Assembly: GCF_003575965.1 (NCBI RefSeq)
Contig: NZ_QWJJ01000002.1
Span: 124,001 to 188,000 of the forward strand
Source of the DNA: Pseudooceanicola sediminis
Lineage (GTDB): Bacteria > Pseudomonadota > Alphaproteobacteria > Rhodobacterales > Rhodobacteraceae
DNA length: 64,000 nt
Direction of reading: 5' to 3'
Shown one piece after another: positions 1-64,000 of the stretch (positions within the stretch are counted from its first letter, which is position 1; each line of letters opens with the position of its first letter). A program made the translations under genes and the position numbers. Below the pieces are notes generated by a model. It saw only the letters and a program-made list of their open reading frames with translations. It was not told where the DNA came from and searched no databases.

Positions 1-86
1 CAATTTTTCTTGAACTCAAGCCAACCATTTTCGGATGAGCGTGCGCGAAGGTCATCTACTATTTCAATGTCCCGATTTTGACTCAA
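1..86 (-). CDS. 5' fragment of an AlbA_2/Schlafen-like protein (cut by window edge)
   Basis: An open frame enters from the left edge on the minus strand. The first possible start is a TTG at 84-86, preceded by GGAG six bases upstream; an in-frame TAA lies further upstream, so no longer start exists. The 28 visible codons read LSQNRDIEIVDD...SENGWLEFKKN. The 'E.GWLEFK' ending resembles the opening of AlbA_2 (Schlafen AAA_4 type) domains, found in ATP-binding regulators and some defence proteins. The stretch 1-130 is clearly more AT-rich than the rest of the window, suggesting an accessory gene or island edge. The family call rests on a very short fragment. Confidence 0.4.
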   Translation of the reverse strand, partial: MSQNRDIEIVDDLRARSSENGWLEFKKN

Positions 87-130
87 CTCGATCTCCGCTT
101 ACATCCTGAAAAATTAAAATAAAAAGCCCC

Positions 131-1423
131 CTAAACCACAACCGCCATCCGCTCCTGCTCACCCACCCCGAACACCCTTTTGTACCGCTCGATCTCGCTC
201 TTCGGGCCCATGGCTTTCTCGGGGTTGTCGGAGAGTTTGACCGTGGGGCGGCCCTCGGCAGAGACGGCCTTGCAGACCAGGGAGAAGGGCGCGAGGGCGT
301 CGTCTTTCACCAGACCTCGGAAATCGTTGGTCAGCAGGGTGCCCCAGCCGAAGGACACGCGGACGCGGCCCGAGAACTGGCGGTGCAGCTCTTCTATCTT
401 GGCGACGTCGAGACCGTCGGAGAAGATCACCAGCTTTTCCGTCGGGTCCTCGCCCCGGGATTTCCACCAGTTAATCGCGGTCTCGGCGCCGGTTGCCGGG
501 TCGCCTGAATCGATGCGGATGCCGGTCCAGCCGGCCAGCCAGTCGGGCGCATTGGCGAGGAAGCCAGACGTGCCATAGGTGTCGGGAAGGATGATGCGCA
601 GGTTGCCCGAGTGCTCCTCCTGCCAGTCGGCCAGCACGTCGTAGGGGGCGCGGCGCAGGGCATCGTCTCCGTCAGCCAGGGCGGAGTAGACCATCGGCAG
701 CTCATGCGCGTTGGTGCCCACTGCCTCAAGATCGTCGCGCATGGCGATGAGGCAGTTGGAGGTGCCGGTGAACTTGTCGCCCAGACCTTCGATCATCGCC
801 TGCACGCACCAGTCCTGCCAGAGGAAGGAATGGCGGCGGCGGGTGCCGAAATCGGCAATCTTGAGACCGTCGAGATCGCGCAGACGCGTGATCTTTTCCC
901 AGAGTTTCGTCATGGCGCGGGCGTAGAGGATCTGCATCTCGAAGCGGCCCATGCGGTTGAGGACGGCGCGGCCGCGCAGCTCCATCAGGATCGAGAGGGC
1001 GGGGATTTCCCAGAGCATGACCTCGGGCCAGGACCCCTCGAACGTCAGCTCGTACTGGTCGCCCTTGCGTTCGAGGTGGTAGGCGGGCAGGCGCAGGTTC
1101 TCGAACCACTCCATGAAGTCGGGGCGGAACATCTGGCGCTTGCCGTAGAACATGTTGCCGCGCATCCAGGTGGATTCACCGCGGGTGAGCGAGAGCGAGC
1201 GGACATGATCGAGCTGTTCGCGCAATTCGCCTTCGTCGATCATCCGCGCGAGGGGTATCGAGGTGGTGCGGTTGATCAGCGAAAAGGTGACATGGGTGTC
1301 GCGCTTGTTGCGAAACACCGACTGGCACATCAGCAGCTTGTAAAAGTCGGTGTCGATCAGGGAGCGGACGATCGGGTCGATCTTCCACTTATGATTGTGC
1401 ACTCGGGTGGCGATATCGACCAT
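131..1423 (-). CDS. pncB: nicotinate phosphoribosyltransferase
   Basis: It converts nicotinate, PRPP and ATP to nicotinate mononucleotide in NAD salvage (Preiss-Handler pathway), in the cytoplasm. The 430-residue product shows the family landmarks: SLIDTDFYKLLM near the N terminus, FGTRRRHSF and GTSN in the middle, then IRIDSGDP and IFSDGLD, which form the phosphoribosyl-binding region. The start at 1423 (MVDIATR) is chosen because GAGGAG lies seven bases upstream; an in-frame start 18 codons earlier has no such support. A nicotinamidase gene 2 kb away would supply its substrate, although the two are not one operon. Length is normal for the family. Confidence 0.95.
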   Translation of the reverse strand: MVDIATRVHNHKWKIDPIVRSLIDTDFYKLLMCQSVFRNKRDTHVTFSLINRTTSIPLARMIDEGELREQLDHVRSLSLTRGESTWMRGNMFYGKRQMFRPDFMEWFENLRLPAYHLERKGDQYELTFEGSWPEVMLWEIPALSILMELRGRAVLNRMGRFEMQILYARAMTKLWEKITRLRDLDGLKIADFGTRRRHSFLWQDWCVQAMIEGLGDKFTGTSNCLIAMRDDLEAVGTNAHELPMVYSALADGDDALRRAPYDVLADWQEEHSGNLRIILPDTYGTSGFLANAPDWLAGWTGIRIDSGDPATGAETAINWWKSRGEDPTEKLVIFSDGLDVAKIEELHRQFSGRVRVSFGWGTLLTNDFRGLVKDDALAPFSLVCKAVSAEGRPTVKLSDNPEKAMGPKSEIERYKRVFGVGEQERMAVVV

Positions 1424-1500
1424 GGACAGGCTCCTCACGTTGGGGGTGATAAAGCCGGGATGGGGCGGGGAATGCAAGGGCAGCCCGCAAAGGCCGAAGG

Positions 1501-1528
1501 AAACAGGCCGCGTGACTGCGGCCTGTTT
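1501..1528 (-). terminator. perfect 11-bp inverted repeat after the SDR gene
   Basis: AAACAGGCCGC and GCGGCCTGTTT flank a six-base loop. It lies 30 bases beyond the SDR stop and reads as a stem ending in TTT in the leftward direction. It probably ends SDR transcription before pncB. The T-tract is short. Confidence 0.6.
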
Positions 1529-1558
1529 GAGGGGCGTGGGCGCGCGCGCTGCGCGCGA

Positions 1559-2314
1559 TCAGATCAGCTGACCGCCGGAAACCTCGATCCGCTGGCCGGT
1601 GATCCAGTTGCCATCCGACAGCAGCAGCGTCGCCACGGCCGCGCCTATATCGTCGGGCAGACCGACCCGCCCCATGGCGGTCAGGCTGGCGACATGGGCA
1701 TTGGCGTCGGGGTTGTCGCGCAGGACTCCGCCGCCGAAGTCGGTTTCGATGGCGCCGGGGGCAAGGGCATTCACGGAAATGCCGCGCGCGCCGAATTCCT
1801 TGGCAGCGTAGCGGGCCAGCACCTCGATCGCGCCTTTCATCATCGCATAGGCCGCATAGCCCGGCAGCGAAAAGCGCGCGAGGCCGGTCGAGATGAACAG
1901 CACCCGCCCGCCATCGGCCACCAGCGGCATCAAGGCCTGCGTCAGAAAGAACGGGCCACGGATATGCACGCCGACAAGGCTGTCGAACTGGTCAACCGTG
2001 GTGTCAGCGATGGGGGCGTTGATGCCGAACCCGGCATTCTGCACGACCCCGGTGAGGGCATCGTGACCCATGTCGGAAAGGGCGGTCTTCAACGCCACTC
2101 CAAAGGCGGGAAATGCCTCGACCTCGGTCGTGTCGAGCGGCAGGGCGGCGGCGCGGCGGCCCAGTGCCTGAACCTCGGCCACGACACTGGCGGCCTGATC
2201 GGCACCGGTGCGATAGGTGATGACGACATCCGCGCCGCCCCTGGCAAGGTTCAGCGCCATGGAACGGCCAAGGCCGCGATTGCCGCCGGTGATGAGGAAA
2301 ACTCTGTCTGTCAT
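1559..2314 (-). CDS. short-chain dehydrogenase/reductase (SDR family)
   Basis: A 251-residue classical SDR that should use NAD(P)H to reduce or oxidise an unidentified substrate. The N terminus has the TGxxxGxG dinucleotide motif (TGGNRGLG, residues 9-16), followed by NAG in the centre, a Ser in FISTG and the YAMMK catalytic Tyr-x3-Lys. The C-terminal IEVSGG is typical of the family. The start at 2314 (MTDRVF) precedes the Rossmann motif directly; an open extension upstream lacks homology-like character. The gene is divergent from an AraC-type regulator 173 bases away, which probably controls it. Nothing in the sequence identifies the substrate. Confidence 0.9.
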   Translation of the reverse strand: MTDRVFLITGGNRGLGRSMALNLARGGADVVITYRTGADQAASVVAEVQALGRRAAALPLDTTEVEAFPAFGVALKTALSDMGHDALTGVVQNAGFGINAPIADTTVDQFDSLVGVHIRGPFFLTQALMPLVADGGRVLFISTGLARFSLPGYAAYAMMKGAIEVLARYAAKEFGARGISVNALAPGAIETDFGGGVLRDNPDANAHVASLTAMGRVGLPDDIGAAVATLLLSDGNWITGQRIEVSGGQLI

Positions 2315-2487
2315 GGCAAGATAACTCCTGTTGCGTGATGAGGAAGATATAGCCGCCGGACCGGCGCCGATCCTGCCGCATCCTCCGCAAGACTTGCCAA
2401 TTCCTGCGGCGCACCCCAAATACACCTTGCACGGCGGGCCATTTTTCCGCCCCATGCCCCCGAAGGGCATTGCGCAGGAGACATGAC
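2315..2487. promoter_or_regulatory. divergent promoter region, SDR / AraC regulator
   Basis: This 173-base gap separates two divergent genes, so both promoters and the regulator's binding site should lie here. No convincing -35/-10 pair or direct repeat could be singled out by eye. Confidence 0.45.
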
Positions 2488-3384
2488 ATGACCGACCCGA
2501 TGCGGGCCAGTTCGCTGACCGATGCCGTTCAGGATTACGCCATTCGCGAGGGTCTGGGCCATCTCCCCAGCCCTTTGGCGGTGCCGAACCTGTCGGTGAT
2601 GTATTCCCAGGCACCGACCGTCATGGCCAACACGCTGTATGAACCGGTGTTTTGCATGGTGCTGCGGGGTGAAAAACTTGCCGATTTCAACGGCAGGCCC
2701 TTGCGCTTTGCCGAAGGTCAGGGGCTGATCGTATCGCTTGATCTGCCCGCGATGAGCTGGGTCACCAAGGCCAGTGCGGCACGGCCCTATCTGGCGCTGG
2801 CGACGCGGCTGGATCGGGTTCTGCTGGGCGAACTGTCCCGCGGGATGCCCCTGATCGAAGACGAGGTGGCTGAAAGCGTGCTGTCGAGCGCGCCGATTTC
2901 GCCGCCGCTTTACGATGTGATGGCGCGGATGTTCGCGCTGCTGGACGCGCCGGAAGATATTGCCGTGTTGCACCCCCTACTGATGCGCGAGCTGCATTAC
3001 CTGCTGTTGAAAGCGCCGCAGGGGGCAATGCTGCGCCGCATCGGTCAGGCGGGCAGCACCGCGGAACGGATTGCCGAGGTTGTCGCCCATCTGCGCGCCC
3101 ATCTGGATCAGCCGATGCGGGTGGAGGCGCTGGCACGCATCGCGGGGATGAGCGCGACCGTGTTTCATCAGTCGTTCAAGGCGATGACCGGCACGACGCC
3201 GGTGCAATTCCTGAAGCGGTTGCGCCTGCTTGAGGCGCAGCGTCAATTGCGTGGCGGCGAGGCCAGCGTGACGCAGGCCGCCTTTGGCGTCGGCTATGAA
3301 AGCCCGTCGCAATTCAGCCGCGATTACAGCCGGATGTTCGGGACCAGTCCGCGCAGCGACCGCATGGGTATCGCGGCGGAATAA
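2488..3384 (+). CDS. AraC-family transcriptional regulator
   Basis: A 298-residue regulator with an N-terminal AraC_N-type cupin region (about residues 1-185, including the FCMVLRGEK stretch) and a C-terminal double helix-turn-helix. The second half carries RVEALARIAGMSATVFHQSFKA and the classic GYESPSQFSRDY signature of AraC proteins. The ATG at 2488 has CAGGAG eight bases upstream; an in-frame TTG six codons earlier is less likely. The organisation resembles regulators such as YqhC that control a neighbouring oxidoreductase, which fits the divergent SDR gene. The inducer is not evident. Confidence 0.9.
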   Translation: MTDPMRASSLTDAVQDYAIREGLGHLPSPLAVPNLSVMYSQAPTVMANTLYEPVFCMVLRGEKLADFNGRPLRFAEGQGLIVSLDLPAMSWVTKASAARPYLALATRLDRVLLGELSRGMPLIEDEVAESVLSSAPISPPLYDVMARMFALLDAPEDIAVLHPLLMRELHYLLLKAPQGAMLRRIGQAGSTAERIAEVVAHLRAHLDQPMRVEALARIAGMSATVFHQSFKAMTGTTPVQFLKRLRLLEAQRQLRGGEASVTQAAFGVGYESPSQFSRDYSRMFGTSPRSDRMGIAAE

Positions 3385-3388
3385 TCCG

Positions 3389-3982
3389 TCAGAGCGCGAC
3401 CCCGACATCCGCCATCGCCGCAAGCGCCCGGTCACGCGACCCGTCGAAATCGATGGCGCGGCACAGATCAGGGCGGACAGTTACGTCGAAACCCAGCTGC
3501 GCGGCGTCCACCGCGCTGTAATTGACGCAGAAATCCAGCGCCAGCCCGACCATGGTCAGTTGGGTGATGCCGCGCGATTTCAGGTACCCCTCCAGGCCCG
3601 TCGGGGTGGTGTGGTCATTTTCAAAGAACGCCGAATAGCTGTCGATCGCCGGGTTGAACCCCTTGCGGATGATCAGATCCGCGCGGTCCACGGCAAGGTC
3701 GGGGTGAAAGCTGGCCCCGTCCGAGCCCTGGATGCAGTGATCGGGCCAGAGCACCTGCGGGCCGTAGGGCATGTCGATCACGCTCATCTCGGCGGCCCCG
3801 TCGTGCGAGGAGGCAAAGGAGGAATGACCCGCCGGGTGCCAGTCCTGCGTCAGGATCACCGCGTCGAATTCGGTCATCAGCGCGTTGACCTGCGGCACGA
3901 TCAGGTCGCCTTCGGCCACGGCAAGGGCGCCCCCCGGGCAAAAGTCTTTCTGAATGTCGATGACGATGAGAGCGTTGCCCAT
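3389..3982 (-). CDS. pncA: nicotinamidase (isochorismatase-like hydrolase)
   Basis: It hydrolyses nicotinamide to nicotinate and ammonia, feeding pncB. The 197-residue protein has the catalytic Asp in IDIQKDF, the metal-binding QDWHPAGHSSF segment, WPDHCIQGS, the catalytic Lys in IRKGF and the nucleophilic Cys in GLALDFCV. These give the Asp-Lys-Cys triad in the expected order. The start (MGNALIVIDIQ) puts the first strand directly at the N terminus; the frame stays open further upstream but that stretch has no recognisable content. It converges on the AraC gene with four bases between stops. Confidence 0.95.
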   Translation of the reverse strand: MGNALIVIDIQKDFCPGGALAVAEGDLIVPQVNALMTEFDAVILTQDWHPAGHSSFASSHDGAAEMSVIDMPYGPQVLWPDHCIQGSDGASFHPDLAVDRADLIIRKGFNPAIDSYSAFFENDHTTPTGLEGYLKSRGITQLTMVGLALDFCVNYSAVDAAQLGFDVTVRPDLCRAIDFDGSRDRALAAMADVGVAL

Positions 3983-4171
3983 GGTCTGGCCCCTTGTGCG
4001 GAATTTGCCGCGACCTTGGCCGAGGCGGGGCGTAGGGTCAATCGGTGCGACCGGTTTGGCGGCACAGCGCCGCCCTTGGTGCACCAACTGGCCGGATTTT
4101 CGCACAAGTGTCGCGGCGCGCGTGGCCCCTCGCCGCTTGCCTGACGCGGCAGAAGCGCTTAGATCGCCGCC

Positions 4172-5086
4172 ATGTTCACCGTTGCCGCACTCTATCAGTT
4201 CACCCGGTTCGAGGACCCTGCCGCGTTGCGGGGGCCGCTGGTCGCGCTGTGCGAGGCCGAAGGGATCAGTGGCACGCTGTTGCTGGCGCGTGAGGGGATC
4301 AACGGCACGATCGCCGGGTCGAAGAACGGGATTGCCGCGGTGCTGGCGCATCTGCGCGCCCTGCCCGGCTGCGATGATCTGGAATGGAAGCTGTCGACGG
4401 CGGCCGAACGCCCCTTTGCCCGCATGAAGGTGCGGCTGAAGAAAGAGATCGTGACGATGGGCCAGCCCGATGTCGATCCGCGCGCCCGCGTCGGGCATTA
4501 CGTGGAGGCGGCGGAGTGGAACGATCTGATCCGCAGCCCCGATGTGGCCGTGATCGACACGCGCAACGATTACGAGGTCGCCATCGGCACCTTCGAGGGC
4601 GCGGTTGACCCCGAGACGGCGTCGTTCCGTGATTTCCCCGCCTGGTGGGAGGCGAACAAGGGGCGCTTTCACAACAAGCGGATAGCGATGTTCTGCACCG
4701 GCGGCATCCGCTGCGAGAAAAGCACGAATTTCCTGCTGGGTCAGGGGGTTGAGGATGTCTATCACCTGAAGGGCGGCATCCTGAAGTACCTGGAAGAGGT
4801 GCCCGCCGAGGAGAGTGCGTGGCAGGGCGAATGCTTTGTCTTTGATCGTCGCGTGTCAGTCGGGCACGGGCTGATCGAGGGGCCGCATGAGCTGTGCCAC
4901 GCCTGCCGCCGCCCGATCCTGCCCGAAGAGCGCGCGCATCCGGCCTTTGAAGAGGGCGTGTCGTGTCACCACTGCGTGGATGAGACCAGCGAAGACGACA
5001 AGGCCCGGTTTCGCGAGCGGCAGAAGCAGATCGCACTGGCCCGCGCCCGCGGAGAACGGCATCTGGGCGATTTCGACGGGATATGA
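4172..5086 (+). CDS. trhO: tRNA uridine(34) hydroxylase, rhodanese family
   Basis: TrhO uses O2 to convert U34 to 5-hydroxyuridine in some tRNAs. The 304-residue protein begins with the family-typical [13 protein letters not shown], has an N-terminal acylphosphatase-like domain (about 1-95), then a rhodanese domain (about 120-215) with [11 protein letters not shown], where Cys175 is the catalytic residue and Cys181 is a second conserved cysteine. The C terminus carries two CxxC pairs (CHAC, CHHC), probably a metal-binding tail. It is transcribed away from pncA. Older names are UPF0176 or YceA. Confidence 0.93.
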
Positions 5087-5195
5087 ACGGCGCCCGCGAT
5101 TGCGGCCCCGCGCCTGCGGCGGGCGGGGGAGCCTAGCGGCGCGGGCCCCTGTCATGCGCGGAGCCGACGGACACGGACCGCTCGGTTAACCATGT

Positions 5196-5939
5196 TCAGA
5201 AATAGCTGCGCACCAGGCTGCTGGTGACGAGGGTCCATCCATCCGCGATCACGAAGAAACTGAGCTTGAACGGCAGCGACACGATCGCGGGGGGCACCAT
5301 CATCATACCCATGGACATAAGCACCGCAGCGACCACAAGATCTATGATCAGGAACGGCAGGAACAGCAAGAATCCGATCTGGAAGGCGCGGGAAATTTCG
5401 GACAGCATGAAGCTGGGAACGAGCACCGAGAGCGGTGCCTCGGGGCCAGTCACGATCTGCGCGGCGTCGGGACGCAGGGCGGCCATCGCCTCGAACGTGT
5501 CCGGGTCCATGCGGTTCGCCATGAAGCCACGGAACGGCGCGATCGCCAGCGGCAGGGCCTGTTCAAGCTGCATCTCCTCCTCGACCAGGGGCTGGATGCC
5601 GTCCTGCCAGGCCTGCTGAAACACCGGCTCCATGATGTAGTAGGTCAGGAACATGGCCAGGCTGATCAACAGCATGTTGGGGGGCGACTGCTGCAATCCG
5701 ATGGCCTGCCGCAGGATCGACAGCACCGTGACCAGGAAGGGAAAGCAGGTGATCATGATCAGGATGCCCGGCGCGAGGCTGAGCACCGTGAGCAGGAGGA
5801 TCATCTGGATGCCACGGGCGGTCAGCGAGCCGTTTTCCGCGATATTCACCGAGATGTCCTGCGCCGAAACGGGCGTCGACAACAGCAGCGCGGTCACGAG
5901 CAAGAGCGCGATCAGGAGAATTCTTCCCGGATGCGACAA
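5196..5939 (-). CDS. fliP: flagellar type III export gate protein FliP
   Basis: FliP forms, with FliQ and FliR, the core of the flagellar export gate in the inner membrane. The 247-residue product has a cleavable-looking signal (LLIALLLVTALLLSTPVSAQ), then TM segments including the diagnostic LSLAPGILIMITCFPFLVTV and the C-terminal GMMMVPPAIVSLPFK. It is the last gene of the fliF-fliH-fliN-fliP operon, two bases after fliN. FliO, the usual assembly partner, is not seen in this window. Confidence 0.96.
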   Translation of the reverse strand: MSHPGRILLIALLLVTALLLSTPVSAQDISVNIAENGSLTARGIQMILLLTVLSLAPGILIMITCFPFLVTVLSILRQAIGLQQSPPNMLLISLAMFLTYYIMEPVFQQAWQDGIQPLVEEEMQLEQALPLAIAPFRGFMANRMDPDTFEAMAALRPDAAQIVTGPEAPLSVLVPSFMLSEISRAFQIGFLLFLPFLIIDLVVAAVLMSMGMMMVPPAIVSLPFKLSFFVIADGWTLVTSSLVRSYF

Positions 5940-5941
5940 GA

Positions 5942-6229
5942 TCAGAGCTCTCCCGACAGGTCGCTGACCTCGGTCAGGCGCACGGCGAGCTGACCGGCCT
6001 GGTCGCCCTCGAGCTCCTCAAGCTCGCCACGTGCGATCAGGCGATCCCCGACGTAGAGTTCCACGGGATCATCGACGCGCCGGTCCAGCGGCAGCACGCT
6101 GTCGCGCGTCAGCTTGAGCAGATCGCGGATCAGCGGGCGCGCCTTGCCGACCGAAATCGTGATTTCGATCGGGACGACGGTAAAGGGGTTGCCACGCGGT
6201 GCAGCGCCCTCGGCGGCTTGATCATCCAT
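5942..6229 (-). CDS. fliN: flagellar motor switch protein FliN
   Basis: A 95-residue SpoA-domain protein of the C-ring. The sequence VPIEITISVGKARPLIRDLLKL matches the start of the SpoA fold, and LYVGDRLIARGELEEL is the typical FliN hydrophobic-patch region. The start at 6229 (MDDQAAE) overlaps the end of fliH by eight bases, supporting translational coupling; an earlier start would extend deep into fliH. FliM and FliG, the other switch proteins, are not in this window. Confidence 0.92.
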   Translation of the reverse strand: MDDQAAEGAAPRGNPFTVVPIEITISVGKARPLIRDLLKLTRDSVLPLDRRVDDPVELYVGDRLIARGELEELEGDQAGQLAVRLTEVSDLSGEL

Positions 6230-6818
6230 TCTGAATTTTCCTTTCCTGTTCCGTGAAGAAGCTGTCGACCGCCTGGCGAATGCCATCGGTCACCGCGTTC
6301 AGGTCGATCTCGGTCTCTTCATCATCGAAGCGCAGGAACACCTGACCCTCGGAGAGCGTGTCATCGGGGACGACGGACAGCGGGAACCCGAAATCCTCCT
6401 CCATCAGGCCTTCGGTCGTGGCCAGGTTGTCCGGCGCGACCAGGATTTCGACACGCTGCGACGCCTTGCGCTTGGCCATCTGCTCCAGCTCGGTCTTGAT
6501 GCGCAGCCCAAGGGTTTCGCGGGCAAGATCCGGCACCACCTTGTCGATGATATCGCCCATCAGCGGGCGGATGGCCGAAAGCACCGCCGAATGCGCCTCG
6601 GTATAGGTGAAGGAGAGATCCTGGAGATTGCGGGCCAGGTCGCTGGCGATATGCGACTGCTCCTCCCTCAGCGCCTTGGCGGCATCGTCCCACCCGGCCT
6701 TGTAGCCATTTTCAAACGCTTCCAGGCGGATCGTTTCCAGCTCTTCCTCGTTCATGGCAGGGCCGGCAGGCAGCGGAGCCGTGCCAAAATCCTCTAGAAT
6801 ACGGGCAATCTGTTTCAT
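6222..6818 (-). CDS. fliH: flagellar assembly protein FliH
   Basis: FliH is the stator-like regulator of the FliI ATPase. The 198-residue protein has the expected layout: a charged N terminus, a predicted coiled coil (AFENGYKAGWDDAAKALREEQ, with FliH-like small-residue spacing), and a C-terminal domain ending near AVTDGIRQAVDSFF. The identification rests on position between fliF and fliN and on this architecture, as FliH is poorly conserved. It overlaps the fliF stop by four bases. Confidence 0.82.
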   Translation of the reverse strand: MKQIARILEDFGTAPLPAGPAMNEEELETIRLEAFENGYKAGWDDAAKALREEQSHIASDLARNLQDLSFTYTEAHSAVLSAIRPLMGDIIDKVVPDLARETLGLRIKTELEQMAKRKASQRVEILVAPDNLATTEGLMEEDFGFPLSVVPDDTLSEGQVFLRFDDEETEIDLNAVTDGIRQAVDSFFTEQERKIQNG

Positions 6819-8407
6819 GCGGTTTCCTTGGTTTCCTCGAGCCAGCTGCGCAGGATCTCCAATGTCTCGTCCTTGCGCTCCTCGATCAGGGACTGAAGTT
6901 TGACCACCGGGTCGTCGCTGCTGCCGCCGCCATCGAAATCGCCCATCATCGGAAAGCCGCCGTCCTCGCCGCCGAAACCGCCCATCGACAGGTCGGGCAG
7001 GGCGAAATCATCGTCCTCGATCTCGCCCGTCAGAACCGGACCATCGCCGCCTTCCAACAGGGGGAGGCTGTCGGCGCCCGCGCGCCCCGTCAGCACCGGA
7101 CGCACGACGAAAAGGCCAAGCACCAGCGCCACGATGGCCAGCACGGCCATCTGCACCAGCGACATGACATCGAGGTTCAGCCCGGCGACAAAGCCCTGTT
7201 CGCTGCTGGTGCCAAGCTGTGCGAGGGGTTCGAACTGCATCGACTTGATGGTGATCACGTCACCGCGTTCCGAATCGAAGCCAACGGCGGATTCGACCAA
7301 TTCGCGCAATTCGCCCAGCTCCTCCTCGGTGCGGGCAACGGGGGCGGTATCGGGGGCCGCGGCGCTGATGCCATTGACCAGAACCGCAACGGTCAGGCGA
7401 CGAATCGCCCCGGCGGCGCGGGTCACCTCGCGGCTGGTTTCCGAGACCTCGTAGTTCACGCGTTCACGGGTTTCGCTGTTCTGGTTGGACGAAGAGCCGC
7501 TGCCCGCAGCATCGCCGCTGGGCAGGTTCGAGGCCACCGTGACATCGCCGGAATCGGAGTTCTTGGAACTGTTGCTGCGTTCCTCGGTATCGGTGCTGAT
7601 GGCGACGCGTCCATCGGGGTCGAACCGCCGTTCGACGATGGATTCACTCTCGTTGTTGGTATCGACGCTGACTTCGACCACGGCATTGCCGAGGCCGACG
7701 CGCGCCTCGAGCAGCCGCTGCACCTTTTCCTTCAGTTCCTGCGCGCGGTCCTGCCCGGCCGTTGTGCCGGTGTCTTCGGTGGCGCCGACCAGTTCGCCCG
7801 CATCGTCGATCACCGCAACGTCGTCAGGGGACAGCCCGGCGACGGCAGAGGAGACGAGGTAGCGCAGCGCCTTGGCCTGGGCGCCGCTGATGTCACCGCT
7901 GGTCGCAAGCGAGATCGACGCGGTCGGGCGCAGGTCGCGCTGAAACGGATTGGCGCCCTGATGCGCGATGTGGACACGCGCCGAGTCGATCTGCGGGCTG
8001 GAGGCGATGGTACGCGCCAGCTCCCCCTCCTTGGCACGCCAGTAGGCGGCATCGAACATCTGCGACGTCGTGCCGAAGCCGGACAGGGAATCGAGCAGTT
8101 CGTACCCCTGGCTGGAGTTGCGAGGCAGGCCTTCGCTGGCCAGGGTCATGCGCAGTTCGTCGCGCGATCCGCCCTCGACATAGATGCTGCCGCCGCGCAC
8201 CTCGTAGACGACGCCGCGCTGTTCCAGCGCGCTGACGATTTCGCCCGCCTGACCGTTTTCGAGGCCTGAATACAGCAAGCTCATCGACGGTTGCGACGCC
8301 ATGCGCGCCAGGCCCAGAACCGCCGCGAACATCGCGACCGTGGCCAGAATCATCAGGATCCGGCGCCGTGTTTCAAGGCTGTTCCACAGGGTCATGAACT
8401 GTTGCAA
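6815..8407 (-). CDS. fliF: flagellar M-ring protein FliF
   Basis: FliF builds the MS ring in the inner membrane. The 530-residue product has one TM segment near residues 16-33 and another near 418-433. Between them lie the ring-building motifs, including LARTIASSPQIDSARVHIA and ASISLATSGD. The C-terminal tail (EILRSWLEE near the end) is the FliG-binding segment of the family. It heads a four-gene operon and is divergent from fliL. Confidence 0.96.
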   Translation of the reverse strand: MQQFMTLWNSLETRRRILMILATVAMFAAVLGLARMASQPSMSLLYSGLENGQAGEIVSALEQRGVVYEVRGGSIYVEGGSRDELRMTLASEGLPRNSSQGYELLDSLSGFGTTSQMFDAAYWRAKEGELARTIASSPQIDSARVHIAHQGANPFQRDLRPTASISLATSGDISGAQAKALRYLVSSAVAGLSPDDVAVIDDAGELVGATEDTGTTAGQDRAQELKEKVQRLLEARVGLGNAVVEVSVDTNNESESIVERRFDPDGRVAISTDTEERSNSSKNSDSGDVTVASNLPSGDAAGSGSSSNQNSETRERVNYEVSETSREVTRAAGAIRRLTVAVLVNGISAAAPDTAPVARTEEELGELRELVESAVGFDSERGDVITIKSMQFEPLAQLGTSSEQGFVAGLNLDVMSLVQMAVLAIVALVLGLFVVRPVLTGRAGADSLPLLEGGDGPVLTGEIEDDDFALPDLSMGGFGGEDGGFPMMGDFDGGGSSDDPVVKLQSLIEERKDETLEILRSWLEETKETA

Positions 8408-8529
8408 ACTGCATCTCCTGTCCAGCCGGCATTCTACCGGCGACTACCCCTTAATTGGCCGAACGGGCTTAATAATCGGTTAGTTCATCACGGTTAAAAC
8501 GGACCCTGTTGAGAGAATTTGGTTGGGCC
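8408..8529. promoter_or_regulatory. divergent fliF / fliL promoter region with CtrA-like motif
   Basis: The 122-base gap separates two divergent flagellar operons. It contains TTAA (8469-8472), seven bases, then TTAG (8480-8483), one mismatch from the TTAA-N7-TTAA CtrA consensus known from alphaproteobacterial flagellar promoters. A GCCGG/CCGGC hairpin lies at 8425-8441. Binding is inferred only. Confidence 0.4.
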
Positions 8530-9024
8530 ATGTCAGAAGAGACCACGGACACAGAGGAAGAACCGAAAAAGCGTTCCAAGCTGCCGCTGATCCTTGGGGT
8601 CGTGCTGGCGCTGGTCGGCGGTGGCGGCAGCTTTTTCGCGATTTACAGCGGCATGATTCTGGGCGGCGACGATGCCCAGGCCGAAGCGGCTGCCGAGACC
8701 CCGACAGAGGTATTCGTGGCCCCCGACGTCGCTTTCGTGGCGCTGGAACCGATGGTGATTTCCTTCGGACCGGCATCAGAAAACCGCCACCTGCGCTTTA
8801 CCGCCAGCCTGGAGGTACCCTCGGGGCAGCAGGGAGCGGTCGAAACGGTGCGCCCGCGCGTCATGGACGTGCTGAACAACTATCTGCGCGCGTTGCGGAT
8901 GGCCGATTTCGAAGATCCGGCGGCCCTGGTGCGCATACGCGCCCAGATGCTGCGGCGAATCCAGGTGATCACCGGGCCAGACGCGGTGCGCGACCTGCTG
9001 ATCGTCGAATTCGTGATGAGTTGA
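8530..9024 (+). CDS. fliL: flagellar basal body-associated protein FliL
   Basis: FliL surrounds the stator and supports motor torque. The 164-residue protein has a short acidic cytoplasmic N terminus, one TM segment (LPLILGVVLALVGGGGSFFAI), and a periplasmic domain ending in IQVITGPDAVRDLLIVEFVMS, which is the typical FliL C terminus. The ATG at 8530 is preferred over an in-frame TTG at 8509. It heads the long plus-strand operon. A second FliL-like gene lies at 17963-18469. Confidence 0.93.
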   Translation: MSEETTDTEEEPKKRSKLPLILGVVLALVGGGGSFFAIYSGMILGGDDAQAEAAAETPTEVFVAPDVAFVALEPMVISFGPASENRHLRFTASLEVPSGQQGAVETVRPRVMDVLNNYLRALRMADFEDPAALVRIRAQMLRRIQVITGPDAVRDLLIVEFVMS

Positions 9025-9035
9025 GGGGACAGGAC

Positions 9036-9461
9036 ATGGAAATGATTTCGGACATCTTGCTGGTCGCGGGCGCCCTGGGGGCCGCGTTCTATTGCTTCAT
9101 CCTTGCGCGTCGGCTGGCGCGGTTCAACGACCTGGAAAATGGCGTGGGTGGCGCGGTCGCGGTGCTGTCGGCCCAGGTTGACGACCTGACCCGGACACTG
9201 AAGGCGGCCCAGGGTGCGGCGGGCGAGGCCAACGATTCGCTCGGCCAGCTGACCGAGCGGGCAGAGGGGGTGGCAAAGCGGCTGGAGCTGTTGGTCGCAT
9301 CGATGCACGATCTGCCCGATCCCAATGCCAACCCGCAGAGGGGACCGGAGACAGAGGCCGGGCCGGCGTCCATGCTGCATCGCACCACCACGCCGCAGCT
9401 GAGCGAAGCCGCACCGCATAGCGAACAGCCGGTCTTTTCGCGCCGCTCGGCGTCGAGCTGA
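9036..9461 (+). CDS. uncharacterised membrane-anchored coiled-coil protein in the fla operon
   Basis: This gene of 141 codons is not recognised. It has GAGGGGACAGGAC directly upstream of its ATG, a single N-terminal TM segment (ISDILLVAGALGAAFYCFILA), then a long Ala/Leu/Gln-rich helix (about residues 35-85) that looks like a coiled coil, and a Pro-rich tail. It lies 11 bases after fliL and nine before the MotE-like gene, so it is almost certainly co-transcribed and probably acts at the basal body or stator. The function is unknown. Confidence 0.75.
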   Translation: MEMISDILLVAGALGAAFYCFILARRLARFNDLENGVGGAVAVLSAQVDDLTRTLKAAQGAAGEANDSLGQLTERAEGVAKRLELLVASMHDLPDPNANPQRGPETEAGPASMLHRTTTPQLSEAAPHSEQPVFSRRSASS

Positions 9462-9470
9462 GGCCTGGCA

Positions 9471-10142
9471 ATGGCAAAGGTCCCGAAACCCGCAAAGGCC
9501 AGCCAGAGGGTTGCTGGAAAAGGCGCCGCAAAGGGCAAGGCCGCACCGCGTCGGCGACGCGCGCGGCGCGGCACCCTGATGATGATCGCGGCGCTGCTGG
9601 TCACCTCGGCCATCCTGCGCGTCGGCACACAGACCGGTCACGTCCTGGCGCTGGAAAAATTGACCAGCGGTGCTGCGGAGGCCGCTGACGCAGGACAAGA
9701 GAGCGCTCAGTCTGACGCGCCAATGGCCATGTCACCGGATATCGAGGCCATGCTGGCGGCCTTCAAGGCGCGCGAAGCGAGACTGGATCAGCGCGAGGCA
9801 CAGATCCGCGACCGGATGAACGCCCTGGCCATCGCGGACGAAGAGATCGACAAGAAGCTGGCGCAGCTCGAAGCCGCGGAAAATGCCCTGAAACAGACAT
9901 TGGCGCTGGCCGACAGCGCCGCGGAAAACGACCTGTCCCGCCTGACCGCAGTCTATGAGAACATGAAGCCAAAGGATTCCGCGGCGCTGTTCGAACAGAT
10001 GGACCCGGATTTTGCCGCCGGCTTCCTTGGCCGGATGCAGCCCGGCGCGGCCGCCGCCCTGATGGCCAGCCTGACGCCGGAGCGTGCGTATACGATCAGC
10101 GTCGTGCTGGCCGGGCGAAATTCATCTGTTCCAAAGAAATGA
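9471..10142 (+). CDS. MotE-like flagellar protein (MgtE N-terminal-like domain)
   Basis: A 223-residue protein with a Lys/Arg-rich cytoplasmic start, one TM segment (about residues 35-52), a periplasmic coiled coil (about 85-145), and a C-terminal domain YENMKPKDSAALFEQMDPDFAAGFLGRM that resembles the helical MgtE-N/MotE fold. In Sinorhizobium, MotE is a periplasmic chaperone for the motor protein MotC. Its place directly before motA supports a stator role here. Whether it is a functional MotE orthologue is not shown by sequence alone. Confidence 0.75.
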   Translation: MAKVPKPAKASQRVAGKGAAKGKAAPRRRRARRGTLMMIAALLVTSAILRVGTQTGHVLALEKLTSGAAEAADAGQESAQSDAPMAMSPDIEAMLAAFKAREARLDQREAQIRDRMNALAIADEEIDKKLAQLEAAENALKQTLALADSAAENDLSRLTAVYENMKPKDSAALFEQMDPDFAAGFLGRMQPGAAAALMASLTPERAYTISVVLAGRNSSVPKK

Positions 10143-10191
10143 CCTCTAGCGTGAACAGCAACGTGCAGGCAGTGGATTCGAGGCGGCGGAC

Positions 10192-11061
10192 ATGATTGGT
10201 TTTATCGGTATTGCGGTCATCTTCATCATGGTCTTCGGCGGCTATATCCTTGCCGGTGGCAAGATGGGGATCATCCTGAAGGCGCTGCCGTTCGAGATGA
10301 TGATGATCGGGGGTGCCGCCCTCGGCGCCTTCCTTCTGTCGAACGACATGGCCGGGGTGAAACACACCGCCAAGGATATCGGCAAGGTGTTCAAAGGCCC
10401 CAAGTGGAAGCATGAGGATTACCGTGACCTGCTGTGCCTGTTGTTCGAATTGATCAGGCTGGCCAGGCAGAACCCCGTCGCGATCGAGGAACATATCGAA
10501 GCGCCCGAGGAATCGACGATTTTCAGCAAGTATCCCAAGATCCTTGGCGACAAGGAGGCGATCAATCTGATCTGCGACACCATGCGGTCCGCCTCGATGA
10601 ACTATGACGATCCGCATCAGGTGGAAGAGGTCTTGGAGAAGCGCATGGAGGCAAACCTGCACCACGCGCTGCATTCCAGCCACGCCTTGCAGCAGGTCGC
10701 TGATGGGTTGCCCGCCCTGGGCATCGTTGCGGCCGTGTTGGGGGTGATCAAGACGATGGCCTCGATCGACCAGCCGCCCGAAGTTCTGGGGAAAATGATC
10801 GGTGGCGCGCTGGTTGGCACATTCCTGGGGGTGTTTCTGGCCTATGGTCTGGTCGGTCCCTTCTCCGGCAAGGTCAAGACGGTGATCGAAGAGGATGGGC
10901 ATTTCTATCAACTGATCCGCGAGGTGCTGGTGGCCAACCTGCACAACCATGCAACCAACATCTGCATCGAGGTCGGTCGCCAGAATACACCCTCTCATTG
11001 CCGCCCCAGTTTTTCCGAGCTGGAAGAGGCCCTGAAGGAAGTGAAAAGCGGGGCCGCATGA
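10192..11061 (+). CDS. motA: flagellar stator protein MotA
   Basis: MotA is the proton-channel stator subunit that pushes on FliG. The 289-residue protein has four TM segments: two near the N terminus (FIGIAVIFIMVFGGYILAGG and MMMIGGAALGAFLL) and two later (LPALGIVAAVLGVIKTM and GGALVGTFLGVFLAYGLVGP), with the conserved prolines before TM3 and after TM4. The large cytoplasmic loop between them is intact. Its usual partner motB does not follow; the next gene is a large exported protein, so motB must lie outside the window. Confidence 0.96.
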   Translation: MIGFIGIAVIFIMVFGGYILAGGKMGIILKALPFEMMMIGGAALGAFLLSNDMAGVKHTAKDIGKVFKGPKWKHEDYRDLLCLLFELIRLARQNPVAIEEHIEAPEESTIFSKYPKILGDKEAINLICDTMRSASMNYDDPHQVEEVLEKRMEANLHHALHSSHALQQVADGLPALGIVAAVLGVIKTMASIDQPPEVLGKMIGGALVGTFLGVFLAYGLVGPFSGKVKTVIEEDGHFYQLIREVLVANLHNHATNICIEVGRQNTPSHCRPSFSELEEALKEVKSGAA

Positions 11062-13409
11062 TGCTGCGATGGTTGCCCCAGATCCCGGCTTCGCCCCTCT
11101 CCATGCTTTTGGCGTTGTTGCTGTTGCCAGGTAGCGCGGCGTCGCAGGTCGCGACCGTGCGCTCCGGTGACCACCCCGATTTTTCCCGCCTGACCGTTGC
11201 TCTGCCCGCTGGCACCCAATGGTCGATGGAGCAGACGCCGGGACGCCTGCGAGTCGACCTTGCAGGCGACCTTGGTGCCCTGGATCTGAGCCAGATCTTT
11301 CGCCGCATATCCCGCGATCGTATTGCGGATGTTCAGCCGCTGCCCGGAACCGGGCTGGACATCCGCTTGACCTGCGATTGCGCTGCCGAGGCGCAATTGT
11401 CAGCAGACAACCTGCTGATCATCGACATCAAGGACGGCCCGCCCCTGCCCGCACCTGCCCCGGCGCAGCTCGCAGCGCCGCGTCGCCTGCCGACGGCGGG
11501 TGCAACACAGCTGAGCTTTGGCGAAACCCCAAGCGTCCCTCTGGTGGCCGATGCCAATCCGGACACGCCCCCCGCACCCCAACAGCCACCCGAAATACCA
11601 CAGCAGACGCCCGAGGAGCGCGCCCGCACAGAGCAGGCCGAGAAATTTGCATTGCGTCGGATCAACAGCCTGCCCGATCTACCGCCGCCCACACCCGAAC
11701 CCGACCCGAACCTGACCCGGGAATTGGAAACCACGCTGTTGCAGGCAATTGGTCGCGCAGCGACAGAGGGGTTGCTGGATGCGGATGCGGCGAATGCCTC
11801 TCTCCTGCCTGCGGATCTACGGCAGGTCAGCACCACCAAGGACAGCGACGCCCACACGGACCCCGGAGTGATGGCGACCCCGGGCACGCTTGAGGCGGCC
11901 AAGCCCGGTGAGAACACTCGCTTCGTCCTGTCCGGGGACAGCTGCGAACAGACTATGCCCCCCACCATCGCCGACGACACCGAGGACGATTTCGCGGCGC
12001 GTCTCGGCCAGCTGCGTGCGGCGCTGACGGCGGAGTTCGACCGCGACGACAGCACCGCCTATCGGGATCTTGCCCGGTTCTACCTGCTGAATGGTTTTGG
12101 CGCCGAGGCATTGCGCCTGTTGGAATCGGTGCCGCAAGACCCCGCGCTGGCCGAAGAAATGAAGACCTTCGCCACAATTCTTGAATATGGCCATGGTGCG
12201 GCGGATGGTCCGTTTTCCGGCAAGATCGGCTGCGATACCGAAGCCGCAATGTGGGCCGCGCTGACCGGACCGACCCTGGCGCCTGGTCAGGATTTCGACG
12301 GTGCAGCGATCTTGCGTTCTGTCGCTGCCCTGCCGGTACCGCTGAAATCCTACCTTGGTGCTGTTCTGGCCGAGCGCTTCAGTGCCGCGCAGGAAAACGA
12401 GATGGCAAAGGACCTGTTGCGCATCGTTGATCGCGATGTAAGTGAAGCAACCGCCCTTCGTAATTTTGCCGCCGCGCGCATCACCTCGCATGAGGCCGGC
12501 CAGCCCGATCATGCCGCCTACCAGGACTTGATCGCGCAGAACGACGATGTTTCGCCCGAGGCGCTGCTGCACTACACCAACGAATCGATCGACAATGGCG
12601 ACAGCATCGACCCCGAAACCATCGGCCTTCTGGAAAGTTACCGCACGCAGTACCGCGATGCCCCGATCTCGGCCAAGTTGGTACAGACCGAGATCGTTGC
12701 CCACGCCTCTGCCGGCAATTTCCCGGCAGCCTATGATCTGTTTGCCAGTCAGGCCGATACGATGGATGCGGATGCGCGCGCCACGGTGGCCGATGGCCTG
12801 ACGCGCAACCTGGCCAGCCACGCCGCCGACGCCGTATTTACCCGGCAGTTCTTCGGCCACGAGGGGATCATTCGCCAAGGCGCGCGGCCAGAGACCATGA
12901 ATGCAGTTGCCCAACGCTTGCTGGATCTCGGATTTCTCGACCAGGCGGAACAGCTGATCACCAAAGGCGCGGATGGCGAAGCCGGGCGCCAACGGCGCAT
13001 TCTGCGCGCCAAGATTGCCCTGGCAGGCAACCAACCCCGACGCGCCGAAGCCGAGCTGTTCGGGCTGACGGGCGAAGATATCGATCTGCTGCGCGCCAAG
13101 GCATCGCTGGATACGTCCGACTATGCCCAGGCGCAGACGCTGTTTGACGCCGCCGGCAGCACCCAGGACGCGGGAACGGCCGCATGGCTCGGGCGTGACT
13201 GGACCACGATGAGGACGTTGGAGGACCCGCCCAAGGCGCGGCTCGCCGACGTGGTGACCCAGCAGCAGGATGCGCCCATCGCCCTGCCGGAGATCGGGCC
13301 CCCGACGCTGGCTCTCAGCCGCGACGTGCTGAGTCAGAGCAGCGATACGCGCACGGCACTGCGCGAGTTGCTCTCGACCGTTCAGGTCGAAACCGCGCTG
13401 GACCAATAA
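11058..13409 (+). CDS. large exported AMIN-like/TPR protein of the flagellar operon
   Basis: A 783-residue protein, not assignable to a named flagellar component. It begins with a signal peptide (LSMLLALLLLPGSAASQ), then a domain of about 100 residues that resembles AMIN (VRSGDHPDFSRLTVALP, then an 'I.VDLAGDL'-like strand and 'LLIIDIKDG'). A Pro-rich linker (about 140-215) follows, and the C-terminal 450 residues are helical with TPR-like repeats (ARFYLLNGFGAEALRLLESV; RRAEAELFGLTGEDIDLLRAKASL). The start at 11058 overlaps the motA stop, so it is translationally coupled to motA. It is probably periplasmic. Confidence 0.8.
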   Translation: MMLRWLPQIPASPLSMLLALLLLPGSAASQVATVRSGDHPDFSRLTVALPAGTQWSMEQTPGRLRVDLAGDLGALDLSQIFRRISRDRIADVQPLPGTGLDIRLTCDCAAEAQLSADNLLIIDIKDGPPLPAPAPAQLAAPRRLPTAGATQLSFGETPSVPLVADANPDTPPAPQQPPEIPQQTPEERARTEQAEKFALRRINSLPDLPPPTPEPDPNLTRELETTLLQAIGRAATEGLLDADAANASLLPADLRQVSTTKDSDAHTDPGVMATPGTLEAAKPGENTRFVLSGDSCEQTMPPTIADDTEDDFAARLGQLRAALTAEFDRDDSTAYRDLARFYLLNGFGAEALRLLESVPQDPALAEEMKTFATILEYGHGAADGPFSGKIGCDTEAAMWAALTGPTLAPGQDFDGAAILRSVAALPVPLKSYLGAVLAERFSAAQENEMAKDLLRIVDRDVSEATALRNFAAARITSHEAGQPDHAAYQDLIAQNDDVSPEALLHYTNESIDNGDSIDPETIGLLESYRTQYRDAPISAKLVQTEIVAHASAGNFPAAYDLFASQADTMDADARATVADGLTRNLASHAADAVFTRQFFGHEGIIRQGARPETMNAVAQRLLDLGFLDQAEQLITKGADGEAGRQRRILRAKIALAGNQPRRAEAELFGLTGEDIDLLRAKASLDTSDYAQAQTLFDAAGSTQDAGTAAWLGRDWTTMRTLEDPPKARLADVVTQQQDAPIALPEIGPPTLALSRDVLSQSSDTRTALRELLSTVQVETALDQ

Positions 13410-13545
13410 CCCGCATACCACCGCGAAATATTTGCGAGTCTTCAACCATTTCCCGGAATAGTCGGCCCCAGACGACAGCGTACGACGCGCCAGAATGGCA
13501 CCGGCCACCCAAAGCGGCCGCCCGCAGAATGCAAGTGGGACATTG

Positions 13546-15636
13546 ATGACCGACTCCGAATCCCGACCGCTTTTTCAGCCCACGATCCTGTTGGCCCTGG
13601 CGCTTATGTCGATCATCGTCATGATGATCCTGCCAGTGCCCGCCTTTGTACTGGATGTCGGCCTGGCAGCCAGCTTTGCCTTGGCGATCCTGATTTTCAC
13701 CGTCACCCTGTTCATCGAAAAGCCGCTCGATTTCTCGGCGTTTCCGACGGTGCTGCTGGCCTCGCTGATGCTGCGACTGTCGCTCAACGTGTCTTCGACA
13801 AAGCTGATCATTGGCGAAGGGCATACCGGCACCCGCGCCGCGGGCGATGTCATCCGCGGATTTGCCGACTTCGTCATGGGCGGATCCGTGTTTCTCGGCC
13901 TCGTTGTCTTTGGCGTTCTGCTGATCGTCAACTTCATGGTCATCACCAAGGGTGCCGCGCGCATGGCCGAGGTCGGCGCGCGTTTCGCCCTGGACGGAAT
14001 GCCCGGCAAGCAGCTGGCCATCGACAGCGACATGTCCGCCGGCGCCATCGACCACGTGCAGGCCAAGGAACGGCGCGAGCGCGAGCAGTTGGAAACCACA
14101 TTTTTCGGCTCGCTCGACGGCGCCTCGAAGTTCGTCAAGGGCGATGCTGTCGCGGGCCTGCTGATCACCATCCTGAACCTGGTCGTGGGGCTGATGATGG
14201 GTGTCATCGTGCACGGCATGGCGCTGGGCGATGCTTTTGAAACCTATGCCATCCTGACCGTCGGCGACGGTCTGGTCACGCAGATCCCCGCTGTCATCAT
14301 CTCGATCGCCTCCGCTCTGCTGCTGGCGCGGGGTGGCGCGACGGGCGCAACCGATCTGGCGCTGGTCGGCCAGCTGGGGCGTCACCCCGCCGCGCTGACC
14401 ACCGTGGCCATCCTGATGATGCTGTTCGCCTTCGTGCCCGGCCTGCCCTTTCTGCCCTTCGTGATCGGCGGGCTGGTGCTGGGCGGATCCGCCTTTGCCG
14501 TCCATCGCAAGAACAACAAGGCGGCGGACAGTGCCAAGCATGACAGCAGCGACATGCCGGCTCTCAAGCCCAAGTCGCTGGGCGACACGCTGGATCTGGA
14601 CGATGTGCACGTGGAATTTGCACCCGACCTCGTCAACATGGTGCTGGACCCCGGCACCGGGCTGGATGCCCGGATCGAGAATATGCGTCTGCATGTGGCA
14701 GAGAGCTATGGTCTGATCCTGCCCGAAATCCGGCTGACCGACGACCCCTCCCTGCCCTCGGGCAGCTATGTCATCCGCATTCAGGGGGTCGAACAGGCCC
14801 GCGCCACCCTGCGACCCGATCACATCCTGGCCCTGATCCAGGGTGGCGGCGACGATGTGCCCTCGGGCGAGGACGTCAAGGAACCGGTATATGGCGCGCC
14901 CGCCCGTTGGATCGACGGATCAACCCAGGAAAGCGCGGCGCTGTCCGGCACCACCCTCGTCACCCCGACCGAGGTGCTGGCGACCCATCTGCTGGAAACG
15001 ATCAAGCGGAATTTCCCGCGTCTTCTGACATTGAAATCCATGCGCCGCGTGCTGGAGGAAATGACGAACCTGACCGATGCGCACCGTGCCGAGGCGAACC
15101 GCAAGCTGCTCGATGAACTGGTGCCCGACAAGGTTCCGCTGGACCTGCTGCACCAGGTGCTGCGCCTGCTGGTCGGGGAACAGGTTTCCATTCGCAACAT
15201 GCCCCTGATCCTTGAATCCGTGGCCGAGATCCGCCCCCACATGCCCCAGCCCGAATCGATCTGCGAACACGTGCGCCATCGCCTGGGTTTCCAGTTGATC
15301 GCGGATCTGCGGCGCGCGGATGGCACGACACCGTTGATCCAGCTGGCACCCGGGTGGGAGGACATCTTTGCCACCTACCAGCTGGACCGCGAGCGGGGCA
15401 GCATCGACATCGCCCTGCCGCCCGACATCTACAATCGACTGGTCGGCAATGTCTCGGCCGCGATCAGCGATGCCAGCGACAAGGGGATCTACCCCGCCGT
15501 CGTGACGTCGACCCAGCGCAGACGTTTCCTGCGCATGGCGCTGAGTGCGCGCGGCATCACCAATCCGGTCCTGTCGTTCGAGGAAATCGGCGTTGACGCC
15601 CGCCCGGCGCTGATCGCGATGGTGCCCGATGAATGA
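13546..15636 (+). CDS. flhA: flagellar export gate protein FlhA
   Basis: FlhA is the large subunit of the flagellar export gate and docks export chaperones. The 696-residue protein has an N-terminal membrane half with about eight TM segments and the FHIPEP-family stretch LMLRLSLNVSSTKLIIG, then a cytoplasmic half with PEIRLTDDPSLPSGSYVIRI and the C-terminal ring-building domain. ATG 13546 (MTDSES) gives the family's usual length; an upstream in-frame ATG has no ribosome binding site. It opens the flhA-fliR-flhB export-gate run. Confidence 0.97.
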   Translation: MTDSESRPLFQPTILLALALMSIIVMMILPVPAFVLDVGLAASFALAILIFTVTLFIEKPLDFSAFPTVLLASLMLRLSLNVSSTKLIIGEGHTGTRAAGDVIRGFADFVMGGSVFLGLVVFGVLLIVNFMVITKGAARMAEVGARFALDGMPGKQLAIDSDMSAGAIDHVQAKERREREQLETTFFGSLDGASKFVKGDAVAGLLITILNLVVGLMMGVIVHGMALGDAFETYAILTVGDGLVTQIPAVIISIASALLLARGGATGATDLALVGQLGRHPAALTTVAILMMLFAFVPGLPFLPFVIGGLVLGGSAFAVHRKNNKAADSAKHDSSDMPALKPKSLGDTLDLDDVHVEFAPDLVNMVLDPGTGLDARIENMRLHVAESYGLILPEIRLTDDPSLPSGSYVIRIQGVEQARATLRPDHILALIQGGGDDVPSGEDVKEPVYGAPARWIDGSTQESAALSGTTLVTPTEVLATHLLETIKRNFPRLLTLKSMRRVLEEMTNLTDAHRAEANRKLLDELVPDKVPLDLLHQVLRLLVGEQVSIRNMPLILESVAEIRPHMPQPESICEHVRHRLGFQLIADLRRADGTTPLIQLAPGWEDIFATYQLDRERGSIDIALPPDIYNRLVGNVSAAISDASDKGIYPAVVTSTQRRRFLRMALSARGITNPVLSFEEIGVDARPALIAMVPDE

Positions 15637-16396
15637 GGCCGCCGCAGATGTCCTGACCCTGCTGCGGTTGCAGGGATGGACGGCCGCTATGATCTTTCTT
15701 CGGGTCGGCGCGTTCACCTCGCTCGTGCCCGGCTTCGGAGAGCAATCCGTCCCCACCCGCGTCAAGCTGGCGGTGGCGATCAGCCTGACTGCGGTCGTGC
15801 TGGCCGCCGCACCCGCCCTGCCCGAGGGCACCGCGCCGGACCTCGCGACCTTCCTGCGGTTTCTGGCAACCGAAACGCTGATCGGGCTATCGCTCGGCCT
15901 GGGGCTGCGGTTGTTCGTCATCGGCTTGCAGACCGCAGGGTCGATGATCGCACAGGCGACCTCGTTATCGCAGATCCTGGGCAATGCGGGGGTAGAGCCG
16001 ATGCCAGCCATCGGCCACGTCCTGGTCATTGCCGGTTTGGCGCTGGCAATGACGCTGGGGCTGCATGTGCACGCCGTACTCTACCTGTTGATGTCCTACG
16101 AGGTGATGCCCCCCGGCCAGTGGCCCGATGCCAGCGATATCGCGCAATGGGGTATCGGCCTGACCGCGCAGAGTTTTCAGATGGCCTTCAGCCTTGCTGC
16201 GCCGTTCATCATCATTTCTTTGATCTACAACCTTACGCTGGGCGTCATCAACCGCGCCATGCCGCAGCTGATGGTGGCGTTTGTCGGTGCGCCCGTGATC
16301 ACCTTTGGCGGGCTGGCCCTGCTGCTGATCCTCTCGGTGCAGATCCTCAGCAGCTGGTCCGGGCGGCTCATGGCCTTTCTCGTGGCCCCGTTCTGA
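15629..16396 (+). CDS. fliR: flagellar export gate protein FliR
   Basis: FliR completes the FliPQR gate. The 255-residue protein is strongly hydrophobic with about six TM segments, starting with LRLQGWTAAMIFLRVGAFTSLVPGFG and including the conserved MNRAMPQLMVAFVGAP-like segment (here INRAMPQ...GAPV) typical of FliR/SctT. It overlaps the flhA end by eight bases, implying coupled translation, and is followed ten bases later by flhB. Confidence 0.96.
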   Translation: MNEAAADVLTLLRLQGWTAAMIFLRVGAFTSLVPGFGEQSVPTRVKLAVAISLTAVVLAAAPALPEGTAPDLATFLRFLATETLIGLSLGLGLRLFVIGLQTAGSMIAQATSLSQILGNAGVEPMPAIGHVLVIAGLALAMTLGLHVHAVLYLLMSYEVMPPGQWPDASDIAQWGIGLTAQSFQMAFSLAAPFIIISLIYNLTLGVINRAMPQLMVAFVGAPVITFGGLALLLILSVQILSSWSGRLMAFLVAPF

Positions 16397-16406
16397 GGCG
16401 GCGAAG

Positions 16407-17495
16407 ATGGCAGAAGACGACCAGAGCAGCGAAAAACCACACGAGCCGACACAGCGAAAGCTGCAAAAGGCGCGCGAACAGGGCGAAGTGCCACGGTCGA
16501 ACGACCTGTCGACAGCCGCGGCCTATGGCGGGTTGTGCATTGCCGGGGTTGCCGTTGGCGGGCCGGCGCTGATCCGCCTCGGCGGGACCCTGCAAAGCCT
16601 GATCGACCGGCCGGAGTCCCTGGCGCCTCTCTATTTTGACGGCGCCGGCACGACTCCGACCGGCGGGCTGATGGCCAGCGTCGCCCTGTCGCTGCTGCCG
16701 TTTTTCCTGGTCCCGGCTGTGGCGGCGTTGACGGCGGTCATCGCGCAGCAGGCCTTTGTCGTCTCGGCCGACAAGATCCGCCCGAAGCTGTCGCGCATCT
16801 CGGTCATTTCCAACGCCAAGAACAAGTTCGGGCGCGGCGGTCTGTTCGAATTCTTCAAGAGCTTTGCCAAACTGCTGATCTATTCGGCCTGCCTGTATTT
16901 TTTCGTGTCGGCCAAGCTGCCGGAAATGATCAACACACTCTATCTCGGCCCCGGCATCACCACGGCGACGTTGCTGCGGCTTTGTATCGAATTCCTGTTC
17001 ATCGTCTTTCTCATCTCGCTCGTCATCGGCGGCGTCGACTTCCTGTGGCAGCGGGCCGAGCACATGCGCAAGAATCGCATGTCCGACAAGGACATGCGCG
17101 ACGAATTCAAGGATTCCGAGGGCGATCCGCACATGAAACAGCAGCGTCGCCAGCGTGGCCAGGAAATTGCCAACTCACAGATGATGGCAGACCTGCCCAA
17201 GGCCGATGTGGTGATCGTCAACCCGACCCACTATGCCGTGGCGCTGAAATGGGACCGCACACGCGGATCTGCCCCGGTGTGCCTGGCCAAGGGGGTCGAC
17301 GAGGTTGCCGCGGTCATGCGCCGTATCGCGGGCGAACACGCCATACCGATCCACAGCGATCCGCCAACTGCGCGAAAGTTGCATGCAACGGTCGAAATCG
17401 GTGACCAGATCGACCCGGACGACTACCGCGCCGTCGCGGCTGCCATACGGTTCGCGGACCAGATGCGCAGCAAGGCGAAAGGGCGGATCAGATGA
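16407..17495 (+). CDS. flhB: flagellar export switch protein FlhB
   Basis: FlhB sets substrate specificity of export, switching from rod/hook to filament proteins after autocleavage. The 362-residue protein starts with EDDQSSEKPHEPTQRKLQKAREQG, the standard FlhB N terminus. Four TM segments follow, and then the autocleavage motif NPTH at residues 272-275 in VIVNPTHYAVALKW. The C-terminal cytoplasmic domain is complete. FliK, which triggers the switch, is encoded about 10 kb downstream. Confidence 0.97.
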   Translation: MAEDDQSSEKPHEPTQRKLQKAREQGEVPRSNDLSTAAAYGGLCIAGVAVGGPALIRLGGTLQSLIDRPESLAPLYFDGAGTTPTGGLMASVALSLLPFFLVPAVAALTAVIAQQAFVVSADKIRPKLSRISVISNAKNKFGRGGLFEFFKSFAKLLIYSACLYFFVSAKLPEMINTLYLGPGITTATLLRLCIEFLFIVFLISLVIGGVDFLWQRAEHMRKNRMSDKDMRDEFKDSEGDPHMKQQRRQRGQEIANSQMMADLPKADVVIVNPTHYAVALKWDRTRGSAPVCLAKGVDEVAAVMRRIAGEHAIPIHSDPPTARKLHATVEIGDQIDPDDYRAVAAAIRFADQMRSKAKGRIR

Positions 17496-17956
17496 GCCTG
17501 CCGAACACTCAGCGGCTTGCGCCGCTTGCCGCGATCACGGACATGGCGCATCAGGCCGCCCTGATGCGCCTGCGTCGCATCACCGCACGGGAACAGGCCC
17601 TGCGCGACAGCCTGGCGGATCTGGACGATCGGGCGGCAAACGGATTTCTGCGCTCTCTGTCCGGTCACGACAATGTGGATGGCGTTGCGAACCTGGGGTT
17701 CGTCGGCGGACAGGAACGCAACTGGCGCGACTGGATCTCGGTCCAACGGGCCTCGCTTCAGGTCGACCTGGCAAAGGTTCTGGGTGAAAAGGCCGAGCAC
17801 ATGACCCGGCTGACACAAACCCTGGGCCGCAAGGATGTGGCGGAAAAAATGCTGCGCGCCGCGCAGGAGCGCGACCGGCGGGACCGATCGCAAAAGCAGA
17901 TGGCTGCGCTGCAAGAGCTTTCGCTGATGCTGCACAGCCATCGCACCAGACGGTGA
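17492..17956 (+). CDS. FliJ-like coiled-coil protein (tentative)
   Basis: A 154-residue, highly charged helical protein whose start overlaps the flhB stop by four bases. The segment from about residue 85 to the end is rich in Arg, Gln and Leu (AEKMLRAAQERDRRDRSQKQ) and looks like a coiled coil. Size, composition and place in the export operon resemble FliJ, the central stalk of the FliH-FliI ATPase, but fliI itself is on another operon and no sequence signature settles it. It ends six bases from the convergent fliL2. Confidence 0.6.
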   Translation: MSLPNTQRLAPLAAITDMAHQAALMRLRRITAREQALRDSLADLDDRAANGFLRSLSGHDNVDGVANLGFVGGQERNWRDWISVQRASLQVDLAKVLGEKAEHMTRLTQTLGRKDVAEKMLRAAQERDRRDRSQKQMAALQELSLMLHSHRTRR

Positions 17957-17962
17957 CGAAGG

Positions 17963-18469
17963 TCAGGAATCCTGCCGCGCGATATCGGTGATCAGAACAT
18001 CCGACACCAGCGGCCCGAGCGATTTTGACGCCACCCTGTACAGCGCGGCCCGAAGCACATCCAGGTTGTTGGAGCTCGTGAACGATCCCTCGAACCCACC
18101 CATGTTGGCGTGATCGAACATCACCTGCAGAAAGGCATCACGCAATTTCGGCTCTCGCCCATAGACCACGTCGCTGCGACCCGGTTCGATTTCAAGGCTG
18201 ATCGAGACCACGACCAACGCGCCGACACGTTCCTGCGTGACGACCGGCACGATGAACTGATCGTGCATCTTGATGTATTCCTTGTCCGCGGGATCGGCCT
18301 CGACCTTTTCTTCGGGGTCGGGGGCGGCATGGGTGTCTGTCGCCATCTCGGTGTCGCCGCACGGGTTGATCGCCGCCATTTCCTGCGGGGCAGGTTTCAG
18401 CATCAGGCCCGCGCCGCCACCGGCCCCGATTCCGAGCAGAATCAACAGGATGGGAAGGAGTTTTTTCAT
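17963..18469 (-). CDS. second FliL-family protein
   Basis: A 168-residue protein with a short N-terminal TM segment (LLPILLILLGIGAGGGAGLML) and a periplasmic FliL-like domain (YIKMHDQFIVPVV, then VVVSISLEIEPG, ending VSDVLITDIARQDS). It is the last gene of the flgB-to-flgH operon and is distinct from fliL at 8530. FliL paralogues occur in several alphaproteobacteria, where they may have different stator roles. The N terminus contains a Cys and an acidic linker not seen in the first copy. Confidence 0.82.
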   Translation of the reverse strand: MKKLLPILLILLGIGAGGGAGLMLKPAPQEMAAINPCGDTEMATDTHAAPDPEEKVEADPADKEYIKMHDQFIVPVVTQERVGALVVVSISLEIEPGRSDVVYGREPKLRDAFLQVMFDHANMGGFEGSFTSSNNLDVLRAALYRVASKSLGPLVSDVLITDIARQDS

Positions 18470-18478
18470 GAACTTTCC

Positions 18479-19216
18479 TCAGAACGGCAGGACGCGGTCG
18501 ATGATCTGCTGACCGATGCGGGGTTGCTGCATGTCGGTGATCTGTCCACGCCCGCCATAGGAAATGCGCGCCGAGGCGATCTTGTCATAGGTGATTTCGT
18601 TCTGGCGCGAGATATCCTCGGGTCGCACGTACCCTGACACCAGCAGTTCGCGCAGTTCATAATTCACCCTCACCTCCTGATTGCCGGTGATCGACAGCAC
18701 GCCGTTGGGCAACACATCGACGATGGTTGCCGCGACCCGCAGCGTCAGCTTTTCGTTGCGGCTGACCGTACCGTCGCCATTGGCGCTCGATGAAGATGAG
18801 ATAGACACCGCGTCGGCGGCGCTGGCGCCGGCGGGCAGCTCCGTATCCAGGCGTTGCGGCAGGCCGAACAATTGCGGAATGCCAAGGCTTTCCGATCCGT
18901 CACGGGACCGCGAGGTGGAATTGGAGATCTCGGCCTTGTCGTCGATCTCGATCACCACTGTCATGATATCGCCCTGTTTCATCGCCCGCCGATCCCCAAG
19001 CAGCGACCCGCGATCACCGGTCCACAACGACGCTTCCTGCAACACTCCGCGCGCACGGGGGGCCGTTTTCGGCAGCCCCGGGGACAGCATTGCATAATGT
19101 TCGCGGGTGTTCATATCGTCGGTGAAGTCGGGCGTCTTGCCGATATGATGGTCGCCACAACCGGAGACGAGCAGACAGCAAGCACCGGCAATGGGCGTAT
19201 AAATTCTCAATTTCAT
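18479..19216 (-). CDS. flgH: flagellar L-ring lipoprotein FlgH
   Basis: FlgH forms the outer-membrane L-ring around the rod. The 245-residue product has a lipoprotein signal ending in LLVSGC, the family segment SLWTGDRGSLLGDRRAMKQGDIMTVVI, and the C-terminal TITGNQEVRVN-like strand (LSITGNQEVRVNYELRELLVSG) and VRPEDIS. All are FlgH hallmarks. It overlaps the flgA stop by four bases. FlgI, the P-ring partner, is not in this window. Confidence 0.97.
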   Translation of the reverse strand: MKLRIYTPIAGACCLLVSGCGDHHIGKTPDFTDDMNTREHYAMLSPGLPKTAPRARGVLQEASLWTGDRGSLLGDRRAMKQGDIMTVVIEIDDKAEISNSTSRSRDGSESLGIPQLFGLPQRLDTELPAGASAADAVSISSSSSANGDGTVSRNEKLTLRVAATIVDVLPNGVLSITGNQEVRVNYELRELLVSGYVRPEDISRQNEITYDKIASARISYGGRGQITDMQQPRIGQQIIDRVLPF

Positions 19217-19632
19217 TGGACCTTCACCGTTCCGTCAGGTTGCACGACACCGTTCACCGTCTGACGCGACGACAGGTTCATCACCCGGATGCTCTCGCCT
19301 TCGCCGGCGCGGGCGAGCGAGCGTGCCTCGGCCACGATGACCAGCCCGCCACGGTCGTAGACCAGGCTGACAATCGCATTGCGTTCGATCAGCGCCGGCG
19401 GGCCAACATCGCCCATCCGCAACGGCCGCCCGGCATAGATCGCGACACGGGTTTCCTGCCCGATCAATCCTTCGATCTGCGTCAGCGCACCGGGCATGTC
19501 GCCCTCTCGCAGGACAAGGTCGCCGGGTCCGATCAGGCTCTGGGCCGGCAGCGTTCGTGCGGCGACGACCGTATCTGCCAGCACACCCGCGCCGGGCAGA
19601 CCCAGCAACAGGCAGGTGATCAGCCCACGCAT
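19213..19632 (-). CDS. flgA: flagellar P-ring assembly chaperone FlgA (short form)
   Basis: FlgA is a periplasmic chaperone for P-ring assembly. The 139-residue product has a signal peptide (ITCLLLGLPGAGVLA) and then essentially a single SAF domain (VAARTLPAQSLIGPGDLVLRE ... INLSSRQTVNGVV-like end, here MNLSSRQTVNGVV). This is shorter than enterobacterial FlgA of about 220 residues, which has an extra N-terminal domain. It overlaps flgG by one base and flgH by four. Confidence 0.92.
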   Translation of the reverse strand: MRGLITCLLLGLPGAGVLADTVVAARTLPAQSLIGPGDLVLREGDMPGALTQIEGLIGQETRVAIYAGRPLRMGDVGPPALIERNAIVSLVYDRGGLVIVAEARSLARAGEGESIRVMNLSSRQTVNGVVQPDGTVKVQ

Positions 19633-20417
19633 CAGCGCACCTGCGCCGTGGCGGCCAGCATCTGATCGGCGGCGGTGATCACCTTGGCGTTCAGTTCGTA
19701 TCCGCGCTGCGCCTCGATCAGTTCCGTCACTTCGCGCACCGGATCGACCGAACTGTCCTCCAGGTAACCTTGCCGCACCGTGCCCAACCCGTTCAGCCCC
19801 GGCGTCGTCACCGTGGCGGGGCCAGATGCTTCGGTTTCGGAAAACAGGTTGCTGCCGATTGCCTCCAACCCCTTGGGATTGCTGAAACCGGCGATGCTGA
19901 TCTGGCCCAACTGCTGCGCCTGAGTCTGGTCGGCGAAATAGGCATACACCTCGCCATCGGCATTGATCGAAACCGAGCGCGCATCGTCGGGAATGACGAT
20001 TTCCGGCGAAACGGGAAATCCATCCGACGTGACGATCAGCCCCTCACCAGTGCGCTTCAGCGCGCCGTCGCGGGTATAGGCCGGCTGACCATTGGGCAGC
20101 GTCACCTCAAGATAGCCGCGACCCTCGATCGCCAAGTCCAGGTCGCCGCCGGTGTTCGACAGCGACCCTTGCGCAAGCTGCATCGACACCGCCGAGGGGC
20201 GCACCCCGAGGCCCAGCTGAATCCCCGTGGGCAGAATCGTCCCGTCGGCCGAATTCACCGTACCTGCCCGTGCAAACTGCTGATAGTGCAGGTCCGCGAA
20301 TTCGGCGCGCCGCGCATTGTACCCGGTGGTCGACATGTTCGCGAGGTTGTTCGAGATCGTCTCGACCCGCATCTGCTGGGCGGCCATCCCGGTGGCCGCG
20401 ATCTTGAGGGCTCTCAT
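19632..20417 (-). CDS. flgG: distal rod protein FlgG
   Basis: FlgG forms the distal rod. The 261-residue protein starts with MRALKIAATGMAAQQ, followed by the rod/hook signature VETISNNLANMSTTGYNARR, and ends with the matching C-terminal helix VTELIEAQRGYELNAKVI and ITAADQML. The length fits the family exactly. It lies nine bases after flgF in the operon. Confidence 0.98.
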   Translation of the reverse strand: MRALKIAATGMAAQQMRVETISNNLANMSTTGYNARRAEFADLHYQQFARAGTVNSADGTILPTGIQLGLGVRPSAVSMQLAQGSLSNTGGDLDLAIEGRGYLEVTLPNGQPAYTRDGALKRTGEGLIVTSDGFPVSPEIVIPDDARSVSINADGEVYAYFADQTQAQQLGQISIAGFSNPKGLEAIGSNLFSETEASGPATVTTPGLNGLGTVRQGYLEDSSVDPVREVTELIEAQRGYELNAKVITAADQMLAATAQVR

Positions 20418-20426
20418 GGCGCGTTC

Positions 20427-21140
20427 CTATTTCAACAATGTTTTCATGGTGGTACGAATTCGTTCGTCTTCCTTGTCCAGAAAGGACTGACCCAGTTCAT
20501 AGGCGCGTTGCACGCTGATCATGCGGGCGATCTGGCCGATGGGATCGACGTTGGAGGATTCGATGAACCCCTGAATGGCACGGGGCGCCTCAACTGGCAC
20601 AACGCCTTCGTCCGCCCGGAACATCACACCGCCTTCGCGTTGCAGGCGCAGCGGGTCGACGGGCGCGACGATGCCGATTTGCCCGATGGGCCGGCCCCCC
20701 GTGCTCAGCGTGCCATCGGCGGCCATGCCCAGATCGGTTGCATCTGGGGGGATGAAGATCGGGGCGCCGCCCGGATCCAACACCGGATAGCCGTCGTTCG
20801 TCACCAGGTCTCCCGCAGGCGACAGGGCAAAACTGCCTGCACGGGTCAGCCGCTGCCCACCCGGTGCCTGCACCAGAAAGAACCCGTCGCCCTCGATGGC
20901 GAAATCCAGATCGCCGCCGGTCTTGGTCAGCGTGCCTTGGCTCAGATCGATACTGCGCACATTCGCCGTGGCCATGGACAGCGACGGCCCGACCTCGGTT
21001 CCCTTGACGAATTCGGAAAAGATCAGACCTTCCTGCCGGAACCCGGTGGTGGCGCTGTTGGCGATATTGTTGGCGATCACGCTCATCTCGCGCATCAGGC
21101 CCGATTGTCGGGTCAGGGTGGTGTAACCGGCGTTGTCCAT
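20427..21140 (-). CDS. flgF: proximal rod protein FlgF
   Basis: FlgF is a proximal rod subunit. The 237-residue protein begins MDNAGYTTLTRQSGLMREM and has the rod signature VIANNIANSATTGFRQEG, then LDFAIEGDGFF, and the C-terminal helix MISVQRAYELGQSFLDKED. The start at 21140 leaves two bases after the fliQ stop; an open extension upstream would overlap all of fliQ in another frame and is rejected. Confidence 0.97.
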   Translation of the reverse strand: MDNAGYTTLTRQSGLMREMSVIANNIANSATTGFRQEGLIFSEFVKGTEVGPSLSMATANVRSIDLSQGTLTKTGGDLDFAIEGDGFFLVQAPGGQRLTRAGSFALSPAGDLVTNDGYPVLDPGGAPIFIPPDATDLGMAADGTLSTGGRPIGQIGIVAPVDPLRLQREGGVMFRADEGVVPVEAPRAIQGFIESSNVDPIGQIARMISVQRAYELGQSFLDKEDERIRTTMKTLLK

Positions 21141-21142
21141 GC

Positions 21143-21409
21143 TCAGCCTCCGATGACGAGGGGGATCAATTGGTCCTGAAAGAAGGACACGAGGGTTTGC
21201 GTCATGAAGCCCATCGACAGCCAGAAGACGACGACGATGGCCATCAGCTTGGGCACGAAGGTCAGCGTCATTTCCTGGATCGAGGTCAGCGCCTGGAACA
21301 GACCGACCGTGACCCCCGCAACCAATGCCACCGCCAGGATCGGGGTCGAGGTGATGACCGCGACCCACAGGCCCTGGCGCAGGCTGTCGAACAGAATGGC
21401 TTCGTTCAT
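21143..21409 (-). CDS. fliQ: flagellar export gate protein FliQ
   Basis: FliQ is the small two-helix subunit of the export gate. The 88-residue product has two TM helices (WVAVITSTPILAVALVAGVTVGLFQ and LMAIVVVFWLSMGFM) joined by the conserved ALTSIQEMTLTFVPK loop. ATG 21409 (MNEAILFDSL) matches the standard N terminus. It lies in the rod operon between fliE and flgF, apart from fliP and fliR. Confidence 0.97.
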   Translation of the reverse strand: MNEAILFDSLRQGLWVAVITSTPILAVALVAGVTVGLFQALTSIQEMTLTFVPKLMAIVVVFWLSMGFMTQTLVSFFQDQLIPLVIGG

Positions 21410-21491
21410 GCGGCACCTGCCTTTTCGGAACAATCGCGCCGGGCGATCAACCATTGCCGCACGCGCGCGCATCCGAGTTCATTGCGAATGC

Positions 21492-21785
21492 TCAGACCGG
21501 CATCCGCAGGATTTCCTGATAGGCTTCGACGACCTTGTCGCGCACCGTCACAGCCGCCTCGACAGCCAGTTCGGTCTGCGACAATGCCTGGACCAGCGAA
21601 TGCGGATCGGCCTGGCCGATCATTGCGGCTTTCGCCGTTTCTTCGCCTTCTCGAAATGTCTCGGCGAAGTTTTTCGCAACTTCGCCGAGGGCTTGGCCAA
21701 GTCCTGTGCCGGTTCCGGGGACAGGTTCGGTGGCCGGGCGGGCTGCCGCGTACTTCTGGGCAGCATTCAATGCACGAATGTCCAT
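21492..21785 (-). CDS. fliE: MS-ring/rod junction protein FliE
   Basis: FliE links the MS ring to the rod. The 97-residue protein ends in the typical C-terminal helix: DPHSLVQALSQTELAVEAAV, then VRDKVVEAYQEILRMPV. The N-terminal half is variable, with a Pro/Gly-rich segment. It lies 12 bases after flgC in the rod operon, the usual flgBC-fliE arrangement. Confidence 0.96.
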   Translation of the reverse strand: MDIRALNAAQKYAAARPATEPVPGTGTGLGQALGEVAKNFAETFREGEETAKAAMIGQADPHSLVQALSQTELAVEAAVTVRDKVVEAYQEILRMPV

Positions 21786-21797
21786 TCTGGACCTCCT

Positions 21798-22190
21798 TTA
21801 TCGACGTAAAAGTTCAAGCAGGCTGGCCGACATCTGTCGGGCCTGGTCAAACATCTTGAGGTTCGCCTCGTAGCTGCGCTGCGCTTCGCGCGCGTCAGCG
21901 ATTTCGACCACCAGATCGACGTTCGATCCATCGTGGTGGCCGGTTTCATCGGCGAGGGGATGTGACGGATCATAGATCCGCACCAGTTCGCTCTGGTCGA
22001 GTTTCACTCGACCCGTGCGCACCTCGCCCGCGCCATCATCGGAACCCGCCACGCTTTCGAACGGGACGGTCTTGCGCCGATATCCGGGCGTGTCCGCATT
22101 GGCGATGTTTTCCGACGTGTGCTGTAGCCGCTCTGCCTGCGCGCGCAGGCCAGTCGCCGAAACGGACATGGAATTCAGGAAATCACCCAT
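21798..22190 (-). CDS. flgC: proximal rod protein FlgC
   Basis: FlgC is a proximal rod subunit. The 130-residue protein begins MGDFLNSMSVSATGLRAQ, has ENIANADTPGYRRK (the rod signature), the central IYDPSHPLAD segment, and ends with VEIADAREAQRSYEANLKMF, all diagnostic of FlgC. The ATG at 22190 is preceded by a purine-rich AAAGGAG-like stretch. Confidence 0.97.
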   Translation of the reverse strand: MGDFLNSMSVSATGLRAQAERLQHTSENIANADTPGYRRKTVPFESVAGSDDGAGEVRTGRVKLDQSELVRIYDPSHPLADETGHHDGSNVDLVVEIADAREAQRSYEANLKMFDQARQMSASLLELLRR

Positions 22191-22210
22191 TCTGGGGGCT
22201 CCTTTCGGGG

Positions 22211-22603
22211 TTATCTGCGACCGATGGAGGTGCGCATGATGGTCAAAGCACTGCGGTAGATCGACAGCGCCCGACTGTGCTCCTGCTGTACTTCGACCGA
22301 CTTCAGCACCTGCTGCTCCAGCGAGACGGAGTTCCCGTTGGGCGAGGTCCACATGTTGCGATCACGGAAAGATTCGTATGCGCCCTGATCCCCTGCGCTG
22401 CCGTTCAGGTGGCTTGCACGGGTCGCACGGGCCGCGAACCCGGGGGCGGTACGATTCAGTGTTTCGGGAAAGGGAAGGATGTCACGCGCCTTGAAACCAG
22501 GCGTATCCGCGTTCGCCATATTCTCGGCAATCACGGTCTGCCGCTGACCCGCATGGCGGGCCATGGACTCCGACATGCGGAATATTTGCAGGTTTTCAAA
22601 CAC
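22211..22603 (-). CDS. flgB: proximal rod protein FlgB
   Basis: FlgB is the proximal rod subunit and heads the rod operon. The 130-residue product has QTVIAENMANADTPGFKARD (rod signature) and a C-terminal helix VEVQQEHSRALSIYRSALTIM. I chose the GTG start at 22603 (MFENLQIF) because GAGGGAGAAG lies just upstream and the length then matches the family; an in-frame TTG nine codons earlier is the alternative. It is divergent from fliI. Confidence 0.93.
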   Translation of the reverse strand: MFENLQIFRMSESMARHAGQRQTVIAENMANADTPGFKARDILPFPETLNRTAPGFAARATRASHLNGSAGDQGAYESFRDRNMWTSPNGNSVSLEQQVLKSVEVQQEHSRALSIYRSALTIMRTSIGRR

Positions 22604-22688
22604 CGGGGCTTCTCCCTCGATTGGCTTCAATCAAGGCTTAACTCCGATTCCTTTAGAAATGGTTGGTGTCTTATGAAGGAGGCGACCG
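22604..22688. promoter_or_regulatory. divergent flgB / fliI promoter region
   Basis: Only 85 bases separate the two divergent genes. It must hold promoters for the rod operon and for fliI. It contains the fliI Shine-Dalgarno GAAGGAGG at 22674-22681. No clear CtrA-type N7-spaced pair was found. Confidence 0.4.
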
Positions 22689-24128
22689 ATGCCACAGAAT
22701 GTGCTGCAAGGGGTCCGTGCGGAAATCGAAATGCTTTCGGCTGTGCGGCACGTTGGCCGGATCGAGGCGGTCGATGCCGAGGTGCTCAAGGTCACAGGTC
22801 TGGGGCGCCATGCCCGGCTTGGCGACATCCTCAGGGTCACCCGTGCCGACGGAACCGACCTGCACGGCGAGATCGTCAAACTTGACCGAAACGCGGTGAC
22901 GGTGATGCCCGATGCCCCCGCCGAGGGCGTCTCTCTCGGGGATCGCGTGCTCTTGCGCGGACCGCTGCGTATTGCACCCGACGATTCCTGGGTCGGGCGC
23001 GTGATCGACCCACATGGCCAACCGCTGGATGGCCACCCTATCCTGCCGGGAAGTGTCTGGAAACCCTTGCGAAATGACCCGCCTGCGCCGGCGGATCGCC
23101 GCGGCCTTGGCGCGCGACTGGATACCGGCATGACGGTGTTGAACACGCTGCTGCCGATCGTCGAAGGGCAGCGCGTCGGCCTGTTCGCAGGCTCCGGCGT
23201 CGGGAAATCCAGCCTGATGGCCCACCTGGCGCGCAACATGCAGGCCGATGTTGCGGTGATTGCGCTGGTCGGTGAACGCGGCCGCGAGCTGCGTGAATTC
23301 ATCGACAAGGTGTTGGGCCCCGAGGGGATGAAACGCGCCGTCGTCGTCGCCGCCACCTCTGACCGCTCCGCGCTGGTGCGGCGTCGCTGTGCCTGGACCG
23401 CGATGAGCGTCGCAGAACATTTCCGCGAGCAAGGCCAGCACGTCTTGTTCCTGGCCGATTCGATCACCCGCTTTGCCGAGGCCCACCGGGAGGTCGCTGT
23501 CGCGGCGGGCGAATTGCCTGCGCTGCGCGGCTACCCACCCTCGACCGCGCACCAGATCATGCAATTGTGCGAACGCGCCGGGCCAGGTGCGGGCGACGCA
23601 GGGACCATCACCGCCGTGCTCAGCGTTCTGGTCGCCGGGTCGGACATGGATGAACCCATCGCCGATATCCTGCGCGGCGTTCTGGATGGCCATATCGTGA
23701 TGGACCGGGTGATTGCCGAACGCGGGCGGTATCCCGCGATTGACCTTTTGCGCTCGGTTTCGCGCAGCCTGCCCGACGCCGCGACCGTCGACGAAAACCG
23801 CGTCATTACCGAGGCGCGCCACCTGCTCAGCGCCTACGCCAGATCGGAATTGATGGTGCAGGCGGGGCTGTACCTGAGTGGCAGCGATGCGACGCTGGAT
23901 CATGCCATTCGCGCCTGGCCAGAGCTTGACCGTTTTCTGGCCGAAACCGAGACGCAGGGAATTTCCGCGTCGTTCGACAAACTTCGACTTCTCCTGCGCC
24001 GGTCGGCCTCCGCAGGTGCGGCGCGATCGACCGGAGCCGCCAAATCCCGGCCGTCACCGTCGCGGAGCGCAGGCGACCCGATGCGCCAGGTCGGCGCACC
24101 GGTATCCTTGCCCGGCCGATCAGGCTGA
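22689..24128 (+). CDS. fliI: flagellar export ATPase FliI
   Basis: FliI is the hexameric ATPase of the flagellar export apparatus. The 479-residue protein has a Walker A motif at about residues 168-175 (AGSGVGKSS), VIALVGERGRELREF, the Walker B region HVLFLADSITRFAEA, and the PSTAHQIMQLCERAGP segment typical of the F1-beta-like family. The ATG has a strong GAAGGAGG seven bases upstream. It is transcribed alone, facing flbT. The last 60 residues are Arg/Ser/Pro-rich and look like a lineage-specific tail. Confidence 0.97.
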   Translation: MPQNVLQGVRAEIEMLSAVRHVGRIEAVDAEVLKVTGLGRHARLGDILRVTRADGTDLHGEIVKLDRNAVTVMPDAPAEGVSLGDRVLLRGPLRIAPDDSWVGRVIDPHGQPLDGHPILPGSVWKPLRNDPPAPADRRGLGARLDTGMTVLNTLLPIVEGQRVGLFAGSGVGKSSLMAHLARNMQADVAVIALVGERGRELREFIDKVLGPEGMKRAVVVAATSDRSALVRRRCAWTAMSVAEHFREQGQHVLFLADSITRFAEAHREVAVAAGELPALRGYPPSTAHQIMQLCERAGPGAGDAGTITAVLSVLVAGSDMDEPIADILRGVLDGHIVMDRVIAERGRYPAIDLLRSVSRSLPDAATVDENRVITEARHLLSAYARSELMVQAGLYLSGSDATLDHAIRAWPELDRFLAETETQGISASFDKLRLLLRRSASAGAARSTGAAKSRPSPSRSAGDPMRQVGAPVSLPGRSG

Positions 24129-24308
24129 TCCGATCAGATCGGGCTTGCCGACAAAGGCGGGCGCGCAAGGCGACAAAGGAACGCCGGAGCCATTCGCATT
24201 GGATGGCACCGGCAGGATCGAGGTATCGACAGGACATGGCGTCGCCCCCCACGGCAAAGAAAAGACCGCGCAACAAGGGCCGACGAATTTTCAGGCGGGA
24301 ACACGATA

Positions 24309-24349
24309 GGGGCCAACGCGGCCCCGGTCCGACCGCGGTACGACCGGGG
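24309..24349. terminator. overlapping inverted repeats between convergent fliI and flbT
   Basis: GGGGCC/GGCCCC (24309-24325) and CCCCGGTC/GACCGGGG (24322-24349) share four bases, so both hairpins cannot form at once. They start right after the flbT stop. There is no T-tract, so rho-independent ending is uncertain. Confidence 0.4.
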
Positions 24350-24754
24350 TCAGGACAGGCGTGTGTTCAGCAGACGCTCCTCGCGCGGTAAAAGCGCACG
24401 CAGGGATTTCAGGCATTGATAGAACTGGTTGCCGATAACGGCATCCGTTGCAGCGCCCAGCAGGGCGCGACTGTCCGGGTCAGTCAGGATCTGGCTCAGT
24501 TCCTCGATGCGACGCAGCATCTGGTGGCGCGTCTCTTCGGGATCGGCATCTCCTGTCAGGACCAGCTGCGCCGCATAGCAGACACGCCGGACCGGTGTGG
24601 TCGCCTCCTCTGGGTGGATTGCATCGCGCAGACGCAAGATCTTGACGTTCGGCGTGACGATCGACAGGCGCGACCGGCGGTCCCCGTTTTCGATAACGGC
24701 ACCGTTGATCAGAACCCGTTCCTTTGGTGATAATTTCAGAACAAGACCACTCAT
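24350..24754 (-). CDS. flbT: flagellin mRNA regulator FlbT
   Basis: In Caulobacter FlbT binds the 5' leader of flagellin mRNA and destabilises it when the hook is absent. The 134-residue product begins MSGLVLKLSPKERVLINGAV and has the family core NGDRRSRLSIVTPNVKILR and AIHPEEATTPVRRVCYAAQL. It overlaps the flaF stop by four bases and follows the flagellin gene, the usual alphaproteobacterial arrangement, so it probably controls this flagellin. Confidence 0.94.
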   Translation of the reverse strand: MSGLVLKLSPKERVLINGAVIENGDRRSRLSIVTPNVKILRLRDAIHPEEATTPVRRVCYAAQLVLTGDADPEETRHQMLRRIEELSQILTDPDSRALLGAATDAVIGNQFYQCLKSLRALLPREERLLNTRLS

Positions 24755-25131
24755 TTGGAGATCCCCTCGCTGCGCAGGCCCCGCATGATCGAGGAATTCA
24801 CTTCGATCAACGGCAGCACATTGGCCTCTCCCTTCAGCACCTTGCGGCTATGGGCCTGTGTGAACTCGGAAAGATAGAAAATCTGGGCGCGCAATTGCGC
24901 TGGCAGTTGGTTGGCATCGTCCACCACTTCGCTGGCCAGCAGGGTCCATAGCTGGCGATTGTCGAAAACGGCGCGGGCGATATCGGGGAAGGCAGCCTTG
25001 CTGCCTTTCTTGGCAGTCGCGATCAGACGGTGCGTGATGCGTGCGAATACGTCGTATTCCAGCCCGCGTGCCGTCCGGATGGGTGTCTGCGCCTGGCCAT
25101 AGGCCCGCAGAGCTTGAGAATGAGCTGTCAC
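24751..25131 (-). CDS. flaF: flagellar biosynthesis regulator FlaF
   Basis: FlaF is required for flagellin synthesis or secretion in alphaproteobacteria and acts opposite to FlbT. The 126-residue protein starts with a helical segment HSQALRAYGQAQTPIRTARGLEYD, contains AFPDIARAVFDNRQLWTLLASEV (the family's most conserved part) and ends LIEVNSSIMRGL. It sits between flagellin and flbT. Confidence 0.93.
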   Translation of the reverse strand: MTAHSQALRAYGQAQTPIRTARGLEYDVFARITHRLIATAKKGSKAAFPDIARAVFDNRQLWTLLASEVVDDANQLPAQLRAQIFYLSEFTQAHSRKVLKGEANVLPLIEVNSSIMRGLRSEGISK

Positions 25132-25173
25132 GTGAAGTCCTTCCAGTGAGCCGTGAGATTTCAGGGAACCTCA

Positions 25174-25200
25174 TCAGGGGCGCGCCGCGCGCGCCCCTGA
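25174..25200 (-). terminator. 12-bp perfect hairpin after flagellin
   Basis: TCAGGGGCGCGC and GCGCGCCCCTGA flank a three-base loop, 14 bases after the flagellin stop. No T-tract follows, so it may attenuate read-through into flaF-flbT or protect the flagellin mRNA 3' end. Confidence 0.55.
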
Positions 25201-25214
25201 CAGTCGCCAATCCG

Positions 25215-26489
25215 TTAACGGAACAGCGAGAGCAGCGTTTGCGGTGCCTGGTTGGCAATCGACATTGCCTGAACGGCCAGCTGTTGCTGGACCTGCAGCG
25301 CTTGCAGGCGGGCCGATGCTTCTTCCATGTTGGCATCGACCAGGGTGCCGATACCGGATTTCAGCGAGTCGGTCAGCGTACCGATAAAGTCGGACTGGGT
25401 TTCAATCCGGCTTTGAACGGAACCGAAGGACGCAGCCGCGTCGATCGAGGTCTGGATCAGGGTCTCGATCTCGGTCAGCGCGCTGGCAGCGCCGGAGTCG
25501 CTGGTGATGTCGATATCCGTCACCGCCGACAGACCGCCACCGATGGTGTTACCAGCAGCCGCGTAACCGTTCGCTGTGATCGAGAAGTTGTCACCCGTCA
25601 CCGACGATCCGGTGAAGGTCACGACACCCGCGGCAGAGGTCGCGGCAACCGTGCTGACATCATCGCCCATCTCTTCGGCAACATAGGCGTTGAAGGCTTT
25701 CGCCAGGCCCGCGGCAACATCCGTCACCGTGTCCCCGTCACGGGCAACGTAGGAGATGTCGTTCAGACCGCCAGTCGCGACTGCGGCATAGTTACCGGCA
25801 CCCGCAGTAATCGCCAGCGAGTAGCCAAAGCCGGCTTCGACGCCGGTCACGGTCAGTGCCGAGGTGGGCGGCGTCGCCGCGCCTGTCAGGGCGGAGGCCG
25901 CCGCATCTGCCGCGCCGGTCAGGTTGTTGGTCGCGGTTGCGATAGCGGTCCCCGTGATCGCCGATGCCGTGGTGCCGAGGTCCTGCTTGCCGACGGCAAT
26001 CTGGCTGACAGCCACGCCGGACGTCGACCGGTCGAGCGAGGACAGGATGTTGACCGTGCCGCTGCCCGCCGTCTTTTCAGCGTTCGACAGCAGGTTCAGG
26101 CCGTTGAACTGCGCGGCGCTGACCACGGTACCGATCTGGCCCCGCAGCGCGTCGACATCCGCCTGGATCTTTTCGCGGTCGACGTTCTCTTCCTGGGACG
26201 CGACGATCTTGCCCTTCATCTGGGTCAGAAGGTCGGTCACGGTTTCCGAGGCCTGACGTGCCACCGCAACGGTCGATTCACCCAACGCGAGGCTTTCCGA
26301 GATGCCCTTGAAGCCCTTCACGTCGGACTCCATGACCTTGGAAATCGCCCACACGGCCGAGTTATCCTTGGCGCTGGCAACTTTCATACCGGTCGAGATC
26401 TGGCCCTGAATGCCGACCATCGATTTGTTGACGGATTTGAGGGTTTGCAGCGCGACCATTGCGCTGTTGTTTGTCAGAATGCTGGACAT
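25215..26489 (-). CDS. flagellin
   Basis: The filament subunit, 424 residues. The N-terminal D0/D1 region (MSSILTNNSAMVALQTL ... SISTGMKV-like GQISTGMKVASAKDNSA) and the C-terminal helix (SRIETQSDFIGTLTDSL ... ALQVQQQLAVQAMSIANQAPQ) are typical. Between them, about residues 150-345, is an Ala/Thr/Gly-rich variable domain forming the filament surface. The single flagellin gene is adjacent to flaF and flbT. The 5' leader carries a small hairpin (26511-26525). Confidence 0.97.
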   Translation of the reverse strand: MSSILTNNSAMVALQTLKSVNKSMVGIQGQISTGMKVASAKDNSAVWAISKVMESDVKGFKGISESLALGESTVAVARQASETVTDLLTQMKGKIVASQEENVDREKIQADVDALRGQIGTVVSAAQFNGLNLLSNAEKTAGSGTVNILSSLDRSTSGVAVSQIAVGKQDLGTTASAITGTAIATATNNLTGAADAAASALTGAATPPTSALTVTGVEAGFGYSLAITAGAGNYAAVATGGLNDISYVARDGDTVTDVAAGLAKAFNAYVAEEMGDDVSTVAATSAAGVVTFTGSSVTGDNFSITANGYAAAGNTIGGGLSAVTDIDITSDSGAASALTEIETLIQTSIDAAASFGSVQSRIETQSDFIGTLTDSLKSGIGTLVDANMEEASARLQALQVQQQLAVQAMSIANQAPQTLLSLFR

Positions 26490-26510
26490 GCATTGTTCCT
26501 TTGATCGATT

Positions 26511-26535
26511 GGGCGCTTTACGCCCGTAAATTTAC
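26511..26535 (-). promoter_or_regulatory. flagellin 5' leader hairpin and palindrome
   Basis: GGGCG-CTTTA-CGCCC (26511-26525) lies 22 bases upstream of the flagellin start, next to the perfect palindrome GTAAATTTAC (26526-26535). The hairpin is a plausible FlbT contact site in the mRNA leader; this is inferred from the Caulobacter model. Confidence 0.4.
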
Positions 26536-26644
26536 CATCCCTTTCGGGTCGGCTCGGATGTCATTCTGACGGGTGCAGGATCTGGGACTTTGCCCGAACT
26601 TGCGCCATCCGTTTGGATGCAAGGGGGAACATGCGCTACAGGTG

Positions 26645-26659
26645 CTAATGGTTTGCTAA
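26645..26659 (-). promoter_or_regulatory. CtrA-like half-site pair upstream of flagellin
   Basis: On the minus strand it reads TTAG, seven bases, TTAG. It resembles the TTAA-N7-TTAA consensus with one mismatch per half. It lies about 160 bases upstream of the flagellin start. Confidence 0.25.
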
Positions 26660-26704
26660 ATGCCGGACAGTCAGTGCCCGGCATTTGATGCAATTGCGAT
26701 CGGG

Positions 26705-27064
26705 TCAGGCCCGCTTCTCCAGCTTGTTTTCGTGTTGCTGGACCAGCGCGGACTTGCGCCCCTTGTCGTCATAGGTTTCCAGCGTGCGGCGGATCTTGCG
26801 CAGCGTCGAAAACCGGTTCGCGACGGTGCGGATGCCCCGCAGTGCGCCATCCAGCAGCGCCTGGTTGCGCATCACCTTGCCCTTGAGAGGTTGCAGGTGA
26901 TGGGCTTCGATCCCGTCCATTTCATTCAGGGAATCGATCAGCCCTTCCTTCAGCTCCAGCAATGCCGGCAGGCTGTCGAGCTTTCCGCTGACGAGCGCTT
27001 CACGCTCCTGTTCCAGAAGTTTATCGAGTTCTTCGATCAGGGTCTGTTGCGGGTCTTGAGTCAT
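26705..27064 (-). CDS. FlgN-like export chaperone (tentative)
   Basis: A 119-residue helical protein: QTLIEELDKLLEQEREALVSGKLDSLPALLELKEGLIDSL resembles the N-terminal helix of FlgN, the chaperone for the hook-filament junction proteins FlgK and FlgL. The start overlaps the flgJ stop by four bases, so the two are translationally coupled. Its clients are not encoded in this window. FlgN is poorly conserved, so the identification is by pattern and context. Confidence 0.65.
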   Translation of the reverse strand: MTQDPQQTLIEELDKLLEQEREALVSGKLDSLPALLELKEGLIDSLNEMDGIEAHHLQPLKGKVMRNQALLDGALRGIRTVANRFSTLRKIRRTLETYDDKGRKSALVQQHENKLEKRA

Positions 27065-27339
27065 TTCTCTTTCTCCAGGAGTGATTGATAGAGCATTTCG
27101 GCCAATCCGATTCCCCCCGCCTCCACCATGGCGTGGGCCTGTTCTTCACGTAGAAAAGAAGCAAACTGGTCCTCTCCGGTGCCGCCGCCGAAGGACTCCG
27201 GGGTTTCGCCCAACCCGGCAGATTTCAACATTTCCGACAGAAAGGCGGCCTCCATCTTCTGCGCGGCGTCCCACAGCTCCTTCTTGCGGGGGGGCGGGGC
27301 GGGCGGAGTGGGCGGGATGGATGCGAGGCTGTCGGTCAT
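27061..27339 (-). CDS. flgJ: rod-binding protein FlgJ (N-terminal domain only)
   Basis: This 92-residue protein contains the rod-binding domain: ELWDAAQKMEAAFLSEMLKSAG, then DQFASFLREEQAHAMVEAGGIGLAEMLYQSL, matching the FlgJ N-terminal fold that caps the growing rod. The muramidase domain found in enterobacterial FlgJ is absent, as in many alphaproteobacteria. TTGGAG lies nine bases upstream of the ATG at 27339. A much longer open frame upstream has no recognisable content. Confidence 0.85.
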   Translation of the reverse strand: MTDSLASIPPTPPAPPPRKKELWDAAQKMEAAFLSEMLKSAGLGETPESFGGGTGEDQFASFLREEQAHAMVEAGGIGLAEMLYQSLLEKEK

Positions 27340-27453
27340 GGTGAAAGGCTCCAATTTGATCCAGTTCATTGAAAATGCAGCATCACCGGTAAAGAAGCGG
27401 TAACCGTGATTGGCCATAGTACCAGGACGCGGAAGAACTCCCGGAGAGCCATC
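27340..27453. promoter_or_regulatory. divergent flgJ / fliK promoter region
   Basis: The 114-base gap holds GTAA, seven bases, GTAACC at 27389-27405, a possible weak CtrA-type pair (one mismatch in each half). Ribosome binding sites are TTGGAG for flgJ and CGGAGAG for fliK. Confidence 0.35.
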
Positions 27454-29832
27454 ATGAATTTCCTCCCAATGCCCCGCACGGGCCCGGTGCCGGGCAACAC
27501 CTCTGCCCTGGCGCAATCCGCCGCACAGCGCGCTCGCCCCGCGGCGGCGTCCAGATCCGGACCGGATCGCCCCCCCCATCAGGATCAGCGATCAGGCACG
27601 ACCGCCGGCACCCCGCAGGGCGGCGGCCCACACCCGCAGGGCAATGGCGACACCGGGCCGGGGGCGGCAGAAACACCGTCGCGCAGGCAGCTATCGCGCC
27701 AGGTATCCGCCGGATCCGACACCGCCCGCACGTCTGGGCTGACCACAGGGGCCCGCCCCGGCGTCACGGCGCAGGGCACGGCTGCCGCACGCGACGAGGC
27801 GCCGGGCTTTGCCGCCGTTTTCAGCGCTTTGTCGGAGTCGCAAACGCCCCCCCTGTCTGCCCCCTCGGCTGCCCCCGTGATCGGCACGCGATCCGACGCC
27901 AAGGCGGATCGCACTGACGCTACCGACGCTGCATCGGACACCACGGCGCATCCTTCCTCCGCCGACGACGCGCTGGATAAGGCTGGGGCACACGATGCGC
28001 CCGGCCCTGGCACACGCCCCGGGACAACGGCTGGCACGACCTCCGGCATGGCCCCTGGCCAAACATCCGACACTTATGGCGACGCCGACCCTGCGACCGA
28101 CGATCGCGATCCGCGCGCCCTGCCCCCCGACTCGGGCCCGGACCGTCCGCGTCATGGCGCGCTGCACCCGGTCGCCTTTCCCTACGCAGATCCGCCCGGT
28201 GCAATGTCCGGCCACAGCGCGGCGACTGGTCCCACCCCGCAATTGCGCAGCAACGACGCCCCTATGGCGAGACAGGCAGATGCCGCCGCCCGCGCGCCCC
28301 AGGTCGGCAACCACACAGGCAGGCCGCCGGCGCATTGGCCAACGGCCCCGCTCACGGCTTCGACCTCGCGAATGGCGGTGCAACAGGGTGCGGCCCCATC
28401 CGCAGGCGCGCCCACCGCCGTGCAGGCCGATCCCTCCGGTGAAACACGCGCGGCCCCCATCGCCAACCAGTCCGGCATTTCCCAGTCCGGCATTTCCCAG
28501 TCTGGCCTTGCCCAGTCTGGCCATATCCAGCTTCGTACGGCCCAGTCTGCACCGGCCCAGGACCTCCCACAAACCGCCAGCCGCCAATCGCCCCCCGAAC
28601 AGGGCACCCAACCGCGAGAGAATGCGCTTCGGGTCACCGACGCCCCCTCGTCCGCTCGGCAAGGCGGGCCCTCGGCACCGTCGGACACCGCCACCGACGC
28701 CACGCGCAATCGCCCGGCGCAGCAGCCTTTCGGGGATCGCACCCTGCTCTCCGCCTCCGGCACCACATCTGCGGTCAGGGCAGAACAGACCTCAGCGCCG
28801 CCCCCGGTCTCACAGACCGGGCCGGCGCAGCACGCCCCTGCGCCTGCCGACCTCCGCGCGGCGCAGGGGGCACCGCCGCGGGCAACACCCTCCGAATCCT
28901 CCGGCGCTCAGCCGCTGCCCTCCGCCGATCCCCGCCCGACCGCGCCCCTGATGGCGCAACTTGCGCCCGGCACTGGCGCCAATGGTGCCACCGATCCCCG
29001 GATCGGCGCACAAGCCACGCCGCCGCCTGCCCTGCAAACCGGCGATACAACCTCCCGACGTGGCACCACACCTCAGGCCGCCGCATCGCCCGCGCGGATG
29101 ACCGCGCCACGTGCGCTGACTGCGACACCGGCACCGACTGCGACTGCGACTGCGTCCGTCTCCGTGACGGCGCTCTATTCCGGCCCCCGCAATGCCCCCC
29201 GGCAAAACGCTGCCGCCGCCCAACCGGCACCGGTTACACTGACGGCAGAGGGTGATCCCGCGCTGACACGTGGCGCCGACGGCCTTGATGGCGATCTCAC
29301 CGGCCTGCGCTCCGCCGACATGCCCGGTGCAGCGCCCGATGGCCGCGCCGTCACGCAGCGCGACCTGGCGCGCCACATCGCCAACCAGATTGCCAGCGCT
29401 GCCGCCCGGCCGGATACGCGATCCGACGCCCGCATGACCGAGGTGCGCCTGGACCCCGAGGAACTGGGGCGGGTCAGCCTGCGCCTCAGCGCCGATGACA
29501 TCGGCGTCACCCTGCACGTCACCGCGGAACGGGCCGACACGATGGACCTCATGCGTCGCCATATCTCCCTGCTTCAGGACAGCTATCGCGCCATGGGGTA
29601 CCAGCGGGTCGAGATTTCGATCAATGGCCAGCAAACCGGCGGCAGCCATGGCCAGTGGGCTGGCGGCGGCGGCACGGGCAACGGCCCCGCTCCAGACGGA
29701 TCCGGTGACCGGCCTACCCCGACGCCCCCCGCGCCCGAGGCTGCGGCCACCGCACAAACCGAATCGGGCCTGCGCCAGGGGGGTCTGCGCCAGCCCGGCC
29801 AGCAAACCGACAAGATCGACATCAGACTTTAA
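27454..29832 (+). CDS. fliK: hook-length control protein FliK
   Basis: FliK measures hook length and triggers the FlhB switch. The 792-residue protein is mostly low-complexity (Ala, Pro, Thr, Gln, Gly), as expected for a ruler. The C terminus has the conserved Flg_hook domain: RLDPEELGRVSLRLSADD, TLHVTAERADTMDLMRRHI, then AMGYQRVEISING. The ATG at 27454 has CCGGAGAG upstream; an in-frame GTG at 27406 does not. A four-copy 15-bp tandem repeat (28468-28527) encodes QSG-x-x units. It is about twice the length of Salmonella FliK (405 residues). Confidence 0.9.
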   Translation: MNFLPMPRTGPVPGNTSALAQSAAQRARPAAASRSGPDRPPHQDQRSGTTAGTPQGGGPHPQGNGDTGPGAAETPSRRQLSRQVSAGSDTARTSGLTTGARPGVTAQGTAAARDEAPGFAAVFSALSESQTPPLSAPSAAPVIGTRSDAKADRTDATDAASDTTAHPSSADDALDKAGAHDAPGPGTRPGTTAGTTSGMAPGQTSDTYGDADPATDDRDPRALPPDSGPDRPRHGALHPVAFPYADPPGAMSGHSAATGPTPQLRSNDAPMARQADAAARAPQVGNHTGRPPAHWPTAPLTASTSRMAVQQGAAPSAGAPTAVQADPSGETRAAPIANQSGISQSGISQSGLAQSGHIQLRTAQSAPAQDLPQTASRQSPPEQGTQPRENALRVTDAPSSARQGGPSAPSDTATDATRNRPAQQPFGDRTLLSASGTTSAVRAEQTSAPPPVSQTGPAQHAPAPADLRAAQGAPPRATPSESSGAQPLPSADPRPTAPLMAQLAPGTGANGATDPRIGAQATPPPALQTGDTTSRRGTTPQAAASPARMTAPRALTATPAPTATATASVSVTALYSGPRNAPRQNAAAAQPAPVTLTAEGDPALTRGADGLDGDLTGLRSADMPGAAPDGRAVTQRDLARHIANQIASAAARPDTRSDARMTEVRLDPEELGRVSLRLSADDIGVTLHVTAERADTMDLMRRHISLLQDSYRAMGYQRVEISINGQQTGGSHGQWAGGGGTGNGPAPDGSGDRPTPTPPAPEAAATAQTESGLRQGGLRQPGQQTDKIDIRL
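28468..28530 (+). repeat. tandem 15-bp repeat inside fliK
   Basis: Four consecutive units beginning CAGTCYGGC encode QSGIS, QSGIS, QSGLA and QSGHI, followed by a further CAG. The first two units are identical. It lies in the non-conserved ruler region. Confidence 0.85.
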
Positions 29833-29850
29833 GCTCGGAAGGAGCCTCCC

Positions 29851-30546
29851 ATGGACGTTGCGCAAACCACCGCCGCGGCACAGACCAGCGCCGCCTCGGC
29901 AGCCAGTTCCGCCAGTTCCGCCAGTTCCGTCAACAGCGACGCCAAGCCCGGCATCAGCTCGGATTTCGAGACATTCCTGCAAATGCTCTCGACGCAGCTC
30001 AAGAATCAGGACCCCCTGAATCCCGTCGAATCCGCCGATTTCGCGGTGCAGCTGGCGACGTTCTCCTCGGTCGAACAACAGGTGCTGACGAACAACCTGC
30101 TTCAGGGGCTGGCGGGGCAATTCGCCTCCTCCGGCATGTCGGACCTGGCCAATTGGGTGGGCATGGACGCGCGCTCTGCCGCGCCCGCCAGCTATTCCGG
30201 GTCACCGATCAGCATCGCGCCCGCGCCGCAGGCCGGTGCCGATGAAACCCGCCTGATCGTGCGCAATGCAAACGGAACGATCGTGTCCAGCGCCCCGATT
30301 CCGGTGTCCGACGATCAGCTTGAATGGGATGGCAGAACCGCGTCGGGTGCCGCCCTGCCCCATGGCACCTATACCTTCGAGCTTGAGAATTACGCCAATG
30401 GTGCCCTTCTCGGCACGGATGTGGTCGAAAGCTATTCCCGCGTCAGCGAAGCCCGCATCGTCGATGGTCAGACGATGCTGGTCACCACGTCGGGAACCAT
30501 GCTGCCCAGTTCGGAAATCTCGGGGCTGCGCCAGCCCGGCGCCTGA
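29851..30546 (+). CDS. flgD: hook-capping protein FlgD
   Basis: FlgD caps the growing hook. The 231-residue product has the N-terminal signature FETFLQMLSTQLKNQDPLNPVESADFAVQLATFSSVEQQ, split here only for description, and a C-terminal Ig-like part (IPVSDDQLEWDGR ... LPHGTYTFELE). A Ser/Ala-rich start includes three tandem GCCAGTTCC units (29902-29928). The hook protein gene flgE does not follow; the next gene is unrelated. Confidence 0.95.
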   Translation: MDVAQTTAAAQTSAASAASSASSASSVNSDAKPGISSDFETFLQMLSTQLKNQDPLNPVESADFAVQLATFSSVEQQVLTNNLLQGLAGQFASSGMSDLANWVGMDARSAAPASYSGSPISIAPAPQAGADETRLIVRNANGTIVSSAPIPVSDDQLEWDGRTASGAALPHGTYTFELENYANGALLGTDVVESYSRVSEARIVDGQTMLVTTSGTMLPSSEISGLRQPGA

Positions 30547-30609
30547 CACCTTGCTGCCTGCCCGCGCAGCTTTTAGGTATGCGGGGCGGCAGGCAACAGG
30601 GGCAGCACG

Positions 30610-31506
30610 GTGCAGCAGACAGGCAACAGCGGGCCGCCCCAAAGGGCGCAGGCACCGGGCGCAGGCGGCCCTGACGCCGCCACCGACCTTGCCCGCCTCG
30701 GGCTCGCACGGGGGCTGGCCCGCGATCCCGCGCTCTGGCAACCCCAGACAGGGGGGCGCAGCAACCTCAGCTGGCGCGTGCCGCATCCCAACGGTGACTG
30801 CGTGGTCAAGCTGTTCCGGCCCGCCCGTGGCTGCACCGTCTTTCCCAATGATCCGGCGGCCGAGGCGCAGATGCTGCGGCACCTGTCAGGGTGCGACATT
30901 GCGCCGACCCTGTTGCACGCGGGCGACACGCCGCAGGGTCCCTGCATCGTCTATCGCCATATCGCCGGGCCAACCTGGGCAGGCGGGCGGGCCGAGATCC
31001 CCCGGATTGCGCGCCTCCTGCGACACCTGCACGGCCTGCCGGCCCCCTCAGGCCTGCGCCGCGGCCCGAACGGCACCGATGCCCTGCGGGACGAGATCGC
31101 GGCCCAGTTGCCACCCGGTGCGCACTGCCCGCCGCTGCCCGATGTCACGCTGCCCCCGGTCGCGCCCCGGCTGATCCATGGCGATCCGGTGCCCGGCAAT
31201 ATCGTGATCTCCGCAAGCGGTCTGCGACTGATCGACTGGCAGTGTCCGGCCCTTGGCGATCCCTGTCTCGATCTGGCGACGTTCCTGTCGCCGGCGATGG
31301 GGCTGCTCTATCTCGGCAAACCGCTCGATTCGGCGGCGCGTGCGGACTTTCTGGCGGCCTATGGCGATGCGCAGGTCGTCGCGCGCTATCACGCGCTGGC
31401 GCCGTTCTTTCACGCAAGGATGGCGGCCTATTGCCTCAGCCGCGCGGCATCCGGGTCCGCCGCGGATCGCCGCGCGGCCACTCTTGAACTTGCCGCTCTC
31501 GCTTGA
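30610..31506 (+). CDS. APH/choline-kinase-like phosphotransferase
   Basis: A 298-residue protein of the aminoglycoside-phosphotransferase fold. It has an N-terminal nucleotide lobe (VVKLFRP supplies the ATP-binding Lys) and the catalytic motif LIHGDPVPGNIVI, followed by LRLIDWQCPALGDPCLDLATFL, which carries the magnesium-binding Asp. The HGD-x4-N and D(W)-type motifs are intact, so it should be active. The substrate cannot be read from sequence; it is more probably a choline- or sugar-type kinase than a resistance gene. The start is a GTG. Confidence 0.8.
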   Translation: MQQTGNSGPPQRAQAPGAGGPDAATDLARLGLARGLARDPALWQPQTGGRSNLSWRVPHPNGDCVVKLFRPARGCTVFPNDPAAEAQMLRHLSGCDIAPTLLHAGDTPQGPCIVYRHIAGPTWAGGRAEIPRIARLLRHLHGLPAPSGLRRGPNGTDALRDEIAAQLPPGAHCPPLPDVTLPPVAPRLIHGDPVPGNIVISASGLRLIDWQCPALGDPCLDLATFLSPAMGLLYLGKPLDSAARADFLAAYGDAQVVARYHALAPFFHARMAAYCLSRAASGSAADRRAATLELAALA

Positions 31507-31549
31507 ACTGGCGACCTTGGCGCGGGCTGACCACGCGCCGCGACCCTGA

Positions 31550-33079
31550 TCAGAAACTTTCGGCCAGCAGCATCACCAGCAGGCCCAGCGCCAGACCACC
31601 GCCGCCCCAGAGCATCCGCGTCCGCCAGGTACGCTGCGGTTGCGGGGGCGTTTCGGCCATCTGCTGGCTCAGCGCCTTTTCCACAAGACCGGGCAGGCGC
31701 GGGCCAAAGCGGGCCATGACCTGCGCCGTGCGGCCCAGATCGCGCAGCAAGGCGCGCGGCCCGATGCTCTTGCGGATATAGTCGCCGACGACCGGCTGGG
31801 CGACCTGCCAGATATTGATATTGGGGTTGAGCGAGCGTGACACCCCCTCGACCACCACCATCGTGCGTTGCAGCAGGATCAGCTCGGTCCGCGTCTCCAT
31901 CCCGAAACGCTCCGTGACCTCGAACAGATAGCTCAGCAGACGGCCCATCGAAATCCGCGTGGCGTCCATGCCGAAAATCGGCTCTCCCACCGCGCGCAGG
32001 GCGCGGGCGAATTCGTCGACATCGCGGTCGTGGGGCACGTAGCCCGCTTCGAAATGCACCTCGGCGACGCGCAGGTAATCGCGCTTGATGAAGCCATAGA
32101 GGATCTCGGCATAGACGCGGCGTGTGTATTCGTCGATATGCCCCATGATGCCGAAGTCATAGGCGATGATATCCCCGTCGAGCGAAACCTTCAGGTTGCC
32201 CTGATGCATGTCCCCGTGGAAAAACCCGTCGCGCAGCGCGTGGTTCAGGAACAGGGTCAGCACCCGTTCACCCAGCACGGCACGGTTCAGGCCGGCGGCG
32301 TCCAGCGCGTCGTTGTCGCCCAGCGGCACCCCTTCGGCCCAGTCCATCGTCATGACGCGGCGTGTCGAATACATCCAGTTGATCGCGGGCAGGCGGAATC
32401 CGGGGTCATCCTGGGTATTGGCCGAAAATTCCGACGCGCTGGCCGCTTCCAGCCGCAGGTCCAGCTCGGCGTTCACCACGCCCTCGAAATGCTTGATCAC
32501 CTCGGACGGGCGCAGCCGGCGCGACGACGGCGACAGCCCCTCGATGATCGACGCCGCCAGGTAAAAGGCATCGACATCGCGGCGGAACGCACGTTCGATA
32601 CCCGGGCGCAGGATCTTGACCGCGACATCGGCGCCGGTTTCGGCCAGGCGGGCGCGATGCACCTGCGCGATCGACGCGGCGGCGACCGGGGCGGAAAAGT
32701 CGGTATAAATCGACTCCAGCGGTTGCCCCAGCTCCTGCTCGACCGCGTTGCGGGCGGCCTGCTGGCTGAACGGGGGCAGCTTGTCCTGCAACACGCGCAA
32801 TTGCAGCGCCAGCTCGGGGCCGACGACATCGGGGCGCGTCGACAGGATCTGGCCGAACTTGATATAGGCGGGGCCCAGCGCCTGAAGGGCGCGCGGCACG
32901 GGCGGCATCGCCGCATCGCCCTTCAGCCCCAGGAACTGGAACGGCCAGCCAAGGATGCGCGCGGCAAGGCGCAGCAGCGGCGGGGCCTGGTAGGCATCAA
33001 GGATAACGCCCATCGCGCCGGTACGCTCGAACGTGGCGCCGGTGCGCACCAGCCGCCAGATGTTGTGCGGTCCGCGCAT
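31550..33079 (-). CDS. ubiB: ubiquinone biosynthesis protein UbiB
   Basis: UbiB is an atypical ADCK/ABC1-family ATPase needed for ubiquinone synthesis. The 509-residue protein has the family KxGQ-type motif ([13 protein letters not shown]), the Ala-rich loop [11 protein letters not shown], the invariant catalytic-type Lys in VAVKILRPG, and DFGIMGHID. The C terminus carries a hydrophobic segment ([18 protein letters not shown]) that anchors it to the inner membrane. It lies three bases after ubiE, forming a ubiE-ubiB operon. Confidence 0.95.
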
Positions 33080-33082
33080 GAT

Positions 33083-33826
33083 CTAGATTTTCCATCCCGA
33101 ATGCAGGGCCGCAACACCCAGGGTCAGGTTGCGATACTTGGCGTTTTCAAAGCCCGCGTCGCGCACCATCTGCAGGAACGTCTCCTGGTCGGGAAAACGG
33201 CGGATCGATTCGACGAGGTACTGATAGCTGTCGCGATCATTGGCGATCAGCTGGCCCATCGCGGGAATCATGTTGAAGCTGTAGCGGTCATAGGCCCATT
33301 GCAGCGCCGGGGTGGGGATCTGGCTGAATTCCAGCACCATCAGGCGGCCCCCCGGGCGCAGCACGCGGTAAGCCTCGGCCAGCGCGTCCTGCGGGCGGGT
33401 GACGTTGCGGATGCCGAAGCTGATCGTGTAGACATCGAAGCTGTTGTCGCGGAAGGGCAGCGCCATGGCATCGCCGGTGACCCAGTCGAGACTGTCGGCC
33501 ATCGCCGCCGCCTCGGCGCGCTTGCGGCCCGCGACCAGCATCGGCTCGGTCAGGTCCAGCACCGTGGCATGGCCGAAGCCCGCGCGCTTCAGGAACCGGA
33601 ACGAAATGTCGCCAGTGCCGCCCGCCACATCCAGCAGCTGCTGGCCGGGCCGCGGGGCCAGCCAGTCCATCATCGCATCTTTCCAGATGCGGTGAATCCC
33701 GAGGGACATCGCGTCGTTCATGACGTCGTATTTCGAGGCAACCGAATTGAAGACGCCCTGCACACGGCCGGCCTTCTCGTCCTCGGGGACTTCGCTGAAT
33801 CCGAAATGGGTGGTCTTTTCGTTCAT
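33083..33826 (-). CDS. ubiE: ubiquinone/menaquinone methyltransferase UbiE
   Basis: UbiE is the C-methyltransferase that methylates the benzoquinol ring using SAM. The 247-residue protein has the family start [21 protein letters not shown], then [19 protein letters not shown], the SAM motif [12 protein letters not shown], and [25 protein letters not shown]; each is characteristic of UbiE/COQ5. The start at 33826 (MNEKTTHFG) matches the family; the frame remains open upstream without homology. Confidence 0.97.
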
Positions 33827-33974
33827 GGCTCTTGCGCTTATCTGTGCTGTGCCCTTCCTTATAGGGTGCTGGGCCGTCGCTGCAATGCGTGCATGTGGCA
33901 CGGGGCCGCGACAGGCGGAAAGGGGGCCATCTGCCGGTGTGCTGTCCTTTGTCGAGCCGGGCTGCGTGGAACCG

Positions 33975-34022
33975 CGCGGGGGCCAGCCCCCGCGACCCCC
34001 GGGATATTTGCAACAGGGAAAC
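33975..34022 (+). repeat. GC hairpin + GGGATATTT interspersed element, copy 1
   Basis: CGCGGGGG/CCCCCGCG (33975-33994) is followed by GGGATATTT, G, CAACAGGGAAAC (34001-34022). The second copy before recF (42236-42284) has the same 22-base 3' part with one mismatch. It lies 44 bases before mutM. Confidence 0.7.
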
Positions 34023-34066
34023 CTGTAGAGACCACGAGAATGGCAGCGGGCCTGCCGGGAGAGCAC

Positions 34067-34918
34067 ATGCCGGAACTACCAGAGGTCGAGACCGTGCGCC
34101 GGGGGCTGGCGCCCGCGATGGAGGGTGCGGTGATCACGCAGGCCGCCGTCAACCGGCCCGATCTGCGCTGGCCGTTTCCCCAAGGAATGGCCGCACGGCT
34201 GCAGGGCCAGAGGGTTCTGCAGTTGCGCCGCAGGTCCAAGTACATCCTGGCCGATCTGTCGGGGGGAGAGAGCCTGCTTGTTCACCTGGGCATGTCGGGT
34301 CGGATGACCGTATCGGGCGATCCGCTGGGGCAGTTCGTGCATGAGCACCCGCTGGCCGCGAAGCACGACCACGTGGTGCTGGACATGGACAATGGCGCGC
34401 GCATCACCTTCAACGATCCGCGTCGCTTCGGGTCGATGGACCTGATGGCGACGGCAGGGGCCGAGGCGCACAAGCTGCTGGCCGGGCTGGGGCCGGAGCC
34501 CCTGGGCAACGCCTTTTCCGGTACATACCTGGCACAGGCCCTCAGGCTGCGGCGGACACCGGTGAAATCGGCCCTGCTGGATCAGCGCGTCGTGGCGGGG
34601 CTTGGCAACATCTATGTCTGCGAAGCGCTGTTTCGCGCCGGGATATCGCCGTTGCGCCGCTGTGACCGGATTGCGACACGGCGGCTGGCCGCGCTGGTGC
34701 CGGTGATCCGGGATGTGCTGGGCGAGGCGATCGAGGCGGGGGGATCGTCGTTGCGCGATTTTCGCCAGGCCAGCGGGGAATTGGGCTATTTCCAGCACAG
34801 CTTCGACGTTTATGGCCGCGAGGGCGATCCCTGTCGCACCCCCACATGCGGCAGGCCGATCCAGCGCGTCGTGCAATCGGGACGGTCGAGCTTCTTTTGC
34901 CCGCAGTGCCAGCGATAA
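34067..34918 (+). CDS. mutM: formamidopyrimidine-DNA glycosylase
   Basis: Fpg/MutM removes oxidised purines such as 8-oxoguanine. The 283-residue protein starts [14 protein letters not shown], providing the catalytic Pro (after Met removal) and Glu. It has RRRSKYIL (the binding Lys), HLGMSGRM, and the C-terminal zinc finger [20 protein letters not shown] with FFCPQC. A continuous open frame extends far upstream, but the N-terminal proline is obligatory, which fixes the start at 34067. It is divergent from ubiE. Confidence 0.97.
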
Positions 34919-35005
34919 CGCGACGGCGCGCAAAGATAACTTGATCCGGGGTCGCAAAGTGTTAGGGAATCGGGACTAAATCTTAACCAAAGGGATCCTG
35001 ACCCC

Positions 35006-35782
35006 ATGGCCTATGAGACGATCATCGTCGAAATAGAAGATCACATCGCCCTGGTGAAACTGAACCGGCCGGACGCGATGAATGCCCTCAACGATACCCT
35101 GCTGGAGGAATTGGCCGATGCGCTGACGGCCGCGCAGAAGAATGCGCAGGTGCGCTGCATCGTGATTGCCGGCACCGAGAAATTCTTTGCCGCCGGCGCC
35201 GACATCAAGATGATGTCCGAGAAGAGCTTTGTCGATGTCTTCATGGGCGATCTGTTCGGGGCGGAAACCGCGGCCATCGCGCGGATTCGCAAGCCGATCA
35301 TCGCCGCCGTGTCCGGCTATGCCCTGGGGGGCGGTTGCGAACTGGCGATGATGTGCGATTTCATCATCTGTTCCGATACCGCCAAGTTCGGCCAGCCCGA
35401 GATCAACCTCGGCGTCATTGCCGGGCTGGGCGGCACCCAGCGGCTGACCCGCGCCGTGGGCAAGGCCAAGGCGATGGACATGAACCTGACGGGCCGTTTC
35501 ATGGACGCCGAGGAAGCCGAGCGCGCGGGCCTCGTGTCGCGTGTCGTTCCCGCCAAGAAGCTGATGGAAGAGGCGATGGGCGCCGCCAACAAGATCGCGG
35601 AAAAAAGCATGATCACGGTCATGGCGGTCAAGGAATCGGTCAACAGGTCGTTCGAGACCACCCTGACCGAAGGGATGCTGTTCGAACGCCGCCTGTTCTT
35701 CTCGATGTTCTCGACCGAGGATCAGAACGAAGGCATGACCGCCTTTCTGGAGAAACGCGAAGCGCAGTTCCGCGACCGCTGA
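35006..35782 (+). CDS. enoyl-CoA hydratase
   Basis: A crotonase-family hydratase that adds water to trans-2-enoyl-CoA. The 258-residue protein has the oxyanion-hole segments KFFAAGADIKMM and YALGGGCELAMMCD, and the catalytic Glu in GQPEINLGVIAGLGGTQRL. The second catalytic acid of the rat enzyme, in AMEM, aligns with AMDM here, so it is Asp. This Asp occurs in other members. It follows mutM by 87 bases, a gene order seen in Rhodobacterales. Precise substrate not determinable. Confidence 0.92.
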   Translation: MAYETIIVEIEDHIALVKLNRPDAMNALNDTLLEELADALTAAQKNAQVRCIVIAGTEKFFAAGADIKMMSEKSFVDVFMGDLFGAETAAIARIRKPIIAAVSGYALGGGCELAMMCDFIICSDTAKFGQPEINLGVIAGLGGTQRLTRAVGKAKAMDMNLTGRFMDAEEAERAGLVSRVVPAKKLMEEAMGAANKIAEKSMITVMAVKESVNRSFETTLTEGMLFERRLFFSMFSTEDQNEGMTAFLEKREAQFRDR

Positions 35783-35811
35783 TCTATCGGGGGGGGGCGC
35801 GGCGCGGCCGG

Positions 35812-36954
35812 TCAGGCGAAACTGGCCGACAGCCGCTCCGGCGCCAGGTCCGCCAGGTCGAGGCCCGGCACCGCCGGGTGCCTGCCTGCGGGCGCAATGC
35901 GCCCCTCGACCAGGTCCGCCGCGATGCGCGACAGCGCAGGCGCGGTCTGGATGCCCGTTTCGCCCTGCCCGGCCAGCCAGAAGAACCCCTGCGCCCGTGG
36001 GTCGAAACCGCAGACCGGATTGCCATCGGCGGCAAAGGTGCGCAGCCCGGCCCAGACCGCGTCCGGCTGGCCGATCTTCAGATCGAACGCCGCCATCAGG
36101 CGATCCACCCCCTTGGCCACGTCCAGCGGCGCCGGGCGCGCGTCAGAGGGCAGGCAGGGCGTGTCGTCGCCGGGCGTTCCCTTGAACCGGCCGTTTTCGG
36201 ACTTGAGAAAGAAGCACGCATCGATATCCGCAACCATCGGCAGGCCCGCCACGTCGACCCCCGGCGGCGCGGACAGCGATAGCGCGGTGCGCCGTTTCGG
36301 TGTCAGGCTAAGCGGGCTGGCCCCTGCCATCGCACCGACCTGCCCCGCCCAGGCCCCGGCGGCATTGATCACAACCGGCGCCTGATAGGTCCCGGCCTCG
36401 CTGGCGACCTGCCACGCGTTGGTCCTGCGCAGCAGCGTCGTGACCTCTGCGCCACAGACCAGGCGGGCACCGCGGGCCTCCATCCTCGCCTGATGCAGCG
36501 CCATCAACCGCCCGACGTGGATGTCGCGCACCTCGGCCTCCAGGACACCGGCGGCGGCATATCCGGGCCGCAGGATCGGCACCCACAGCCTGACCTCCTC
36601 GCTGTCCAGCCAACGGCAGAGCGGCTTGGGCCCCGCCGTGTCGAAAAAGCGGTGCAGCTGGTCCAGTTGATCAGCGCGGGCGACCCGCACCAATCCGCGG
36701 GGTGCCAGCAGCGGCAGATCCTCGATTTCCCGATAATGGCCCGACAGCTCGGCCAGCGATGCGCGGGTCAGGGCCTGCACCACCTGCGATCCCTGGTTGA
36801 ACTGCATCACCGCCGTTCCGCGGCCCGTCGCATGATAGCCCGGCTGCGGTTCCCGCTCCAGCACCAGCACGCGGGCCCGTTCCGCCAGCGCGCTGGCAGC
36901 CGCCAGGCCACACAGGCCGGCACCGATCACGATGATGTCGTAGGCTTCGGCCAT
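35812..36954 (-). CDS. FAD-dependent oxidoreductase (DAO / glycine oxidase-like family)
   Basis: A 380-residue flavoprotein with an N-terminal FAD-binding Rossmann motif (IIVIGAGLCGLAAASALA), a second FAD contact (TGRGTAVMQFNQ, where DAO members often have GAS), VINAAGAWAGQVG in the middle, and the C-terminal FWLAGQGETGIQTAPALSRIAADL, all of the DAO family. It could oxidise an amino acid or 2-hydroxyglutarate-type substrate; no residue settles it. It converges on echA and is divergent from rpsT. Confidence 0.87.
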   Translation of the reverse strand: MAEAYDIIVIGAGLCGLAAASALAERARVLVLEREPQPGYHATGRGTAVMQFNQGSQVVQALTRASLAELSGHYREIEDLPLLAPRGLVRVARADQLDQLHRFFDTAGPKPLCRWLDSEEVRLWVPILRPGYAAAGVLEAEVRDIHVGRLMALHQARMEARGARLVCGAEVTTLLRRTNAWQVASEAGTYQAPVVINAAGAWAGQVGAMAGASPLSLTPKRRTALSLSAPPGVDVAGLPMVADIDACFFLKSENGRFKGTPGDDTPCLPSDARPAPLDVAKGVDRLMAAFDLKIGQPDAVWAGLRTFAADGNPVCGFDPRAQGFFWLAGQGETGIQTAPALSRIAADLVEGRIAPAGRHPAVPGLDLADLAPERLSASFA

Positions 36955-37351
36955 TGTCCTCTCCGGCGCCCCGTTCCTGCAGGGGGTGTGGCTGACCGGG
37001 AGACTCGTTGCCGCACCGCCCTGTCGGTGCCCGATCGACAGAAAATCTAGCCAAGCGATTCTCGTACGTAAACAAATTGATCTTTCCCATCGGCGGTGCG
37101 ACGCCACCTGTCACAAATTACCGGCCCGAAACCGCCCCGAGTCGCGCATGAGAGTCAGCCGGCCGGCCCCCGGTCCGGCCGGTCGCGGCAAAAACAGGCA
37201 GTTCTGCGTCCCATGGCATACCGCGCCCGTTGCACGTAAAAAGCCACCAGAGGGCAAAGAATGCGCCCACACCTGTTGACTCGGAGGCGACTCGCCTCTA
37301 GAGACCCAGCTTCAAGAATTCACCGAACCCAAAACATGGGACGATACTAAT
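36955..37351. other. 397-base gap between divergent oxidoreductase and rpsT
   Basis: No gene was found. It holds a GC hairpin CCGGCCGG-N8-CCGGCCGG at 37159-37182 and the probable rpsT promoter (37276-37304). The section around 37045-37090 is fairly AT-rich and may hold the oxidoreductase promoter. Confidence 0.6.
37276..37304 (+). promoter_or_regulatory. candidate rpsT promoter with internal palindrome
   Basis: TTGACT (37276-37281), a 17-base spacer and TAGAGA (37299-37304) resemble sigma-70 elements. The spacer holds the palindrome GAGGCGA-C-TCGCCTC (37284-37298), placed where a repressor could block polymerase. Confidence 0.45.
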
Positions 37352-37615
37352 ATGGCCAACTCGCCTCAGTCGAAGAAACGCGCCCGTCAGGCAGATGCAC
37401 GTCTGACCGTGAACAAAGCGCGCCGCTCGCGCATTCGCACCTTCCTTCGCAAGGTTGAAGAAGCGATTGCATCGGGTGACAAATCTGCCGCCGAAACCGC
37501 CCTGCGCACCGCTCAACCCGAGCTGATGCGTGGCGTGACCAAAGGCGTCTACCACAAGAACACCGTGTCCCGGAAAATGTCGCGCCTGTCGTCGCGCGTC
37601 AAAGCGATCGCTTAA
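37352..37615 (+). CDS. rpsT: 30S ribosomal protein S20
   Basis: The 87-residue protein is Lys/Arg-rich and starts [17 protein letters not shown], the typical S20 N terminus, continuing with [19 protein letters not shown]. The second half, [20 protein letters not shown], is the conserved C-terminal helix of S20. It binds 16S rRNA in the small subunit. A strong intrinsic terminator follows after 25 bases. It is monocistronic and upstream of dnaA. Confidence 0.97.
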
Positions 37616-37640
37616 TTTTTCCGACCAACTGATCGAAGAA

Positions 37641-37669
37641 AAGGCGCTGCTTCGGCCGCGCCTTTTTTT
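37641..37669 (+). terminator. rpsT intrinsic terminator
   Basis: AAGGCGCTGC, a TTCG loop, and GCCGCGCCTT form a 10-bp stem with one mismatch, immediately followed by a T-tract of seven. It is the clearest rho-independent terminator of the window. Confidence 0.93.
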
Positions 37670-37964
37670 ATGTCTGGGCGCTTGTGCAACAGCTCTGCGA
37701 TTCCTTTCGGCAAGAGTTTGAGTCAAGCACGTTGTGCGGTTGTAAGCGTCCCGTCACAGTTGATACCTTCGAACTTGCGAGTCACTTCGCCTTGGGGGGG
37801 CATCGCGGTTCTACCTGTTCCGCACGCCGATAAGGGCACGATAACTGGGGTTTTCGTGCGCTGCCACTATCGGCAATGTCCAAGCACTGACGACTGGTCA
37901 TGCGTCTTACGGCACGGCATTTTTACGATGCCCGACCCGGATGCAGATCTTTGACCAATTGTAG

Positions 37965-38007
37965 CCGGTCAACCGGCCTGCCGCCTGTTTCGTCTCGGCA
38001 ACGAAAC
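37965..38007. promoter_or_regulatory. two inverted repeats upstream of dnaA
   Basis: CCGGT-CA-ACCGG lies at 37965-37976 and GTTTCGT-N7-ACGAAAC at 37987-38007, about 105-150 bases before dnaA. They are candidate operators for dnaA control. A TTGACC at 37951-37956 may be part of the promoter. Confidence 0.45.
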
Positions 38008-38111
38008 GGATCGGTACGTCTTTGCCTGTCCCAGGGCACAGTGAGACAGTCCCGGCACCGGGCGCGCAAAAGGGCACTGACGTATGCTGCACAGGGGCAA
38101 AAGAGAATAAG

Positions 38112-39548
38112 ATGGCGACGATGAGTTGGGGCGAACTTAAGGACAATCTCCGCAAGAAAGTCGGAGAGCATAACTTCACGAACTGGATTGCACCGCTGGA
38201 GCTGGATTCGCTGAAGGATGGTGTTGCCACCCTCTCCGCGCCCTCCACCTATGCGGGCACCTATGTTCAGCGCAATTTCGGTGACGTGATCCTGGGCGAG
38301 ATGGGCGCGCTGCCCGACAATGTCCGGCGCATCGAATTTTCCGTTGCGCGCCGCAATGCCCCGGCCCCGATGGCCGCCGCCAATGGCCGCGCCGCCACCG
38401 TCAACGACACCGGCGACACCGCTCCGGCCCCGACCCCGGCGCCCGGCGCCGCACCGCGCCGCGCCGGCACCTATGATGCCGACACCCGCTCGATGCAGGA
38501 ACGGATGCTCCAGCCCGCGCCGCTGGATCCCGGCTGCACCTTCGACAGCTTCATCGTCGGCAAGCCGAACGAACTGGCCCATGCCGCCGCGCGCCGCGTC
38601 GCCTCCGGGGCCGAGGTCGAATTCAACCCGCTGTTCCTTTATGGTGGCGTCGGTCTGGGCAAGACCCACCTGATGCACGCCATCGCCTGGGAACTGAAAT
38701 CCAGCAATCCCGACCTGAACGTCGTCTACCTGTCCGCCGAACAGTTCATGTACCGCTTCGTGCAGGCCCTGCGCGACCGCAAGATGATGGATTTCAAATC
38801 CCTGTTCCGCAACGTCGACGTGCTGATGGTCGATGACGTCCAGTTCATCGCCGGCAAGGATTCCACGCAGGAAGAATTCTTTCACACCTTCAACGCCCTG
38901 ATCGAACACAATAAACAGATCATCCTGTCGGGCGACTGCGCCCCGAACGAGATCAAGAACCTGCCGCCGCGCATCTCTTCGCGCCTCAGCTCGGGCCTTG
39001 TCGTCGATCTGCACCCCACCGATTACGAACTGCGCCTCGGCATCCTGCAATCCAAGGTCGACGTCTTTCGCATCAAGCATCCCGGCCTTGTCGTGGCCGA
39101 CGGCGTTCTGGAATTCCTCGCGCATCGCATCTCGACCAACGTGCGTGTGCTTGAGGGCGCGCTGACCCGCCTCTTCGCCTTCGCCTCGCTCGTGGGCCGT
39201 GAAATCACCATGGACCTGACGCAGGATTGCCTGTCCGACGTGCTGCGCTCCTCCGATCGCAAGCTCACGATCGAGGAAATTCAGCGCCGCGTCGCGGAAC
39301 ACTACAACATCCGCCTGTCCGACATGATCGGCCCCAAGCGCGTGCGCAGCTTTGCCCGCCCGCGTCAGGTGGCGATGTACCTGTGCAAGAAACTGACCTC
39401 GCGCAGCCTGCCCGAAATCGGCCGCCGGTTTGGCGGGCGCGACCACACCACCGTCATGCACGGCGTCAAGCGCATAGAAGAGCTGATGTCGCAGGATTCC
39501 CAGATTGCCGACGATCTGGAAATGCTGCGCCGCTCGCTTGAGGCCTGA
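38112..39548 (+). CDS. dnaA: chromosomal replication initiator DnaA
   Basis: DnaA unwinds the replication origin. The 478-residue protein has domain I (MSWGELKDNLRKKVGEHNF), a Pro/Ala linker, the AAA+ Walker A GGVGLGKTH at residues 178-186, Walker B (VDVLMVDDVQFIAG), and the domain IV DNA-binding signature GGRDHTTVMHGVKRIEEL. The start at 38112 (MATMSWGEL) fits domain I; the frame is open upstream. The next gene is not dnaN but a transglutaminase-like protein. Confidence 0.98.
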   Translation: MATMSWGELKDNLRKKVGEHNFTNWIAPLELDSLKDGVATLSAPSTYAGTYVQRNFGDVILGEMGALPDNVRRIEFSVARRNAPAPMAAANGRAATVNDTGDTAPAPTPAPGAAPRRAGTYDADTRSMQERMLQPAPLDPGCTFDSFIVGKPNELAHAAARRVASGAEVEFNPLFLYGGVGLGKTHLMHAIAWELKSSNPDLNVVYLSAEQFMYRFVQALRDRKMMDFKSLFRNVDVLMVDDVQFIAGKDSTQEEFFHTFNALIEHNKQIILSGDCAPNEIKNLPPRISSRLSSGLVVDLHPTDYELRLGILQSKVDVFRIKHPGLVVADGVLEFLAHRISTNVRVLEGALTRLFAFASLVGREITMDLTQDCLSDVLRSSDRKLTIEEIQRRVAEHYNIRLSDMIGPKRVRSFARPRQVAMYLCKKLTSRSLPEIGRRFGGRDHTTVMHGVKRIEELMSQDSQIADDLEMLRRSLEA

Positions 39549-39585
39549 TCGGCCCCCGCAGCCGCGACATACCCCCGTTTTCCCG

Positions 39586-39616
39586 CAAACCCGGCGCCGC
39601 CCCAGCGTCGGGTTTG
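39586..39616 (+). terminator. 12-bp hairpin downstream of dnaA
   Basis: CAAACCCGGCGC, a seven-base loop, GCGTCGGGTTTG. The 3' arm is followed by CCTTTG rather than a clean T-tract. It starts 38 bases past the dnaA stop and probably ends or attenuates dnaA transcription. Confidence 0.6.
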
Positions 39617-39721
39617 CCTTTGCCCGTGCTTCGCCTTACCTCACCCGGACAGGGCCGCCCGCATGGCCCGACTGCGCCGCGCCTTTCCCTGCCCTCTCCC
39701 GCCGACAGGACCATTCTGCAC

Positions 39722-40504
39722 ATGCGCCTCAATATCGACGTCACAATGGAATATCAGCTCGAGGATCCGATGGTCTTTCTGACGATCGAGGCCGCCGACA
39801 CCGATGGCCAGATCGTGATTGATCAACAGCTCGACGTTCAGAACGCCACCCTGTCGTGGGTCGACGGAGAAGAGGGGCTGGGCCAGCGCGTCTGGGCGCG
39901 GGTCGGGGGCGAGGTGATGCGCCTGCACTATCGCGCGCTGGTCGATGTCACCCGCAGCGACATCCCGCTTGCGGGCTTGCAGGCCGCCGCCCGTGAAACC
40001 CTGCCCGGCAGCGTCATCACCTTTCTGCGCCCGTCGCGGTTCTGCCAGTCCGACCTGTTCACCTCCTTCGTGGATCGCCAGTTCGGCTATCTTGACGGCG
40101 GCGACAAGATTGCCGCCATTCGCGATTGGGTTGCGGATGAAATGACCTACGTGCCCGGCAGTTCGCACGCCGGCACCACCGTGCTCGATACCTTCGCCGC
40201 GCGCGAAGGCGTCTGCCGTGATTATGCCCATATGGTCTGCGCGCTGGCCCGCGCCGCCGACATTCCCGCCCGCTATGCCGCCGTCTATGGCCTCGGCGTG
40301 ACGCCACCGGATTTTCACGCGGTGGCGCAGGTCTGGCTCGACGGGGCGTGGCACCTGGTCGATTCGACCCGCATGTGCACCCCAGAAGACCTGGTGGTGA
40401 TCGCCGTGGGCCGCGATGCCTGCGACATCGCCTTCATGGAAACCGGTGCCTTTGCCAACATGGTCGCACAGGATGTTTCGGTCATCGCCGTGCCCGAGGG
40501 CTGA
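39722..40504 (+). CDS. transglutaminase-like family protein
   Basis: A 260-residue protein with the transglutaminase-core triad: Cys in AREGVCRDYAHM, His in PPDFHAVAQVWL and Asp in HLVDSTRM. This is the fold of bacterial cysteine peptidases and amidases. The N terminus (about 1-75) is the beta-rich domain normally paired with it (bacterial transglutaminase-like N-terminal region). The ATG 39722 (MRLNIDVT) is chosen because the family begins with this strand. Activity and substrate are unknown. It lies between dnaA and dnaN and may be a separate unit. Confidence 0.85.
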   Translation: MRLNIDVTMEYQLEDPMVFLTIEAADTDGQIVIDQQLDVQNATLSWVDGEEGLGQRVWARVGGEVMRLHYRALVDVTRSDIPLAGLQAAARETLPGSVITFLRPSRFCQSDLFTSFVDRQFGYLDGGDKIAAIRDWVADEMTYVPGSSHAGTTVLDTFAAREGVCRDYAHMVCALARAADIPARYAAVYGLGVTPPDFHAVAQVWLDGAWHLVDSTRMCTPEDLVVIAVGRDACDIAFMETGAFANMVAQDVSVIAVPEG

Positions 40505-40522
40505 GCGAACCGCGATCGCGCC

Positions 40523-40554
40523 CACCCCTCTCTGGCCTCACCCCTCTCTGGCCT
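40523..40554. repeat. 16-bp tandem duplication
   Basis: CACCCCTCTCTGGCCT occurs twice in direct succession, followed by a partial third unit ending in CTCTGGCCT (to 40567). It begins 18 bases after the transglutaminase-like gene. Confidence 0.85.
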
Positions 40555-41022
40555 GACGCTCTGGCCTTTCCTCTGCATGGCGCTCTCCGCCTGCGTCCGC
40601 CGCGTGGCGAAAGGCCGCCGCCTTTCCCTGCCCGGCCGGATCGGCGATTCGCGGCGCGGACGGGGCATTAACGATTGTGCGGCACCTGTTTTTGCACCGC
40701 CCGGTTACCGTTCGAATACCGACGCAAGCACCGACGTGCCGTTTCCGCGGTTTCCCCAGTTAACCGACGCAACCCAGGCGATTCGGCCATTGGCGCCACT
40801 GAAACGGTACCGACACGGTGGTGCGGTGCAGCAGAGGGCCGTTAACCTGCGCAGATGTCACCCGCCGCCGCCCCGCCCCCCCATCAGCGCCCCGCATCAG
40901 CGCCCTGGCGCCGGTCGGTTCGGCGTGCATCGGCAGGGGATTTGCCCGCCATGGGGCGCGGCTGTTGTTTTATGGCCGCGCCTTGATGACACCTGCTGGT
41001 GCAAAGCGGCAAAATGCGCAAA

Positions 41023-41052
41023 TACCCGTTGTGCTGACTGTAGAAACGGGTA
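41023..41052. promoter_or_regulatory. 8-bp inverted repeat before dnaN
   Basis: TACCCGTT, 14 bases, AACGGGTA, followed by GCTTTTC. It ends 61 bases before the dnaN start. It could be a terminator of upstream transcription, a leader hairpin or an operator. Confidence 0.5.
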
Positions 41053-41113
41053 GCTTTTCGGTCCCGGCAGCAGTGCGCCCGGCGGGACCACGACAGGGAC
41101 AGGGAAAAAAGCC

Positions 41114-42232
41114 ATGAAACTCAGCATCGAACGCGCGGCTCTGCTCAAGGCGGTGTCGCAGGCCCAATCGGTTGTCGAGCGGCGCAATACGATTCCGATC
41201 CTCGCCAACGTGCTGATCGAGGCGACGGGCAACGACGTGATGTTCCGCGCCACCGATCTGGATATCGAGGTCGTGGACAAGGCCCCGGCCATGGTCGAAC
41301 GCGCCGGAGCCACCACGGTTTCCGCCGTAACCCTGCATGAAATCGTCAGAAAATTGCCCGACGGCGCGATGGTCACCCTGTCGGATGACGGCACTGCCGG
41401 GCGCCTGATGGTGCAGGCGGGGCGGTCGAACTTCAACCTCGCGACGCTGCCGAAAGAGGATTTTCCGGTGATGGCCTCGTCGGAATACAGCTCCAATTTC
41501 AGCGCCCCGGCGCCGGTGCTGCGCCGGCTGTTCGACAAGTCCAAGTTCGCCATCTCGACCGAGGAAACCCGCTATTACCTGAACGGCGTCTACATGCACG
41601 TGGCCGATGGCGACGAAGGGCGCGCGCTGCGCTGCGTGGCCACCGACGGTCACCGCCTGGCCCGTATCGACGCGCCGCTGCCCGAAGGCGCCGAGGCCAT
41701 GCCCGGCGTCATCGTGCCGCGCAAGACCGTGGGCGAGCTGCGCAAGCTGCTGGATGACGACGACATGGAGATCGCCGTGTCGGTGTCGGAAACCAAGGTG
41801 CGATTCGCCACGCCGCAGATCACCCTGACCTCCAAGGTCATCGACGGGACGTTTCCGGATTATTCACGGGTCATCCCGCAGAATAACACCCGCCGTCTGG
41901 AAGTGGACGCGGCCGAGTTTGCCAAGGCCGTCGATCGCGTCGCCACCGTCAGTTCCGAACGCTCCCGCGCCGTCAAGCTGAGCCTGGACGAGGATCGCCT
42001 GATCCTGTCCGTCAACGCCCCCGACAGCGGCGCGGCGGACGAGGAGCTTGCCGTCGCCTATTCTGACGAGCATCTGGAAATTGGCTTCAATGCCAAGTAC
42101 TTGCTGGAAATCGCCAGCCAGGTGGATCGCGAGAACGCGGTGTTCATGTTCAACTCATCGGGGGATCCGACGCTGATGCGCGAAGGCAATGACCTGAGCG
42201 CGGTCTACGTCGTGATGCCGATGCGCGTGTAA
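41114..42232 (+). CDS. dnaN: DNA polymerase III beta subunit (sliding clamp)
   Basis: The clamp tethers polymerase III to DNA. The 372-residue protein has the three-domain clamp layout, starting MKLSIERAALLKAVSQAQSV and continuing with RNTIPILANVLIEA, RYYLNGVYMHV, ATDGHRLAR, VIPRKTVGEL-like (IVPRKTVGEL), and the C-terminal VVMPMRV, the conserved MPMR(L/V) end. The length is normal. Confidence 0.98.
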   Translation: MKLSIERAALLKAVSQAQSVVERRNTIPILANVLIEATGNDVMFRATDLDIEVVDKAPAMVERAGATTVSAVTLHEIVRKLPDGAMVTLSDDGTAGRLMVQAGRSNFNLATLPKEDFPVMASSEYSSNFSAPAPVLRRLFDKSKFAISTEETRYYLNGVYMHVADGDEGRALRCVATDGHRLARIDAPLPEGAEAMPGVIVPRKTVGELRKLLDDDDMEIAVSVSETKVRFATPQITLTSKVIDGTFPDYSRVIPQNNTRRLEVDAAEFAKAVDRVATVSSERSRAVKLSLDEDRLILSVNAPDSGAADEELAVAYSDEHLEIGFNAKYLLEIASQVDRENAVFMFNSSGDPTLMREGNDLSAVYVVMPMRV

Positions 42233-42235
42233 TAT

Positions 42236-42284
42236 CGCCCGTTCCGGGCGATGCCTCCGGCGGGGATATTTTCAACAGGGAAAC
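42236..42284 (+). repeat. GC hairpin + GGGATATTT interspersed element, copy 2
   Basis: CGCCC-N5-GGGCG (42236-42250) and a CCTCCGGCGG segment precede GGGATATTT, T, CAACAGGGAAAC (42263-42284). The 3' part matches copy 1 (34001-34022) at 21 of 22 positions. It directly precedes the recF ribosome binding site. Confidence 0.7.
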
Positions 42285-42300
42285 GGGAAGGAGTCCGGGT

Positions 42301-43416
42301 TTGGCGGAGCTGTGTCTGACCCGGCTGGAGCTGTCGCATTTCCGGTCGTGGAAGCGCGGCACGATCCGCGTCGATGCCCGTCCCGTGGCGATCTGGGGGC
42401 CGAACGGCGCCGGCAAGACCAATATTCTTGAAGCGGTTTCAATGTTTTCGCCCGGACGCGGGCTGCGCCGCGCCGCGGCCGAGGAGATGGTGCGCCGCCC
42501 AGAGGGACTGGGCTGGAAGCTGAGCGGTGTGCTGCGGTCGCTTCACCAGATGCACGAGGTCGAGATGCTGGCCGAGGCGGGACAGTCGCGCACCCTGCGC
42601 ATCGATGACAAGGCAGCGCCGCAGGTCGCGCTTGGCCGGATCGCGCGGGTGCTGTGGCTGGTGCCCAGCATGGACCGCCTCTGGACCGAGGCGGCCGAGG
42701 GGCGGCGGCGGTTCCTGGATCGCATGGTGCTGAGTTTCGTGCCCGGTCATGCCGATGCGACGCTGGCTTATGACAAGGCCATGCGCGAGCGGAACCGCCT
42801 GCTGAAAGACATGGTGCGGGACGAGCCGTGGTACCTGGCCCTGGAACGGCAGATGGCCGAAACGGGGACGCAGATACGGCTCAACCGGTTGAAAGCGCTG
42901 CAATTGATTGCCGAGGCGACGGAGGAGGCCGAGACGGCGTTTCCCGCGCCGCAACTGTCGCTGACCCACCCCGAGGGCGAGTTGCCGGCGACCGAAGCCG
43001 ATCTGCTGGTCGCATTTCAGGAGAGCCGGCGGCGCGACATGGCCGCCGGGCGTACCCTGATCGGGCCGCACCGCGTCGACCTGGAGGCGTTCTGGACCAC
43101 CAAGGGGATCGCGGCCCGCGATGCCTCGACCGGAGAGCAGAAGGCCTTGCTGGTGTCGCTGATCCTGGCCAATGCGCGCGGCCTGGCCCGCGATTTCGGT
43201 GCGCCGCCCATCCTGCTGCTGGACGAGGTTGCCGCCCACCTTGACGCAGGCCGTCGTGCCGCGCTTTATGACGAAATCTCGGCCCTTGGCGCGCAGGCCT
43301 GGATGACCGGCACCGGGCCGGAGCTGTTCAGTGAACTGGGCGATCGGGCGCAGTACCTCGACGTTACCGAACAGGGCGGCGAAAGCCGTGCCGAGCAGAA
43401 GGACACCGCCACATGA
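42301..43416 (+). CDS. recF: DNA replication/repair protein RecF
   Basis: RecF is an SMC-like ATPase that helps load RecA at gaps. The 371-residue protein has LTRLELSHFRSW, the Walker A motif GPNGAGKTN (from residue 33), the Walker B-like LLLDEVAAHLDAGRRAALYDEI and the signature STGEQKALLVSLIL. The start is a TTG at 42301; GGAAGGAG eight bases upstream and the family N-terminal pattern support it. It follows dnaN and overlaps the next gene by four bases. Confidence 0.96.
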   Translation: MAELCLTRLELSHFRSWKRGTIRVDARPVAIWGPNGAGKTNILEAVSMFSPGRGLRRAAAEEMVRRPEGLGWKLSGVLRSLHQMHEVEMLAEAGQSRTLRIDDKAAPQVALGRIARVLWLVPSMDRLWTEAAEGRRRFLDRMVLSFVPGHADATLAYDKAMRERNRLLKDMVRDEPWYLALERQMAETGTQIRLNRLKALQLIAEATEEAETAFPAPQLSLTHPEGELPATEADLLVAFQESRRRDMAAGRTLIGPHRVDLEAFWTTKGIAARDASTGEQKALLVSLILANARGLARDFGAPPILLLDEVAAHLDAGRRAALYDEISALGAQAWMTGTGPELFSELGDRAQYLDVTEQGGESRAEQKDTAT

Positions 43417-43841
43417 CCCCGCAACGCGTTACGCTGATCACCCTGGGCGTCGCCGATCTGTCGGTCGCCCGGGCCTTTTACGCCGCGCTTGGCTGGACCG
43501 TCACGGCAGAGCAACCCGGCGTTGCCTTCTACCAGATGGACGGCATGGGGCTGGGTCTGTTCGGGTTGGAAGATCTGGCCAAGGATCAGGGGCGCGCAGG
43601 TGCCGCGTTGGGAACCGGCGCGATCACCCTGGCCCAGAACATGGCCGACCGCGCCGCTGTCGATGCCGCCTGGGACAGGGCGATGCAGGCCGGGGCGGTT
43701 GCCCTGAAAGCCCCCGAAGAGGTCTTTTGGGGCGGGTATTCAGGGTATTACGCCGACCCTGACGGCCACGTCTGGGAACTGGCGCACAACCCGTTCTGGC
43801 CGCTGGACGACGCCGGCCGCCTGACCATCCCCAAGACCTGA
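43413..43841 (+). CDS. VOC-family (glyoxalase/bleomycin-resistance fold) protein
   Basis: A 142-residue protein with the VOC fold: it begins QRVTLITLGVADLSVARAFYAALGW and ends with GGYSGYYADPDGHVWELAHNPFW, the paired beta-alpha-beta repeats of this superfamily. Metal-site residues include the Glu in VWELAHNP, but the first His position is not clear. The role could be a lyase, isomerase or binding protein. It is translationally coupled to recF through a four-base overlap, so it is probably co-transcribed. Confidence 0.8.
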   Translation: MTPQRVTLITLGVADLSVARAFYAALGWTVTAEQPGVAFYQMDGMGLGLFGLEDLAKDQGRAGAALGTGAITLAQNMADRAAVDAAWDRAMQAGAVALKAPEEVFWGGYSGYYADPDGHVWELAHNPFWPLDDAGRLTIPKT

Positions 43842-43851
43842 GAGCCCCCGG

Positions 43852-44472
43852 ATGACAGTCTCACTTGCGGAACTGGCGCTGTATGCCGGGGCGATGTTCA
43901 TCATGGTCCTGACCCCTGGCCCGGTCTGGCTGGCCCTGGCCGCGCGCACCCTGTCCGGCGGGTTCGGCGCCGCCTGGCCATTGGCCCTGGGGGTGGTGAT
44001 CGGGGACGGTCTCTGGCCGCTTCTGGCGATCCTCGGGGTGTCCTGGGTGGTGGGGCAGATTGAGGGGTTCATGCTGGTGCTGCGCCTTGTCGGGGCCGTG
44101 ATGTTCCTGTTCATGGGGCTGGCCCTGCTGCGCAAACCCGACCGCGGCATCACCAGCGACGGGCGCCTGACCCGCCCCGGCAGGCTGGCGGGGTTCCTGG
44201 CCGGGCTGGCCGCGATCGCGGGCAACCCCAAGGCCATCCTGTTCTACATGGGTATCCTGCCCGGCTTCTTCGACCTGACGCGTGTCACCGGTTGGGATAT
44301 CGCCGCGGTTGTCGGTATTTCGATGGGCGTTCCGCTGGTCGGCAACCTGCTGCTGGCCGGGCTGGTCAGCCGGGTGCGGCGGCTGTTGACCTCGGGCAGC
44401 GCGATGCGCCGGACGAACATCTTTGCCGGGTGTCTGATGGTCTGTATCGGCCTGGTCATTCCCTTTGCCTGA
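43852..44472 (+). CDS. LysE-family amino-acid exporter
   Basis: A 206-residue inner-membrane protein with about six TM segments. The family signature is present: MFIMVLTPGPVWLALAARTL (the TPGP motif), GVVIGDGLWPLLAILGV, VLRLVGAVMFLFMGLALLR, and AGLAAIAGNPKAILFYMGILPGF (the GNPK motif). It probably exports an amino acid or derivative; the substrate is unknown. It lies ten bases after the VOC gene, so recF-VOC-lysE is one transcription unit ahead of gyrB. Confidence 0.9.
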   Translation: MTVSLAELALYAGAMFIMVLTPGPVWLALAARTLSGGFGAAWPLALGVVIGDGLWPLLAILGVSWVVGQIEGFMLVLRLVGAVMFLFMGLALLRKPDRGITSDGRLTRPGRLAGFLAGLAAIAGNPKAILFYMGILPGFFDLTRVTGWDIAAVVGISMGVPLVGNLLLAGLVSRVRRLLTSGSAMRRTNIFAGCLMVCIGLVIPFA

Positions 44473-44506
44473 CGGCGCTGCCACGGTCGCCCGGGCACCG
44501 AAATGA

Positions 44507-47041
<2,535 letters not shown>

Positions 47042-47052
47042 TCCGACAATGG

Positions 47053-47096
47053 CGCCCGCCCGTTGCGTGCCCCTTCCGGGCCGCGACGGGCGGGCG
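47053..47096. terminator. 15-bp hairpin between convergent gyrB and YdeI-like gene
   Basis: CGCCCGCCCGTTGCG pairs with the segment 47082-47096 over 15 positions with one wobble, around a 14-base loop. It is placed to stop both convergent genes. No T-tract accompanies it. Confidence 0.65.
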
Positions 47097-47098
47097 TC

Positions 47099-47719
47099 CT
47101 AGCGCTCGCTCGCGCCCTTTCCGGCCAGAATTTTGTCGCGGAATTTCGCGATACGGGCCACGCGGGTCGCAGATTGCTTTGCCCCGTTCAGATTGATGAC
47201 ATAGCTCCTCTGGCGGCCCGGTGTCAGCGCCCGAAAGGCCTCGTCCAGCTCTGCATCGCCCTCCAGCGCCTCGACCAGTTCGTCAGGGTAGTCCAGTGCG
47301 GCTTGCACCTTTTCCGGTTTGATGCCCGCCTCGGCATATCCCATCGCCTCTTTCAGATAGGACAGGATCAGTCCCTCCTGCGCGGCAACCTGCGCGGCGT
47401 CGTCAAAGCTGATCAGATTGGGATGGTCCGTATTCGGCCCCTGCCGCACCATCACCCCCGCGGGGTCCTTCATCAGGGCCGCATTGAAGAAACTGAGGCA
47501 GAAGTGCCTGCGAAAGGCCCCGATGATGACGATGTTGCGCCCTTCGTGCACATAGCAGGGGTGGCCCCATTTCACCGTTTCGATCAGTCCCGCGGCGCAG
47601 CAGATCCGGCGCAGATCGCTCAGGCCATTTTCCCACAGGTGCACCGAACACTCCGGTGTCGCGAACCGGGAACAGCGCCCGCAGCCCTGGTGGAAAAATG
47701 TCTCGATATCCGTGATCAT
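47099..47719 (-). CDS. YdeI/DUF1801-type protein
   Basis: A 206-residue protein resembling YdeI (OmpD-associated) family members. The N-terminal DUF1801-like half contains CAAGLIETVKWGHPCYVHEGRNIVIIGAFRRHFCLSF (described in parts: VKWGHPCY and IGAFRRHFCLSF). The C-terminal half has AFRALTPGRQRSYVINLNGAKQSATRVARIAKF, typical of the bacteriocin-protection YdeI helical end. It may sense or bind a small molecule; its function is not known. It is convergent with gyrB. Confidence 0.8.
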   Translation of the reverse strand: MITDIETFFHQGCGRCSRFATPECSVHLWENGLSDLRRICCAAGLIETVKWGHPCYVHEGRNIVIIGAFRRHFCLSFFNAALMKDPAGVMVRQGPNTDHPNLISFDDAAQVAAQEGLILSYLKEAMGYAEAGIKPEKVQAALDYPDELVEALEGDAELDEAFRALTPGRQRSYVINLNGAKQSATRVARIAKFRDKILAGKGASER

Positions 47720-47773
47720 CGCCGCCCCCTGCCTCGGCCCCCCTCTGGATGCCTGTGCCGCTATCTGGTCGCG

Positions 47774-48766
47774 TCAGCCTCGCCCCGGCACGCGCGTCCC
47801 GGCCCGCATCGGCGTCAGATTGCCGGGGCCATCGTCCGGTGCGGGAATGAATTCGGCCCGATCCTGCGGCGGCAGGTCGAACACGCCCTTGCCCCAATCC
47901 GCCATCCGCCAGGCAATCTTGGCCGCCTCGATCTTTTCTTCGCTCGAGGCCACGAAATTCCACCAGATATAGCGCGGCCCGTTCAGCGTCGCCCCACCCA
48001 GGGCCATGAACCGGGCACCCTCTGCCCCGGCCCGCACGCTGATCCTGTCGCCGGGGCGAAACACCATCATCTGCCCGGCGCGAAACACCTCGCCCGCCAC
48101 GGTGATTTCGCCATGAGTCACGTGAATGCCGCGATCCTCGTGATCGTCGGGCAACGGAAAGGCCCGCCCCGGCCGCAGCGTCACATCCAGATAGAACGCC
48201 TCGGAAAACAGCGTCACCGGGGCCGTCCGGCCAAACGCGCTGCCCAGGATCAGACGCGCCGTGATGCCCTCGGCCTCGAACATCGGCAGGTCCGGCTGGC
48301 CAAAGTGTTCGAACATCGGCGCGCGCTCCTCGTGGTCCTCCGGCAGGGCAATCCAGGTCTGGATGCCATACAGGCTCTGCGGGCCCTCACGCTCGGCACT
48401 GGGCGAGCGTTCGGAATGGCTGACACCCTTGCCCGCGACCATCCAGTTGACCTCGCCCGGCTTGATCAGCTGGTCACTGCCAATGGAATCCTGGTGGTGG
48501 AACGTGCCCTTGTACAGATACGTCACCGTGCCCAGCCCGATGTGGGGATGCGGGCGCACGTCTATGCCCTGCCCTGTCACCAGTTCCGCCGGGCCCATCT
48601 GGTCGAAAAAGATGAACGGCCCCACCATCTGGCGGCGCGGGGCCGGCAAGGCGCGGCGCACCTCGAACCCGCCGATATCGCGGGCGCGGGGCACGATCAC
48701 GGATTCGATGGCATCGCGGGCAATCGCCTCGGGGTCGGTCAGATCAACAGCAGGATTCCAGCTCAT
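47774..48766 (-). CDS. pirin-family protein
   Basis: Pirins are bicupin proteins; some act as quercetinases or redox-linked regulators. The 330-residue protein has the pirin N-terminal cupin with PRRQMVGPFIFFDQMGP and the metal-binding His residues in RPHPHIGLGTVTYLYKG and HHQDSIGS, then GVSHSERS, plus the C-terminal pirin domain (LNGPRYIWWNFVASSEEKIEAA). It is transcribed away from nasT; no functional link to nitrate metabolism is evident. Confidence 0.92.
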   Translation of the reverse strand: MSWNPAVDLTDPEAIARDAIESVIVPRARDIGGFEVRRALPAPRRQMVGPFIFFDQMGPAELVTGQGIDVRPHPHIGLGTVTYLYKGTFHHQDSIGSDQLIKPGEVNWMVAGKGVSHSERSPSAEREGPQSLYGIQTWIALPEDHEERAPMFEHFGQPDLPMFEAEGITARLILGSAFGRTAPVTLFSEAFYLDVTLRPGRAFPLPDDHEDRGIHVTHGEITVAGEVFRAGQMMVFRPGDRISVRAGAEGARFMALGGATLNGPRYIWWNFVASSEEKIEAAKIAWRMADWGKGVFDLPPQDRAEFIPAPDDGPGNLTPMRAGTRVPGRG

Positions 48767-49037
48767 GACATTCTCCTCTCGCTAAGGAAAATGTACCCGT
48801 TTCGCACCACTTTGCATCCCCGCAATCGCGCACATATCACCTGCGTGCGGCGTCATGGGCCGCCATCGTCCGCACATCGGGCCACGGGCAGCGCGCTGGC
48901 AGCGCCCTCGCAGCGCCGCGGCGCAGGGCCCGGCAGTTGCCGGTTTCTTGGGCAGCGACATCGATTGTCGGCACGGCCTCCGGCGCTTGATGGAATCCCC
49001 GTTTACTTCCTGTGACCTTCCGCGACATTTCGAGGTC
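48767..49037. promoter_or_regulatory. divergent pirin / nasT promoter region
   Basis: A 271-base gap with no gene. It should hold promoters for pirin and nasTS. A weak TTGCAT-N17-TATCAC match lies at 48812-48840 on the plus strand. No clear NtrC-type TGCAC-N5-GTGCA pair could be identified. Confidence 0.35.
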
Positions 49038-49622
49038 ATGCCGGACAAGCTCTCCATCATCGTCGTCGAACCGGATCGCGACCGGGCGCTGTTGATCGTC
49101 GACAGCCTGCGCGGTGCTGGCGATTACGACATCCATGTCATTTCCGAGGTGACGGGCCTTGCCCGCTCGATCCGCGCCCACAATCCCGACATGGTGCTGG
49201 TCGATATCGCCAACCCCTCGCGCGATACGATCGAGGAGCTGACCCTCGCCTCCGGCCCTCTTGAACGGCCCGTCGCCATGTTCGTCGACCAGTCCGACGT
49301 CGGCCTGACCCGCACCGCGATCGAGGCTGGCGTCTCCGCCTATGTTGTCGACGGGCTCAAGGCAGATCGCGTCAAACCCATCCTCGATGCCGCCGTCGCC
49401 CGCTTCAACATGTTTCAGCGGATGCGCACCGAACTCGCCGCCACGAAAAAGGCGTTGGAAGAACGCAAGGTCATCGACCGCGCCAAGGGCGTGCTGATGA
49501 AGGCGCGCGGCGTCAACGAAGACGAAGCCTATGCCCTGCTGCGCAAGACCGCGATGGATCAGGGCCGCCGGGTCGCGGACGTGGCGCAGGCGCTCGTGAC
49601 CACCGCGGGCCTGCTGGGATGA
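49038..49622 (+). CDS. nasT: ANTAR-domain antiterminator NasT
   Basis: NasT is an RNA-binding response-regulator-like protein that prevents transcription termination in nitrate-assimilation leaders. The 194-residue product has a pseudo-receiver domain (SIIVVEPDRDRALLIVDSL; Asp56 in LVDIANPS sits at the phospho-acceptor position) and a C-terminal ANTAR domain from about residue 130: ALEERKVIDRAKGVLMKARG, then DEAYALLRKTAMDQGRRVADVAQ. ATG 49038 has CGAGG upstream. It overlaps nasS by four bases. In the studied systems it is held inactive by NasS when nitrate is absent. Confidence 0.93.
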   Translation: MPDKLSIIVVEPDRDRALLIVDSLRGAGDYDIHVISEVTGLARSIRAHNPDMVLVDIANPSRDTIEELTLASGPLERPVAMFVDQSDVGLTRTAIEAGVSAYVVDGLKADRVKPILDAAVARFNMFQRMRTELAATKKALEERKVIDRAKGVLMKARGVNEDEAYALLRKTAMDQGRRVADVAQALVTTAGLLG

Positions 49623-50800
49623 AGGGGGCCACTCTCTCTGTCGGCTATATCGGCCTCGTGGACGCCGCGCCGCTGATCGTGGCGCAAGAGATGGGCTTCG
49701 CTGCCGAAGAGGGGCTGGACCTCGACCTGATCAAGGCCCCCTCCTGGTCCTCGCTGCGCGACATGCTGGTGTTCGGCCGGGTCGAGGCGGCGCATATGCT
49801 GGCGCCCGTCCCCGTGGCCTCCGCGCTCGGGCTCGGCGGCAACGGCGGGCCGATCTCGGCGGTGTCGGTGCTGTCGGTGAACGGCAATGTCATCGGCGTC
49901 AGCAACGATCTGGCACGGCGGCTGCGCGATGTTGGCCATGACTTCGCGTTCAACGATGCCCGCAATGCCGGTCTGGCGCTGATCGCCGCCAAGCGCCCCG
50001 ACAAACCGCTGCGCATCGGCGTGCCCTTCCCCTTCTCGATGCACGCCGAACTGCTGTACTACTGGCTGTCTGCCGTCGGTCTGCCCGCGCCGCAAGGCGT
50101 TCTGATCCGCACCATCCCCCCGGCGCTGATGGCCGATGCCATGGCCGCCGGGGAAATCGACGCCTTTTGCGTGGGCGAACCCTGGGGCTCCATCACCGTG
50201 GAAAATGCCGCCGGTGAACTGCTGCTGCCGACCCGTGCAATCTGGGCCTTTGCCCCGGAAAAGGTGCTGGCCGTGCGCACCGACTGGGCCGAAACCGAAG
50301 GCGCCCTGCTGGGCCGCCTGATCCGGTCGGTCTGGCGTGCCGGGCGCTGGCTGTCCGATCCGGCCTCCAAGAGCCTCGCCGCCGAGATCCTCTCGGCAGG
50401 CAATTACCTCGACCTCCCCGCCGAGGTGCTGGACCGTGCCCTCTCGGGTCGGCTGATCATCGGCCCTCGCGGCGACATGCGCGAGGTGCCGGGGTTTGTC
50501 GGCTTTCACAAGGGCACCGCCACATTCCCCTGGCGCAGTCAGGCGGAATGGATTGCGCTGCAACTGGCTGCGCGCACCGGGCTGGACCGCGATCAGGCCC
50601 TGCGTGCCGGGCGCGCCTCGTTCCGATCCGACCTGCACCGCGCTGCCCTGGCAGGAACCGAGGCCGACCTGCCCGGCGCGTCGATGAAGATCGAGGGCGC
50701 GATTCGCTCCGAAACGTCCATCGCCTCTGCCTCCGGTCACCTGTCCCTGCTGCCTGATACGTTCTTCGATGGCCGTGTTTTTGAGCCGACAGCCGAGTGA
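49619..50800 (+). CDS. nasS: cytoplasmic nitrate/nitrite sensor NasS
   Basis: NasS binds NasT and releases it on nitrate or nitrite binding. The 393-residue protein belongs to the NrtA/CmpA periplasmic-binding family: it starts ATLSVGYIGLVDAAPLIVAQEMGF, has GRVEAAHMLAPVPVA and the family's IDAFCVGEPWGSITV. It has no signal peptide, as expected for the cytoplasmic sensor. That and its tight coupling to nasT distinguish it from the transporter protein NrtA encoded next. The stop codon lies inside an inverted repeat (50797-50821). Confidence 0.92.
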   Translation: MKGATLSVGYIGLVDAAPLIVAQEMGFAAEEGLDLDLIKAPSWSSLRDMLVFGRVEAAHMLAPVPVASALGLGGNGGPISAVSVLSVNGNVIGVSNDLARRLRDVGHDFAFNDARNAGLALIAAKRPDKPLRIGVPFPFSMHAELLYYWLSAVGLPAPQGVLIRTIPPALMADAMAAGEIDAFCVGEPWGSITVENAAGELLLPTRAIWAFAPEKVLAVRTDWAETEGALLGRLIRSVWRAGRWLSDPASKSLAAEILSAGNYLDLPAEVLDRALSGRLIIGPRGDMREVPGFVGFHKGTATFPWRSQAEWIALQLAARTGLDRDQALRAGRASFRSDLHRAALAGTEADLPGASMKIEGAIRSETSIASASGHLSLLPDTFFDGRVFEPTAE

Positions 50801-50821
50801 CGCACAAAAAAATCGCGTCAC
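50797..50821 (+). promoter_or_regulatory. 7-bp inverted repeat at the nasS stop codon
   Basis: GTGACGC, an A-rich 11-base spacer, GCGTCAC. It overlaps the stop codon of nasS and lies upstream of the nrt leader. It may be a weak terminator of nasTS or an operator for the nrt promoter. Confidence 0.4.
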
Positions 50822-50925
50822 TTTGCCCCCGGAATGGGCAAATCGGGTCTTTGCCTGCGTTTTTGACGCCGCGCATCATCTTCTCTTTGCTTTTGTGGCC
50901 CGGCCCCGTCTAGATCAAGGGCGTA

Positions 50926-50945
50926 GGTAGGCAATGGCGCCCACC
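50926..50945 (+). promoter_or_regulatory. ANTAR leader hairpin P1 (loop AATGGC)
   Basis: GGTAGGC and GCCCACC pair with one A-C mismatch around a six-base loop AATGGC (50933-50938). A at loop position 1 and G at position 4 fit the known ANTAR RNA target. It is the first of two hairpins in the nrt operon leader. GGGCG/CGCCC (50919-50923 with 50938-50942) is an alternative pairing. Confidence 0.7.
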
Positions 50946-50977
50946 GAACCGAATTCTCCCACCGATTGGGTACGACT

Positions 50978-50991
50978 GAGCAAAGCCGCTC
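50978..50991 (+). promoter_or_regulatory. ANTAR leader hairpin P2 (loop AAAGCC)
   Basis: GAGC and GCTC close a six-base loop AAAGCC (50982-50987), again with A at position 1 and G at position 4. A U-G pair can extend the stem. The 3' arm and loop lie inside the terminator 5' arm, so P2 and the terminator are mutually exclusive. The linker from P1 is 32 bases. Confidence 0.7.
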
Positions 50992-51037
50992 GACTCTCTG
51001 ATGCACAGGCATCGGGGTAGGTCGATGTGGCTTTTTT
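50982..51037 (+). terminator. NasT-controlled intrinsic terminator of the nrt operon leader
   Basis: The 5' arm at 50982-50994 pairs with the 3' arm at 51021-51034 (ten main pairs, one mismatch and one bulged base), ending in GGC followed by TTTTTT. An inner hairpin GATGC-ACAG-GCATC (51000-51013) caps it. It ends 49 bases before nrtA and should stop transcription unless NasT stabilises P2. Confidence 0.8.
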
Positions 51038-51086
51038 CGTGTTTGCCCGGGCGGTTGTGAACCCCGGGCCATAAACGGGGTAACCT

Positions 51087-52454
51087 ATGAAGAACTTGAT
51101 CCTTTCGCTTGCTGCCACCACCGCTCTGGTCGCACCGGCCCATGCCGAAATGCTCGACCTCGAAAAGGACGTGCTCACCTTCGGCTTTATCAAGCTGACG
51201 GACATGGCCCCCCTCGCCGTCGCCTATGAACAGGGCTTTTTCGATGACGAGGGCCTGTTCGTCACGCTTGAGGCGCAGGCCAACTGGAAGGTGCTGCTCG
51301 ATGGCGTCATCGGCGGTCAGCTCGACGGCGCGCACATGCTGGCAGGCCAACCCCTGGCCGCCACCATCGGTTACGGCACCGAGGCGCATATCGTCACCCC
51401 CTTCTCGATGGACCTGAACGGCAACGGCATCACGGTCAGCAACGAGGTCTGGGACATGATGAAACCGCAGCTGGACACCGGCGCCGATGGCAAGGTGGTG
51501 CACCCGATCTCGGCCTCCACCCTGCAACCCGTGATCGAGAAATTCGCGGCCGAAGGCAAACCCTTCAACATGGGCATGGTCTTTCCCGTCTCGACCCATA
51601 ACTACGAACTGCGCTACTGGCTGGCCGCCGGCGGGATCGAACCGGGCTATTACAGCCCTGAAAACGTCTCGGGTCAGATCAACGCCCAGGCCTATCTCTC
51701 CGTCACCCCGCCACCGCAGATGCCCGCCACGCTCGAGGCCGGCACCATCTCGGGCTATTGCGTCGGTGAACCCTGGAACCAGCAGGCCGTCTTCAAGGGC
51801 ATCGGCGTGCCGGTGATCACCGATTACGAGATCTGGAAGAACAACCCGGAAAAGGTCTTCGGCATGTCCGCGGAATTCACCGATGCCAACCCCAACACCA
51901 CCCTCGCCATCACCAAGGCGCTGATCCGTGCCGCCATCTGGCTGGACGAGAACGACAACGCCAACCGCCCCGAAGCGGTCGAGATCCTGTCGCGCCCCGA
52001 ATACGTCGGCGCGGATGCCGAGGTGATCGCCAACTCGATGACCGGCACTTTTGAGTATGAAAAGGGCGACGCGCGCGAGGTGCCCGATTTCAACGTCTTC
52101 TTCCGCTACAACGCCACCTACCCCTTCTACTCCGATGCGGTCTGGTACCTGACCCAGATGCGCCGATGGGGCCAGATTGCCGACGCCAAGCCCGACAGCT
52201 GGTACGACGAGGTTGCCCGCTCCGTCTACAAGCCCGAGATCTACCTTCAGGCCGCCCGCATGCTGGTCGACGAAGGATTGGCGGACGAGGCCGACTTCCC
52301 CTGGGACAGCGATGGCTACAAGGCCCCGACTCCGGCGGCAGATGTGATCGACGGCATCAGCTATGACGGCAAGACCCCGAACGCCTACCTCGAGTCCCTG
52401 CCCATCGGCCTCAAGGGCGACCAAAAGGTCGTCGGCACCGAAATCCAGGGGTGA
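51087..52454 (+). CDS. nrtA: nitrate ABC transporter substrate-binding protein
   Basis: NrtA captures nitrate (and perhaps nitrite) in the periplasm. The 455-residue protein has a Sec-type signal peptide ([20 protein letters not shown]). The CmpA/NrtA fold follows: [26 protein letters not shown], then [15 protein letters not shown] and [16 protein letters not shown]. It differs from NasS in length, the signal peptide and an extended C terminus. It is the first gene after the NasT-type leader and is followed by two stable hairpins before nrtB. Confidence 0.94.
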
Positions 52455-52497
52455 CGTAACCGCCCCTCGTCGCCGGACCTCGCCCGGCAAAGCACCC

Positions 52498-52534
52498 GCG
52501 CAGCGCCGTTCAGGGCACACCACCGGCGCTGCGC
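52498..52534 (+). repeat. first nrtA-nrtB intergenic hairpin
   Basis: GCGCAGCGCCG and CGGCGCTGCGC form a perfect 11-bp stem around a 15-base loop. It has no T-tract. With the next hairpin it probably protects the nrtA mRNA 3' end or lowers read-through. Confidence 0.7.
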
Positions 52535-52541
52535 GAAACAC

Positions 52542-52582
52542 CGAAGGGCGGGCCTGCGCACCGCTCCGGCGACCGCCCTTCG
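52542..52582 (+). repeat. second nrtA-nrtB intergenic hairpin
   Basis: CGAAGGGCGG and CCGCCCTTCG form a perfect 10-bp stem around a 21-base loop, seven bases after the first hairpin. No T-tract follows. Confidence 0.7.
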
Positions 52583-52656
52583 CACTGCCACAGGCACCGC
52601 TCAGATACCGACAGGATACCGACGTGCTTTTCGCCATCAGATCAGAGAGTTGAGCC

Positions 52657-53739
52657 ATGACAACAGTCGATCCAGATTTTGCACGTGTCCAGGCCAGGGC
52701 GGCCCGCCGCGCACGGCTTTTCACCCGCATCAACACCGCCGATAAATGGCTCAACGTCCTCGGTCTCGCCTGGGTCACCCCGATCCTCAAGGCCCTGGCA
52801 GGCGACAATCCCCGCGCCCAACTTGGCGATATCTGGCGGCTTCTGATGGTGCCCCTGCTGGCCATCGTGGTCTTCCTGTCGCTCTGGGGCTATCTCGCAC
52901 CCAAGGTGCAGACCTCGCTCGGCGCGATCCCCGGCCCTGCCGCCGTCTGGTCCGAGGCCGTGAACCTGAACCATGAGGCGCAGCTCACAGCGCAAAAAAG
53001 GCAGGATTTTCAAGACCGTATAGATAAACGCAACGCCCGTCTGATCGAACAGGGCAAGGCGGATCAGGTCAAGGACATCCCCTATACCGGCGCGCCCAGC
53101 TACTACGAACAGATCTGGACCTCGATCAAGACGGTGTTCTTCGGCTTCCTCGTCGCCTCGGCCATCGCCATCCCGCTCGGTATCGCTGCGGGTCTGTCGG
53201 TCACCGCCAACGCAGCCCTCAACCCGTTGATTCAAATCTTCAAACCGGTCTCGCCCCTGGCATGGCTGCCAATCGTCACGATGGTCGTCTCTGCCGTCTA
53301 CGCCACCAACGACGGCATGTTTTCGAAATCCTTCCTGGTTTCGGCAATCACCGTCACGCTCTGCTCTCTCTGGCCCACCCTGATCAACACCTCCCTCGGC
53401 GTTGCCTCCATCGACAAGGATCTGATCTCGGTCTCCAGAGTGTTGAAAATGAACACTTATACCAAGATCACCAAGCTGGTCCTGCCCTCGGCCCTGCCGC
53501 TGATCTTCACGGGATTGCGCCTGTCCCTCGGGGTCGGCTGGATGGTCCTGATCGCGGCCGAGATGCTGGCCCAGAACCCCGGCCTTGGCAAATTCGTCTG
53601 GGACGAATTCCAGAACGGCTCCTCCTCCTCCCTCGCGCGGATCATGGTCGCCGTCTTCACCATCGGGATCATCGGCTTCCTGCTCGACCGGGTCATGTAC
53701 GCCCTCCAGTCCCTCTTCACCTTCTCGAACAACAGGTAA
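52657..53739 (+). CDS. nrtB: nitrate ABC transporter permease
   Basis: NrtB is the transmembrane subunit of the nitrate importer. The 360-residue protein has an N-terminal hydrophobic segment (LLMVPLLAIVVFLSLWGYLAP) and then a BPD_transp_1 domain with about five TM helices: TVFFGFLVASAIAIPLGIAAG, PLAWLPIVTMVVSAVYA, and the ATPase-coupling EAA-type region around LISVSRVLKMNTYTKITKLVLPSALP. The long N-terminal region (1-150) precedes the conserved permease core. It is followed by nrtCD after five bases. Confidence 0.94.
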   Translation: MTTVDPDFARVQARAARRARLFTRINTADKWLNVLGLAWVTPILKALAGDNPRAQLGDIWRLLMVPLLAIVVFLSLWGYLAPKVQTSLGAIPGPAAVWSEAVNLNHEAQLTAQKRQDFQDRIDKRNARLIEQGKADQVKDIPYTGAPSYYEQIWTSIKTVFFGFLVASAIAIPLGIAAGLSVTANAALNPLIQIFKPVSPLAWLPIVTMVVSAVYATNDGMFSKSFLVSAITVTLCSLWPTLINTSLGVASIDKDLISVSRVLKMNTYTKITKLVLPSALPLIFTGLRLSLGVGWMVLIAAEMLAQNPGLGKFVWDEFQNGSSSSLARIMVAVFTIGIIGFLLDRVMYALQSLFTFSNNR

Positions 53740-53744
53740 GCACC

Positions 53745-55433
53745 ATGGCAATCCTCAGTTTTGACAATGTGAACAAGGGCTTCGGGACCGGCCTGTCCCG
53801 TGCCGAGGTGCTGCGCGGCATCTCCCTCGACGTGCAGGAGGGCGAGTTCGTCGCCATCCTCGGCTTCTCTGGCTCGGGCAAATCCACCCTGATGAACCTG
53901 ATCGCCGGGCTGGAATTTCCCGACAGCGGGACGGTCCGTTTCAAGGGCGCGCCGATCACCGGCCCCGGCCCCGAACGCGGTCTGGTGTTTCAAAGCTACT
54001 CGCTGATGCCCTGGCTGACCGTGATGGGCAATGTCATGCTGGCCATCGACGCCGCCAACCCGCGCATGGCGAAGAAAGACAAACAGAAAAAAGCGTTGCA
54101 TTACATTGCGATGGTCGGCCTGTCCCATGCTGCCACGCGCCGCCCTGCCGAACTTTCTGGCGGGATGCGCCAGCGGGTTTCGGTTGCCCGCGCCCTGGCG
54201 CTGAACCCCGAAATGCTGCTGCTGGACGAACCCCTTTCGGCGCTGGATGCCCTGACCCGCGCCAACCTCGCGGATGAGATCCTCGCGATCTGGGAACGGG
54301 ACCGCAAGACCTGCATCCTGATCACCAATGACGTGGACGAGGCGATCCTGCTGGCCGACCGCATCGTGCCACTGAATCCCGATGGCACCCTGGGCGATGC
54401 AATCCCCGTCACCCTGCCGCGCCCGCGCGACCGCAGCGAAATGAACCATGACGAAGGCTTCAAGGCCCTGCGCGCCCGCGTCACCACCTACCTGATGGAC
54501 GTCGGCATCCAGTCCCGGATCGAAGGCACACGCAGCCTGCCCAACGTCCAGCCAATCCACAGTCTGCCTGCCGCCGTCGTCGATGCGCAAAAGGGCATGA
54601 TCGACCAGAAATTCCTGTCTTATGAACAGCTTCACAAGGTCTATCCGACGCCCAAAGGCCCCCTGACCGTGGTTGAGGATTTCAATCTCAAGCTCAATCG
54701 CGGCGAATTCGTTTCGCTGATCGGGCACTCGGGTTGCGGCAAATCCACCGTGCTGACGATGACGGCGGGCCTCAACGCGATCTCGAAAGGGGTTATCAAG
54801 CTGGATGGCTACGACGTGAAAGGCGCCGACCCCGAACGCGCCGTCGTCTTTCAGTCGCCCAACCTTTTCCCCTGGCTGACCGCACGCGAAAACGTCGCCA
54901 TCGGCGTCGACAAGGTCTACCCCAAGGCCAGCCGGGCCGAGCGGCAGGATGTCATCGAATACTACCTCGAACGCGTCGGCATGGCCGATGCGATGGACCG
55001 GCTGGCGGACTCGATGTCGAACGGCATGAAACAGCGCGTCGGCATCGCCCGCGCCTTCGCCCTGTCGCCCAAACTGCTGCTGCTCGATGAACCCTTCGGG
55101 ATGCTCGACAGCCTGACGCGGTGGGAGTTGCAGGAGGTGCTGATGGAGGTCTGGAGCCGCACCAAGGTCACCGCCGTCTGCGTCACCCATGACGTGGACG
55201 AGGCGATCCTGCTGGCCGACCGGGTGGTGATGATGACCAACGGCCCGCAGGCCACCATCGGCAAGATCACCGAGGTCAAGCTGCCCCGCCCGCGCACCCG
55301 CAAGGCGCTGCTGGAGCACCCCGATTACTATCTCTACCGCGAACAGGTTCTCAGCTTTCTCGAAGAATATGAACATGGCGCAAAGGGCAAATCCGCCACC
55401 CAGGATGACACAGCAAAGCAGGAGGCCGCGTGA
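53745..55433 (+). CDS. nrtC: fused nitrate ABC transporter ATP-binding protein (NrtC-NrtD type)
   Basis: One 562-residue polypeptide carries two ABC ATPase domains. Domain 1 has Walker A GFSGSGKST (residues 40-48), LSGGMRQRV, and at the H-loop position ITNDVDEA, with Asn195 in place of the usual His. Domain 2 has Walker A GHSGCGKST (327-335), MSNGMKQRVG and THDVDEA (His482). It lacks the NrtA-like sensory domain of cyanobacterial NrtC. Both domains would pair with the NrtB dimer. It overlaps the next gene by one base. The frame is open far upstream into nrtB and is not the start. Confidence 0.9.
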   Translation: MAILSFDNVNKGFGTGLSRAEVLRGISLDVQEGEFVAILGFSGSGKSTLMNLIAGLEFPDSGTVRFKGAPITGPGPERGLVFQSYSLMPWLTVMGNVMLAIDAANPRMAKKDKQKKALHYIAMVGLSHAATRRPAELSGGMRQRVSVARALALNPEMLLLDEPLSALDALTRANLADEILAIWERDRKTCILITNDVDEAILLADRIVPLNPDGTLGDAIPVTLPRPRDRSEMNHDEGFKALRARVTTYLMDVGIQSRIEGTRSLPNVQPIHSLPAAVVDAQKGMIDQKFLSYEQLHKVYPTPKGPLTVVEDFNLKLNRGEFVSLIGHSGCGKSTVLTMTAGLNAISKGVIKLDGYDVKGADPERAVVFQSPNLFPWLTARENVAIGVDKVYPKASRAERQDVIEYYLERVGMADAMDRLADSMSNGMKQRVGIARAFALSPKLLLLDEPFGMLDSLTRWELQEVLMEVWSRTKVTAVCVTHDVDEAILLADRVVMMTNGPQATIGKITEVKLPRPRTRKALLEHPDYYLYREQVLSFLEEYEHGAKGKSATQDDTAKQEAA

Positions 55434-56374
55434 TGGACGCCGCACTCGATCTTCCGGTCAAGACCTTCATAGAAGTCGCAGAAATCTGGGTGCCCCAGGG
55501 GGATCGGCTGGTTCTGGGCGAGGGGCATTATGGCACCCTCGACAGCTTTGCCGAAGCCTCGCGTCACGCCAGCTTCGCCCGTGGCGAGGGCCTGCCCGGC
55601 AAGGCCTGGGCCGAACAACGTCCCATCGTGCTGAAGGAATTCGACGGTTCGTACTTTCAACGCACCGAGGCCGCGCAGGAGGCCGGCCTGACCGCCGCCG
55701 TCGCCGTGCCGATCTTCAGCGGCAAGACCCTGAAGGCGGTTCTGGTCGTGCTCTGCGCCAATGACAACATCCGCACCGGCGCCATCGAGGTCTGGAAGGA
55801 AAACGATGGCGTGCTGATGCTGGACGATGGCTATTACGGCGCGGCCAAACATTTCGAGTGGGTCTCGCAGCACACGCATTTTCCGCGTGGGCAGGGCCTG
55901 CCGGGGGGCGTCTGGGCCTCGCAGACGCCGATGCTGATGCGCGATCTCGGCTCGGGCTATCGCTTCATCCGCGCTGACAGTGCGGGCAAGGCGGGGCTGA
56001 CCACCGGCCTCGGCCTGCCGATCCCCGTGCCGGGGGGCGCGACCTATGTTCTGGCGTTGCTCTCGGCCCTCGGCACCCCCATCGCCCGCCGGTTCGAACT
56101 GTGGGATGCCAGATCTGCCCGCGTCGGCAAGGCCGGGAAATCTGCGGTGCTGGCGGATGGTATCTGCGCCCGCGACGGCGCGCTCTGGGTCGGCGAAACA
56201 GAAGAGCCACGTCGCGCTACCCCATGGCAGGGCCTGATCGGCCGCGTCCTTGCGACCGGTCTGCCCGCTGTCGAAACGGGAAATGCCGCACTGACGCAGG
56301 GGTATGACACCGCCGTCGCCCTGCCCATCCATCTGGATGGCGAGGTCGCCCACATCATCGCCTGGTATTGCTGA
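55433..56374 (+). CDS. triple GAF-like repeat protein of the nitrate operon
   Basis: A 313-residue protein with no recognised name. It consists of three degenerate repeats of about 95 residues (about 16-110, 118-213, 221-313). Repeats 1 and 2 share RGEGLPG/RGQGLPG, a WA..Q.P pair and GLT..(V/L)..P; repeat 3 retains GLIGRVLATGLPAV and TAVALPIHLDGEVAHII. This resembles GAF domains in shape. GGAGG precedes the ATG, which overlaps the nrtCD stop. There is no DNA-binding or enzymatic domain. It may sense a ligand such as nitrate, nitrite or redox state. Confidence 0.8.
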   Translation: MDAALDLPVKTFIEVAEIWVPQGDRLVLGEGHYGTLDSFAEASRHASFARGEGLPGKAWAEQRPIVLKEFDGSYFQRTEAAQEAGLTAAVAVPIFSGKTLKAVLVVLCANDNIRTGAIEVWKENDGVLMLDDGYYGAAKHFEWVSQHTHFPRGQGLPGGVWASQTPMLMRDLGSGYRFIRADSAGKAGLTTGLGLPIPVPGGATYVLALLSALGTPIARRFELWDARSARVGKAGKSAVLADGICARDGALWVGETEEPRRATPWQGLIGRVLATGLPAVETGNAALTQGYDTAVALPIHLDGEVAHIIAWYC

Positions 56375-56389
56375 AAGGAAGGACGGAAC

Positions 56390-58822
56390 ATGCAGAAACT
56401 GGTCATAATCGGTGCTGGCATGGCCTCTGGCCGTGTCCTCGAACATCTGCGCGACACCGCGCCCGACGCCTTCGACATCACTGTTTTCAACGCAGAACCG
56501 CGCGGCAACTACAACCGCATCATGCTGTCGCCCGTGCTGTCGGGCGAAAAGACATATGCGGAAATCATCACCCATGACGATACCTGGTATGCCGACAACA
56601 ACGTCACCTGCCGCTTTGGCGAAAAGGTCATCGCGGTGGACCGCGACCGCCGCGTCGTCATCGGTGAGAAGGGCGAGGTGCCCTATGACAAGCTGATCTT
56701 CGGCACCGGCTCCGCCCCCTTCATCATCCCGCTGCCCGGCCACGACAAGAAGGGCGTCGTCGCCTACCGCGATCTTGAGGACACCAACGCCATGGTCGCG
56801 GCGGCAGCCAAGCCCGGTGCCCGCGCTGTCGTCATCGGCGGCGGTCTGCTGGGGCTTGAGGCCGCCGCCGGTCTGCGCCTGCGCGGCATGGAGGTGACGG
56901 TGCTGCACATCGCGACGCACCTGATGGAACGTCAGTTGGACGAGGCCGCCGGATACCTGCTGCGCCGCGATCTGGAAAAGCGCGGCATCAACGTGATCCT
57001 GCAGGCTTCGACGCAGGAAATCACCGGCGGAGATGCGGCCGAGGCGGTGCACCTTGCCGATGGCACCGTGTTGCCCTGCGATATCGTCGTCATGGCCGTC
57101 GGCATCCGCCCCGCCGTGCAACTGGCGCGCGATTGCGGCCTGACCTGCGGTCGCGCGATCGAGGTCGACGCCCAGATGCAGACCTCCGACCCCGATGTCT
57201 ATGCGGTGGGCGAATGCGTCGAATTCAACGGCAATCTCTTCGGCCTTGTCGCGCCGCTCTATGATCAGGCCAAGGTGCTGGCGAAAACCCTTCTGGGGCA
57301 GGCTGACGCCTTCAAGCTGCGTGAGCTGTCGACCAAGCTCAAGGTCACCGGCTGCGATCTCTTCTCTGCCGGGGATTTCGCAGGTGGCGACGGGCGCGAG
57401 GATATCGTGTTCCGCGATCCCGGCCGTGGCGTCTACAAGCGCCTGGTGATCGAGGATGATCAGCTGATCGGCGCAGTCATGTACGGCGATACGGGCGATG
57501 CCAACTGGTTCTTCGGGCTGATCAAGGACGGCACCGACATTTCGGAAATGCGCGACAGCCTGATCTTTGGCCCCGCGTTTCAAGGGGGTGCCCAGGCGGA
57601 CCCTATGGCAGCCGTTGCAGCCTTACCGCCTGAGGCGGAGATTTGTGGCTGTAACGGCGTTTGCAAGGGGGCCATCACCGCCGCGATCGAGGGCGGCGCG
57701 ACCGACCTCGGCGCGATCCGGGCCACCACCAAGGCCAGCGCCTCCTGCGGGACATGCACCGGGCTGGTCGAACAGGTGCTGTCGGTCACGCTGGGCGACG
57801 ATTTCGTCAGGCCCGCCGCGCAACCGGTCTGCAAATGCACCGATCTGACCCACGAAGACGTGCGTCGCCTGATCAAGTCGCAAGAACTGAAATCCCAGCC
57901 CGCCGTCTGGCAGGAACTGGGCTGGAAAACCCCGAACGGCTGCCACGTGTGCCGTCCGGCGATCAACTATTACCTGCTGGCCGACTGGCCGCTTGAATAT
58001 CAGGACGACCTGCAATCGCGCTTTGTCAACGAACGCAACCACGCCAATATCCAGAAGGACGGCACCTATTCCGTCATGCCGCGCATGTGGGGCGGCATCA
58101 CCACCCCGGATGAGCTGCGCGCGATTGCCGATGCCGCCGACAAGTTCAAGGTGCCCACCGTCAAGGTCACCGGCGGTCAGCGCATCGACCTGCTCGGCGT
58201 CAAGAAAGAGGATCTGACCGACATCTGGTACGACCTCAATCAGGCGGGCATGGTCTCCGGGCACGCCTATTCCAAGGGGCTGCGCACTGTCAAAACCTGC
58301 GTCGGCACGGATCACTGCCGCTTCGGTACGCAGGATTCCACCGGCCTCGGCATCAAGCTTGAGAAAAAGCTCTGGGGGTCGTGGACGCCGCACAAGGTCA
58401 AGCTGGGCGTCTCGGGGTGTCCGCGCAACTGCGCCGAGGCGACGTGCAAGGACGTCGGCATCATCTGCGTCGACAGCGGCTATCAGGTCAGCGTCGCCGG
58501 CGCGGCGGGCATGGACGTCAAGGAAACCGAACGCCTGCATGACGCGCGAACCGAGGAGGAGGCCATCGAATGGGTCGCCGCCTTCGTCCAGCTCTATCGC
58601 GAAAACGGCAAGTATCTGGATCGCGCCTACAAATGGGTCGCCAAGGTCAGCCTCGACTGGGTCAAGGAAACGCTCTCCGACGATGCCACCCGCGCCGCGC
58701 TGAACGAACGGTTCGAAATCTCGCAATCCGTCTATCGCAAGGATCCCTGGGCAGATCACAACCAGACCCGCGCCGCGCTCTACCAACCGCTTGCCGATCT
58801 CACGCAGGAGGCCGCAGAATGA
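56390..58822 (+). CDS. nirB: assimilatory nitrite reductase, NAD(P)H, large subunit
   Basis: NirB reduces nitrite to ammonium with electrons from NAD(P)H. The 810-residue protein has an N-terminal FAD domain (VIIGAGMASGRVLEHL), a second Rossmann (VVIGGGLLGLEAAAGLRL), two BFD-like [2Fe-2S] segments (CGCNGVC...CGTC; CKC...CHVC) and the sirohaem-[4Fe-4S] site (CVGTDHC and GCPRNC). The length is normal. It follows the GAF-like gene by 15 bases and overlaps nirD. Sirohaem synthesis genes are not in the window. Confidence 0.97.
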   Translation: MQKLVIIGAGMASGRVLEHLRDTAPDAFDITVFNAEPRGNYNRIMLSPVLSGEKTYAEIITHDDTWYADNNVTCRFGEKVIAVDRDRRVVIGEKGEVPYDKLIFGTGSAPFIIPLPGHDKKGVVAYRDLEDTNAMVAAAAKPGARAVVIGGGLLGLEAAAGLRLRGMEVTVLHIATHLMERQLDEAAGYLLRRDLEKRGINVILQASTQEITGGDAAEAVHLADGTVLPCDIVVMAVGIRPAVQLARDCGLTCGRAIEVDAQMQTSDPDVYAVGECVEFNGNLFGLVAPLYDQAKVLAKTLLGQADAFKLRELSTKLKVTGCDLFSAGDFAGGDGREDIVFRDPGRGVYKRLVIEDDQLIGAVMYGDTGDANWFFGLIKDGTDISEMRDSLIFGPAFQGGAQADPMAAVAALPPEAEICGCNGVCKGAITAAIEGGATDLGAIRATTKASASCGTCTGLVEQVLSVTLGDDFVRPAAQPVCKCTDLTHEDVRRLIKSQELKSQPAVWQELGWKTPNGCHVCRPAINYYLLADWPLEYQDDLQSRFVNERNHANIQKDGTYSVMPRMWGGITTPDELRAIADAADKFKVPTVKVTGGQRIDLLGVKKEDLTDIWYDLNQAGMVSGHAYSKGLRTVKTCVGTDHCRFGTQDSTGLGIKLEKKLWGSWTPHKVKLGVSGCPRNCAEATCKDVGIICVDSGYQVSVAGAAGMDVKETERLHDARTEEEAIEWVAAFVQLYRENGKYLDRAYKWVAKVSLDWVKETLSDDATRAALNERFEISQSVYRKDPWADHNQTRAALYQPLADLTQEAAE

Positions 58823-59163
58823 ACACCCCTATGAGCTGGATCGACATCGGTCATATCGACGACATCCCCCTGCGCGGATCGCGCGTGGTGAAAACGCGCG
58901 CGGGCTGCCTTGCCGTGTTTCGCACGACCGAAGCGCAGGTCTTTGCCGTCGGCAACACCTGCCCGCACAAGGGTGGCCCCCTGTCCGAGGGCATCGTGCA
59001 CGGCACCTCCGTCACCTGCCCGCTGCACAACATGATCTTCGATCTGGAAACCGGGCAGGCACAGGGGATGGATACCGGCCAGATCCCGACATACCCGATC
59101 CGCATCGAGGCCGGCCGCCTTTTGCTGGACGCTGCCAGTGTCAGCTCGCGGAGCGCCGCCTGA
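58819..59163 (+). CDS. nirD: nitrite reductase small subunit (Rieske-type)
   Basis: NirD is the small partner of NirB. The 114-residue protein has a Rieske fold with the two cluster-binding motifs CPHKGGP and CPLHN, and begins MSWIDIGHIDDIPLRGSRVV. ATG 58819 overlaps the nirB stop and the gene overlaps nasA by one base, so the three are translationally coupled. Confidence 0.95.
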   Translation: MNTPMSWIDIGHIDDIPLRGSRVVKTRAGCLAVFRTTEAQVFAVGNTCPHKGGPLSEGIVHGTSVTCPLHNMIFDLETGQAQGMDTGQIPTYPIRIEAGRLLLDAASVSSRSAA

Positions 59164-61799
59164 TGACGCCCCCCGGCCCGCCGGAAACACGTTCGACCTG
59201 CGCCTATTGCGGGGTCGGGTGCGGGGTCCTGCTGCGCGCGGATACCGCAGGCGGGCTGGCGGTGCGCGGGGATCCCGATCATCCGTCCAACTTCGGGCGC
59301 CTCTGTTCCAAGGGCACCAACCTGGGCGAAACCGTCGATCTTGACGGGCGCCTGACGCATCCTCTCTACCACGGCACGCAGATCGACTGGGACAGTGCCC
59401 TGCAAACCGTGGCCGACAAGTTCAGCGCGGCAATCGCGGAACATGGACCCGACAGCGTGGCTTTCTACGTCTCAGGTCAACTGCTGACCGAAGACTATTA
59501 TATCGCCAACAAACTGATGAAGGGGTTTATCGGGTCCGCCAATATCGACACGAATTCAAGGCTTTGCATGGCGTCGACGGTGGCAGGGCACAAACGCGCC
59601 TTCGGCACCGACACCGTCCCCGGCACGTACGAGGATCTTGAGCAGGCCGATCTGGTGGTCCTCACCGGCTCCAACCTCGCCTGGTGTCACCCGGTGCTGT
59701 ATCAGCGCATCGTCGCGGCCAAGGCGGCACGGCCGAGCATGAAGATCGTCGTCATCGACCCGCGCCGCACTGCCACCTGCGACGGCGCCGACATGCACCT
59801 GCCACTGAAACCCGGCAGCGACGTGGCGCTGTTCAACGGACTGCTGGCAGCCATCGCGCAGCAGGGCGCGCGCGATGATACCTTCGCCCAGCATGTCGAC
59901 GGCTTCGACCCCGCGCTCGCTGCGGCCCGCGCCTGCGACCTCGGGGTCACCGGCCTCGATCCGGCACTGATGCAGCGGTTCTTCGACCTGTGGATCGGCA
60001 CGGAAAAGGTCGTCACCGTCTTCTCTCAGGGCGTCAACCAAAGTTCTTCCGGCTCGGACAAGGTCAATGCCATCCTGAACTGCCACCTTGCCACAGGGCG
60101 CATAGGGCGCCCCGGCATGGGGCCGTTTTCCGTCACCGGTCAGCCCAATGCTATGGGGGGACGTGAGGTCGGCGGGCTGGCCAATACCCTCGCCTGCCAC
60201 ATGGACATCGGAAACCCCGATCACCGGCAGGCTCTGCGCCAGTTCTGGGATGCCCGGGCGATGCCGGAAACCGCTGGCCTCAAGGCGGTCGAGATGTTTC
60301 AGGCCGTTGCCTCGGGGCAGATCAAGGCGCTCTGGATCATGCACACCAACCCCGCCGTCACCATGCCCGACGCCGACGCGGTCAAGGCCGCCATCGCAGG
60401 GTGTGACTTCGTTGTCTGCTCCGACATCACCCCCCAGACCGACACGGTGCGGCTGGCTCACATGCTGCTGCCGGCCGCTGCATGGGGCGAAAAATCCGGC
60501 ACTGTCACCAACTCCGACCGCACGATCAGCCGCCAGCGCACGGTTCTGCCCGCCCCGGGACAGGCCCGCCCCGACTGGGCGCAGCTGGCCGAGGTCGGGC
60601 GCCGCATGGGTTGGCATGCGGCCTTCGACTATACCACCCCGTCCGAGATCTTTCGCGAATATGCTGCACTTTCGGGGATCGCGGGCGGCTTTGGACTCGA
60701 TTTCGACATCTCCGGCCTCGCGGACATTTCAGATGCCGCCTATGACGCCCTTGCCCCAACGCGCTGGCCTGTCAGCGCGGGCAGGACCGGCGGGCGCTTT
60801 TTCGGTGACGGTCGGTTCTTCACACCGTCCGGGCGGGCACGGATGCTGGCGCTGACGCATCGCGCGCCCGCTGCCCGACTGCAACCGCGCTTTCCCCTGC
60901 GCCTGAATACCGGGCGCATCCGCGACCAGTGGCACACGATGACACGCACCGCGAAATCGCCGCGCCTGTCCTCGCACCTCGCCGAACCCTTTCTCGAACT
61001 GCACCCCAGTGACGCCGCCGTCCGCGGCATTACCCCTTCGGCCCTGGTCGAGGTCACCACCCCCCATGGCCGCGCCATCCTGCGCGCCCTGATCACCGAT
61101 CGCGTGCAACCGGGCGATATCTTTGCCCCCATGCACTGGACAGGTGAAAACGCCCCCTCGGCCCGCATCGACACGCTGATCGCCCCGGTCACCGATCCGA
61201 TTTCGGGCCAACCGGAGAGCAAGGCCGCCGCCGCCCGCATCGCCCCGTTCCCCGCCCGCTGGTACGCCTTCGCCATATCCTCCGACAGCTTTACCCCCAC
61301 CGCCGACTATTGGGCGCGCGCCAGAACTGCCCAAGGCTGGCGCGCCGAAATCGCAGGCACCGCTTTACCCGAGAACTGGGAGGCGTATGCTGCAACCCTG
61401 TTCGGGATCGAGGGAGGCGACATGCAAAGTCTTTCAGACGCACGGCGCGGCACCTTCCGCGCGGCATTTCACGACGCAGGCCGCCTTCGGGCCGCGCTTT
61501 TCGTTTCACCCACGCCTGTTGCCGTGATGCGCGATTACCTGTCCGGGCTGACGGGCACGGTGGCCCCCCTTGCCCTGTCGGGGCGCATCGGCGCGGATCA
61601 GCCCGACCCCGGCCCGACCCTGTGTTCGTGCTTTGGCGTGGGGGTGAACACCATCCTGACCGCCATCGCGGACAAGGGCCTGCGGTCGGTCGCCGAAATC
61701 GGGGCCGCCCTGCAAGCAGGCACCAACTGCGGCTCCTGCCGGCCTGAACTGGCTGACCTGCTGACCCGCACCGCGACATCGCGCGAGGCGGCAGAATGA
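59163..61799 (+). CDS. nasA: assimilatory nitrate reductase catalytic subunit
   Basis: NasA is the molybdopterin enzyme that reduces nitrate to nitrite in the cytoplasm. The 878-residue protein has an N-terminal [4Fe-4S] site (CAYCGVGCGVL, then GRLCSKG), the molybdopterin oxidoreductase core (SNLAWCHPVLYQRIVAAK; INQSSSGSDK-like; GQPNAMGGREVGGLANTL) and molydopterin dinucleotide-binding end (RIRDQWHTMTRTAKSPRL). The C terminus carries a BFD-like cluster (CSCFGVG ... CGSC). There is no NasC-like electron-transfer subunit in this window. It overlaps nirD and the next gene. Confidence 0.96.
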   Translation: MTPPGPPETRSTCAYCGVGCGVLLRADTAGGLAVRGDPDHPSNFGRLCSKGTNLGETVDLDGRLTHPLYHGTQIDWDSALQTVADKFSAAIAEHGPDSVAFYVSGQLLTEDYYIANKLMKGFIGSANIDTNSRLCMASTVAGHKRAFGTDTVPGTYEDLEQADLVVLTGSNLAWCHPVLYQRIVAAKAARPSMKIVVIDPRRTATCDGADMHLPLKPGSDVALFNGLLAAIAQQGARDDTFAQHVDGFDPALAAARACDLGVTGLDPALMQRFFDLWIGTEKVVTVFSQGVNQSSSGSDKVNAILNCHLATGRIGRPGMGPFSVTGQPNAMGGREVGGLANTLACHMDIGNPDHRQALRQFWDARAMPETAGLKAVEMFQAVASGQIKALWIMHTNPAVTMPDADAVKAAIAGCDFVVCSDITPQTDTVRLAHMLLPAAAWGEKSGTVTNSDRTISRQRTVLPAPGQARPDWAQLAEVGRRMGWHAAFDYTTPSEIFREYAALSGIAGGFGLDFDISGLADISDAAYDALAPTRWPVSAGRTGGRFFGDGRFFTPSGRARMLALTHRAPAARLQPRFPLRLNTGRIRDQWHTMTRTAKSPRLSSHLAEPFLELHPSDAAVRGITPSALVEVTTPHGRAILRALITDRVQPGDIFAPMHWTGENAPSARIDTLIAPVTDPISGQPESKAAAARIAPFPARWYAFAISSDSFTPTADYWARARTAQGWRAEIAGTALPENWEAYAATLFGIEGGDMQSLSDARRGTFRAAFHDAGRLRAALFVSPTPVAVMRDYLSGLTGTVAPLALSGRIGADQPDPGPTLCSCFGVGVNTILTAIADKGLRSVAEIGAALQAGTNCGSCRPELADLLTRTATSREAAE

Positions 61800-62779
61800 C
61801 CGCCCTTGCCCCCCATGTGCGCACGCTCGGCCGCGGGCCCGGCCGGTCGCGATCCCTGACCTACGAGGAGGCTTTCGATGCCATGCGCATCATCCTCGAC
61901 GGCCAAGGCGACCCTGAGGCGATAGGGGCGCTGCTGATGTTGCTGCGGATGAAGGGCGAGGTACCGGAGGAAATCGCCGGATTCGTCGCTGCGGCCCGTG
62001 CCACGCTGCCCCAGATCACGCCACCCGCGCTTGACTGGCCCTCCTACGCCGCCGGGCGCAGCCGCGGCTTGCCGTTCTTCCTGCTGTCGGCGCGGCTGGT
62101 TGCGCGGTCTGGTCACACGGTGCTGATGCACGGCTGGAACTCCGAACACCACATGGCGACCAGCGCGTCAGTGCGTCAGGCGTTGCCCTTTGCCGGCATC
62201 GCGACCGCGCCCTCCGTTGCAGAGGCGGGCAGGTTGCTTGGCCGTGACGGTATCGCCTACCTGCCGCTTGAATCCTTTCAACCCGGCCTGCTCGACCTCT
62301 TGCGCCTGCGCGACAAGCTGGGCGTGCGCTCCTGCGTCAATACGGTTCTGCGCGTCCTCAATCCTGCACATGCCGCCGCCAGCGTGCAGGGGGTGTTTCA
62401 CCCGCCCTACCGCGATTTGCAGGCCGATGCGGGCAAACTTCTGGGACAAAACAGCCTGACAGTGATCAAGGGCGGAGGCGGCGAATTCGAACGGAACCCC
62501 GCCAAGTCCATCGCCTTGTTCGGTCTGCGCGACGCCGCCGCCTTCGATGGCACCGCCCCGGCGCTACTGGATGAAACCACCCGGCTCAATCAGGGATGGA
62601 GCGATCCCGCCCTTCTGGCAGGCCTCTGGTCAGGCGACTGGCACGACCCCTTTGCCGAGGCGATCGTCATCGGCACCGCGGAACTGGCCCTCGCCACGCT
62701 GGGGGAACCGACCCCGGGCGCAACCGCGCGGCGCCTCTGGTCAGACCGCGCGAACCAACTGGCCGATCTGCGGGACTGA
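61796..62779 (+). CDS. TrpD2/YbiB-like glycosyltransferase-family protein
   Basis: A 327-residue protein resembling anthranilate phosphoribosyltransferase (TrpD): the N-terminal helical domain (SLTYEEAFDAMRIILDGQGDPEAIGALLMLLRMKGE) is followed by a Rossmann-like domain (VLRVLNPAHAAASVQGVFH, then SLTVIKGGGGEFERNP). This matches the TrpD2/YbiB subgroup, which binds nucleic acid and lacks TrpD activity in E. coli. It overlaps nasA by four bases. The link to nitrate assimilation is not explained. Confidence 0.8.
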   Translation: MTALAPHVRTLGRGPGRSRSLTYEEAFDAMRIILDGQGDPEAIGALLMLLRMKGEVPEEIAGFVAAARATLPQITPPALDWPSYAAGRSRGLPFFLLSARLVARSGHTVLMHGWNSEHHMATSASVRQALPFAGIATAPSVAEAGRLLGRDGIAYLPLESFQPGLLDLLRLRDKLGVRSCVNTVLRVLNPAHAAASVQGVFHPPYRDLQADAGKLLGQNSLTVIKGGGGEFERNPAKSIALFGLRDAAAFDGTAPALLDETTRLNQGWSDPALLAGLWSGDWHDPFAEAIVIGTAELALATLGEPTPGATARRLWSDRANQLADLRD

Positions 62780-62829
62780 TCCCGGTCAGCAGCCGATCCC
62801 GCTGGCGCCGCATCGCCGGGGGCCAGCCC

Positions 62830-64000
62830 TCAGCTTTCGGCGCGCACGGCCTGCACGATGCTGTTCAGCACGCTGTCCAGCAGCCCCATATCCTCGGCCT
62901 CGCCCATCACCCGGATCAGCGGCTCGGTCCCGGACTTGCGGATCAGCAACCGGCCGCCATGGCCAAGCGCCGTCTCTCCGTCGGCAATTGCCTGCTGCAC
63001 GGCGTCAGTGTCCAGCGGGGCCTTGCCCTCGGCAAAGCGCACATTCACCAGCTTCTGGGGCACCGGAGAGAACACCGAAGCCAGTTCGCTTGCCCGCTGA
63101 CCCGTCTCCACCATCGCCGACAGGAATTGAAGGGCCGCCAGCAGCCCGTCGCCTGTGGTCGCGTGATCCGTCATCACGATATGGCCCGATTGCTCTCCGC
63201 CGAGGTTGAAGCCGCCCGCCTGCATCCGCTCCACGACATAGCGATCCCCGACCGCCGTGCGTTCCAGCGCGATCCCCTGCTGGCCCAGGTAACGCTCCAG
63301 CCCCAGGTTCGACATGACGGTCGCCACCAGCGTATCGTTGGCCAGCCGTCCCTCGGCCTTCCAGCGCGACGCGATCAGGCCCATGATCTGATCGCCATCC
63401 GCCACGGTGCCATTCTCATCGATCAGGATCACCCGGTCGGCATCGCCATCCAGGCAGATGCCCACATCCGCCCGCGTCTCTCGTACGCGACGCGCCGCCT
63501 GTTCAGGGCTGGTCGATCCGCAATCTTCGTTGATGTTGAAGCCGTTGGGCTCCACCCCCATCGGAAAGACCTCCGCCCCCAGTTCCCACAGGACCTGCGG
63601 CGCGGTGCGATAGGCGGCGCCGTTGGCACAATCCAGCACGATGCGCAGCCCGTCCAGACGGGTCGTGCGCGGCAGGCTGTTCTTGGCAAACTCGACATAG
63701 CGTTCGCGCGCATTCTCATAACGGCGGGCGCGCCCGATGTTGCCCGACTGCGCAGGGGGCACACCCTCTTCCATCAGCCGCTCGATTTCGGCCTCGGCCT
63801 CGTCCGACAGCTTGAAACCGTCGGGGCCAAAGAACTTGATGCCATTGTCCTCGGCCGGGTTGTGACTGGCCGAGATCATCACCCCCAGATCCGCGCGCAG
63901 GGAATGCGTCAGGTAACCGATCGCGGGCGTCGGCACCGGCCCGAACAGGAACACGTTCATGCCGGTCGAGGTAAAGCCCGCCGTCAGAGCGTTTTCCAGC
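62830..64000 (-). CDS. glmM: phosphoglucosamine mutase (5' end beyond window)
   Basis: GlmM interconverts glucosamine-6-phosphate and glucosamine-1-phosphate for peptidoglycan and lipopolysaccharide. About 390 codons are visible; the N-terminal ~57 lie beyond the right edge. The frame continues past the first visible Met ([22 protein letters not shown]). It has the active-site serine in [12 protein letters not shown], the metal loop [15 protein letters not shown], and the phosphate-binding [12 protein letters not shown]. It converges on the nas operon. Confidence 0.96.

Follow-up and report, generated by a model that had tools for sequence, protein, structure and literature searches.

Gene setting of the leader

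The window, the whole 64 000-nucleotide stretch of Pseudooceanicola sediminis DNA that was analysed, carries a nitrate assimilation locus in which nasT and nasS stand before the nrt-nir-nas operon (table 1; bare coordinates are window positions). Pfam bears out the assignment of both regulatory genes that had been made from the sequence alone. The receiver-like part of NasT (residues 7–109) matches PF00072 at 9.1e-5, which is below the Pfam cut-off, and nasT is the one ANTAR gene found in the genome. It overlaps nasS by four bases. The closest named NasS belongs to Pseudooceanicola sp. HF7 (85% identity). The hallmark of a NasS–NasT system, an ANTAR-type nasT and an NrtA-like nasS adjoining nitrate assimilation genes, is thus present. 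At the far end of the operon, a gene with glycosyl-transferase-3 family domains (61796–62779) overlaps the 3' end of the nitrate reductase gene. A sigma-70-type promoter was looked for in 50780–51090 and not found. A candidate sigma-54 site upstream of P1 was rejected, because the consensus matched in only 2/128 cases.

Table 1. Features of the nas locus and of the second leader. All positions lie in the window unless another contig is named.
Feature	Position	Strand	Description and evidence
nasT	49038–49622	+	receiver-like part and ANTAR domain; Pfam PF03861, 2.4e-22
nasS	49619–50800	+	NrtA-like nitrate/nitrite sensor; Pfam PF13379 (NMT1_2), 3.2e-65; named by family and position
P1 hairpin	50926–50945	+	GGTAGGC-AATGGC-GCCCACC; hexaloop A1 = 50933, G4 = 50936
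Middle hairpin	50958–50970	+	CCCA-CCGAT-TGGG, in the linker; G50964 is the fourth base after CCC
P2 (antiterminator) hairpin	50978–50991	+	GAGC-AAAGCC-GCTC; A1 = 50982, G4 = 50985
Intrinsic terminator	50982–51034; six T 51032–51037	+	−33.0 kcal/mol, z = −6.5, 0/200 shuffles as good
GC-rich hairpin	51045–51069	+	GCCCGGG/CCCGGGC, between terminator and nrtA; sequence
nrtA	51087–52454	+	first structural gene of the controlled operon; Pfam PF13379, 1.1e-92
nrtB, nrtC, GAF protein, nirB, nirD, molybdopterin nitrate reductase	52657–61799	+	open reading frames, Pfam; named by family and order
GAF-domain protein gene	55430–56374		within the operon, in the nrtC/nirB interval; Pfam
cysG leader	G000:C8:24931–25006 (another contig of the same genome)		directly before cysG (siroheme synthase); model R1, 9.8e-12
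cysG-nirC-PP2C/kinase-cynS operon	L180 4432–9596 (G000:C8)		headed by the second NasT-type leader

Anatomy and folding of the leader

The interval between nasS and nrtA holds an RNA leader. The sequence-only reading had described two hairpins with six-base loops carrying A at position 1 and G at position 4, the second of which (P2) would lend its loop and 3' arm to the 5' arm of an intrinsic terminator ending in six Ts, 49 bases before nrtA. Each of these elements is found as described. The 5' arm of the terminator contains the P2 loop and the P2 3' arm and begins at A1 of that loop, so that P2 and the terminator are mutually exclusive. The T-run is followed after 49 nt by the nrtA ATG. Six of the seven positions of the P1 stem are paired; the mismatch (A50929/C50942) is internal and follows three closing pairs. 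P2 can be extended by a T-G wobble (50977/50992). The linker between them (50946–50977) measures the 32 nt expected and contains the letters of the proposed CCCA/TGGG hairpin, but this hairpin is not its best fold: an overlapping ACC-AATT/GATT-GGT structure (−5.3 kcal/mol) beats CCCA/TGGG (−3.9 kcal/mol) by 1.4 kcal/mol.

Folding energy sets the terminator apart from the other elements. The 132-nt stretch 50919–51050 has z = −4.07, and its best fold contains P1 and the terminator. P1 in isolation reaches z = −1.31, a value equalled or bettered by 20/200 shuffles. For the P2 stretch z is −0.63 (55/200 shuffles); its centroid is P2 and its best fold another structure. When the terminator is left out (50919–50995, z = −0.67), P1 is displaced in the best fold by a GGGCGT/GCGCCC pairing with a 12-nt loop. 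The small hairpins are energetically weak by themselves, and the case is therefore carried by comparison, not by energy. No Rfam family scores above its curated threshold in the window, the single match being at chance level (E 6.6) near the nrtA start. The tail that runs from the terminator to nrtA contains a hairpin of 5 bp or more in 106/134 leaders (mononucleotide shuffles: mean 59.0, maximum 72). The GC-rich hairpin of the window perhaps serves 5' end protection or ribosome access.

Conservation of P1, P2 and terminator

The comparison draws on the family of P. sediminis, where NasS matches occur in 81 of 198 genomes (30 loci and 40 stretches from these were used), and on 80 of 305 named NasS loci. 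The resulting set comprises 148 nasS-nrtA leaders, 140 of them distinct. P2 with a downstream T-run is present in 135 of the 140 distinct leaders (exceptions L133, L134, L135, L141 and L150), and the leader is accordingly real beyond chance. P1 was located in 131 of these 135 and is seen further upstream in three of the remaining four (L068, L072 and L110). Conservation of the loops in relatives had been set in advance as a test of the antitermination reading, and the P1 loop passes it: across those 102 of the 135 leaders that were aligned, it keeps G4 in 102/102 and A1 in 100/102. P2 also has G4 in 102/102, a figure that is no independent count, since the pattern used for picking leaders demanded it.

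Pairing is likewise maintained. Among the 102 leaders, 85.7% of cells are paired as against 74.7% in shuffles. The covariation score is 0.330 against 0.143 in shuffles, with 0/500 as high and slid controls at or below 0.116. Both figures are favoured by design, because the structure was named from the very sequences counted. The overlap of P2 and terminator can be examined separately. The P2 loop and arm form 8.193 of 10 Watson–Crick pairs with their own terminator arm and 7.897 with swapped arms (maximum 8.015); for the 39 variant P2 loops the values are 7.359 and 6.746 (maximum 7.026). When G-U pairs are admitted, own arms still exceed swapped ones over all leaders (8.81 versus 8.65, maximum 8.71), and among the variant loops own arms do no better than swapped ones (8.44 versus 8.43).

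ANTAR targets are defined as two hairpins with A1/G4 hexaloops and stems of 3 bp or more, connected by a variable linker for which no length is prescribed (PMC3369931). The leader has two such hairpins and such a linker, and part of its P2 also serves as 5' arm of the intrinsic terminator. The genome also encodes an ANTAR protein with the corresponding RNA-reading residues. In an alignment read by eye, with chain numbers taken as those of the paper plus two, R143, K150, E161, Y165 and M173 of NasT align with R142, K149, E160, Y164 and M172 of EutV, which hold G4 or plug the loop (the methionine plug being M172; PMC8934654). Two of three other RNA-contacting residues are not kept: NasT has D174 and G176 in place of EutV N173 and R175, which belong to a set of three residues whose joint change abolishes binding (PMC8934654).

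A third hairpin in the long linker

The linker and its middle hairpin are the most distinctive part of the leader. Linkers of 25–35 nt are found in 78 of 88 parsed relatives, and the 32 nt of the window lie outside the lengths described for eut leaders (5–12 nt) and in an actinobacterial survey (2–25 nt); the linker comes within the described range only if the middle hairpin is counted as a site. Neighbouring hairpins would then stand 12 and 7 nt apart, approximately the spacing of EutV targets. Since EutV linkers are short and sensitive to length, the long linker needs explaining.

A hairpin with a loop of 6–8 nt is present in 130/135 linkers (dinucleotide shuffles: mean 61.9, maximum 73). 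The fourth base after the stem is G in 117/135 (shuffles: mean 15.7, maximum 24), which leaves 18 leaders without a middle hairpin of this G4 type, and 107/135 combine G4 with A or G at base 1 (shuffles: mean 8.7, maximum 14). The G4 type is found in 75 of 90 linker clusters, and 95 of the 102 aligned leaders carry the middle-loop G. Simply counting linker hairpins with stems of 4 bp or more had given poor separation (79/82 against a shuffle mean of 67.1 and maximum of 74) and was replaced by this loop-position test. The usual form is CCC-NNNGNNN-GGG. Among the 109 leaders with CCC/GGG, 93 have G at position 4. Position 1 is a purine in most (A in 64, G in 29), and positions 2 and 3 are variable. 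The register of this G is that of P1 and P2, as ANTAR proteins read it.

The loop itself is mostly of seven bases (or of five closed by a pair), rather than six. Bases 1 and 7 of seven-base loops can pair in 52/79 cases (shuffle mean 36.5, maximum 46), so that the loop may be of 5 nt. The inner pair occurs in 18/20 eight-base loops, equal to the shuffle maximum (mean 14.5, maximum 18), and in 6/10 six-base loops, within the shuffle range (mean 4.7, maximum 7). The best fold of the 80-nt core includes it in 85/109 leaders with CCC/GGG. Pairs outside CCC/GGG show no excess over shuffles, and the middle hairpin is absent from the RNAalifold prediction for the MAFFT alignment. Nine leaders (L024, L102, L118, L126, L127, L131, L136, L138 and L144) have a perfect A1/G4 hexaloop in this place. 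By eye, three others carry doubled middle hairpins, each keeping its G: L068 and L072, from close Celeribacter relatives, and L110, from an Aestuariivita metagenome-assembled genome. The comparison of leaders indicates that the family element is one of three hairpins rather than the usual two.

Leaders outside the family

NasT matches occur in 40/289 genomes of the class and 116/398 of the phylum, own family included. A simple descriptor, scanned without a control, finds a P1 candidate, P2 and terminator at 16 of 40 NasT loci of other families. Linkers of at most 7 nt occur at seven of these non-family loci (L251, L259, L260, L276, L277, L279 and one of two leaders in L282); linkers of 25–35 nt that hold a hairpin are seen in L244, in L250 and in the second L282 leader. 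Fifteen of the 18 candidate leaders show at least one A1/G4 hexaloop hairpin of at least 5 bp within 110 nt upstream of P2. Two such upstream hairpins are present in 2/18, L260 and L282 (300 shuffles: mean 0.01, maximum 1 leader; this control covers the upstream hairpins of the 18 candidates). These two leaders, with P2 loops at 3444 and 6197 in nasT orientation, therefore possess three tandem perfect A1/G4 hexaloop hairpins. L276 has three in tandem only when mismatches are allowed.

A second leader before cysG

The same kind of leader is found a second time in the genome. A model built from the leaders, R1, matches the nas leader at 5.5e-18 (a training sequence) and then a site on another contig, directly before cysG (table 1); the next match is at 0.2. 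Three genes follow this cysG, for a transporter of the formate/nitrite family, a PP2C/kinase protein and cyanase. NirB requires siroheme as its cofactor.

R1 matches at 1e-4 in 65 of the 198 family genomes. Second sites also stand before cysG in G071, G088 and G092, and before a nirB-like gene in G161. Among the 30 best family cysG loci, five carry the leader (G000, G071, G092, G188 and G192; E 2.9e-13 to 7.3e-5), and the remaining 25 have none better than E 0.45 under default filters. By their coordinates, all five leader-bearing cysG genes lie outside the nas operon. Of the leaderless genes, 23 of 25 share the strand of nasS and lie 9.5–12.8 kb downstream of it; those of G032 and G159 lie on separate contigs of fragmented assemblies. 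The leader of G088, a sixth, precedes a cysG match that begins at residue 207. Judged by eye, five of the six cysG leaders have the G-type middle hairpin (G000, G071, G088, G092 and G192), and the linker of the G188 leader (L285), which lacks a G4-type middle hairpin, is a counter-example.

Searched class-wide at E 0.01, R1 matches 19/289 genomes, with nas-locus matches in five (own genome, L162, L163, L174 and L178); these five and the own cysG leader are the matches trusted. One R1 match (G149:C1:3139810) was rejected as lying inside an ABC-type coding stretch. L280, a locus from a different family within the phylum, has an ANTAR-type hairpin and terminator directly before cysG, beside nasT (about position 1515); no second A1/G4 hairpin of 5 bp was found upstream of P2 there. 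Because nasT is the sole ANTAR gene found and detached cysG genes carry the leader, siroheme supply is probably under the control of NasT in trans. A cofactor gene that has left its operon may thus stay under nitrate control, as the cysG leaders suggest, by means of an RNA switch of the same build placed before the gene.

Proposed mechanism and alternatives

The element in the window is most probably a NasT-controlled antitermination leader of the nrt-nir-nas operon, of a known kind (probability about 0.88). The proposal had been made from the sequence alone, and it gains support from loop conservation, from covariation of P2 with the terminator, from the NasT residues and from the precedent of Paracoccus denitrificans, in which the NasS–NasT complex dissociates on nitrate or nitrite and NasT binds nasA leader RNA (PMC3795266, PMC5424462). 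The predicted sequence of events is as follows. (i) Without nitrate, NasS would hold NasT, the terminator would absorb P2 and transcription would halt before nrtA. (ii) With nitrate or nitrite, NasT would be freed, grip the emerging hairpins and keep P2 folded. (iii) A folded P2 would block the terminator, and polymerase would read through. Binding of NasT to this RNA and the read-through itself are predicted by analogy with the systems described. It is very improbable that the leader instead attenuates constitutively or is just an ordinary terminator following nasS, in either case outside the control of NasT. Terminators between transcription units are common, but the loop letters that ANTAR proteins need are conserved, the P2 sequence overlaps and covaries with the terminator, cysG genes detached from the operon carry the same element, and there is experimental evidence for the P. 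denitrificans case (PMC3795266, PMC5424462).

The middle hairpin has an even chance of being a third ANTAR-type site and thus a putative NasT contact, a reading favoured by the fixed G of its loop and by the triple A1/G4 leaders elsewhere. A spacer that folds the linker and brings P1 and P2 near each other for one NasT dimer, making no contact with the protein, is a possible but more doubtful role. The varied stems and loop size leave room for it: very different hairpin sequences occupy the site in L059, L137, L142 and L147. The limits on EutV linkers point the same way, since native lengths are 5–12 nt, lengths of 3 or 14 nt make induction drastically worse (PMC3369931) and 20 additional nucleotides abolish antitermination (PMC8934654). 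Outside the family, L251, L259, L277, L279 and one L282 leader manage with linkers of 2–7 nt, and no further A1/G4 hairpin was found in them. A spacer, however, would have no need of a fixed G in its loop (93/109) next to variable bases 2 and 3, or of being doubled with the G retained. The existence outside the family of leaders whose middle hairpin is a perfect A1/G4 hexaloop (L260 and L282) raises the odds of a third site and lowers those of a spacer.

It is unlikely that P2 has its real partner in the middle hairpin, the two forming a dual hairpin of short linker to which the outer P1 is an added recruitment site. Its distance of 7 nt from P2 resembles the linkers of 2–7 nt elsewhere, and the nine leaders with perfect middle hexaloops would suit such a pairing. 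So would P. denitrificans, where the essential hairpin HI (−137) is the second of three G4 hairpins, as placed on another strain with a presumed nasA start (PMC5424462). Against this, A1 and G4 of P1 are better kept (100/102 and 102/102) than the G of the middle loop (95/102).

Under the third-site reading, NasT of this family would read a triple-hairpin RNA as an assembly of more than one dimer. Taken jointly with nitrate control of detached cysG genes in trans by the same module, this is put forward tentatively, at somewhat less than even odds, which the triple A1/G4 leaders outside the family raise slightly. ANTAR antitermination is described as one dimer on two close hairpins with a critical linker length. 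A family of long-linker leaders with a conserved G-loop hairpin makes this rule testable, and bears on the reason why free NasT oligomerises.

Comparison with known systems

Neither a third hairpin in NasT leaders nor a NasT-controlled cysG leader was found in the open literature, as far as its available sections extend. Among the closest systems is that of P. denitrificans, which has the same regulators and places nasTS upstream of the assimilation genes. Its freed NasT is oligomeric, with approximately six monomers (PMC3795266). The publications describe hairpins HI at −137 and HII at −91 of the nasA leader (PMC5424462), with HI essential in vivo (PMC5424462), and mention a series of hairpins, data not shown (PMC3795266); a third NasT site is not described in their available sections. 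The nasA leader of P. denitrificans HAMBI_2443 (L313) contains three tandem G4 hairpins (AACGGC, AATGAT, GACGAT), like the family leaders; their loops precede the presumed start of nasA by 155, 130 and 107 nt. Although the strain is a different one, the published HI falls on the AATGAT hairpin, the second of the three, and HII just before the GAAAGCGC hairpin. Unlike the family leaders, L313 is without a U-run. The best fold predicted for L313 2777–2942 joins the region of the AATGAT hairpin to bases next to the presumed start codon. This fold hints that the leader may act by ribosome-site control, although transcriptional fusions in P. denitrificans respond to nitrate (PMC5424462).

Other ANTAR systems share parts of the design. 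Klebsiella NasR-nasF is also a nitrate-responsive ANTAR antitermination system of assimilation genes, but NasR is a one-component NIT-ANTAR sensor where the window encodes NasS–NasT (per PMC3795266, PMC3369931). NasT of Bradyrhizobium diazoefficiens likewise serves several transcripts: hairpins are predicted before nirA, coxS and others, and the nosR leader is said to be bound by NasT (PMC6759348). Its targets differ, and cysG is not named among them in the available part of that report (PMC6759348). Actinobacterial ANTAR RNAs have two A1/G4 hairpins and a linker, as here, but the curated linkers of 2–25 nt are shorter than that of the window (PMC8164766). The EutV targets of Enterococcus faecalis resemble the leader in their A1/G4 hexaloops, in a P2 lying within the terminator 5' arm and in recognition by an ANTAR dimer; they differ in having two hairpins and a length-sensitive linker of 5–12 nt, as against 32 nt holding a hairpin in the window leader (PMC3369931, PMC8934654).
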